A DNA stretch of 33,765 nucleotides, taken from an uncultured Oscillospiraceae bacterium (GTDB taxonomy: Bacteria > Bacillota > Clostridia > Oscillospirales > Oscillospiraceae). Below are positions 1 through 33,765 of this stretch, in pieces (within the stretch, counting starts at the first letter, position 1; each line of letters begins with the position of its first letter). Under the pieces are notes generated by a model, which saw nothing but the letters and a program-made list of their open reading frames with translations, was not told the DNA's origin and ran no database searches. The stretch is taken from the NCBI GenBank assembly GCA_947584295.1, contig CANPWM010000021.1, positions 1 through 33,765 on the forward strand, given 5' to 3'. Made by a program: the position numbers and the translations under genes.

Positions 1-162
1 CTGCGGGAGAACCCCGCGCCCTTTTACGAGGGCCAGCGGGTGACGGTGCCGGTCAGCGTCCTGTGTACCGCCCCCGCCCCGGTGGAGCTGTTGAGCCGCT
101 ATTACCAGACCCCCCTATCCTCGATTTATATATCCTCCCACCGCGCCAATATTGTCTTTTAA
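1..162 (+). CDS. C-terminal 53 residues of an unidentified protein
   Basis: Frame 1 is open from the first base to a TAA at 160-162, so this is the 3' end of a gene that starts outside the window. The visible tail carries a hydrophobic beta-like stretch (VTVPVSVLC) and ends in NIVF. I do not recognise the family and give no function. It is taken as real because it is immediately followed by a perfect terminator hairpin in the same direction. Confidence 0.6.
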   Translation: MRENPAPFYEGQRVTVPVSVLCTAPAPVELLSRYYQTPLSSIYISSHRANIVF

Positions 163-164
163 CA

Positions 165-198
165 TTCCGGGATCCCCAGGGATCCCGGAACATTTTTT
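165..198 (+). terminator. Rho-independent terminator of the first partial gene
   Basis: A perfect 10-bp inverted repeat, TTCCGGGATC (165-174) with GATCCCGGAA (181-190), is followed after two bases by six T (193-198). It starts three bases after the stop codon. Confidence 0.9.
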
Positions 199-239
199 CG
201 GATTTTCATGATTTTTTCGCTGATTTTTCAAAAATAAGC

Positions 240-269
240 TTGACAAGGGGAGAGAAAATGGAATAAAAT
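240..269 (+). promoter_or_regulatory. Probable promoter of the ABC exporter operon
   Basis: TTGACA at 240-245 and TAAAAT at 264-269, spaced 18 bp. It is the only good sigma-A site between the terminator at 198 and the ABC operon. It would give a long leader of about 180 nt. That leader holds an 8-bp GC hairpin, CGCGCGGG (315-322) with CCCGCGCG (338-345), but I recognise no riboswitch class in it. Confidence 0.6.
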
Positions 270-452
270 AAATTTCCTTTTCGCCCTTTTGGGGCGGGGA
301 GAGGTATTCCGTCGCGCGCGGGAGAGGGTCGTTGCCGCCCGCGCGGTTCCTGATGAAATATTGCCCGGTACCCTTAAGGCCATGAAGGTTCCCAATGCCT
401 TCCGCTGACCTGACCGGCCCGGGGCCATTTCAGAAAAGGAGCAAATACTACT

Positions 453-1250
453 ATGATAGAAATGCGAGGGATCAACAAGACATACCGGGTCCGGCGGCGG
501 GAGGCGGGCCTGCATAACGCGGTAAAGAGCCTTTTCTCCCGTGAGTACACCGAGATCCCGGCCCTCCGGGACATGACCTTCACCATTCCCGACGGCCAGA
601 TCGTGGGCTACATCGGCCCCAACGGGGCGGGGAAGTCCACCACCATCAAGATCCTCTCCGGGATCCTCCGGCCGGACAGCGGGGAGTGTACGGTGAACGG
701 CCTTGTCCCCTGGGAGGACAGGAAAAGGCACGTTTCACGGCTGGGCGTGGTGTTCGGCCAGCGCAGCCAGCTGTGGTGGGATGTGCCGGTCATCGACTCC
801 ATGGAGCTGCTGCGGGACATCTACCGGGTGCCGGAGGCGCGGTATCAGGAGAATCTGGAAAGGCTCACGGCCCTGCTGGATCTGGCGGAGCTGCTGAAAA
901 CCCCGGCCCGTATGCTCTCCCTGGGCCAGCGGATGCGGTGCGAGATAGCCGCGTCGCTTCTCCACTCGCCGGAGGTGCTTTTCCTGGACGAACCAACCAT
1001 CGGGCTCGACGCGGTGAGCAAGCTGAAGGTGCGGGAATTTATCCTGGAGCAGAACAGGCTCTGCGGCACCACGGTGATCCTCACCACCCACGATATGCAG
1101 GACGTGGACGCCCTCTGCTCCCGCGTCCTGCTCATCGGCAAGGGCAGGCTCCTGCTGGACGGCAGTACCGCCCAGATTCGGGCCATGGCGGGAGAGAACC
1201 TGTCCACCGAGGAATCCGTAGCGGATCTTTACCGCCGGTTCGGGATCTGA
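453..1250 (+). CDS. ABC transporter ATP-binding protein (COG4586-like, ABC-2 exporter)
   Basis: ATPase of an ABC-2 type export system, 265 residues, cytoplasmic. Walker A GPNGAGKS is at residues 55-62, the signature-like LSLGQRMR follows, then Walker B with its catalytic Glu (LFLDEP) and the H-loop region LTTHD. The Q-loop segment FGQRSQLWWD is characteristic of the COG4586 group, which pairs with COG4587 and COG3694 permeases. At 265 residues it is shorter than the usual roughly 320 of that family and lacks most of the C-terminal extension. A ribosome site AAAAGGAG lies 8-9 bases before the ATG. It is first in an operon with the next two genes. The transported substrate cannot be read from the sequence. 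Confidence 0.88.
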   Translation: MIEMRGINKTYRVRRREAGLHNAVKSLFSREYTEIPALRDMTFTIPDGQIVGYIGPNGAGKSTTIKILSGILRPDSGECTVNGLVPWEDRKRHVSRLGVVFGQRSQLWWDVPVIDSMELLRDIYRVPEARYQENLERLTALLDLAELLKTPARMLSLGQRMRCEIAASLLHSPEVLFLDEPTIGLDAVSKLKVREFILEQNRLCGTTVILTTHDMQDVDALCSRVLLIGKGRLLLDGSTAQIRAMAGENLSTEESVADLYRRFGI

Positions 1251-1258
1251 GGCGCGCC

Positions 1259-2062
1259 ATGAGAAAATATATATCCTTTTTCAAAATGCGCCTGATGGCC
1301 GGCCTGCAGTACAGGACGGCGGCCCTGGCGGGCCTCTCCACCCAATTCGTGTGGGGCGGCATGGAGATCCTGCTCTACCGGGCGCTGTGGAACGCCCACC
1401 CGGAGAGCTTCCCCATGGGGATTGAGGCCCTGGCGGCCTACATATGGCTCCAGCAGGCGTATCTCACCTTCTTCGCCCTGTGGCAGTGGGAGTGGGAGCT
1501 GGCGGAGTCCGTGCGCACCGGCACGGTGGCCTATGAGCTGACGCGCCCCACGGATCTTTACGGCATGTGGTTTGCCCGCTCATTGGCCTTACGGCTCAGC
1601 CGCGGGCTTCTCCGCGCGGCGCCGGTGATCGTACTGGGCGCGCTGATCCCGGCCCCCTGGGGCTTGCGGATCCGCGTCTCCCCGGCGGCGTTTCTCCTGT
1701 TTCTTGTCTCCTCCGCGCTGATGCTCACGGTGGTCTGCGCCTTTGTCATGCTGGTTTACGCGCTGACCTTCTTCCTTGAGGATTCCCGGGGCATCATGAT
1801 GCTGGGAGCGCCCGTGGCGGATCTTCTGGGCGGCGGGATCGTGCCGCTGCCGTTCCTCCCGGCGGGACTTCGCAAGATCGCGGAGCTATCGCCCTTCGGG
1901 GCCATGCAGAACGTGCCGCTCCGCATCTTCGGCGGGGACATCGCCGGGGCGGAGATCGCCCGGGCCATGGGCCTCCAGGTGTTCTGGACGGCGGCTATGA
2001 TCTGCGCGGGCTATGCCCTCATGCGGGCCGGTCTTCGCAGGGTTTGCGTGGCGGGAGGGTGA
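1259..2062 (+). CDS. ABC-2 family transporter permease (COG4587-like)
   Basis: Integral membrane subunit of the exporter, 267 residues. The ATG at 1259 lies 8 bases after the stop of the ATPase gene. The same reading frame is open much further upstream, but that part is only a shadow of the ATPase gene. Hydrophobic segments are spaced along the protein as expected for a six-helix ABC-2 permease, for example around AFLLFLVSSALMLTVVCAFVM and MGLQVFWTAAMICAGYALM. A short LTRPTDLY stretch after the second segment is typical of this family. It is inferred to pair with the downstream permease as a heterodimer. Substrate unknown. Confidence 0.82.
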   Translation: MRKYISFFKMRLMAGLQYRTAALAGLSTQFVWGGMEILLYRALWNAHPESFPMGIEALAAYIWLQQAYLTFFALWQWEWELAESVRTGTVAYELTRPTDLYGMWFARSLALRLSRGLLRAAPVIVLGALIPAPWGLRIRVSPAAFLLFLVSSALMLTVVCAFVMLVYALTFFLEDSRGIMMLGAPVADLLGGGIVPLPFLPAGLRKIAELSPFGAMQNVPLRIFGGDIAGAEIARAMGLQVFWTAAMICAGYALMRAGLRRVCVAGG

Positions 2063-2066
2063 TAGA

Positions 2067-2834
2067 ATGAAGCTCTACTTTCACTATATGGCCTTGCACA
2101 TCAAAAGCCGCATGGCCTACCGTTGGTCGTTTTTCATCGAATGTCTCGGACAGCTCCTCCTGGGACTGAACCTTTTCCTGGGGCTTGTGTTTCTCGCGGG
2201 CCGTTTCGGCGCGGTGGGCGGCTACTCCCTCCGGGAGTGCGCCCTGTGCTGTGGGGCGGTGCTGATGGCGTCCAGTCTGGCGGAGTGCTTTGGCCGGGGC
2301 TTTGACCATTTCGCCTATGTGCTGTCCTCGGCCCGGTTCGACAGGCTCTTAGTCCAGCCCAGGCCGCTGACGCTCCAGATCCTGTGTACGGAGCTGCGGC
2401 TCAATATGCTCCCGCGGATCCTTGAGGCGGCGGTGATGATCGCCTACGGGGCCGGGGCGGTGCGCTGGACGGTGGGGAAGTGCGCCGTGCTTCTCCTGAT
2501 GATCCTCGGCGGGGCGGGGGTGTTCTGCGGGCTGTTCCTGCTCTACGCCTCCCTGTGCTTCTTCACCCTGGAGGGGCTGGAGTTTATGAACATCTTCACC
2601 GACGGGGCGCGGGAGTACGGCAAGTACCCCTTCGGCGTCTACGGCAAGGGCGTTCTGTGGCTCCTGACGCTCCTGGTGCCTCTGGCCCTCTGCCAGCACT
2701 GGCCCCTGCAATATCTCCTGGATCGAGGCCCCTGGTGGTACGGCCTCCTGCCGATGCTGGCCCAGCTTTTCCTGATCCCGTGCCTCCTTGCCTGGCGCGC
2801 CGGCGTCCGCCATTACCGCTCCACCGGGTCATAA
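2067..2834 (+). CDS. ABC-2 family transporter permease (COG3694-like)
   Basis: Second membrane subunit, 255 residues, starting at ATG 2067, four bases after the preceding stop. GGAGGGTGATAGA just upstream can act as ribosome site. It has several strongly hydrophobic segments and the internal motif LLVQPRPLTLQI, the counterpart of the RPTDL motif of its partner. Three genes in the order ATPase, permease, permease with almost no spacing are the standard layout of the COG4586-4587-3694 exporters. The operon ends here; the only hairpins beyond are the palindromic repeats, the first of which may act as terminator. Confidence 0.82.
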   Translation: MKLYFHYMALHIKSRMAYRWSFFIECLGQLLLGLNLFLGLVFLAGRFGAVGGYSLRECALCCGAVLMASSLAECFGRGFDHFAYVLSSARFDRLLVQPRPLTLQILCTELRLNMLPRILEAAVMIAYGAGAVRWTVGKCAVLLLMILGGAGVFCGLFLLYASLCFFTLEGLEFMNIFTDGAREYGKYPFGVYGKGVLWLLTLLVPLALCQHWPLQYLLDRGPWWYGLLPMLAQLFLIPCLLAWRAGVRHYRSTGS

Positions 2835-2868
2835 GCGAACGGAGAATCGCGTGTAGAACGGACTCTCT

Positions 2869-3433
2869 GCGGCTACGCCGCGTATTCCAATTTCGGGCGG
2901 GTTTAGAACCCGCCCCTACTGCTTTTTAGGAAATATTTCCTCCCTTTTCGCAGAATCTCCCATCAGAACTTGTAGGGGCCGCCTCTCCAGGCGGCCCACC
3001 GTATTCCCGTCAATCTTCCCTTAAACGCCGTACGGGCCGCCGCCCACGGCGGCCCATGTCATACGCAACGGTTCCCAATAATGATTTCGTTCACCCCAAA
3101 CGCATAATCTCCCGTACGGGCCGGACACCCGGCCGGCCCGCCAAACGAATTTCGATTCCGCCTCCCCAAAAGGTTGCGGCTACGCCGCGTATTTAAATTT
3201 TCGGGCCGCCAAGAGAGGCGGCCCCTACAAGCCTACTTGAAAGATTCTTCAAGAATAAAGGAAAATCTTCCTTAAAGACCGTAGGGGCGGGTTCAAAACC
3301 CGCCCACCGAATTCCTGAAAAACTTCCCCACAAGTTGTAGGGGCCGCCTTTTTAGGCGGCCCGTGGCACATCGAATTTCGCAACGGTTCATTCTTACGCT
3401 TTCGTAGGGGCCGCCCTCCCGGGCGGCCCCTAC
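2869..3433. repeat. Array of eight palindromic GGGCCGCC/GGGCGGG hairpin repeats
   Basis: This 670-base gap between convergent genes has no credible ORF and is filled with short palindromes. Hairpins are at 2895-2915, 2976-2997, 3034-3055, 3118-3139, 3203-3224, 3285-3305, 3341-3362 and 3404-3433. Most have the arms GGGCCGCC / GGCGGCCC; two have GGGCGGG / CCCGCCC. Several are preceded by GTAGG or followed by CCTAC. Between hairpins, AT-richer linkers recur, including GCGGCTACGCCGC (2869-2881 and 3176-3188) and CGCAACGGTTC (twice). Loops vary (TCTCCA, GCCCAC, AAGAGA, TTTTTA) while arms are conserved, the mark of repeats kept for their base pairing. Confidence 0.85.
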
Positions 3434-3502
3434 GCCGTTATTTGGAATTTTGGCAGTTAACGAAACAGGCCAACCAGTCAACACACAGTTCCGCCCGACT
3501 TT

Positions 3503-4552
3503 TTATACGATCTTCTCCGTCCATGCCCGGAAGGCCGAGGGGATAGCGTGTTCCCGGAAAAGCTCCCCGGCGGTGCGCCAGGTAAGCTCCGGGATCGCCC
3601 TGTCGCACAGTATGAGCAGGCCCCGCATCTGCCACTCCACATGGGTAAAGAGGTGCCTGGCCTCCCCCCACGGCTCCACGGACCGCGGCTCCGCCCCCCA
3701 TTCGCCAAGCAGCGCCTTGGCCTCCTCCGGGTTCAGAAGGCCCTCCACGTTGGGGTATTCCCACATACCCGCCAGCAGGCCCTTCTCCGCCCGCCGCCGG
3801 ACAGCCCAGCGGTCGCCGCACCGCAGCAGAAGCACCGTACGTTCCTCCACCCGCCGGGGCTTTGGCTGGGAACGCACAGGCAGGGCGGCCTGCTCCCCCC
3901 GTTCCCGGGCAAGACACAGCTCCGCCAGGGGACAGGCCGAACACCTGGCCCCCTCCCTGGGCAGACAGACCGTCTCGCCAAGCTCCATCAGCCCCTCAGT
4001 CAGCAGGGCCGCGTCCTCCCCAGAGGGGTATAGCCCCCGCAGAAGCCCGGTGACCCAAACGCGCGTATCAGGCGCCAGAGCGTCGTCCCACCGCGCCGTC
4101 AGGCGCAGGATCACCCGCAGTACGTTCCCGTCCACCGCCGGTTCCGGCTGTCCAAAAGCCAGGGAGGCGATGGCCCCGGCGGTGTAGTCCCCGATGCCCG
4201 GGAGCTTCCTCAGCTCCTGGGCGGAGGAGGGCAGCGCCCCGCCGTACTGTTCTGCCACCACCCTGGCGGACTTTTGCAGATTCCTGGCGCGGCTATAATA
4301 GCCCAGCCCCTCCCACAGCTTCAAAAGCTCCTCCTGGGACACCTCCGCCAAGGCCCGCGCGTCGGGCAGGCGCTCCATGAACCGTAGATAGTAGGGAATG
4401 GCCGCCTCGATCCGCGTCTGCTGGAGCATGATCTCCGACACCCACACCGCGTAGGGCGTGGGCCTGTCCCGCCAGGGCAGGGGACGGCGGTTGACCCGGT
4501 GCCACGCCAAAAGCCGTGGGATCGCGGCGCCGATCCGCTCCTTCTCCGTCAT
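3503..4552 (-). CDS. mutY: A/G-specific adenine DNA glycosylase MutY
   Basis: Base-excision repair enzyme that removes adenine mispaired with 8-oxoguanine, 349 residues. Catalytic Glu40 sits in WVSEIMLQQT, the helix-hairpin-helix is LPGIGDYTAGA (117-127), and the catalytic Asp is D141 in VDGNV. The iron-sulfur cluster cysteines are C196, C204, C207 and C213; the first spacing is seven residues where E. coli MutY has six. The C-terminal part (from about 230) matches the NUDIX-like 8-oxoG recognition domain in position and ends conventionally. I chose ATG 4552 because AGGAGG lies 8 bases before it; an in-frame TTG at 4576 has no such site. Transcribed alone from its own promoter. Confidence 0.95.
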   Translation of the reverse strand: MTEKERIGAAIPRLLAWHRVNRRPLPWRDRPTPYAVWVSEIMLQQTRIEAAIPYYLRFMERLPDARALAEVSQEELLKLWEGLGYYSRARNLQKSARVVAEQYGGALPSSAQELRKLPGIGDYTAGAIASLAFGQPEPAVDGNVLRVILRLTARWDDALAPDTRVWVTGLLRGLYPSGEDAALLTEGLMELGETVCLPREGARCSACPLAELCLARERGEQAALPVRSQPKPRRVEERTVLLLRCGDRWAVRRRAEKGLLAGMWEYPNVEGLLNPEEAKALLGEWGAEPRSVEPWGEARHLFTHVEWQMRGLLILCDRAIPELTWRTAGELFREHAIPSAFRAWTEKIV

Positions 4553-4594
4553 GATAGCCGCCTCCTGTCCGCGCAATACGTTCTCTCAGGGGAC

Positions 4595-4623
4595 AGTATA
4601 CCACTTTTTCGCCTCATTGACAA
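4595..4623 (-). promoter_or_regulatory. mutY promoter
   Basis: On the minus strand TTGTCA (4623-4618) and TATACT (4600-4595) are separated by exactly 17 bp, 43 bases before the mutY start. Confidence 0.75.
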
Positions 4624-4675
4624 CAAATTGCGCCCACAGGCGCGGAATTTTCAGCTTGTCAAAAAATGTAAATTC

Positions 4676-4798
4676 GATTTTTTCCGGCGGCATGTACGTC
4701 GGAAAAAATCCCTTTTGTCGCACGAGTGTGTCCCTGCGGGACGCATGCAGGGCGACGGCAGGGAACAAATATCTGAATTTCGCAAAATTCAGATATTT
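4676..4798. repeat. Two unexplained inverted repeats in the mutY-marR gap
   Basis: The first pairs GATTTTTTCCG (4676-4686) with CGGAAAAAATC (4700-4710). The second is a perfect 14-bp stem, AAATATCTGAATTT (4767-4780) with AAATTCAGATATTT (4785-4798), loop CGCA. Neither belongs to a gene I can see. The gap 4624-4816 holds no credible ORF. Confidence 0.7.
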
Positions 4799-4816
4799 TT
4801 CCCGCACGTTCCCTTT

Positions 4817-4885
4817 TGTCGGAAAAAGCCCGTCAGGGCTTTTTCGACAGCCTCAAAATCGCGGGGACGCATGTCCCCGCGATTT
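4817..4885 (-). terminator. Two successive hairpins ending the citrate synthase-marR operon
   Basis: Read on the minus strand, the first hairpin after the marR stop pairs AAATCGCGGGGAC with GTCCCCGCGATTT (4885-4856). The second has TGTCGAAAAAGCCC with GGGCTTTTTcCGACA (4849-4817, one bulged base) and ends in a T-run, making it the better intrinsic terminator. Confidence 0.75.
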
Positions 4886-4891
4886 CGCTCG

Positions 4892-5335
4892 TTACGCCTC
4901 TTTGGATTCTTTCAGTATCTCGGCGATCTTTCGCACCGTCTCCATGGCCCGCTCCAGATCGCGCGGGTCGATCTCCGCCCTGACGCGCTCATAGGCGGTA
5001 TTCATACCGCGCCGCTCGCTGTCCATAAGCTCCACCGCCTTGCTGGTGAGCTTGACGTAGGTCTGACCGGCGGTTCGATCCGTTTTCCAGGTCACAAGCC
5101 CCTTGTCCTGAAGCCGCTCGACGGTCTTGGACAGCGTCGGAATGGGTATGTCCAGGGCGGCGGACAGATCCGAAAGATACGTCCTGCCGGGCCTGCCCCG
5201 TTCCCCGGCGCGGCCCTCTATGGCGCTCAGCAGCAGGAAATCCGTGCGCTTGATGGTGTTGAAGATCCTGTCGCTGTTGAAATACTCTAAGAAGAACCGC
5301 TCCCCGGCCCCTTTACCGATCCTGTTTTCGTCCAT
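4892..5335 (-). CDS. MarR family transcriptional regulator
   Basis: DNA-binding regulator of 147 residues. The winged helix-turn-helix lies around residues 55-100 (LSDLSAALDIPIPTLSKTVERLQDKGLV), followed by the wing (KTDRTAGQTYVKLTSKA) and a C-terminal dimerisation helix. AAGGAG sits 7 bases before the ATG. It starts 12 bases after the citrate synthase stop, so it is the second gene of that transcript. This suggests regulation of, or coordination with, that enzyme, but the target and the ligand are not visible. The N-terminal helix contains DFLLLSAIEG, the usual dimer-interface part. Confidence 0.85.
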   Translation of the reverse strand: MDENRIGKGAGERFFLEYFNSDRIFNTIKRTDFLLLSAIEGRAGERGRPGRTYLSDLSAALDIPIPTLSKTVERLQDKGLVTWKTDRTAGQTYVKLTSKAVELMDSERRGMNTAYERVRAEIDPRDLERAMETVRKIAEILKESKEA

Positions 5336-5347
5336 TTTCCGCTCCTT

Positions 5348-6697
5348 TCACCGTTCCTCGATTTTCCTGTACGTCCGCCTCCGGCACAGGCTCTTGTAGG
5401 CGGGGCGAATGATCTTGTTGGCGCTGACCAGCTCCTCCAGCCTGTGGGCGCTCCACCCGGCGATCCGCGCCACGGCGAAGATGGGTGTAAAAAGCTCCAC
5501 GGGGATCCCCAGCATATCGTAGACAAAGCCGCTGTAAAAGTCCACATTGGGGCTGACGCCCTTGTAGATCCGGCGCTTCCGGGCGATGAGCCGTGGCGCC
5601 AGCTTCTCGATGGCGTTATAGAGGGCCAGATCCTTCTCCCGGCCCTTCTCCCGGGCCAGCATCTCCACAAAGCCCTTGAACACCACCTCCCGGGGGTCGG
5701 ACAGGGAATAGACCGCGTGGCCCATGCCGTAGATGAGGCCCTTCCCGTCAAACGCCTCCCCGGACAGGAGCCGGGAGAGATAGGCCGAGACCTCGTCCTC
5801 GTCCGCCCAGTCGCGGACGTTTGCCCTGATGTCCTCCATCATGCGCATCACCATGATGTTGGCGCCGCCGTGCCGCGCGCCCTTCAGGGAGCAGAGCGCC
5901 GCCGCCATGGCCGAGTAGGTGTCGGAGCCGGAGGAGGTGACCACCCGGGTGGTGAAGGTGGAGTTGTTGCCGCCGCCATGCTCGGCGTGGAGGAGGAGCG
6001 CCACGTCCAGAACACGCGCCTCCAGCTCGGTGTAGTCCATGCCGGGCCGCAGCAGCCGCAGAAAATTCTCCGCCGTGGAGAGCGCCGGGTCAGGCCGGTG
6101 GATATACATACTGCCTCCCTGCTCGTAGTGGTTATAGGCGTGGTGGGCGTACACCGCCAGCATGGGGAACACGCTGATAAGCTGTACGCACTGCCGCAGG
6201 ACGTTGGGCAGGCTCAGATCCCCGGCCAGCGGATCGTAGGAGGCCAGCGTCAGAACGCTCCTGGTCATGGAATTCATAATGTCCGCGCTGGGGGCCTTCA
6301 TGATAACGTCCCGGGTGAAGTTGGTGGGCATCATGCGCTTCTCCGCCAGCACGCCGATGAACTCCTCCAGCCGCGCCGCGGTGGGCAGATCCCCAAAGAG
6401 CAGGAGATACGCCGCCTCCTCGAAGGTAAAGCGCGCGCTGCCGCGTATCAGCGCCCGCACGTCGTAGCCCCGGTACAGCAGCTCCCCGTCGCAGGGCGTT
6501 TTTACCCCGTCCAAATACTTGAAGGCCGTCACCTCGGAGATGTTGGTAAGGCCCGTGAGTACGCCCTTCCCGTTCTCGTCCCGCAGTCCCGTCTTGACGC
6601 CGAATTCCGCGTACAGCTCCCGGCTGATCACGTCGTTTTCCGCGCAAAGGGCCGCCTGCTCCTGAAAATACCGCTCATTCGTCATGGTTTCGTCCAT
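5348..6697 (-). CDS. Citrate/2-methylcitrate synthase family protein, probable citrate synthase
   Basis: Condenses oxaloacetate with acetyl-CoA to citrate, 449 residues. Family landmarks are HAEHGGGNNSTF, GARHGGAN, the active-site block GMGHAVYSLSDPRE and the catalytic Asp in SPNVDFYSGFVYDMLGIP. It is slightly longer than the approximately 370-430 usual for bacteria because of an N-terminal helical extension. I chose ATG 6697: AAGGAG lies seven bases upstream, whereas the upstream in-frame start at 6736 has none. A MarR gene follows 12 bases later. With PEPCK nearby it would support oxaloacetate and glutamate supply, an inference. A 2-methylcitrate synthase role cannot be excluded from sequence, but no other methylcitrate genes are present. 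Confidence 0.88.
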   Translation of the reverse strand: MDETMTNERYFQEQAALCAENDVISRELYAEFGVKTGLRDENGKGVLTGLTNISEVTAFKYLDGVKTPCDGELLYRGYDVRALIRGSARFTFEEAAYLLLFGDLPTAARLEEFIGVLAEKRMMPTNFTRDVIMKAPSADIMNSMTRSVLTLASYDPLAGDLSLPNVLRQCVQLISVFPMLAVYAHHAYNHYEQGGSMYIHRPDPALSTAENFLRLLRPGMDYTELEARVLDVALLLHAEHGGGNNSTFTTRVVTSSGSDTYSAMAAALCSLKGARHGGANIMVMRMMEDIRANVRDWADEDEVSAYLSRLLSGEAFDGKGLIYGMGHAVYSLSDPREVVFKGFVEMLAREKGREKDLALYNAIEKLAPRLIARKRRIYKGVSPNVDFYSGFVYDMLGIPVELFTPIFAVARIAGWSAHRLEELVSANKIIRPAYKSLCRRRTYRKIEER

Positions 6698-6769
6698 CGT
6701 TCCGCTCCTTTTCATCAATCGCACGTTCGATAACATACCTGATCCTGTCAGCTGAGAAGATATAAAACA

Positions 6770-6791
6770 GCCGCAGCGTGTGAGCTGCGGC
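6770..6791 (-). terminator. Terminator of the second marR gene
   Basis: On the minus strand GCCGCAGC and GCTGCGGC (arms 6791-6784 and 6777-6770) are followed by TGTTTTAT. It begins eight bases after the marR stop and precedes citrate synthase, so the two genes are probably separate transcripts or coupled by readthrough. Confidence 0.65.
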
Positions 6792-6798
6792 CTTGTGT

Positions 6799-7221
6799 CT
6801 ATTTCCGGTCATTGCAGATCTCGTTCATTCGTTTTAAAAGCCGGATAAGCTCAGAGGCGTCCTCCGGCCCCAGGGCCCGCAGTACGCCGGAGAGGGCCTC
6901 CACCGTCTGATCCCGCCGCCGGGAGATCTCCTGAAGCCCCGCGCCGGTCAGGGTGACAAGGGTATGGCGGTTGTCCGAGGCGTCGTCCCGCCGCTCAATC
7001 CAGCCCTTCTCCTCCATATCCCTCAGCATGGCGGCGATCCGCGCCGTGCTGACGGACAGCTCGTCGCTCAGCTGGCCGGGATACGCCCCGCCGCAGCTTT
7101 GCAGATAGTAGAGGGCCAGAAGCTCCCCCCGGGCCAGCTTCGCCGCCTGCCGCCAGAGGCCGCTTTTGAACTGCTCGGCCCGAAGCCCCAAAAGCTCATC
7201 GGCCAATTGTCTGTATTCCAT
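6799..7221 (-). CDS. MarR family transcriptional regulator, probably autoregulated
   Basis: DNA-binding regulator of 140 residues. The N-terminal dimerisation helices run to about residue 35, the winged helix-turn-helix (YPGQLSDELSVSTARIAAMLRDMEEKGWI) occupies about 47-75, the wing is ERRDDASDNRHTLVTLT and a C-terminal helix closes the protein. The DNR..LVTLT wing is the classic MarR signature. Its ribosome site is weak (GGAG). The promoter is near consensus and has a symmetrical operator lying on the -10 element, which points to repression of its own gene. It faces the same way as citrate synthase downstream, but a hairpin separates them. Target genes cannot be assigned. Confidence 0.87.
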   Translation of the reverse strand: MEYRQLADELLGLRAEQFKSGLWRQAAKLARGELLALYYLQSCGGAYPGQLSDELSVSTARIAAMLRDMEEKGWIERRDDASDNRHTLVTLTGAGLQEISRRRDQTVEALSGVLRALGPEDASELIRLLKRMNEICNDRK

Positions 7222-7272
7222 GCACAGCTCCGTATGTACGGGGATCTCCCGCCCGCAAGGACGGCAATTCCC

Positions 7273-7315
7273 TAATAGTATTAGCTATTATACCCCCTTT
7301 CGCCCGCCCTGTCAA
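7273..7315 (-). promoter_or_regulatory. marR promoter with overlapping operator
   Basis: On the minus strand TTGACA (7315-7310) and TATAAT (7292-7287) are 17 bp apart, a perfect sigma-A promoter. The inverted repeat TAATAG-n6-CTATTA (7273-7290) overlaps the last bases of the -10 element, the expected place for MarR repression. Confidence 0.85.
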
Positions 7316-7347
7316 GGGCTATCCTTTCCGAAAATCAGGAAACAAAC

Positions 7348-7373
7348 AAGCGCGCCCCTTTTGGGACGCGCTT
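7348..7373 (-). terminator. Terminator of the PEP carboxykinase gene
   Basis: Minus strand: AAGCGCGtCCC pairs with GGGgCGCGCTT around an AAAA loop, followed by GTTTGTTT. It lies 50 bases after the stop codon. Confidence 0.8.
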
Positions 7374-7423
7374 GAGCTGCTTAAGTTTTAAGGGTATAAG
7401 GGTAAGTTTTTTAAGAAACGGGC

Positions 7424-9196
7424 TTATTTCAGGTTGTTCTCCAGGATCTCCAGGTTCTCCTCCAGCTCGCGGGGGAGCTTGCCCTCGCCGACCTCGCCGA
7501 AGAACTTGCGGATATCGGCGGCCTCGCCCTTCCAGACCTCCTTATCAATGGTGAGAAGCTCCTTCAGGGTTTCCTCACTTACCTCGTCCTCGATGCCCTC
7601 CAGATTGATGTCCTCGGGCTTGGGCATATAGCCGATGGGGGTCTCCACCGCGTCCACGGTGCCGGCGCAGCGCTTCAGGATCCACTCCAGGACGCGCATA
7701 TTGTCACCGAAGCCCGGCCACAGGAAGTGGCCCTCGTCGTCGGTGCGGAACCAGTTGACGTGGAAGATCTTAGGAAGCTTAGTGACCCGCTTATCATGGC
7801 CCATGTCGATCCAGTGCTGCCAGTAGTCGGCCACATGGTAGCCGATGAAGGGCCGCATGGACATGGGGTCGCGGCGGACGACGCCCACCGCGCCGGTGGC
7901 GGCGGCAGTTGTCTCGGAGGCGACGGTAGCGCCCAGGAACACGCCGTGGTTCCAGTCGCGGGACTGATAGACCAGGGGCGCGGTCTTGGCCCGGCGGCCG
8001 CCGAAGAGCATGGCGTCCAGAGGCACGCCCTGGGGATTGTCAAACTCTTTGGACAGGCAGGGGCAGTTGCGGGCGGGGGCGGTGAAGCGGGAGTTGGGGT
8101 GCGCGCCCTTGGAGCCGTCCGCGGGATCCCACGGCTCGCCCTTCCAGTTGAGAGCGCCCTGGGGAGGATTCTTGTCCATGCCCTCCCACCAGACGGTTCC
8201 ATCGGGCTTGAGGACCACGTTGGTGAAGATGGTGTTCTTCTTGGTGGACAGCATGGCGTTGGGGTTGGACTTCATGGAGGTGCCGGGGGCCACGCCGAAG
8301 AAGCCGTTCTCCGGGTTCACGGCCCACAGCCTGCCGTCGGGGCCCGGACGAATCCAGGCGATGTCGTCGCCCACAGTCCACACCTTGTAGCCCTTGGCCC
8401 TGTATCCCTCAGGGGGGATCAGCATGGCCAGGTTGGTCTTGCCGCAGGCGGAGGGGAAGGCGGCGGAGATGTAGTGGACCTCGCCGTTGGGGAACTCCAC
8501 GCCCAGGATCAGCATATGCTCGGCCATCCAGCCCTCGTCACGGCCCAGGCAGGAGGCGATGCGCAGGGCGAAGCACTTCTTGCCCAGCAGGACGTTTCCG
8601 CCGTAGCCGGAGTTGACGGACATGATCAGGTTCTCCTGAGGGAAGTGGACGATGTAGCGCTTCTCAGGATCCAGCTCCGCCTTGGCGTGCAGGCCCTTGA
8701 TGAAGTCGGGGCTGTCGCCCAGGGCGTCGTACACGTCCAAGCCCACGCGGGTCATGATGGCCATGGAGATGACCACATAGATGGAGTCGGTCAGCTCGAT
8801 GCCGTACTTGGCGAAGGGGGAGCCGACGATGGACATGGAGTAGGGGATAACGTACATGGTGCGGCCCTTCATAGCGCCGTCATAGATGCCATAGAGCATG
8901 GTCTTCATCTCTTTGGGATCCATCCAGTTGTTGGTGGGGCCGGCGTCCTCCTTCTTCTCGCAGCAGATGAAGGTGCGATCCTCCACACGGGCCACGTCGT
9001 TGACGGCGGAGCGGTGATAGACGCACCCGGGCAGCTCCTCACCGTTGAGCTTGATAAGCTCGCCGGTCTTGTAGCCCTCTTGGCGCAGGGACTCCAGCTG
9101 CTCCTCGCTGCCGTCGATCCAAACGATCTTGTCGGGCTTGGTCAGCGCCGCCATCTCGTCGATCCAACTGAGAACCGCCTTGTTTTTGGTATACAT
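7424..9196 (-). CDS. pckG: Phosphoenolpyruvate carboxykinase (GTP)
   Basis: Interconverts oxaloacetate + GTP and PEP + CO2 + GDP; 590 residues, the usual length of the GTP class. The P-loop region reads FPSACGKTNLAML with the Cys that distinguishes GTP-PEPCK. Further family blocks are FGGRRAKTAPLVYQSRDW, the SETTAAATG stretch, HVNWFRTDDEG and FLWPGFGDN. This is not the ATP-dependent enzyme. AAGGAGG lies 9 bases before the ATG. It is a single gene with its own promoter and terminator. In anaerobic Clostridia the enzyme often runs in the PEP-carboxylating direction to feed oxaloacetate; that direction is an inference here, though citrate synthase close by would consume the product. Confidence 0.97.
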   Translation of the reverse strand: MYTKNKAVLSWIDEMAALTKPDKIVWIDGSEEQLESLRQEGYKTGELIKLNGEELPGCVYHRSAVNDVARVEDRTFICCEKKEDAGPTNNWMDPKEMKTMLYGIYDGAMKGRTMYVIPYSMSIVGSPFAKYGIELTDSIYVVISMAIMTRVGLDVYDALGDSPDFIKGLHAKAELDPEKRYIVHFPQENLIMSVNSGYGGNVLLGKKCFALRIASCLGRDEGWMAEHMLILGVEFPNGEVHYISAAFPSACGKTNLAMLIPPEGYRAKGYKVWTVGDDIAWIRPGPDGRLWAVNPENGFFGVAPGTSMKSNPNAMLSTKKNTIFTNVVLKPDGTVWWEGMDKNPPQGALNWKGEPWDPADGSKGAHPNSRFTAPARNCPCLSKEFDNPQGVPLDAMLFGGRRAKTAPLVYQSRDWNHGVFLGATVASETTAAATGAVGVVRRDPMSMRPFIGYHVADYWQHWIDMGHDKRVTKLPKIFHVNWFRTDDEGHFLWPGFGDNMRVLEWILKRCAGTVDAVETPIGYMPKPEDINLEGIEDEVSEETLKELLTIDKEVWKGEAADIRKFFGEVGEGKLPRELEENLEILENNLK

Positions 9197-9238
9197 GGGA
9201 TAAAACCTCCTTATAGAGATACAATTATACTGTGTTAT

Positions 9239-9268
9239 ATCTTACACGAAAAGGGCGAAAAGTTTCAA
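9239..9268 (-). promoter_or_regulatory. Probable PEP carboxykinase promoter
   Basis: Minus strand: TTGAAA (9268-9263), 18 bp, TAAGAT (9244-9239). A second perfect TATAAT at 9229-9224 lacks a good -35, so the exact start is uncertain. Confidence 0.5.
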
Positions 9269-9330
9269 CGTCACACATGACAAATAATAAACGAAGAAAT
9301 TTGAAATTTTGATATAAGTTAACTTGCAGG

Positions 9331-9367
9331 AAAAACGGCTCTTCCACAAAATGTTGTGTCAGGGCCG
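9331..9367 (-). terminator. Terminator of the rsmA-mpg operon
   Basis: Minus strand: CGGCCCT pairs with AGAGCCG (one mismatch) at the base, CACAA with TTGTG at the tip, then TTTTT. It overlaps the mpg stop codon. Confidence 0.7.
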
Positions 9368-9946
9368 CTTTGAAATATATGGATTTCCAGACAGGGTGAA
9401 TCTCCACAGCCAGTCCTTTGCGTCTCCGGCGTAGTCGATGTTCACCCGGGGGGACGCGTCCACAGCAAGGCCCGCCTTGCCCGCCTCCACGGTGAGGGGG
9501 GAGCCGGGGTCACAGACCCTGACGCCGTAAAGCTCCTTTGTGATCCCCAGCGCCATACACAGCTTGCCGGGGCCGGAGCAGAGGGCGGCGGGCCTGTCCG
9601 TCCCGCGCCGCCGGGCCATCACGTCCAGGCCCCTCAGCGGCTCCAGCGCCCGCAGAAGCACGCAGTCCGGCTCGCCGTCATGCCCGCAGGAGAGGTTCAG
9701 ACACCAGTACATTCCGTAGATGAGGTAGATATACGCAAGCCCCTTCCCCTCATAGAGCGCCCGCACCCGCTGGGTGCGGCCCCGGTAGGAGTGGGCGGCG
9801 GGATCCAGCGGCCCCCGGTAGGCCTCCGCCTCCACGATCCGCCCGGCGGCCTCCTGCCCGTCCACCCGGGAGATCAGCGTACAGCCGATAAGCTCCCTGG
9901 CCACGGCCAGCGTGTCCCGGCGGTAAAATTCTTCCGGCAGGATCAT
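9359..9946 (-). CDS. mpg: 3-methyladenine DNA glycosylase (AAG/MPG family)
   Basis: Removes alkylated purines such as 3-methyladenine, giving an abasic site; 195 residues, normal for the bacterial family. The diagnostic parts are LIGCTLI, GRIVEAEAYRGPLDPAAHSYRGRT (the EAY catalytic Glu followed by DPAAHSY), YIYLIYGMYWCLNL and RALEPLRG. CSGPGKLCMALGI is the conserved GPGKL block. The ATG overlaps the rsmA stop by four bases (ATGA), so translation is coupled. It is the second and last gene of that operon. Confidence 0.94.
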   Translation of the reverse strand: MILPEEFYRRDTLAVARELIGCTLISRVDGQEAAGRIVEAEAYRGPLDPAAHSYRGRTQRVRALYEGKGLAYIYLIYGMYWCLNLSCGHDGEPDCVLLRALEPLRGLDVMARRRGTDRPAALCSGPGKLCMALGITKELYGVRVCDPGSPLTVEAGKAGLAVDASPRVNIDYAGDAKDWLWRFTLSGNPYISKRP

Positions 9947-10809
9947 TCCAGCGCCCTCCCCATCTCGCGGGTGAGGCGGGCGAACGCCTCAATGGACAGC
10001 GTCTCTCCCCGCGCGGTCTCCGTAAATCCGCAGGCGGCGATACACCCGGCGATCCGCGCCTTCTCCAGCCGCCCGGAAAACCCGGAGGCCAGGGCGTTCA
10101 CCAGCGTCTTGCGCCGCTGGTTGAAGGCCGCACGGACGATTTGGAAAAAGAGCTTCTCGTCCACCAGCGCCGCGGGCGTCTCCCGCTTTTCCAGCCGGAT
10201 CACCGTGCTTGTGACCTTGGGCCGCGGCTCAAAGCAGTCCGGCGGCACGTCGAAGAGTTGCGACGGCTTATAATAAAAATCCACAAAGATCCCAAAGGCC
10301 CCGTAATCCGCCGTTCCCGGCACGGCGCAGATCCGCCGCGCCACCTCCCGCTGGATCATGACGGTGACGGTAGGGAAAAGCCCGGAGGCGATCAGCTTCG
10401 TCAGCACCGGCGTCGTGATGTTGTAGGGCAGATTGGCGCACACGGCGGGGGTGAGGCCGCCGAAATGCTCCACCACCAAAGCGCCCAGCTCCGCGTCCAT
10501 CACGTCCCCGTTGAGGACGGTGACGTTGCCCAGCGCCCCCACCGTCTCCGCCAGCACCGGCATGAGCCGCGCGTCGATCTCCAGGGCCAGCACCCGGCCC
10601 GCCCTTCGGGCAAGCTCCGCCGTGAGACAGCCCACCCCCGGCCCGATTTCCAGGACGCCCGTCCGCCCGTCAGCCCCGGACTCCGCCGCGATCCGCTCCG
10701 GCACCCAGGGGGCCACCAGAAAATTCTGCCCTTTGGCCTTGGAAAAGCGGAACCCGTGCCTGCCCAGTAAAGCCATGATGTAATTGTAGTCCGTAAGCTG
10801 TCCCATCAT
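9943..10809 (-). CDS. rsmA: 16S rRNA (A1518/A1519) dimethyltransferase RsmA/KsgA
   Basis: Dimethylates two adenines near the 3' end of 16S rRNA using S-adenosylmethionine; 288 residues. The N terminus has the KsgA-type KAKGQNFL motif, the SAM motif is VLEIGPGVGCLT, the acidic strand end is LALEID, and the catalytic motif is CANLPYNIT (NLPY). The C-terminal domain begins at FEPRPKVTSTVI. Two adjacent ATG codons (10809 and 10806) are equally possible; the ribosome site is weak. It lies upstream of mpg, with a four-base overlap. The leader contains a terminator-like hairpin (see separate entry). Confidence 0.95.
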   Translation of the reverse strand: MMGQLTDYNYIMALLGRHGFRFSKAKGQNFLVAPWVPERIAAESGADGRTGVLEIGPGVGCLTAELARRAGRVLALEIDARLMPVLAETVGALGNVTVLNGDVMDAELGALVVEHFGGLTPAVCANLPYNITTPVLTKLIASGLFPTVTVMIQREVARRICAVPGTADYGAFGIFVDFYYKPSQLFDVPPDCFEPRPKVTSTVIRLEKRETPAALVDEKLFFQIVRAAFNQRRKTLVNALASGFSGRLEKARIAGCIAACGFTETARGETLSIEAFARLTREMGRALE

Positions 10810-10850
10810 AACGCCTCAAATCCCACAAAACAACCGCTGAACCAAAAAAG

Positions 10851-10900
10851 CGGCAGCCATTTGCCGCTCTTTGGAATAAGCGGTAAAATATCCCATTTTA
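10851..10900 (-). promoter_or_regulatory. rsmA leader: inverted repeat and attenuator-like hairpin
   Basis: On the minus strand, TAAAAT-n5-ATTTTA (10900-10884) lies upstream of a hairpin, AGCGGCA-n6-TGCCGCT (about 10872-10851), which ends in a T-run about 45 bases before rsmA. The hairpin could end a transcript before the gene. I found only a weak promoter (TTGACC, 19 bp, TAAGAT) around 10900-10930. Confidence 0.45.
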
Positions 10901-11059
10901 TCTTATGCGGAACAAGTCAAACACGGTCAAACCCATAGCCAAAAAACAAGAAGCCCCGCTGAATTTTCCCGGCCTATAATGCCCTGAATTATTTTGTAAA
11001 GGGAAAAAATAAGGGAAAAATCAAGGGCATATTTGATAAAAATCCCAAAGGGTAAAAAG

Positions 11060-11088
11060 CCACGGTCTGCAATAATTGCGGACCGTGG
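11060..11088. terminator. Long hairpin, terminator-like on the minus strand
   Basis: CCACGGTCTGCAAT pairs with ATTGCGGACCGTGG over 14 bp (one T-G wobble) with a single-base loop. On the minus strand it is followed by CTTTTTACCC. No gene ends here, and the gap 10901-11237 contains no ORF I trust. Confidence 0.5.
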
Positions 11089-11192
11089 TCTTATTATAGT
11101 CACATGAGCTAAAAATGTCAAATGAAAAATTCCGTGAAAAAGGTGAGTTGCTCTTTCCGTGAATAACTGGCATCATAATGTATTTAAGCTGA

Positions 11193-11225
11193 AAAAGGCG
11201 GCAGGTTCGCTTCCTGTCGCCTTTT
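11193..11225. terminator. Bidirectional terminator-like hairpin upstream of padR
   Basis: AAAAGGCGGCAGG and CCTGTCGCCTTTT (one wobble) flank a TTCGCTT loop. A-runs and T-runs on both sides suit either direction. It sits just before the padR promoter and would insulate that operon. Confidence 0.6.
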
Positions 11226-11237
11226 CTTCGTTGGGTA

Positions 11238-11266
11238 TTGACAAGGCGAATACTTCGTGTTATGAT
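11238..11266 (+). promoter_or_regulatory. padR operon promoter
   Basis: TTGACA (11238-11243) and TATGAT (11261-11266) with a 17-bp spacer, 24 bases before the padR start. Its position also rules out the longer reading frame that begins upstream at 11159. Confidence 0.85.
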
Positions 11267-11290
11267 GTATATCGTGACAGGAGGTATGAC

Positions 11291-11611
11291 GTGGATATTC
11301 AGTTGAAACGCGGTCTGTTGGACGTGTGTGTTTTAGCGGCGATTAAAGGCAAAGATTCATACGGTTACCAAATCATGAAAGATATGAAGCCATATCTTGA
11401 GCTTTCCGAATCGACCTTATATACCATTCTGAAACGCCTGGAAACAGCAAATATGCTGACCGTTCGCACCGCGGAACACGGCGGCCGCCTCAGAAAATAT
11501 TATCATATTACTGGCGCGGGGCTAAAGCGCATCGAAGACTTCAAGGACGAATGGAAAGAAATACTGTCTATATACCGGTTCGTGACCAAGGGGGATGATG
11601 GAAATGAATAA
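11291..11611 (+). CDS. PadR family transcriptional regulator
   Basis: Winged-helix regulator of 106 residues with the PadR start DIQLKRGLLDVCVLAAI, then SYGYQIMKDM, the recognition region LSESTLYTILKRLE and the wing TAEHGGRLRKYYHIT. The start is GTG 11291: AGGAGG lies six bases upstream and the protein then begins exactly as family members do. The ATG at 11286 is out of frame. It is first of a three-gene operon with a DUF1700 and a DUF4097 protein. This trio is widespread in Firmicutes and, by comparison with known PadR operons, is likely repressed by its own first product. Confidence 0.9.
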   Translation: MDIQLKRGLLDVCVLAAIKGKDSYGYQIMKDMKPYLELSESTLYTILKRLETANMLTVRTAEHGGRLRKYYHITGAGLKRIEDFKDEWKEILSIYRFVTKGDDGNE

Positions 11612-12197
11612 GCAGGAATTTCTTGCCAGGCTTCGCAATGGCTTGTCAGGCATGCCGCGGGATGATATTGAAGAACGAATTATTTTTTACAGTGAAATGA
11701 TTGATGACCGCATGGAGGAAGGGCTCTCGGAGACCGAAGCGGTAGGATCAATCGGAACAGTGGACGATGTCGTTTCGCAAATATTGACGGATATGCCGCT
11801 CACAAGGCTGGTCAAAGAGAACATCAAGCCGGAAAGATCCATGAGAGCGTGGGAGATCGTGCTTCTTGTATTAGGGTTTCCGGTATGGCTTCCTCTTTTG
11901 ATCGCCGCCTTTGCCGTGGTTCTCGCGGTCTATATTGTCGTGTGGTCGGTGGTCATTTCGCTGTGGGCAGTAGAAGTGTCCTTTTGGGCCGGCGCCCTTG
12001 GCGGAGTGATTTCGGCTTTCGCTGTTCAGGGCAATGTGCTTAATGGAATTGCGATGCTCTCGGTCGGCCTTTGCTGCGCCGGTCTGTCTATTTTTCTCTT
12101 CTTCGGCTGCAAGGCTGTGACAAAAGGGATCTTACAGCTGACAAAACGGGCGGCTTTGTGGTTCAAATCTCTGTTCGTCGGAAAGGAGGCGGCATGA
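11604..12197 (+). CDS. DUF1700 family membrane protein
   Basis: Protein of 197 residues of unknown biochemical role. The N-terminal soluble part (MNKQEFLARLRNGLSGMPRDD, then IEERIIFYSEMIDDRMEEGL) is the DUF1700 hallmark, an acidic helical region. About four membrane segments follow: LVLGFPVWLPLLIAAF, AVYIVVWSVVISLWAV, a glycine-rich segment and GIAMLSVGLCCAGLSIFLFF. ATG 11604 is chosen because AAGGGGG lies nine bases upstream; ATG 11595 is too close to it. It overlaps the end of padR by 8 bases and ends inside the start of the next gene. Confidence 0.85.
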   Translation: MNKQEFLARLRNGLSGMPRDDIEERIIFYSEMIDDRMEEGLSETEAVGSIGTVDDVVSQILTDMPLTRLVKENIKPERSMRAWEIVLLVLGFPVWLPLLIAAFAVVLAVYIVVWSVVISLWAVEVSFWAGALGGVISAFAVQGNVLNGIAMLSVGLCCAGLSIFLFFGCKAVTKGILQLTKRAALWFKSLFVGKEAA

Positions 12198-13162
12198 TGA
12201 GCAAAGCAGTAAAAATATGGCTGATAGTCGCGCTGGCTTTAGTCGTGCTTGGTGTAATTCTTTTTGCGGGCGCGATGATCGAAAGCGGTTGGGATTTTAA
12301 AAAGCTCGGTACTGTTGCATATACGACCAACACGTATGAGGTAGACGGTGGATTTAAAAACATATCCATCGACGTCGAAACGACTAAGATAGCGTTTGCT
12401 CCCGCCGACAACGGACGATGCAAAATCGTTTTCTTTGAAGATGAAAAGGTGAGACATTCCGCTTCCGTACAAAACAGTACGCTGGTGATTGATACGGTCG
12501 ATACCCGCAAATGGTATGAACATTTTTCCTTTTCTTTTAGTCAACCGCAGATGACCATATATCTACCGCGCAATGAGTACGATTCCCTGTTCATAGAGAC
12601 GGATACGGGCGATATTGCGATCCCAAAGGATTTTTCCTTTGATATGATTAAAATTGACGGCGATACCTCCGATGTGGATTGTTTCGCGTTCGCCTCACAT
12701 GGCATTGAGATCAAATTGAGCACCGGTGATATCCGATTGGAAGAGATTGCGACAGAACAGTTGAAGCTGACAACGGACACAGGTAGAATTCAGATAAACA
12801 CAGTGGATGTCGGCGCAAATATCAGAATCGAAACGGATACGGGAAAGGTGGAGCTTACGGATACCTCCTGTAATGATCTTTATGCGGAAAGCGATACCGG
12901 GTCCATAACATTAAAACATGTGATCGGGGCAGGAAGCTTTACAATTGAAAGCGACACCGGCGACATAACATTCGACCACAGCGACGCCGCTGAGATATTC
13001 GTCAAAACTGATACAGGAGACGTTACAGGCACTTTACTTTCCGATAAAGTTTTCCTGACCGAAACCTCCACCGGACGAATTTCCGTGCCGAAAACAATAA
13101 CGGGCGGTAAATGTGAGCTCAAAACGTCCACCGGAGATATTAAAATTGAGATAATATCTTGA
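12197..13162 (+). CDS. DUF4097 family membrane-anchored beta-repeat protein
   Basis: Protein of 321 residues. One N-terminal membrane segment (residues about 5-27) is followed by an extracytoplasmic domain of about ten repeats, each around 20 residues and built on a turn D/S-TG-D/R/K/S-I/V. Examples are ETDTGDIAI, KLSTGDIRL, TTDTGRIQI, ETDTGKVEL, ESDTGSITL, ESDTGDITF, KTDTGDVTG, ETSTGRISV and KTSTGDIKI. This pattern predicts a stacked beta structure and is typical of DUF4097/LiaG-like proteins linked to envelope stress. AAGGAGG precedes it; ATG 12197 has seven-base spacing, ATG 12194 four. Its start overlaps the DUF1700 stop. Function of the family is not established. Confidence 0.85.
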   Translation: MSKAVKIWLIVALALVVLGVILFAGAMIESGWDFKKLGTVAYTTNTYEVDGGFKNISIDVETTKIAFAPADNGRCKIVFFEDEKVRHSASVQNSTLVIDTVDTRKWYEHFSFSFSQPQMTIYLPRNEYDSLFIETDTGDIAIPKDFSFDMIKIDGDTSDVDCFAFASHGIEIKLSTGDIRLEEIATEQLKLTTDTGRIQINTVDVGANIRIETDTGKVELTDTSCNDLYAESDTGSITLKHVIGAGSFTIESDTGDITFDHSDAAEIFVKTDTGDVTGTLLSDKVFLTETSTGRISVPKTITGGKCELKTSTGDIKIEIIS

Positions 13163-13333
13163 CTTTTTAAATGAATCGTTTTCACTCTTTGCCCATGGAG
13201 GAGTGCGTACACGCTTCACCGTTTCCCTTGTCGTTTTCATGTGGCGGGGGTGGATGAAGCGGCAGAGATCGGGAGATGACATCAAAACTGTCCGGGGAAA
13301 TCTCGGCCACCACACAGCGTCCGGAACAACAAG

Positions 13334-13369
13334 AAAGCCTTAGAGTCATTGCAACTCTAAGGCTTTTTT
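13334..13369. terminator. Bidirectional terminator of the padR operon and tRNA-Pro
   Basis: AAAGCCTTAGAGT pairs with ACTCTAAGGCTTT (13 bp). It has a T-run on the plus side (TTTTTT) and TTTCTTG on the minus side, directly after the tRNA 3' end. The stretch 13163-13333 before it shows nothing else. Confidence 0.85.
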
Positions 13370-13445
13370 GGTCCGAGTGACTGGATTCGAACCAGCGGCC
13401 TCTTGAACCCCATTCAAGCGCGATACCAAACTTCGCCACACCCGG
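13369..13445 (-). tRNA. tRNA-Pro (anticodon GGG)
   Basis: The minus strand folds into a full cloverleaf. The acceptor CCGGGTG pairs with CACTCGG (one G-U); the D arm is GCGA/TCGC with the GG loop; the anticodon arm is CTTGA/TCAAG with loop ATGGGGT (anticodon GGG); the T arm is GCTGG/CCAGT with loop TTCGAAT. The discriminator is A and CCA is encoded (13371-13369). It reads Pro codons CCC/CCU. Confidence 0.95.
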
Positions 13446-13465
13446 ATATTATTTTGTGCTTGAGT

Positions 13466-13494
13466 ATAATAGCATACATCTCCCGAAAATGCAA
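13466..13494 (-). promoter_or_regulatory. tRNA-Pro promoter
   Basis: Minus strand: TTGCAT (13494-13489), 17 bp, TATTAT (13471-13466), 21 bases before the mature tRNA 5' end. Confidence 0.8.
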
Positions 13495-13564
13495 GCTTTA
13501 TTTTCAGATTTTTTCTCTTTTTTCATAAAGCCCCCAAGGCGCCGTAAAAAAAGGAGCGCCGGTA

Positions 13565-13593
13565 TGGACAGGACATAAGGAACGTGTTATAAT
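13565..13593 (+). promoter_or_regulatory. Promoter of the hybrid kinase operon
   Basis: TGGACA (13565-13570), 17 bp, TATAAT (13588-13593), 50 bases before the kinase start. Confidence 0.8.
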
Positions 13594-13642
13594 AGTAATA
13601 ATAATTGTAATTATACAGGAGCAATCAAGGGGGAACTGCGAA

Positions 13643-15274
13643 ATGGAAACCAACGAGGCCGCCCAGAGCGAGCTGATCGCCGCGCTGAGAAGCGCCCTGG
13701 ACGCGGCGGAGAGCGCCAACCGCGCCAAATCCGCCTTTCTGTCCTCCATGTCCCACGACATACGCACCCCGCTGAACGCTATCGTCGGCATGACCACCAT
13801 CGCCAAGGCCAATCTGGGGGATACCGCCAAGATCGCCGACTGCCTGGACAAGATCGACCTCTCCTCCCGGCACCTGCTGGCCCTCATCAACGACATTCTG
13901 GATATGTCCCGCATCGAGAGCGGCAAGATGGCCCTGTCGCCGGAGGAATTCACCATGGCCGACTTCCTCCACTCCCTGATGGCTGTGTTCCGCCCCCAGG
14001 CGGAAAAGAAGCGCCAGCACGTGGAGCTGGACTTCACAGGCGTCCGCCACGAGAAGATCCGCGCCGACGAGCTGCGGATCCAGCAGGTACTCATCAATAT
14101 CCTCTCCAACGCCGTGAAGTTCACGCCGGAGGAGGGTACCATCTCCCTGACGGTGCGGGAGACCGGCCGGGTAGGGGAGCGGCTGGACTACGCCTATTAC
14201 CAGTTTATCATCTCCGACACCGGCATGGGCATGACGCCGGAGTTCCTGGAGAAGATCTTCCAGCCCTTCGAGCGGGCCAAGACCGTCAGCCGGATCGAGG
14301 GCACCGGCCTGGGCATGACCATCACCAGCAACCTGGTGAAGATGATGAACGGCACCATCGGCGTGGAGAGCCAGCTGGGCCGTGGCACCACCTTCACCGT
14401 CACCCTGCCCCTGGAGCAGCTGGATACCGGCAGTACCGTGCCGGAGGATCTGCGGGGCCTGCGCGTCCTGGTGGTGGATGCCGACGCCGCCTCTATCCGC
14501 AACACCCGGGAGATTTTAGAGGATCTGGGCATGGAATGTGATGTGGCCGAAAACGCCTGGGACGGCAGCGACCTGGCCGCCCAGGCCCACGAGGAGGGCC
14601 ATGACTATTTCGCCATTCTGCTGGGCTGGCGTCTGCCGGTGGTGGACGGCGTCCAGGCCTGCCGGGAGCTGCGGGCCATACTGGGCGGGGAGATCCCTAT
14701 CCTCTTGATGTCCACCTATGAGTGGACGCTGAGCGGCGACGAGATGCGCAAATACGGCGTCACCGCCTTCGTCCCCAAGCCCCTTTTCCGCTCCCGTCTG
14801 GGGGAGGAGCTGCACAAATACACCGAGGCCGGGAAAAAGGCCGCCGCGTCCTCCGCCAAGTCGGCGGAGATGTCCTTTGAGGGCTTCCGGGTCCTGCTGG
14901 CGGAGGACAACGAGATCAACCAGGAGATCGGCGTCGAGCTTCTGGAGATGCTGGGGGCCGCCGTGGAACCTGTGGGGAACGGCAAAGAGGCGGTGGACAA
15001 ATTCAGCGCCTCCCGGCCCGGCGCCTACGACATCATCTTCATGGATATCCAGATGCCGGAGATGGACGGCCATCAGGCCACCCGCGCCATCAGGGCCCTG
15101 GACAGGAGCGACGCCAAGACCGTCCCCATCATCGCTATGAGCGCCAGCGCCTTCGTGGAGGATATCCAGGCCTGCCGCAAGGCCGGCATGGACGGCCACG
15201 TTCCCAAGCCCGTCAGCCTGCAAAGTCTCTCCGAGGCCATGGGCAAATTCCTCCGCCGGGAGGTGACGGCATGA
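13643..15274 (+). CDS. Soluble hybrid histidine kinase with one degenerate and one intact receiver domain
   Basis: Protein of 543 residues with no membrane segment and no sensor domain: only about 25 helical residues precede the kinase. The phospho-acceptor His38 is in MSHDIRTPLNAI. The ATP-binding domain has N156 (ILSNAVKF), DTGMGM (192-197) and GTGLGM (220-225). Receiver 1 (about 272-395) lacks the phospho-acceptor: glycine G328 stands where Asp is expected (LLGWRLPVVDG), although the later Lys (VPKP) is kept. Receiver 2 (about 414-537) is intact, with acidic EDN, D468 in FMDIQMPEMDG and Lys in VPKP. A GGGGGA ribosome site precedes the start. The stop overlaps the next gene by four bases, so the HD-GYP-like protein is the natural partner. 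Confidence 0.9.
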   Translation: METNEAAQSELIAALRSALDAAESANRAKSAFLSSMSHDIRTPLNAIVGMTTIAKANLGDTAKIADCLDKIDLSSRHLLALINDILDMSRIESGKMALSPEEFTMADFLHSLMAVFRPQAEKKRQHVELDFTGVRHEKIRADELRIQQVLINILSNAVKFTPEEGTISLTVRETGRVGERLDYAYYQFIISDTGMGMTPEFLEKIFQPFERAKTVSRIEGTGLGMTITSNLVKMMNGTIGVESQLGRGTTFTVTLPLEQLDTGSTVPEDLRGLRVLVVDADAASIRNTREILEDLGMECDVAENAWDGSDLAAQAHEEGHDYFAILLGWRLPVVDGVQACRELRAILGGEIPILLMSTYEWTLSGDEMRKYGVTAFVPKPLFRSRLGEELHKYTEAGKKAAASSAKSAEMSFEGFRVLLAEDNEINQEIGVELLEMLGAAVEPVGNGKEAVDKFSASRPGAYDIIFMDIQMPEMDGHQATRAIRALDRSDAKTVPIIAMSASAFVEDIQACRKAGMDGHVPKPVSLQSLSEAMGKFLRREVTA

Positions 15275-17133
15275 GAGAGTACCAGCGGCAGTACCTGGAG
15301 CTTCTCAAGCGGGCAGCCGACCTGTCCGACCCCTCCCCGGCGGAGCTGACCCCGGAGGCGTTCGTGGAGGAATCGGCCAAGGTGGCCGCCGCGTCCGCCA
15401 GGATCGTGGAGCAGGGGACGGAGCTTCTGCGCACCTGCCTCTTTCCGTTGCTGGACGAGATCTTGGGCGCCACGCCTCAGGAGGTGGAGCATCTGCTGGA
15501 GTTCGCCTCCGTCCTTATGAGCGGCCGGGAGCTGCGTGACGTGGGCCTCCACTACCGTATCACCATGGCCCTGGTCACCTACGCCCGCCACACCGAGAAC
15601 CGCGACCTGCTTATCCGCGAGCTTTACGAGATGGGCATGGCCCTCTACAATATGCAGACCATGCTCAGCCCCGCCCAGATCCGCCTTTACAACACCAGGA
15701 TGCGTATGTGCTTCACCGAATGTGCCTCCCACTTTGAAAAGGACTACGACCAGATCGAGGATCCCCAGATCCGCGGCTATATCCACCGCAGTATGGGCAA
15801 CATCGCCCTCAGCTACGATACCTCCAGTGAGGCGGCGGCCCAAAAGAAGCTGGAGCTGACCACCCGCTCCATTCGCGTCCTCTCCGACCCGGAGATCCGC
15901 GCCAAAACGCCGTCCCTCCCCTGGGACAGATACCTCTATGCCACCCACCAGCAGTGTACGTCCCTGCTGGGGTATCTGCGCTACCGCGCTGTCGGCCCGG
16001 AGGTTTTTTCACGGGTGCTGGAATCGGCCCAGATCGTCCAGGAGAAGCAGATGCGGGATATGCGCGAGCGGGGCGAACCCCTGAACCCCCGCTGGCAGTA
16101 CGCCTATATGGCGGCCCTCTACCACAGCGGCTCCATGCACCTGACGGAGCTGCTGGACGGCCTCTACGGCCTGTGCAGCTACTGCGCCGACGACGATTAC
16201 GGCCCCCAGAGCGCCTTCGCCCACCTGGGCGCGCCGGCCTATTATATGGAATACGCCAAGCAGCTCCCCGACCACCGGCTGGACAAGGAGGTGGGAGCCA
16301 GGATCCGCAAGCTCACCCGCCGCATGTGCCGCTGGCTGGTGAAAGCGCCCCGCTCCCGGGCGGACGAGACGGTGATGTTCTACCTCCGCCAGTTTCTGTA
16401 CGCCTACCGGGAGATGCCGGGAGGTATGCCCTTCACGGAGCTTCTGCAAAACACCTTCGCCGCCTGGCTCCCCACCGGGTACATACGCCAATGGATTGTC
16501 GGCAAGACCGCCCGCCTGCTCACCGGCTGGGCCATGGACGACCAGGCCGCCAAGCTGGTGGGGATCCTGGAGACGGCCAACGAGGAGGAGGTCAGGGCCA
16601 GGAGAGCGGAGATATTGGACTTCGCCGAAAAGGCCGGTATGCTCTACGACACCGGCATGATCCACTTCATTCACCTGGAGTTTTCCGCCTGCCGGGGCAT
16701 CTTCGAGGAGGAGAGCGACCTGATCCGCCTCCACACCCACTGCGGCTATATGCTCCTCTCCACCCGTGCCTCCACCCAGAGCTTCGCGGAGATCGCCCTG
16801 GGCCACCACCGCTATTACGACGACAAGGGCGGCTTCCCGGTGGACTTCTCCCTGAAGGACTCCAAGCTGCGCCCCATCATCTCCATCATCGCCCTGGCGG
16901 ACGCCCTGGCCTCCACCGTCCCCGAGACGGCCAGCCGTTACCGGCCCGCCAGACCCCTCTCCGCGGTGTTGGAGGAGGTCGAGGCCGAGGCCGGCACCCA
17001 CTATTCGCCCGCCGCCGTGGCTCTGCTCACCGGCGAGCGCCGGGAGACGGTGCGCCGGAGCCTCCACACCTGGCGCAAGGAGGCGTGCCTGGATATGTAC
17101 CGCCGCCGGGAGAGCATCTCCTCCTCCCTCTGA
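15271..17133 (+). CDS. Helical protein with C-terminal degenerate HD-GYP-like domain
   Basis: Protein of 620 residues. Residues 1 to about 440 are mostly helical without a family I can name; short helix pairs such as GYIHRSMGNIALSYDTSSEAA resemble tetratricopeptide units. The C-terminal part aligns by eye with HD-GYP phosphodiesterases: AGMLYDTGMI (456-464) for the HDIGKI motif, H490 for the next His, GHHRYYDDKGGFP (511-523) for the HHE..DG.GYP signature, and the AD of LADAL (544). The first metal His is Tyr459 and the Lys is Met463, so cyclic-di-GMP hydrolysis is doubtful. It could bind a nucleotide instead. It starts inside the kinase stop codon (ATGA) and is probably the kinase's output or partner. 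Confidence 0.7.
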   Translation: MREYQRQYLELLKRAADLSDPSPAELTPEAFVEESAKVAAASARIVEQGTELLRTCLFPLLDEILGATPQEVEHLLEFASVLMSGRELRDVGLHYRITMALVTYARHTENRDLLIRELYEMGMALYNMQTMLSPAQIRLYNTRMRMCFTECASHFEKDYDQIEDPQIRGYIHRSMGNIALSYDTSSEAAAQKKLELTTRSIRVLSDPEIRAKTPSLPWDRYLYATHQQCTSLLGYLRYRAVGPEVFSRVLESAQIVQEKQMRDMRERGEPLNPRWQYAYMAALYHSGSMHLTELLDGLYGLCSYCADDDYGPQSAFAHLGAPAYYMEYAKQLPDHRLDKEVGARIRKLTRRMCRWLVKAPRSRADETVMFYLRQFLYAYREMPGGMPFTELLQNTFAAWLPTGYIRQWIVGKTARLLTGWAMDDQAAKLVGILETANEEEVRARRAEILDFAEKAGMLYDTGMIHFIHLEFSACRGIFEEESDLIRLHTHCGYMLLSTRASTQSFAEIALGHHRYYDDKGGFPVDFSLKDSKLRPIISIIALADALASTVPETASRYRPARPLSAVLEEVEAEAGTHYSPAAVALLTGERRETVRRSLHTWRKEACLDMYRRRESISSSL

Positions 17134-17167
17134 GCGCCCTATCAATCATTAAGCGCCCTATATACGC

Positions 17168-17213
17168 AAAAAAAGCGCAGGGACGGCGATTTTCGCCCCC
17201 TGCGCTTTTTTTT
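17168..17213 (+). terminator. Terminator of the kinase/HD-GYP operon
   Basis: AAAAAAAGCGCAGGG (17168-17182) pairs with CCCTGCGCTTTTTTTT (17198-17213), with an inner GGCGA/TCGCC stem. Near ideal and also symmetrical. Confidence 0.92.
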
Positions 17214-17251
17214 GTGTTCACAAATAATTTACAATATTTCAAAAATAATGC

Positions 17252-17280
17252 TTGACAATACTTAAGCTATGCGGTATAAT
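17252..17280 (+). promoter_or_regulatory. Orphan consensus promoter with no gene downstream
   Basis: TTGACA (17252-17257), 17 bp, TATAAT (17275-17280): a perfect match. The transcript would enter a GC hairpin at 17291-17327 (CGGGG..CCCCG and CAGGGGACG/CGTCCCTG, with AAAGGAG in the loop) and then run antisense into the 3' end of the MATE gene. No ORF with a start codon follows. It may drive a small or antisense RNA. Confidence 0.7.
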
Positions 17281-17361
17281 ACGCATTGTACGGGGCAGGG
17301 GACGAAAGGAGCGTCCCTGTCTCCCCGCCGACATCTATCATACCGGGAAGGCCCTCGCTTT

Positions 17362-18744
17362 TTAAGAAGAGCGGGAGGGGGTCTTGGTCAACTGCGCCAT
17401 TTTTCGCCACAGCGGGATAAACAGCGCCAGCCCCGCCAGCATAGCGCCGCAGTCGGCGATGGGCGTGGCCCAGGCGATGGCGTCCGCGCCGCCCAGGTGA
17501 TCCAAGAGGAACATGAAGGGGACGTCCAGCCCGCCCTTGCGGAGCATGGACAAAATCAGCGGTTTTCCCTTCTGGCCAACGGACTGGAAGATGGAGATGA
17601 TCACCGTGGTGACGGCGGTAAAGGGCCCGGTGATGCAGATGATGCGCTGGAACATACTGCCGTAGCGCACGGTCTCCGGGTCGTTTATGAAGGCCCGCAC
17701 CAGGGGCCCCGCGCAGGTGAACAGGAGAATGGCCCCCACGGTGGTGACGCCCAGGCTCAACAGCAGGGTCACCTTGATGGCGTCACGCATACGCCGGGCG
17801 TTTTTGGAGGCGTAGTTGTAGCCAATCAGGGGGATAACGCCTTGGGAGAGGCCGTTGGCGATAGCAAAGGCCAGCATGTCGATCTTTTTGGCGATGCCGA
17901 TGCCCGCCACGGCGGCGTTGGAGTAGTTGACCAGCAGCTTGTTCAGGGTGATGTTGGAGAAGATGCCCATCAGGTTCATGATGGAGCTGGGCAGGCCCAC
18001 CAGCAGCACCTCTTTGGCGATGCCGCCGGAGACGGCGTAATACCGGGGATCCAGGGTCAGGTGGAGCTTGCCCCGCCGCAGGAGGATCAGGGCGATGAAA
18101 TAGAGGGTGGCGATCAGGTTGGAGAGCATGGTGGCCACCGCCGCGCCGGTGATCTCCAGGTGGAACCCGAAGATGAACACCGGGTCCAGCAGGATATTGA
18201 GGCCGCCCCCCAGGGCCACCCCGAAGCTGGCCTGCCCGGAGTACCCCTCCGCCCGCACCAGGTGCGCCAGGGCGGCGTTCAGCACCGTGGGGACAGCCCC
18301 CACGGTCAGCGTCCAGAAAAGGTAGCTCTCACAAAAGCCGTAGGTGGCGCTGTCCGCCCCCACCGCCGGGAGAAGGATCCCCCGGAACCCGTAGATGACG
18401 GCCCCATACAGAAGCGCCGCCCCGGCGGAGGTCCAGATGCAGAAGGCCGAGGCCTTCCGGGCCTTCTCCGTGTCCCCCAACCCCAGGCTCCGGGAGATGA
18501 GGCTGGCGCCGCCGATGCCAAAGAGGTTGGCAAGACCCGTGGTCAGCAGGAAAAGCGGCAGGGAGAGGGAGGCGGCGGCCACCTGGTCGGGGTCGTTCAG
18601 CTGCCCGATGAAAAACGTGTCCGCCATGTTGTAGATGACGGTGATGATCTGGCTGATCACCGTGGGGATCACCAGGGCCAGGACGGCCCTGGGTACCGGC
18701 GTTTTCTCAAAAAGCTCCGTTTTGTCTGTCTTACCTGTTCGCAT
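17362..18744 (-). CDS. MATE family efflux transporter
   Basis: Cation-coupled multidrug/toxin exporter, 460 residues, close to the family norm, with about twelve membrane segments. The N terminus is typical (VPRAVLALVIPTVISQIITVIYNMADTFFIGQLNDP), as are GGASLISRSLG and the mid-protein VGLPSSIMNLMG, the start of the second MATE half. AAGAAGG lies seven bases before the ATG. It has its own promoter and diverges from the uxuBA operon, sharing an upstream region of about 290 bases. The 3' end and stop codon form part of a stem (CCCTCCCGCT with AGCGAGGG) without a T-run. Substrate unknown. Confidence 0.93.
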   Translation of the reverse strand: MRTGKTDKTELFEKTPVPRAVLALVIPTVISQIITVIYNMADTFFIGQLNDPDQVAAASLSLPLFLLTTGLANLFGIGGASLISRSLGLGDTEKARKASAFCIWTSAGAALLYGAVIYGFRGILLPAVGADSATYGFCESYLFWTLTVGAVPTVLNAALAHLVRAEGYSGQASFGVALGGGLNILLDPVFIFGFHLEITGAAVATMLSNLIATLYFIALILLRRGKLHLTLDPRYYAVSGGIAKEVLLVGLPSSIMNLMGIFSNITLNKLLVNYSNAAVAGIGIAKKIDMLAFAIANGLSQGVIPLIGYNYASKNARRMRDAIKVTLLLSLGVTTVGAILLFTCAGPLVRAFINDPETVRYGSMFQRIICITGPFTAVTTVIISIFQSVGQKGKPLILSMLRKGGLDVPFMFLLDHLGGADAIAWATPIADCGAMLAGLALFIPLWRKMAQLTKTPSRSS

Positions 18745-18782
18745 ACCGCGCCTTCTTTTCCGCTGAAAGTTTTGTTATAGAA

Positions 18783-18811
18783 ATACTACCCCTTTTCCCG
18801 GCAAAATGCAA
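18783..18811 (-). promoter_or_regulatory. MATE gene promoter
   Basis: Minus strand: TTGCAT (18811-18806), 17 bp, TAGTAT (18788-18783), 39 bases before the start codon. Confidence 0.75.
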
Positions 18812-18868
18812 TAGACGCCGCTATTTAATTGCGCCTTATCTGTTTCCCGCCCACCCTCCGCCTGGCGG

Positions 18869-18897
18869 TTGACATGACTTTTCAGGAATGGTACAAT
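18869..18897 (+). promoter_or_regulatory. uxuBA operon promoter
   Basis: TTGACA (18869-18874), 17 bp, TACAAT (18892-18897). Its -35 is 57 bases from the divergent MATE -35. The leader of about 110 nt ends in the duplicated ribosome sites. Confidence 0.8.
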
Positions 18898-18998
18898 ATC
18901 TTCCAAAGCGGATATTATGCGTGTTTTTACGGCCTTTTTCCCCGGCTTACGCCCTATTTCCCGGATGGCGGGGTGGCGGCTGGCGAAAGGATGATTTG

Positions 18999-19038
18999 GA
19001 AAGGAGAACGTATGGAGCGAAAGGAGAACGTATGGAGC
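18999..19038 (+). repeat. Perfect tandem duplication of ribosome site and start codon
   Basis: The 20-bp unit GAAAGGAGAACGTATGGAGC occurs twice in direct succession (18999-19018, 19019-19038). Each copy has AAGGAG and an ATG (19012 and 19032). Twenty is not a multiple of three, so the two starts are in different frames: the first opens a nine-codon ORF (19012-19041, MERKENVWS) whose TGA lies just inside uxuB, and the second starts uxuB. Confidence 0.92.
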
Positions 19039-20663
19039 TGAAATTGCGATCCCTCCGGGAAGACCCGGCATTTTGGCGGCGGGCGGGGGTGAAGCTGCCG
19101 GAATACGACATAGAGGCCGCGGCTCGGCGCACGCGTCAGGCGCCCCTCTGGCTCCATTTCGGGGCCGGGAACATCTTCCGGGGCTTTGTGGCCGCCCTCC
19201 AGCAAAGGCTTCTGGACGGGGGAGAGGCGGACCGGGGCATCATCGCCGCGGAGACCTTTGACGTTGACATCGTGGACAAGATCTACGACCCCTATGACAA
19301 CCTGACACTGAACGTCACCCTGAACCCCGACGGCACCACCCGCCGGGAGGTGATCGCCTCCGTGGCCCAGGCCCTCCGGGCGGACAGGGATCTGGCGCGC
19401 CTGCGCCAGATCGCCCGATGCCCCTCCCTCCAGCTCATCTCCTTCACCGTCACTGAGAAGGGCTACGCCCTCTGTAAGCCCGACGGGACGCTCCTGCCGG
19501 GGGTGCGGGAGGAGCTTCAAGAGGGGCCGGACGGCCCCCGCACCGCCATGGGGACGGTCGCGGCCCTGCTCTTAGAGCGGTTTCGGGCCGGGGCGTACCC
19601 TCTGGCGCTGGTGAGCCTGGACAACTGCTCCCGCAACGGGGAGAAGCTGCGTTCCAGTGTCCTGGCGGTGGCCCGGGGCTGGCTGGAAAAGGGCTTCGTA
19701 CAGCGGGATTTTCTGGACTATATCTCCGACGGGGCCCGGGTCGCCTTCCCCTGGAGCATGATCGACAAGATCACCCCCCGGCCCCACGAGAGCGTGGAGC
19801 GGAGTCTGACGGAGGACGGCATCGAGGCCATGGCCCCCCTTGTCACCGACAGAGGCACCTATATCGCGCCCTTTGTCAACGCGGAGAGGCCGGAGTATCT
19901 GGTCATCGAGGACAGCTTCCCCAACGGCAGGCCGCCGCTGGAGCGGGCGGGGGTCTACATGACGGACAGGGACACCGTCAACAGGACGGAGCGCATGAAG
20001 GTCACCACCTGCCTAAACCCCCTGCACACCGCCATGAGCGTCTACGGCTGTCTTTTGGGCTACACGCTGATCCGGGAGGAGACGCGCGACCGGGACATCG
20101 CCGCCCTTATCCGGCGGCTGGGATATACGGAGGGCCTGCCGGTGGTCACCCACCCCGGCATTATCGACCCCAGGGCGTTTCTTGACGAGGTGGTGGAGGA
20201 GCGCCTGCCCAACCCCTTTATGCCCGACGCGCCCCAGCGCATCGCCACGGACACGTCCCAGAAGGTGGGGATCCGCTTCGGGGAGACGATCAAGAGCTAT
20301 TTATCCCAGGGGCGGGATCTGAAAGCCCTCACCGCCATTCCCCTGGCCCTGGCCGGGTGGCTTCGGTATCTGCTGGCGGTGGACGATAAGCTGGCGCCCA
20401 TGCCCGTCTCCGACGACCCGCTGAGGGAGGAGCTTCAGGCAATGCTTTCCGGGATCGTGCCGGGACGCCCGGAGACGTATACGGGGCAGCTGCGGCCTAT
20501 TTTGTCCAACGCCGCCGTCTTTGGCCTCGATTTGACGGACACGCCCCTGGCGGACAGGATAGAGGCATATTTTACGGCGGAGCTGGCCGGCCCCGGCGCG
20601 GTGCGCCGGACGCTACACGAGACGCTTTTTAAGGAAGGAGAGGGACTATGCCCATGCAAATGA
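19032..20663 (+). CDS. uxuB: D-fructuronate reductase / mannitol dehydrogenase family (UxuB)
   Basis: NAD-dependent interconversion of D-fructuronate and D-mannonate in hexuronate breakdown; 543 residues, longer than E. coli UxuB (about 486). Family landmarks are the nucleotide-binding region LWLHFGAGNIFRGF, ETFDVDIVDKIYDPY, LVSLDNCSRNGEKL, the FPWSMIDKITPRP block and LNPLHTAMSVYGCLLGY with the conserved N..H pair. The ATG at 19032 is the second of two duplicated starts. It overlaps uxuA by 16 bases. The assignment as fructuronate reductase rather than another polyol dehydrogenase rests on the mannonate dehydratase gene that follows. Confidence 0.9.
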   Translation: MELKLRSLREDPAFWRRAGVKLPEYDIEAAARRTRQAPLWLHFGAGNIFRGFVAALQQRLLDGGEADRGIIAAETFDVDIVDKIYDPYDNLTLNVTLNPDGTTRREVIASVAQALRADRDLARLRQIARCPSLQLISFTVTEKGYALCKPDGTLLPGVREELQEGPDGPRTAMGTVAALLLERFRAGAYPLALVSLDNCSRNGEKLRSSVLAVARGWLEKGFVQRDFLDYISDGARVAFPWSMIDKITPRPHESVERSLTEDGIEAMAPLVTDRGTYIAPFVNAERPEYLVIEDSFPNGRPPLERAGVYMTDRDTVNRTERMKVTTCLNPLHTAMSVYGCLLGYTLIREETRDRDIAALIRRLGYTEGLPVVTHPGIIDPRAFLDEVVEERLPNPFMPDAPQRIATDTSQKVGIRFGETIKSYLSQGRDLKALTAIPLALAGWLRYLLAVDDKLAPMPVSDDPLREELQAMLSGIVPGRPETYTGQLRPILSNAAVFGLDLTDTPLADRIEAYFTAELAGPGAVRRTLHETLFKEGEGLCPCK

Positions 20664-21733
20664 GCTGGCGCTGGTACGGCCAGGGCAACGACAGGATCAC
20701 CCTGGCCCAGATCAGGCAGATCCCCGGCATTTCCACCATCGTCTGGGCGCTCCACGACAAGCTCCCGGGGGAGGTCTGGCAGCCGGAGGAGATCCGGCGG
20801 ACGGTGAAACAGATCGAGGCCGCCGGGTTCAACGCCCAGGTGGTGGAGTCGGTGAACGTCCACGACGACATCAAGATCGGCCTGCCCACCCGGGACAAGT
20901 ATATCGAAAACTACATACAGACGATCCGCAACCTGGCGCCCTTCGGCGTGAAGGTGATCTGCTATAACTTCATGCCCGTCTTTGACTGGACCCGCACGGA
21001 GCTTTTCCACCCTCTGCCCGACGGCTCCACGGCGCTTTATTACCAGAAGGACAGGATAAAGTCCGACTACAAGGCCATGGCGGACTATATCATGAGCTTC
21101 ACCGAGCGCTATCACATGACCTTTCCCGGCTGGGAGCCGGAGCGCATGGCGAAGCTGGACGAGCTTTTCAAAAAGTACGCCCCGGTGACCCGGGAGAAGC
21201 TGTGGGAGAATTTCCGCTATTTCCTGGAGGCCCTTATGCCCGTCTGCCGGGAGTGCGACATCAAGATGGCCGTCCACATGGACGATCCCCCCTGGGATAT
21301 CTTCGGCCTGCCCCGGCTTCTGACCGGCGCGGAGGCCATTGACAGGCTCCTGGCGATGGTGGACGACCCCTATAACTGCCTGACCCTCTGCTCCGGCAGT
21401 CTCAACGCCGACCCCAAAAACAACGTGGCGGACATCGTGCGGGCCCACTGCGACCGCGTCGCCTTTGCCCACATCAGGAACGTGAAGCACTTTGAAAACG
21501 GCGACTTTTCCGAGACGGCCCACCGGGACTGCTGCGGCGACACAGGGATACTCGACATTCTGAAGGCCTATCACGACTGCGGCTTTCAGGGGTATATCCG
21601 CCCCGACCACGGGCGGCACCTGTGGGACGAGGGCCCCGGCACCGTCCGCCCCGGCTACGGCCTCTATGACCGGGCCCTGGGGGTGCAGTATATGCTGGGC
21701 GTGTGGGACACGCTGGACAGGCTTCAGGGCTGA
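20648..21733 (+). CDS. uxuA: Mannonate dehydratase UxuA
   Basis: Dehydrates D-mannonate to 2-keto-3-deoxygluconate in the glucuronate pathway; 361 residues, normal length. The N terminus MSWRWYG...ITLAQIRQIPGI, the PVFDWTRTEL block, the metal-site segments MAVHMDDPPW, TLCSGSL, FAHIRNVKH and the closing YIRPDHGR are all characteristic. GGAGAGGG precedes ATG 20648; ATG 20654 is an alternative. It overlaps the end of uxuB by 16 bases, so the two enzymes are translationally coupled. No aldolase or kinase gene for the next steps is present in the window. Confidence 0.96.
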   Translation: MPMQMSWRWYGQGNDRITLAQIRQIPGISTIVWALHDKLPGEVWQPEEIRRTVKQIEAAGFNAQVVESVNVHDDIKIGLPTRDKYIENYIQTIRNLAPFGVKVICYNFMPVFDWTRTELFHPLPDGSTALYYQKDRIKSDYKAMADYIMSFTERYHMTFPGWEPERMAKLDELFKKYAPVTREKLWENFRYFLEALMPVCRECDIKMAVHMDDPPWDIFGLPRLLTGAEAIDRLLAMVDDPYNCLTLCSGSLNADPKNNVADIVRAHCDRVAFAHIRNVKHFENGDFSETAHRDCCGDTGILDILKAYHDCGFQGYIRPDHGRHLWDEGPGTVRPGYGLYDRALGVQYMLGVWDTLDRLQG

Positions 21734-21772
21734 GAAAGAAAAGCCCCCGCGCCGCGGGAGGGAGAGGGAGAC

Positions 21773-22987
21773 ATGGAGCAGATCATCATTCATGTGGATA
21801 TGGACGCGTTCTTTGCCTCTGTGGAGATCCGGGACGATCCCGCCCTGAGGGGAAAGCCGCTGATCATCGGCTCTCTGCCGGGGGAGCGGGGCGTTGTGGC
21901 CACCTGCAGCTATGAGGCGCGCAAATACGGCGTACACTCCGCTATGAACATCAAGGAGGCGTACCGGCGCTGTCCCCAGGGGATCTATATGCACCCCCAT
22001 ATGGACAAGTATAAGGCCGTGTCCGGGCGGCTCCATCAGATCTGGGACGAGTACGCCGCCGCCTCGGAGGCCGTGGCCTTGGACGAGGCGTATTTGGACG
22101 TCACCGAGCGCGCGGGGGATCTGGAGGGGGCGCGGCGGATCGCCATGACCATCAAAAGGCGCGTCAGGGAGGAACTGGGGCTTACCTGCTCCGTGGGCGT
22201 GGCCTACTCCAAGACGGCGGCCAAGACGGCCAGCGAGGAGAGGAAGCCCGACGGCTATTTTGAGATCCCCTCGTCGGAGGATTTCGTGGCGCTGATGCTG
22301 GATCGAGATGTGCGCGCCCTCTATACGGTGGGGGAGATGACGGCGGAGAAGCTGTACGCCTCCGGGATCCGCACCGTCCGGGATATCCGGGAAAAGCAGG
22401 AGCTGGTGCGAAGGCTCCTGGGAAAGCAGGGGGAGTGGATCACAAAGCTGGCCTTTGGGATCGACGACAGGAGGGTGACGCCCTACCGCCCCCAGGACGC
22501 CAAATCCATCGGCCGGGAGGTCACCTTCCAGGAGGACGTGAGGGATCATCAGCTTCTGAAGGACGTGCTTGTACTGCTCTCCATAGCGGTGGAGCGCCGG
22601 GCCAGACGGTACGGCCTTTACGGCAGCGGCGTGACGCTGAAGCTCACCTATCACGACATGAAAACCATCACCCGCTCCCGGCTTGCCGCTGTCTCCAACA
22701 GCGCCGCAGCCATCTGGCGGGAGGCCGCAAGCCTGCTGGACGGGGTGGAGAAGCGCCCCGTCAGGCTTATCGGCGTGAGTATCTATAACCTGTCCGGGGA
22801 GGAGGACAGGCAGCTTTGCCTTGAGGACGTATTCGCCGGTTCCGCGTCCGGCGGGGAGGCGGAGATAAAAAGGCTCTTAGAGGGCATGGCGGCCCGGTAC
22901 GGGCTGGATTTCGCGGGGCATCTGGAGCAGATCTTTCAGATGGACACCCTGCACAGGACTGTGGAATACATGAGGAAGCACATATGA
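21773..22987 (+). CDS. dinB: DNA polymerase IV (Y family)
   Basis: Error-prone translesion polymerase, 404 residues. Catalytic acids are D9 in HVDMDAFFASVE and D104-E105 in VALDEAYLD. RGVVATCSYEARKYGVHSAM is the family block binding the incoming nucleotide; SVGVAYSKTAAKTASEERKPDG completes the palm. The helix-hairpin-helix thumb is VGEMTAEKLYASGI, and the little-finger domain starts near residue 240. The C-terminal tail QIFQMDTL could be a beta-clamp-binding peptide, since QxxxMD fits roughly. It starts 39 bases after uxuA in the same direction. No LexA box is visible, so damage control through this operon is not evident. Confidence 0.95.
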   Translation: MEQIIIHVDMDAFFASVEIRDDPALRGKPLIIGSLPGERGVVATCSYEARKYGVHSAMNIKEAYRRCPQGIYMHPHMDKYKAVSGRLHQIWDEYAAASEAVALDEAYLDVTERAGDLEGARRIAMTIKRRVREELGLTCSVGVAYSKTAAKTASEERKPDGYFEIPSSEDFVALMLDRDVRALYTVGEMTAEKLYASGIRTVRDIREKQELVRRLLGKQGEWITKLAFGIDDRRVTPYRPQDAKSIGREVTFQEDVRDHQLLKDVLVLLSIAVERRARRYGLYGSGVTLKLTYHDMKTITRSRLAAVSNSAAAIWREAASLLDGVEKRPVRLIGVSIYNLSGEEDRQLCLEDVFAGSASGGEAEIKRLLEGMAARYGLDFAGHLEQIFQMDTLHRTVEYMRKHI

Positions 22988-23730
22988 CGGAGATAAAAGA
23001 GAAGCTGTTGGCCTACGCCAAGAGGAAATATCACGCCGCGCCGGAATATCTGTGGGCGCGGTATCCGGGGTATGCCGTTCTCCGGCACCGGGACAATAAA
23101 AAGTGGTTCGCGCTGATGATGGACATTCCGGCCTCCAGGCTGGGGCTGGAGAGCGGGGACACCGTGGAGATCCTGAACGTGAAGCTGGAGGACGCGCTGT
23201 TGGCCGATCTGCTTGTGAGGCAGGAGGGCTTTTTCCGGGGGTATCACATCAGCCGGGGGAACTGGATCACGATCCTGCTGGACGGGACGGTGGCGCCGGA
23301 GGAGGTCTGCCGGTGGCTGGACGAGAGTTATTTTGCCACGGCGTCCCCCCGGACGCGGCAGAGGCTCAGGCCGCCCAAGGCGTGGATCGTCCCGGCCAAT
23401 CCCAAGTTCTACGACGTGCAGAGGGCCTTTGACGAGGCGGAGGAGATCGACTGGAAGCAGGGGAAGGGCATTAAGACCGGGGACACGGTGTATCTGTATG
23501 TGGCGGCGCCGGTGTCGGCGATCCTCTATAAATGCCGGGTGACAAAGACGGATATCCCCTTCCGCTTTGACAACGGGGAGGTGCGTATGTCCAGCGTCAT
23601 GAGGATAAAGCTCCAGAAGCGGTATGAGGCGGATCGGTTCACCTTTGAGGTGCTGGGCAGGGAGTACGGCATCTTCGCGGTGCGCGGCCCCAGGGGGATC
23701 CCGGACAGTCTCAAGGAGGCGCTGGGATAG
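22984..23730 (+). CDS. MmcQ/YjbR family protein fused to an EVE/PUA-like domain
   Basis: Protein of 248 residues with two parts. Residues 1 to about 118 match the MmcQ/YjbR (CyaY-like) fold: EYLWARYPGYAVLRHRDNKKWFALMMDI, a KL-ED block, and RGYHISRGNWITILLDG. Residues 130 to 248 look like an EVE/PUA-like domain: KAWIVPANPKFYDVQRAF, IDWKQGKGIKTGDTVYLYVAAPVSAILYKCRV and a C-terminal strand set. EVE domains read modified bases in other proteins; whether this one does is unknown. It overlaps dinB by four bases (ATGA), so it is co-translated with a translesion polymerase, which hints at a DNA-related role. Confidence 0.75.
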   Translation: MTEIKEKLLAYAKRKYHAAPEYLWARYPGYAVLRHRDNKKWFALMMDIPASRLGLESGDTVEILNVKLEDALLADLLVRQEGFFRGYHISRGNWITILLDGTVAPEEVCRWLDESYFATASPRTRQRLRPPKAWIVPANPKFYDVQRAFDEAEEIDWKQGKGIKTGDTVYLYVAAPVSAILYKCRVTKTDIPFRFDNGEVRMSSVMRIKLQKRYEADRFTFEVLGREYGIFAVRGPRGIPDSLKEALG

Positions 23731-23787
23731 GGGGGACAGAAAAAGACGGAAAGGCGTGGAGGCATGAAAACGATTTTTTAAGGCAGG

Positions 23788-23819
23788 GCGGCGATGGAGC
23801 GATCCTCTCCGCCGCTTTT
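23788..23819 (+). terminator. Terminator of the uxuB-uxuA-dinB operon
   Basis: GCGGCG (23788-23793) and CGCCGC (23810-23815) with inner GGAG/CTCT pairing, followed by TTTTCC. Confidence 0.65.
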
Positions 23820-23943
23820 CCGCGGATAACGGTAGAAAAAGTCATACCTTCGCGCTATATAATACATGACAATAGTGAGCAACGGAAATCTGGCAGACCG
23901 CCAAATCGCCGCTGTTTTTTTCGCAAAATATTTCAAAAAACCT

Positions 23944-23970
23944 TGTAAGATTTCCTGCTTTGCGGAGTCT
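23944..23970 (+). promoter_or_regulatory. ECF-type promoter of the sigma/anti-sigma pair
   Basis: TGTAAGATTT (23944-23953) followed by AGTCT (23966-23970) resembles the split promoter used by clostridial ECF sigma factors (TGTAA..TTT and GTCTA). This suggests autoregulation. No good sigma-A promoter is placed correctly, although a TATAAT at 23857-23862 is present. Confidence 0.5.
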
Positions 23971-24003
23971 TATAGGTGAATGGCAAAAGGAGGTGGGAGC
24001 GTA

Positions 24004-24504
24004 GTGGAGTTTGAACAGATATACCGCGCCTATTTCAAGTCGGTTTACCTGTATGTCATGGGCCTTTGCGGCAACGAGCATATGGCGGAGGAGATCACAA
24101 GCGAGACCTTTTTCAAGGCGATCAATTCCATAGACAGTTTTCGTGGTGACTGTGAACTGCGTGTCTGGCTTTACAAGATCGCCCGAAATACCTATTGCTC
24201 ATATCTGAAAAAGAACAAAAGAGTATCCAGTATCGACGAGCCGGATTTACAGAATATCGCCGCTGAGGACGATCTTATGGATACACAGATCGGTAAACAG
24301 GAAGATGCCCGTCAAATACGAAAAATCCTGCATGAACTATCCGAGCCATATAAGGAAGTATTCATGTGGCGTGTATTCGGAGAACTCTCATTCAAAGAAA
24401 TTGGCGATCTCTACGGGAAAAGTGATAACTGGGCTTGCGTTGCCTACCATCGAGCCAGAAAAATGATACAACGCGGATTGGAGGAAAATGAACATGAAAA
24501 ATGA
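24004..24504 (+). CDS. ECF-subfamily RNA polymerase sigma factor
   Basis: Sigma-70 family factor of 166 residues with region 2 (IYRAYFKSVYLYVMGLCG...AEEITSETFFKAINSIDSFRGDCELRVWLYKIARNTYCSYLKK) and region 4 (LSEPYKEVFMWRVFGELSFKEIGDLYGKSDNWACVAYHRARKMI). Region 3 is absent, as in ECF factors. The start is GTG 24004, nine bases after AAAGGAGGT; the in-frame ATG 23980 would put that ribosome site inside the gene. It overlaps the anti-sigma gene by 11 bases. The signal and regulon cannot be read from sequence, but its own upstream site looks like a target. Confidence 0.9.
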   Translation: MEFEQIYRAYFKSVYLYVMGLCGNEHMAEEITSETFFKAINSIDSFRGDCELRVWLYKIARNTYCSYLKKNKRVSSIDEPDLQNIAAEDDLMDTQIGKQEDARQIRKILHELSEPYKEVFMWRVFGELSFKEIGDLYGKSDNWACVAYHRARKMIQRGLEENEHEK

Positions 24505-25234
24505 GTGTAGTATCGTTCGTGATATTCTGCCCCTGTACCTTGAAAACATGGTCAGCGATGAAACGGGGACATTTGTCAAAGAACATCTCAAAGACTGCCC
24601 GGAATGTACCGCGGAGCTTGAAGCATTGAAAGCCGGGTCAAAGATGGAAAAGGTCAGCAATGAAGTGGGGGACAGTTTAGATGCAGAAGTGATGAAGTGC
24701 ATGAAGGCTGTCCGTAAGAAATTCCGCAAAAAGGCATACTGTGTTGCGGCTGTCATTGCCGGTATTTTTATCACCGTATGCGTACTGCTTCACTTTTTCC
24801 CTGTCTATCGCATGATCGACATTGGGCCTATGACAATGGGGAATTATTATAGCGGCGAGCAAATAGCAAAAGCGATCTCCATCGGCTCCGCATCTGACCG
24901 CAGAGAAGCACAGGCGGTTTTGCGCCTCGCGGATCAGGCGTTCCATGACGTGGGGCACACAAGCGTTGAAAACGAAGAAAAGTATGGCCTGCTCGCCCGG
25001 TACGCAACAGATACGGACAGCTATGGCGATACATCGTTCAATGAACATTCCTTAGAGCTATGGTCTGCCCATCTTGGGCAAGACGAGGGCTATATCTGGG
25101 TCTATTACTCGTCTAAAACATTCAATCACGATGGCAGTATCGCTCACGGAAGTCGGGACATTCCCTCCCTTTGGAAAGTAGAAAGAAATGACAGCGGAGA
25201 ATGGGTGGTCGTTCAAATCTATGAACACCCATGA
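24494..25234 (+). CDS. Zinc-finger anti-sigma factor, membrane anchored
   Basis: Partner of the preceding sigma factor, 246 residues. The N-terminal cytoplasmic zinc-binding anti-sigma domain has C5 and H31-x3-C35-x2-C38 (HLKDCPEC). One membrane segment lies at about residues 80-101 (VAAVIAGIFITVCVLLHFF), and an extracytoplasmic domain of about 140 residues follows, rich in acidic and aromatic residues (WVYYSSKTFNHDG, WKVERNDSGEWVVVQIYEHP), which I cannot place in a family. ATG 24494 has nine-base spacing from GGAGG; ATG 24488 has three. Release of sigma would depend on a signal sensed outside the membrane, by analogy. Confidence 0.87.
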   Translation: MKNECSIVRDILPLYLENMVSDETGTFVKEHLKDCPECTAELEALKAGSKMEKVSNEVGDSLDAEVMKCMKAVRKKFRKKAYCVAAVIAGIFITVCVLLHFFPVYRMIDIGPMTMGNYYSGEQIAKAISIGSASDRREAQAVLRLADQAFHDVGHTSVENEEKYGLLARYATDTDSYGDTSFNEHSLELWSAHLGQDEGYIWVYYSSKTFNHDGSIAHGSRDIPSLWKVERNDSGEWVVVQIYEHP

Positions 25235-25256
25235 GCAGGCGGGAGGTCAAATAAGA

Positions 25257-25364
25257 ATGAGCAGACTATACAACTTACCAAACTCCGGCTGTATCAAGCT
25301 GATTCCTGCAAGTTATCCCTATTACCGTGTCGGTAGGAGTAATTTATGCTGTTTACAGCGGTAA
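25257..25364 (+). CDS. Short ORF of 35 codons after the anti-sigma gene, uncertain
   Basis: ATG 25257 lies ten bases after GGGAGG and opens 35 codons (MSRLYNLPNSGCIKLIPASY... to a TAA at 25362). It follows the anti-sigma gene by 22 bases. It may be a real small gene or the truncated start of a lost third gene. No motif is recognisable. The base composition continues that of the sigma operon. Confidence 0.3.
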   Translation: MSRLYNLPNSGCIKLIPASYPYYRVGRSNLCCLQR

Positions 25365-25403
25365 AACAGCAAGAAAAACAGTTTTTATCAGCAAGAAACA
25401 CAG

Positions 25404-25432
25404 TTGAAAAATCCTGTCGCGTTTGGTAGAAT
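25404..25432 (+). promoter_or_regulatory. Promoter of the second MATE gene
   Basis: TTGAAA (25404-25409), 17 bp, TAGAAT (25427-25432), 36 bases before the start codon. Confidence 0.75.
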
Positions 25433-25468
25433 TCAATTCCATAATGTAACGCGCGAGAGGGATCGACT

Positions 25469-26971
25469 ATGGAATCGGCTAAACGGAAATATACGCTTTT
25501 CACGGCAAAACAGCTCTTGTGGCTTGTGGCGCCCATTGTGATCGAGCAGATTTTTTCCACCTCCTTGGGCTTTTTCGACTCGCTGATGGTGTCCAACATG
25601 AACGCCACCCAGGCCGTCAGGAGCAACGCCAGCAACGCCATCGGGAACGTGGACTACATCAACAACCTGATCATCCAGCTTTTCTCCGCCTTTGCCACCG
25701 GCGGCGCTATCGTCACCTCCCAGGCCCTGGGCGCGGGGGACAGGGAGCGGGCGAACAAGGTGGCCAAACAGCTCCTTATGCTGGTGATCTGCGTCTCCCT
25801 GGGCGTGGGAGGCGTGTGCCTTGTGCTGAACAGGCCGATCCTGAGGCTGTTTTACGGCAATGTGGACGCCTCCACCTTTGCCTATCAGCGGACGTATTTT
25901 TATGTAACCGCCGCGTCGTTCCCGTTTATCGGGCTATTCAACGCCTGCGCGGCGCTGCTGCGGGCGCAGAGAAAGAGCTTTTCCACCATGGCCAGCGCGG
26001 CCATCAGCTGTGTGGTCAATGTGGGCCTCAACGCCATCTTCCTGTTCGCGCTGAATATGGGCGTTCTGGGCGCGGGGCTTGCCACGCTGTTTTGCAGGGC
26101 GATCCCGGCGGTCTTTATGCTGGCGCTTCTGGGCGAAAAGGACAACGCCGTGCGTGTGCGGCTGGCGGAGAGGTTCCGCTTTGACGGGGCGATGATCAGG
26201 AGCATTTTGCGGCTGGCCGTACCCAGCGGCGTGGAGACGGCGCTTTTCCAGCTGGGGAAGCTGATGACCAATACCTTCGTCAACGCCGGGGTGTACGCCA
26301 CGGGGGCTAAGAGCATCACGGGGATCGACGAGGCGGGGGCGCTTGTCCACATCAATATCCAGGCCAACGGGAACGCCATCGCCAACCAGATCAACAACTT
26401 CGCCTCGGTGGTGGGCAGCGGCGTGGGGACCTCGTGCCTGACGGTCATCGGGCAATCCGTGGGCGCGGGGGATCAGGATCAGGTCAAATATTACATGAAG
26501 CGTATGTTCCTTATCTCCTATGTGGCCAACGGGATCTGCGTGGCGACGATCCTGGCGCTTATGCCGCTTCTGACGCAGCTTTACGGCTACGCCCAGGAGG
26601 CCAAGGCGATAGGGAGGCAGTGCCTTTATTTCTGCCTGGTCTTTCAGTTTTTCCTGTACCCGCTGTCCTTCACCGCGCCGTCTATCCTGAAGGCCACCAG
26701 CGACGTGAAATATGTGATGATCTGCGCGGTGGTATCTATGTTCACCATGCGGGTGAGCCTGGCGTTCCTGCTGACTACGGACCGGTTCCCCGGGTTGCCG
26801 GAGCTGGGCGCGATGGGCTACTGGATCGGCATGTGTTCCGACTGGGTACTGCGCTCCGTCCTCTTCTCGACGCGCCTGCTGTCGGGACGGTGGAAGAAGG
26901 CCTCGGGACTCATACGGGAACCGGCCAGGGAGACGGAGCAGGACGGCGAAAAGCGCCTGCGGACGTTGTAA
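25469..26971 (+). CDS. MATE family efflux transporter (second copy type)
   Basis: Membrane exporter of 500 residues, about twelve segments, distinct from the first MATE protein in sequence. Characteristic parts are LLWLVAPIVIEQIFSTSLGFFDSLMVSN, GGAIVTSQALGAGD and the second-half copy GTSCLTVIGQSVGAGD, AVPSGVETALFQLGKLM, and FNACAALLRAQRKS. The charged C-terminal tail of about 35 residues (KASGLIREPARETEQDGEKRLRTL) is longer than usual. The ribosome site GAGAGGG is weak. Substrate unknown. GC content jumps upward relative to the preceding sigma operon. Confidence 0.92.
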   Translation: MESAKRKYTLFTAKQLLWLVAPIVIEQIFSTSLGFFDSLMVSNMNATQAVRSNASNAIGNVDYINNLIIQLFSAFATGGAIVTSQALGAGDRERANKVAKQLLMLVICVSLGVGGVCLVLNRPILRLFYGNVDASTFAYQRTYFYVTAASFPFIGLFNACAALLRAQRKSFSTMASAAISCVVNVGLNAIFLFALNMGVLGAGLATLFCRAIPAVFMLALLGEKDNAVRVRLAERFRFDGAMIRSILRLAVPSGVETALFQLGKLMTNTFVNAGVYATGAKSITGIDEAGALVHINIQANGNAIANQINNFASVVGSGVGTSCLTVIGQSVGAGDQDQVKYYMKRMFLISYVANGICVATILALMPLLTQLYGYAQEAKAIGRQCLYFCLVFQFFLYPLSFTAPSILKATSDVKYVMICAVVSMFTMRVSLAFLLTTDRFPGLPELGAMGYWIGMCSDWVLRSVLFSTRLLSGRWKKASGLIREPARETEQDGEKRLRTL

Positions 26972-26991
26972 AATTTGAAATAGGTTATCAA

Positions 26992-27017
26992 GAAGCAGCC
27001 CGGGGACGGGCTGCTTC
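26992..27017 (+). terminator. Terminator-like hairpin after the second MATE gene
   Basis: Perfect 11-bp stem GAAGCAGCCCG / CGGGCTGCTTC with a GGGA loop, 20 bases after the stop. No T-run follows, so termination may be partial. The remaining gap to 27125 shows nothing. Confidence 0.55.
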
Positions 27018-27125
27018 AAAGATTTATTGGGTGAATTGCACAAGCGGGGGGGATATTCTGGGCGTAAATGATAACGGGGGTGTTGTGGAGAATTTCTATC
27101 ATACTTAGCCTGTCCAAGAACCAAT

Positions 27126-28562
27126 TTAAAGCTCGAACCAGAAGGTGCAACCGGTTTTGTTATCTACGCCAAATCTCGCTCTATGCGCTGTTAGAATTTC
27201 CTTTGCGATGGACAGGCCCAGCCCGGAAACGGCGGCTTTGTTTTGCCTCCTGCGGGCGGTGTAATAGCGATCCCAGATATAAGGGAGGTCCTCATCGGCG
27301 ATACCTTTGCCGTAATCGGTCACCGCAAACCGTGTGGAGCCGCCCCATGCTGTCAGCGACACCTTTATCTTTTTGCTGTCGTCCGTGTGGTTTACGGCGT
27401 TGTCGATGAAGTTGTAGATGACCCGTTTTAGCTGCGTCTCGTCCGCTCTCGCCGTAACGCCGTCCGCGATCTCGGTTTCAATGACATAGCCATTCTGCTG
27501 GCAGAACGGCGCAAACTGTTCGATTACGTCCCGAACCGCGCGGCTCAGGTCGATGACGCTGTACGCAAGCGGCACTCCGTCCGACTGCATGGCGGAAAAG
27601 TCCAGAATCTCGTTGACCAGCGCCGTCAGCCTGTCCGCCTCGCGGGTGATGATGTCCAGATCCTTTTCCCGCTTTTCCTCGTCGCTCCAGGAAATGTCTT
27701 TGACCATTTCCGCGTAGCCCTTTATCATGGTGAGGGGCGTCCGCAGATCGTGGGAGACGTTGGCTAAAAATTCCCGCTGGGCGTTTTGGGCCTTTTCCAA
27801 ACGCAATGCCGTCTCACCCAACGTATCGGACAGCTCGTCCAGCTCCGCGCAGAAGCCGCGTGGAAGTTCCGGGTGGAAGCTGCCGCCGGCGATTGCCTTG
27901 GCGGAGTCCGCAATCTGTGCTACCGGCTTTTCAAACCTCTTTGAAATGATCCAGGCAAGGACGAACCCCAAAACCAGAGAAAGAACGGAGACCCATACAA
28001 GCTGGAGCCGCAAGATTCGGACAGTGCCGCCCACAGTGCCGAGGGGCATACTGATATAGAGAACATTTCCGTCCGGAAGGACGCTCCCCGTCACATAGGC
28101 GGCGTTGTCCTCCGTGATAAAGCCGACGCGGCTTGTGTCGGATTCTTTGAGCTTTGCAATGAGCGATTCATAGCTGTACGGCAGATTGCGCAGCGCGCCC
28201 TTTTCCCAGTTCATCACGTCGCCTGAATGATACGGATTGTCCGTCCCTCCTTCTGCCTGCCTCGTGCCTCCGTAAAGACGCCTGTATGCGTCGGCGCTGT
28301 AAAGGATATTTCCCTGCATATCTGTCACGAATACAAGAAGGGAGTTCTCGGAGGCGGCTTTGTCGATGACAGCAGTAAAGTCCGTCTCCCCGGCATGGGC
28401 CACGATTTCCTTTGCCGCCCTTTCCACGCCGCGGATGGCCATATCGTTATAGAAGCTCTGCAAAAACACCGTCTGCAAGAGCCAGAGCACAAGAAAGATG
28501 GCGGCGGCAAAGACCGCGAACCACAGCCACAGCTTTACACCGAAGGACTTACGCTTTTTCAT
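27126..28562 (-). CDS. Two-component sensor histidine kinase
   Basis: Membrane kinase of 478 residues. Segment 1 is at about residues 11-35, an extracytoplasmic sensor of about 150 residues follows (PAS-like, with LLVFVTDMQGNILYSADAY and GNVLYISMPLG), then segment 2 at about 186-206, a HAMP linker (ISKRFEKPVAQIADSAKAI), the dimerisation helix with His271 (FLANVSHDLRTPLTMIKGY) and the ATPase domain (NFIDNAVNHT, DYGKGIADEDLPYIWDRYY, SGLGLSI). It overlaps the response-regulator gene by 14 bases. The signal is unknown. The small secreted repeat protein at the head of the same operon is a candidate ligand or accessory protein. Confidence 0.93.
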   Translation of the reverse strand: MKKRKSFGVKLWLWFAVFAAAIFLVLWLLQTVFLQSFYNDMAIRGVERAAKEIVAHAGETDFTAVIDKAASENSLLVFVTDMQGNILYSADAYRRLYGGTRQAEGGTDNPYHSGDVMNWEKGALRNLPYSYESLIAKLKESDTSRVGFITEDNAAYVTGSVLPDGNVLYISMPLGTVGGTVRILRLQLVWVSVLSLVLGFVLAWIISKRFEKPVAQIADSAKAIAGGSFHPELPRGFCAELDELSDTLGETALRLEKAQNAQREFLANVSHDLRTPLTMIKGYAEMVKDISWSDEEKREKDLDIITREADRLTALVNEILDFSAMQSDGVPLAYSVIDLSRAVRDVIEQFAPFCQQNGYVIETEIADGVTARADETQLKRVIYNFIDNAVNHTDDSKKIKVSLTAWGGSTRFAVTDYGKGIADEDLPYIWDRYYTARRRQNKAAVSGLGLSIAKEILTAHRARFGVDNKTGCTFWFEL

Positions 28563-29220
28563 CGAACCGATACCCCGTTCCCCGCAAAGTCACGATACAC
28601 TTCCGATACGGCCCCAGCTTGCCGCGCAGGAGCTTGATCTGCCAATCCACCGTGCGGTCATCGCCAAAGTAGTCGTAGCCCCACACGTTGTTCAATATGT
28701 TCTCCCGCGTCAGGGCGATGCCTTTGTTCTCAATGAGATAGACAAGCAGCTCATACTCCTTGGCGGTCAGCTCCGTCTTTGCACCGTCTACAAAGACCTC
28801 ATGGGAGAGCATGTCTATGCGCAGACCCTGTATCACGATCTCCTGTTTCGGTTTTCCCGCAGTGTGCCTTGCCAGGACCGCCTTGACCCGCGCCATCAGC
28901 TCGCGAGGGGAGAAGGGCTTCACCACATAGTCGTCGATGCCCAATTCAAAGCCCATCAGCTTGTCGTACTCGGTGCCAAGTGCCGACAGCATGATAACGG
29001 GCGTCGGCTTTAGCTTGCGAATCTCCTTGCAGGCGGTGAACCCGTCCATCTCCGGCATCATAATGTCGAGGATAATCAGGTCATAGTCGTTCTCGCCGCA
29101 CAGGCGGACGGCCTCTTTGCCGTTATCCGCCGTATCAATGGTGTGCCCCTCATGCTCAGCGAAACGGGAAATGAGCTCAACGATGTCCCTCTCGTCATCG
29201 ACAGCCAACAGGTAAGCCAT
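28549..29220 (-). CDS. OmpR-family response regulator
   Basis: DNA-binding regulator of 223 residues. Receiver domain with acidic DDE (8-10), phospho-acceptor D52 in LIILDIMMPEMDG, PVIMLSA and Lys in VVKPFS. A winged-helix effector follows (LTAKEYELLVYLIENKGIALTRENILNNVWGYDYFGDDRTVDWQI, closing RGTGYRF). The start at ATG 29220 has AGGAGG six bases upstream and begins MAYLLAVDDE as family members do; further upstream in-frame residues are not coding. It is the middle gene of the operon, between the secreted protein and the kinase. Confidence 0.94.
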   Translation of the reverse strand: MAYLLAVDDERDIVELISRFAEHEGHTIDTADNGKEAVRLCGENDYDLIILDIMMPEMDGFTACKEIRKLKPTPVIMLSALGTEYDKLMGFELGIDDYVVKPFSPRELMARVKAVLARHTAGKPKQEIVIQGLRIDMLSHEVFVDGAKTELTAKEYELLVYLIENKGIALTRENILNNVWGYDYFGDDRTVDWQIKLLRGKLGPYRKCIVTLRGTGYRFDEKA

Positions 29221-29246
29221 GATTGTCCTCCTGGATAACGCAAAAC

Positions 29247-29271
29247 GCAAACCGCCCCTTGGACGGTTTGC
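29247..29271 (-). terminator. Hairpin between the secreted-protein gene and the response regulator
   Basis: Minus strand GCAAACCG pairs with CGGTTTGC, followed by GTTTTGCG. Repeats of CGCAAAA lie on both sides. It ends about 27 bases before the regulator start and could reduce, rather than stop, transcription into the kinase genes. Confidence 0.5.
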
Positions 29272-29294
29272 CATTTTGCGAATTTTGCGTTTTG

Positions 29295-29705
29295 TTACTT
29301 ATGATAGCTGACGCCGCGCTGTTGGCCGGTCAGATAGCTGTACCCGGACATATCCAGTGTGCTGTCCGCGTCATCACCCTGCCGGTAAGACGCGCCTCTC
29401 TGCCGGCCGCCAACGTAGCTGTAAGACGCCGCCGCGTCCTCTGACCAGGGCGTTTCCCCAATGCCGTTTTCAGCTAAAAAAGCGTCCTGTTCATCTTCGG
29501 GAAGCTCCTCCGCCTGGGCGTACAGATCGTTGCGATTCGTGCTGTTGCGTTGACCGGTGAGGTAGCTGTACGCGGTTTCCTCTTCGGCCCCGGAGGGGAC
29601 GTCCGCCACATCCGAATCGTTCCCGGCGGCAAACGCGCTCACACATCCCGCCGACAGCACAAGCGCCGCAGCGACAGCGGACAGTACGATCATTTTCTTC
29701 TTCAT
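29295..29705 (-). CDS. Small secreted protein with three YSYxxGQ-type repeats
   Basis: Protein of 136 residues, no family known to me. A signal peptide covers residues 1 to about 26 (MKKKMIVLSAVAAALVLSAG...VSAFA); C21 in LSAGC might be a lipid-attachment Cys, though the -3 Ser is unusual. The mature part is acidic and holds three copies of one motif: YSYLTGQR (46-53), YSYVGGRQRGASY (95-107) and YSYLTGQQRGVSY (122-134), separated by acidic linkers including an EELPEDEQDAFLAENGIGE helix. AAAGGTGG precedes ATG 29705. It heads the operon containing the response regulator and kinase, so it is a candidate signal, target or accessory of that pair. Confidence 0.75.
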   Translation of the reverse strand: MKKKMIVLSAVAAALVLSAGCVSAFAAGNDSDVADVPSGAEEETAYSYLTGQRNSTNRNDLYAQAEELPEDEQDAFLAENGIGETPWSEDAAASYSYVGGRQRGASYRQGDDADSTLDMSGYSYLTGQQRGVSYHK

Positions 29706-29879
29706 GGTTTGACCCACCTTTCAAGATTCTGGCCTTCGCCAGTGATCACAGGATAAACCATGAATGAGGAATGCGCGTGGCGGTTATTTGGAATCTGTGT
29801 GGAATTTGCAAAGCGGGAAACACAAATGCCATAATGAATTATACATTTTTCCTCTCCGAATTTCAATAACATCACACCT

Positions 29880-30070
29880 TTATTCTTGACAAAGCTCTGA
29901 GAAGTAGATTTCCTCGAACACACCGCCGTCACGCAGGAAATCAGCAATTGTATCATGTCCCCGGCCAGCAGCGCCAGCTCCGCGCCTATGGAGATTCCCC
30001 ACAGACCGACCTTTTCAAAACCATCCGGCAGACCAGGTTCATTCCAATACGCCAGCGCAAGGATGGTCAT
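29880..30070 (-). pseudogene. Remnant of an alpha/beta-hydrolase (BAAT/thioesterase C-terminal-like)
   Basis: The minus strand from 30070 reads TILALAYWNEPGLPDGFEKV then GLWGISIGAELALLAGDM. The elements AYWNEPGLP and VGLWGISIGAELALL are those of acyl-CoA thioesterase / bile acid-CoA amino acid transferase C-terminal domains, with the nucleophile-elbow Ser in GIS. The roughly 20 residues normally between them are missing. After GDM the frame shifts by one to DTIADFLRDGGVFEEIYF, which ends at TAA 29882-29880 and looks like the C terminus of another protein. So this is a decayed, rearranged piece. The stretch 29706-29879 next to it has no gene. Confidence 0.55.
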
Positions 30071-30237
30071 GCCGCGGTTACTTTTCTAATACAAAAAAGC
30101 TGCTGAATAGATGTCAAGGCGCTCAATGAATTGTTGGCCTCAAAGAAGAATATCTTTCCAGTAGCTTTTCCGCGACAGTTGGGGTATTGTGTGTTTGCCT
30201 CACGAGGACGAATCACAAAAGGGGAGAGGGCTGTAAG

Positions 30238-31413
30238 ATGGCAAGCATCAGAAAACGGGGCGGCGGGTACCTGATCATCGTATCCATGGGCTATGACCAC
30301 AACGGCAAGCGCCGCCCACCCCAACAAAAGACCGTTCACCCGCCGGAGGGGTTGACCCAAAAGCAGACGGACAAGTGGCTACAGGAACAGGCAACGCTGT
30401 TCGAGATGACCTGCAAGAACATCACGCCGAAAAGAAATCCAAACACCACATTGGCCGAATACACGGAAATCTGGCTCCGGGACATAGCGCCGACGAAGCT
30501 GGCGAAGTCCACCGTCATCCGAGAAAGGCAGGACACGGAGCGCTTCCTCCCCGTCCTCGGCGGGTACAAGCTCACGGAGCTGACGGCAGATCACTTCCGC
30601 AAGCTCTACGCGGATATGCGCCGCAAGAAAAACAAAAATACAGGAAAACCGCTCGACCAGGCGACCATCGAGGGTGTCCACGCGTGCTTGTGTGGAATTC
30701 TCTCCGACGCCGTGGAGGGCGGTTATCTTGACAGGAACCCGGCGTGGAGGGCCTTCAAATACTCAGGCAAGAAGTTCAAGCGACCCGCCGCAGACGAGGA
30801 AACGGCGGCGCAAATCATCACGGCGCTGGGACAGGAGAACATCAAGTACGAGACGTACTTCAAGCTGGTCATCTCCACAGGGATGAGGAGAGGGGAGTGC
30901 TGCGGACTCAAGTGGAGCGACTTCGACCGCACTGACCACACCATTCATATCCACCGCAACGTGGTGAAGCTCACGGGCGAGGACATCATCGTGAAGGCGC
31001 CGAAAACCGCAGCTGGCGACAGGTACGTCTACTTCTCCGCCGAGATGGAAGCCCTGCTGGAAGATTACCGAAAATACTGCGAGGACGAGGCGGAGCAGTA
31101 TGAGAAAAGGCAAATCACCGATGACGATTACCTTTTCCGCCGCAAGGGGACGAGCCTCCCGATGACACCCAATTCATTCACATGGAGATTTAAAAATATC
31201 CTTCACAAATACAGCTTGCCGGACAACCTTAACGTTCACAGCCTCCGCCACACGGCGGCGAGCTTAATGATTGCTGGCGGCACCGACCCCGCCACCGTCG
31301 CCGGCCTCTTGGGCCACTCTCAAATCAGCACGACCCTGGAAATTTACACCCACGCTTTCGACAAAAATAAACGCGCGGCCAGTGAGAAGCTTCAGGAAGC
31401 GCTGGAGGTGTGA
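30238..31413 (+). CDS. Tyrosine recombinase / phage-type integrase
   Basis: Site-specific recombinase of 391 residues. The N-terminal arm-binding segment begins MASIRKRGGGYLIIVSMGYD, a core-binding SAM-like domain spans about 70-170 (TTLAEYTEIWL...YKLTELTADHFRKLY), and the catalytic domain has R217 (TGMRRGE), H334 and R337 (HSLRHT), H360 (LLGHS) and nucleophile Y370 (LEIYTHAF). All five are present, so it should be active. GGGGAGAGGG lies about eight bases before ATG 30238. It is typical of integrative elements of Firmicutes, but no excisionase or transfer genes are beside it here. Confidence 0.95.
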   Translation: MASIRKRGGGYLIIVSMGYDHNGKRRPPQQKTVHPPEGLTQKQTDKWLQEQATLFEMTCKNITPKRNPNTTLAEYTEIWLRDIAPTKLAKSTVIRERQDTERFLPVLGGYKLTELTADHFRKLYADMRRKKNKNTGKPLDQATIEGVHACLCGILSDAVEGGYLDRNPAWRAFKYSGKKFKRPAADEETAAQIITALGQENIKYETYFKLVISTGMRRGECCGLKWSDFDRTDHTIHIHRNVVKLTGEDIIVKAPKTAAGDRYVYFSAEMEALLEDYRKYCEDEAEQYEKRQITDDDYLFRRKGTSLPMTPNSFTWRFKNILHKYSLPDNLNVHSLRHTAASLMIAGGTDPATVAGLLGHSQISTTLEIYTHAFDKNKRAASEKLQEALEV

Positions 31414-31414
31414 G

Positions 31415-31663
31415 ATGGACGTACTCAAATTTCTCTTCGGCGGCGACATCCGCCCCTTCGAGCAATCCGGCAGACTTACCCCGGAGGCATCAGAGCTTAT
31501 GCAAGAGGTGGTGAAACAGGAGGAGCAGCTTCTGTCCCAACTGGACGAAAACACCGCCGAAACCCTCCGCACCTACCAAGCGGGCAAGGATGAGGTAAAT
31601 TACCTCGTCACACTGAAGCATTTCAAAGACGCTTTCATCCTCGGCGCAAGAATGATAGAATGA
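31415..31663 (+). CDS. Small acidic protein downstream of the integrase (DUF6809-like)
   Basis: Protein of 82 residues, starting two bases after the integrase stop with GGAGG six bases upstream. The layout (MDVLKFLFGGDIRPFEQ..., ...EEQLLSQLDENTAETLRTYQ, then LVTLKHFKDAFILGARMIE) resembles the small DUF6809 proteins common in mobile elements of Clostridia; this match is from memory of the pattern. Mostly helical and acidic, no DNA-binding motif visible. Position suggests co-expression with the integrase. Confidence 0.7.
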   Translation: MDVLKFLFGGDIRPFEQSGRLTPEASELMQEVVKQEEQLLSQLDENTAETLRTYQAGKDEVNYLVTLKHFKDAFILGARMIE

Positions 31664-31692
31664 TGATGGAGATACTCACTGAGCGGTAAAAA

Positions 31693-31727
31693 AACAGCGG
31701 CTGTCTACGGTGCAGGCAGCCGCTGTT
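31693..31727. terminator. Bidirectional terminator between integrase and MFS genes
   Basis: AACAGCGGCTG (31693-31703) pairs with CAGCCGCTGTT (31717-31727). On the minus strand a run of seven T follows, ideal for the MFS gene. Confidence 0.85.
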
Positions 31728-31733
31728 GATTTG

Positions 31734-33044
31734 TTAATAACGTTCTTCGGCAGCTTCAGCTTCGATGGGATAGCGGTACCGGCTCAAAATACTCCCAAAA
31801 ACCAGGCAAAGGACGATGCCGGAAACGCCTAGCATGAGCATCATCAGGGCCGCGCCGGAGCCGCCGCCGGTTCCAAAGAGGAGGGCCGGAATCCCTGATG
31901 CGTGGGTCATCAGAGGCGCACAGACCTTGTCCACCATAAAGCCTCCGAGAAAGGTGCCGATGGGGATGGTGAAAAACTGCAAGGTGTTCCGGCAGGAGAA
32001 GACGCGCCCCTGCATCTCGGTGGGGACCGTGGAGCGTATGATCACGTCCATATTGGCGTTCATAAGCGGAATCACAGACCAGCCGGCCAGCTGCGCCAGA
32101 CACCACCACAGGGGTGTCCGGACAAAGGCGAGGATGAGATTTTCAACTCCCAGCGAGAACAGGATGGAGACGACGATCACGCGGACGCGGTTTTTCGGCG
32201 GGGGCAGGAGTGTGGCAAGGACACTCCCCAGAAGTGAGGCGAACCCCGCGCAGGCCGTCACCAGGCCCAGCGCCGCCTCGCCGCCGTTCTCCCGCGAGAG
32301 CACATAGGGAGGCAGGACGGCGTCAAAGGCCGAGGCGATCAGATTTACCCCGGCGAGAAACAGGATGAGCCGGAGAATGAGGCTGTTATTCCGAAGGTAG
32401 GAAAGCCCGTCCCTGGCGCTTGCCAGGAGTCCCTCTTTATCTGCTCCTTCGGACGGTGCGGCAGGGGAGGGAATGCGGACAACGAATAGGAGCGCCCCGA
32501 ACGCCGCGAAAAAGGTACACAGATCCACATAGATCACCCCGGATAGACCGGCCAGCGAAAAGAGCGCCGTGGCGAGGATCGGGTGCAGGATGGTGTTGAG
32601 AGAGTTGGTGAAGGACTTGAGGCCGCTGACCCGCTGGTAGTGCTCCTTCGGCGTCAGCAACGTCATGGCCACGTCTCCGGCGGGGCTTTGCACCGTGTTC
32701 ATAAGTCCGTTCAGAGCGTTCAGAACGTAGAGATGCCAGGGTCGCAGAGAGGCTGTTTTCAGCAAAACCAGCACCGCAACAGTACACAGCGCGGCGAAGG
32801 CGTCCGAGATCAGCATGGTTTTCCGCTTGTCCCATCTGTCGGAGAGGGCGCCGGCGAAGATGCTCATCAGCACATAGGGCGCGTAGGAGCAAACGGATGC
32901 CAGCGCCATTTTCAGCGCCGAGCTGGTGGCCTCATAGAGCCACAGCGTCAGCGCGAAGCCCGTCATGGAGCTTCCCAGCCGCGAGAGGGACTGGGTTGAC
33001 CAGAGAATGAGGAACGGTTTGAGTTCTTGAATCGTCTTTTTCAT
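31734..33044 (-). CDS. MFS transporter, macrolide-efflux (MFS_3/Mef-like) type
   Basis: Drug-export type permease of 436 residues with about twelve membrane segments. Landmarks are the N terminus FLILWSTQSLSRLGSSMTGFALTLWLYEAT, the loop GALSDRWDKRKTMLISD (motif A), and the second-half PTEMQGRVFSCRNTLQFFTIPIGTFLGGFMVDKV, which is typical of Mef-like proteins. AAGGAG lies 10 bases before the ATG and is hidden by a stem in the leader RNA. The gene sits alone between a terminator and a leader-peptide region, as expected for an inducible resistance gene. The actual substrate is not established by sequence. Confidence 0.88.
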   Translation of the reverse strand: MKKTIQELKPFLILWSTQSLSRLGSSMTGFALTLWLYEATSSALKMALASVCSYAPYVLMSIFAGALSDRWDKRKTMLISDAFAALCTVAVLVLLKTASLRPWHLYVLNALNGLMNTVQSPAGDVAMTLLTPKEHYQRVSGLKSFTNSLNTILHPILATALFSLAGLSGVIYVDLCTFFAAFGALLFVVRIPSPAAPSEGADKEGLLASARDGLSYLRNNSLILRLILFLAGVNLIASAFDAVLPPYVLSRENGGEAALGLVTACAGFASLLGSVLATLLPPPKNRVRVIVVSILFSLGVENLILAFVRTPLWWCLAQLAGWSVIPLMNANMDVIIRSTVPTEMQGRVFSCRNTLQFFTIPIGTFLGGFMVDKVCAPLMTHASGIPALLFGTGGGSGAALMMLMLGVSGIVLCLVFGSILSRYRYPIEAEAAEERY

Positions 33045-33049
33045 TTTGA

Positions 33050-33148
33050 CCTTGCTCCTTTGATTTTATAAGATCAAACCGCAAGGCCGGGGGATGAACG
33101 CTGTCAAGTCGTTATCGCTCCACGCAGTATCCCCAAACCTTGCGTGGA
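33050..33148 (-). promoter_or_regulatory. Candidate attenuator: alternative RNA stems upstream of the MFS gene
   Basis: On the minus strand three stems exclude each other. Stem A is TCCACGCA (33148-33141) with TGCGTGGA (33126-33119), inside the leader ORF. Stem B is CGCAAGG (33144-33138) and GGGGAT (33134-33129) with CCTTGCG (33086-33080) and ATCCCC (33095-33090). Stem C is CCTTGC (33086-33081) plus TTTGAT (33078-33073) with ATCAAA (33064-33059) plus GCAAGG (33055-33050). C encloses the AAGGAG ribosome site (33060-33055) of the exporter. A and C can coexist (off); B breaks both (on). Confidence 0.7.
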
Positions 33149-33192
33149 GCTGAGACAATCGCCAAAAAAGAGCAGGAGCCGATCGAGAACAT
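33112..33192 (-). CDS. 26-codon leader peptide of the MFS exporter
   Basis: ATG 33192 lies nine bases after GGAGG (33206-33202). The peptide begins MFSIGSCSFLAIVSAP and ends GYCVER before TAA (33114-33112). It overlaps both arms of stem A and one arm of stem B of the attenuator, so a stalled ribosome would change folding. It lies 67 bases upstream of the exporter, same direction. It does not match leader peptides of erm or mef genes that I remember. Confidence 0.6.
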   Translation of the reverse strand: MFSIGSCSFLAIVSAPRKVWGYCVER

Positions 33193-33220
33193 TGCAGAAC
33201 ACCTCCAAAATGTGAGAAAA

Positions 33221-33246
33221 CCATGAAAAACGATTGCTTTTCATGG
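33221..33246 (-). terminator. Hairpin upstream of the leader ORF
   Basis: CCATGAAAA and TTTTCATGG form a nine-bp stem; on the minus strand TTTTCTC follows. It may end the small gene at 33258-33545 or be a first attenuation step in the MFS leader. A possible promoter, TTGACA (33295-33290), lies inside the end of that gene, with a poor -10. Confidence 0.45.
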
Positions 33247-33257
33247 CGTTAGGTACG

Positions 33258-33545
33258 TCAATTGTGATTTATGTTTAAGCCAGAGGTATTGTCAAATCCA
33301 CCCTCTTGAGAAAATTGAAGGATCAAATGCGCGGTAGATGTGATGATTTCTCTGTATTTGCTCAATTCCGCCTGGGAAAATCCGCAAACATCCTCCCACT
33401 TATACGCCGGAAGCCAGCAAACCGCGCTGTGAAAACCGTCTTTTTCATCAGGTTTTTCAATATAAACCTTCACGCTTTTGTTATCAAGCATCTCAGAGTG
33501 GACAATTTCGGTTCCGTCATTCAGCGTAAGAAATGGATACATCAT
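33258..33545 (-). CDS. Small uncharacterised protein, about 95 residues
   Basis: The reading frame extends upstream, but those codons cover the tRNA remnant and its terminator, so I place the start at ATG 33545 (ATG 33542 equally possible). The protein starts MMYPFLTLNDGTEIVHSE, has the acidic middle KVYIEKPDEKDGFHSAVCWL, and ends with a helix STAHLILQFSQEGG. I recall similar short proteins in mobile-element surroundings but no function. The ribosome site is poor (GCGGGG) and the tRNA terminator lies only 24 bases upstream, so its source of transcription is unclear. Confidence 0.6.
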   Translation of the reverse strand: MMYPFLTLNDGTEIVHSEMLDNKSVKVYIEKPDEKDGFHSAVCWLPAYKWEDVCGFSQAELSKYREIITSTAHLILQFSQEGGFDNTSGLNINHN

Positions 33546-33568
33546 AGAAAAACCCCGCAAAAATGAAG

Positions 33569-33602
33569 AAAGACCTGCGAAAAAACAATTTCGCAGGTCT
33601 TT
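33569..33602 (-). terminator. tRNA-Arg terminator
   Basis: AAAGACCTGCGA pairs with TCGCAGGTCTTT over 12 bp, on the minus strand directly after the CCA end of the tRNA remnant, followed by CTTCATTTTT. Confidence 0.85.
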
Positions 33603-33646
33603 GGTACGCCCGATGCGATTCGAACGCACGACCTTCAGAGTCGGAG
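33602..33646 (-). other. 3' half of tRNA-Arg(CCG), probable attachment-site remnant
   Basis: On the minus strand the sequence has the tRNA anticodon loop CTCCGAC (anticodon CCG), the 3' anticodon strand TCTGA, variable loop AGGTC, a complete T arm GTGCG/CGCAT with TTCGAAT, the 3' acceptor strand CGGGCGT, A and CCA. Upstream of the loop, TTATAA replaces the TCAGA needed to pair with TCTGA, and no D arm exists. So only the 3' half is present, exactly as left by integrases that target the tRNA 3' end. The element side is to the right (33647 onward); the terminator and host side are to the left. Confidence 0.8.
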
Positions 33647-33765
33647 TTATAAGGCCAACATGAAAACCCCTTGAAAAGTGCGGGTTTCCAAAGATTTGAG
33701 CGGATTTGAAAAACCTTTTGAAAACCTCCAAACCCGTTGCGGCGCAAGGGGAGAGGGGCGTTTTT

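Follow-up and report, generated by a model that had tools for sequence, protein, structure and literature searches.

The DNA analysed here (the window, 33,765 nucleotides from an uncultured Oscillospiraceae bacterium) carries on its minus strand, in 5' to 3' order, a GGAGG Shine-Dalgarno sequence (33206-33202), a 26-codon leader ORF whose ATG lies 9 nt further on (33192-33112; MFSIGSCSFLAIVSAPRKVWGYCVER, then a stop codon) and the gene for a 436-residue MFS exporter (33044-31734). A first-pass annotation of this DNA had described a short leader ORF with its own GGAGG upstream of a Mef-like exporter. The ORF and its ribosome site are indeed where that description placed them. The gene product is likewise an MFS exporter, scoring above cut-off with PF07690 and PF05977 and reaching 184 bits, under that model's cut-off, with TIGR00900, but its kinship with Mef is only distant: models of Mef macrolide exporters give 99-110 bits against curated cut-offs of 675-870, which are not reached (110 against 870 for Mef(C)).

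The sole promoter-like site found on the minus strand (33487-33459) is upstream of the leader, and a minus-strand scan of 33000-33500 detected no terminator-like site. A hairpin just 5' of the leader Shine-Dalgarno sequence (CCATGAAAAGC..TTTTTCATGG followed by TTTTC; 33246-33216, minus strand), missed by the criteria of that scan, looks like either a terminator of the upstream ORF or an additional 5' UTR element.

The surroundings of the exporter hint at mobility. A tRNA-like 3' half with a CCA end (33656-33593, minus strand), in which ARAGORN finds no whole tRNA, resembles stretches in four phage records and may be an attachment site; on the other side of the exporter is a tyrosine integrase (30187-31413, plus strand). 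Together, these two features suggest an integrative element that carries the exporter as cargo. Besides the window locus, only one integrase was found near the exporter relatives analysed, 26% identical (L069). Within the genus the exporter is patchy, with copies of at least 74% identity in six of 34 genomes including the window's own; one genus copy is fragmented and one has an internal stop. The window also holds a histidine kinase/response regulator pair (27126-29274, minus strand) and a MATE transporter (25469-26971, plus strand).

Competing helices between leader and exporter

On the minus strand, the RNA that runs from within the leader to just ahead of the exporter contains a hairpin of 10 bp as defined by our alignment (P1; 5' arm 33150-33141, loop 33140-33127, 3' arm 33126-33117) and three further pairing regions. 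Region 2 (33143-33129) is the 5' strand of an alternative, anti-sequester helix, 2:3; region 3 (33095-33081) is the partner of either region 2 or region 4; and region 4 (33064-33048; ATCAAAGGAGCAAGGTC) pairs both with TTTGAT (33078-33073) and with part of region 3 (33088-33081), and includes the exporter Shine-Dalgarno GGAG (33058-33055). The leader hairpin had been put at 8 bp in the first-pass annotation; the hairpin stands, its length does not. The other two stems are as proposed. The alternative stem consists of a 7-bp part, CGCAAGG/CCTTGCG, and a 6-bp part, GGGGAT/ATCCCC, separated by two G-U pairs and a mismatch, so that 14 of 15 alignment columns are paired in the window, and the stem burying the exporter ribosome site consists of TTTGAT/ATCAAA (6 bp) and GGCCTTGC/GCAAGGTC, where eight of eight columns are paired, one of them as a wobble. 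The GGA of the Shine-Dalgarno sequence forms an internal loop between the two parts of 3:4. Because P1 and 2:3 overlap at 33143-33141, and region 3 is common to 2:3 and 3:4, the mutual exclusion of these folds is real.

Folding of 33040-33260, the stretch that had been suggested for it, gives -73.9 kcal/mol, compared with -58.45 (sd 4.19) for 200 shuffled sequences (z -3.69; 0/200). The predicted minimum for the free window RNA goes beyond the first reading in that it combines 2:3 with pairing of GCTCC in the 5' arm of P1 to GGAGC at the Shine-Dalgarno sequence; the ribosome site would therefore be buried in that state too.

A leader peptide under coding selection

From 358 exporter relatives found by scanning genome contigs we retained the best 80; one more came from a viral scan, and two loci with cut 5' ends (L026 and L055) were dropped, leaving 80 loci including the window. 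Near-duplicates are present (L007/L008), while the genus copies L190-L193, whose leaders are identical to those of L003-L006, were not counted again. A degenerate P1 motif (at most ten substitutions in 34 bases) is present in 73 of these 80 loci, drawn as they are from the best 80 of 358, and a covariance model adds L061, L063 and L071, bringing the element to 76/80 in the same selection; neither motif nor model matched it in L016, L040, L047 and L079. At E up to 0.05, it was matched in none of six exporter paralogues at 22-29% identity (L195-L200). In the exporter leaders of L120/L172 and L175 the peptide start and P1 are kept and regions 3 and 4 are missing (72-95 nt in all); these are possibly degenerate or simplified switches. 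The element also precedes an exporter at 2272-2449 of L127, a 386-kb record labelled as a plasmid of Subdoligranulum variabile, and another on a viral contig (L002).

The first-pass annotation had named loss of the leader ORF in homologues as an argument against its reading, but the relatives retain the ORF, in 73/80 loci by motif and with the marks of coding selection. The usual leader has 12 codons, M-x-L-x-I-A-x-A-P-C-K/R-V/A-stop. A Shine-Dalgarno sequence of at least four bases precedes the chosen start in all 73 motif-bearing loci, the start having been picked by that score. Leucine occupies codon -5 in 68 of the 73, by way of several Leu codons, and isoleucine codon -3 in 58. Over the seven codons before the stems, the share of one-base codon differences that are synonymous is 0.511 in frame, compared with 0.157 and 0.113 in the shifted frames, as counted over pairs of loci, which are hence not independent. 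Judged from such comparisons, the exporter leader ORF is under coding selection, and this selection, with the Shine-Dalgarno sequences of 73 loci, points to a short leader ORF of translated type, as an erm-type attenuator would have.

Short leader ORFs followed by competing helices are also the classic layout of amino-acid starvation attenuators, where the ribosome on the leader pauses until a scarce charged tRNA arrives. The peptides argue otherwise: they contain no run of one codon, the cysteine codon gives way to Arg, Tyr or Ser in 10/73 loci, and the residue that comes closest to invariance is leucine, which has many synonymous codons. Since, in addition, the downstream genes are exporters and genes of ribosome-protection type and not biosynthetic ones, we regard starvation control as very improbable.

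Directly after V/A, 66 of 73 loci have TGA, the window and L003-L006 TGG or CGG, L066 AGA and L056 TAA. In the window clade the peptide reads on past the former stop to WGYCVER or RGYCVER/RGYCAER, and the 26-codon peptide of the window is a lengthened form of the 12-codon one (M-x-L-x-I-A-x-A-P-C-K/R-V) in which the stop codon has turned into Trp. This clade has an N-terminal extension too, yet FLAIV-x-AP lies at an unchanged distance from P1, which suggests that the stall point is set by the distance to the hairpin, not by the start codon. That the peptide might be new, as initially supposed, is consistent with our search of one literature library, from which subscription papers are largely missing and in which no such peptide was found.

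Covariation of the helices

Our alignment comprises 55 of the 73 motif-bearing loci, namely the 56 whose motif lies no more than 130 nt from the exporter start, minus L024 (ambiguous bases). Stems lacking compensatory changes had been anticipated as a second argument against the switch; changes on both sides are in fact seen in all three helices over these 55 loci. P1 is paired in 95.9% of cells, with 4/10 pairs changed on both sides, helix 2:3 in 96.0%, with 6/15, and the 8-bp part of 3:4 in 95.8%, with two. A compensated example is L056, where the change of TGA to TAA is accompanied by a matching change in the partner strand. Covariation scores are 0.142 for P1 plus 3:4, compared with 0.105 in shuffles, and 0.246 for 2:3, compared with 0.195, and none of 500 shuffles reaches the observed value in either case; both scores also exceed all six of their slid controls (at most 0.038 and 0.121, respectively). 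Two measures are less discriminating. The count of 'further pair types' does not rise above shuffles, 126/500 reaching the observed value for P1 plus 3:4 and 464/500 for 2:3, and the six pairs of 2:3 changed on both sides are equalled by one slid control (six pairs, but 10 cells against 36). A shuffle test in which one word had to pair with two others gave, for 25 loci, six where no more than two of 100 shuffles reached the observed length; as this test was too strict (few wobbles, no bulges, and no word at all in 5/25), it was replaced by the alignment-based counts.

In the alignments, then, mutually exclusive helices occur, one of which buries the downstream ribosome site. We conclude from this comparative evidence, which is strong, that the proposed attenuator is a real element.

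Ribosome position and predicted opening of the switch

For leaders occupied by a ribosome, folding was predicted with an assumed footprint that blocks 15 nt upstream and 16 nt downstream of the P-site, and the predicted stall codon is uncertain by one codon. Over the 55 leaders, mean predicted probabilities of 2:3 and 3:4 are 0.51/0.46 in the free RNA, 0.67/0.32 with the ribosome at codon -4, 0.91/0.11 at -3, 0.50/0.77 at -2 and 0.01/0.95 at +1. When the leading edge is scanned, the predicted probability of 3:4 is below 0.3 in 47, 50 and 50 of 55 leaders for edges +4 to +6, and in 7/55 at +8. The switch is thus predicted to open at one codon, -3, the conserved isoleucine of L-x-I-A.

Predicted accessibility of the exporter start region (-20 to +3) likewise peaks at codon -3, at a mean of 0.54 compared with 0.40 in the free RNA and 0.36-0.40 from -2 on. 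The predicted gain is modest, with values above 0.6 in 16/55 loci at codon -3 and 1/55 when free. Unpairing of the Shine-Dalgarno sequence alone, at 0.49 both in the stalled state and at later ribosome positions, does not separate the states and is uninformative because the GGA sits in the internal loop of 3:4; opening was accordingly rescored by helix probabilities and over the whole ribosome region. In the window itself the predicted opening is weak (0.32 at codon -3, 0.28 free), since leader codons 5-6 contain another GCTCC able to pair with the Shine-Dalgarno sequence. Accessibility there is predicted to reach 0.55 only when ribosomes cover the upstream leader as well (60 nt), with 0.39-0.40 further on. 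In 45% of loci, 3:4 is predicted not to dominate in the free RNA.

Could the conserved RNA do no more than sequester the ribosome site, lowering or coupling translation without any inducer? Sequestration is indeed predicted and the changes in accessibility are modest, as such a structure would have it. However, it would leave unexplained both the conserved, covarying third partner in 2:3 and the concentration of peptide selection at the codons predicted to open the switch, and we therefore think it most unlikely.

The same RNA before other genes

With a covariance model trained on exporter leaders alone (R1; E up to 0.001 per genome), matches were obtained in the window's own genome (1/1), in 15/150 family genomes and in 29/391 class genomes. 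The family and class scans give 45 distinct places, of which 30, some of them also sequences of the training set, are before MFS exporters, 12 before other genes, and three are unassigned (L092, at a contig end, L119 and L121). The 12 non-exporter genes encode CatA-like proteins (3), Cfr (1), a TrmH-type methyltransferase (1), a radical SAM protein (1) and members of the CD3324 family (6). A second, broader model that includes divergent members (R2) has matches in 14/398 phylum genomes and 43/391 class genomes, and adds Lsa ABC-F and FusB-like genes. Both models' scans together give 78 distinct places: 35 before MFS exporters, 26 before CD3324-family genes, three before CatA-like, two before Cfr and one each before Lsa ABC-F, TrmH-type, radical SAM and FusB-like genes, with none assigned in eight.

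Classes of downstream genes were assigned by blastp to about eleven reference proteins taken from the same loci, and family membership was called on one representative per class. Representatives of Cfr (677.8 against a cut-off of 468), Lsa (762.6 against 750) and CD3324 (113 against 65) pass, as does the ABC-F protein of L178 with the ribosomal-protection model (402 against 380). The CatA-like protein falls under the CatA cut-off (209.8 against 270), with PF00302 present, the Vat-like protein under its own (235 against 300) and the FusB-like protein under those for Fus, with PF07299 and PF16571 present. The methyltransferases carry PF00588, and the radical SAM protein of L095 does not count among known resistance proteins.

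Other genes of these kinds stand second or later behind the element: Vat-like after CD3324 (L097, L154, L177) or CatA-like genes (L117, L118), TrmH-type (L165, L189), FusB-like (L157, L174 and L160, where the first ORF has no assigned class) and ABC-F genes (L171, L178), as well as GNAT and metallo-hydrolase genes. CD3324-family proteins, of about 90 residues and with weak Mor/HTH similarity, are the commonest non-exporter products behind the switch (L122, L123, L124, L126, L152-L159, L162, L164-L169, L171, L173, L174, L176-L178), and their genes are often first in small operons that also hold Vat-like, methyltransferase, FusB-like, GNAT or metallo-hydrolase genes; our literature search found no paper on the family. 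On plasmids, the element is present at all four CD3324 loci fetched, of five records found, and at one of these (Pseudalkalibacillus) an annotated FusB/FusC family gene is next. Six well-known or related mobile genes, cfr(C), cfr, a Priestia Lsa, lsa(E), a Pusillibacter CatA-like gene and a Paraclostridium catA (L201-L204, L209, L210), gave no match at E up to 0.05 (0/6), so the element does not generally accompany the Cfr, Lsa and CatA families.

How far can the weaker matches be trusted? Of 103 rows from the first model, 92 are in sense and 11 are on the opposite strand or over the palindromic hairpin; the best of these 11 reaches 29.3 bits, and true-looking sense matches do no better (L125 and L126, 28.6; L097, 25.9; L061, 25.0). 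As score alone does not separate them, weak matches rest on position, orientation, the second model and covariation of 2:3. In 36 non-exporter members P1 is changed on both sides in 8/10 pairs, and 2:3 is 92.9% paired, changed on both sides in 7/11 pairs, and scores 0.301 for covariation with slid controls of at most 0.093, although the model used to align them does not contain 2:3.

The frame in which the leader traverses the hairpin was called from a start chosen, heuristically, by Shine-Dalgarno score. One frame is used in 32/35 exporter leaders (L112, among the other three, also has the usual frame) and in all three CatA-like loci, another in the two Cfr loci and in the single TrmH, radical SAM and Lsa loci, and CD3324 loci are split 12, 12 and 2 among the frames. 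Gene classes thus differ in the frame that crosses the helix; what they have in common is the RNA.

An RNA conserved across gene classes, when neither peptide nor frame is, would fit a ligand-binding riboswitch, in which a small molecule and not a stalled ribosome picks the fold and the ORF is incidental. Nevertheless, coding selection is strong in the exporter leaders, the codon predicted to open the switch coincides with conserved peptide residues, and most of the conserved bases lie in the competing helices and the ribosome site, with no evident conserved unpaired pocket. A riboswitch is in our view improbable.

A proposed model for induction

We consider it highly probable that the element is an erm-type translational attenuator, built on a new RNA family and induced by ribosome-acting drugs. 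With no inducer present, ribosomes would traverse the short leader ORF and the RNA behind them would fold with the exporter ribosome site buried, either by 3:4 (together with P1) or by the 5' arm of P1 (together with 2:3). A drug would stall the ribosome early in the leader ORF, so that its front edge covers the 5' arm of P1 but region 2 stays free; 2:3 could then form, 3:4 would be excluded and the exporter would be translated. The P-site of the stalled ribosome is expected at codon 4-5 of M-x-L-x-I-A in the canonical leader, and at the matching codons 11-12 of MFSIGSCSFLAIV in the window. Attenuation at the level of translation is likelier than at that of transcription, because no U-run follows 3:4; a transcriptional attenuator of Mef(E)L/MsrDL type was rejected for this reason and from the outcome of the terminator scan.

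Judging from the neighbours across the family, the inducer is most likely a drug that acts on the ribosome. That a ribosome-acting compound induces the exporter, as suggested earlier, becomes more credible in that the RNA also stands before further genes of ribosome-drug resistance type. The exporter leaders are one branch of a wider RNA family found before several unrelated genes of that type. A more far-reaching idea, to which we give an even chance, is that one RNA switch has been re-used as an interchangeable front end for many such genes (MFS exporter, Cfr, CatA-like, Vat-like, TrmH-type methyltransferase, Lsa and other ABC-F, FusB-like and CD3324 operons). The switch would sense where the ribosome stops and not which peptide it has made, peptide and reading frame being exchanged and the RNA kept, with each lineage fitting its stall peptide to its own drug.

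Through this covarying RNA, which Rfam 15 lacks, exporter, Cfr, CatA-like, Lsa, FusB-like and methyltransferase genes are linked. It can serve as a probe in searches for resistance-type genes that are inducible, CD3324 operons with uncharacterised members among them, in Bacillota of gut and soil. A further question becomes testable with it: whether the RNA senses ribosome position in general or peptide-specific arrest only.

Comparison with known attenuators

Rfam 15 gave no match at the element in the window (gathering threshold), nor in its relatives (11 searched at E up to 5, and 12 at E up to 2), and nothing like it was found in the available literature, which includes two structured-RNA surveys and from which subscription papers are largely missing.

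Known resistance attenuators have mostly been described gene by gene, the common part that has been noted (RLR-type) lying in the peptide, and staphylococcal fusB has been described as translationally attenuated. Attenuators of the ErmC type have a short leader ORF, a stall-dependent exchange of helices and a downstream ribosome site that is buried when the drug is absent. Our element resembles them in its short leader ORF, exclusive helices and buried downstream ribosome site, and we infer a stall-dependent exchange here as well. Its leader peptide, however, is unlike the Erm leaders we know of, no RNA sequence is known to be common to the element and erm attenuators, and it would control exporters, Cfr, CatA-like and other genes, not erm.

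The ErmC-type layout is described in PMC4335068, as is Mef(E)L (MTASMRLR), which acts on transcription via a Rho-independent terminator. As in mef(E)/mel, a leader peptide precedes an MFS exporter, here distantly related to the macrolide exporter; unlike Mef(E)L, the window element has no terminator after 3:4 and its peptide no RLR. According to the same text, mef(E) and erm(K) share a peptide with no RNA homology, the opposite of the present case, where the RNA is common and the peptide varies. The MsrDL leader, MYLIFM, is similar in being very short and hydrophobic, but according to PMC10314930 its drug-dependent stall is at codon 6, at the stop codon, and works on a terminator, whereas the stall predicted here is at sense codons. 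The uORFC-6-1 motif, found before hflX in Bacillales, combines structured RNA and a uORF and has been proposed as a stalled-ribosome sensor (PMC8632094); by that description it is set apart from our element by an RLR peptide and a different downstream gene. As a mechanism, what we propose belongs to a known kind; what appears to be new is the RNA family, together with its spread over unrelated genes.
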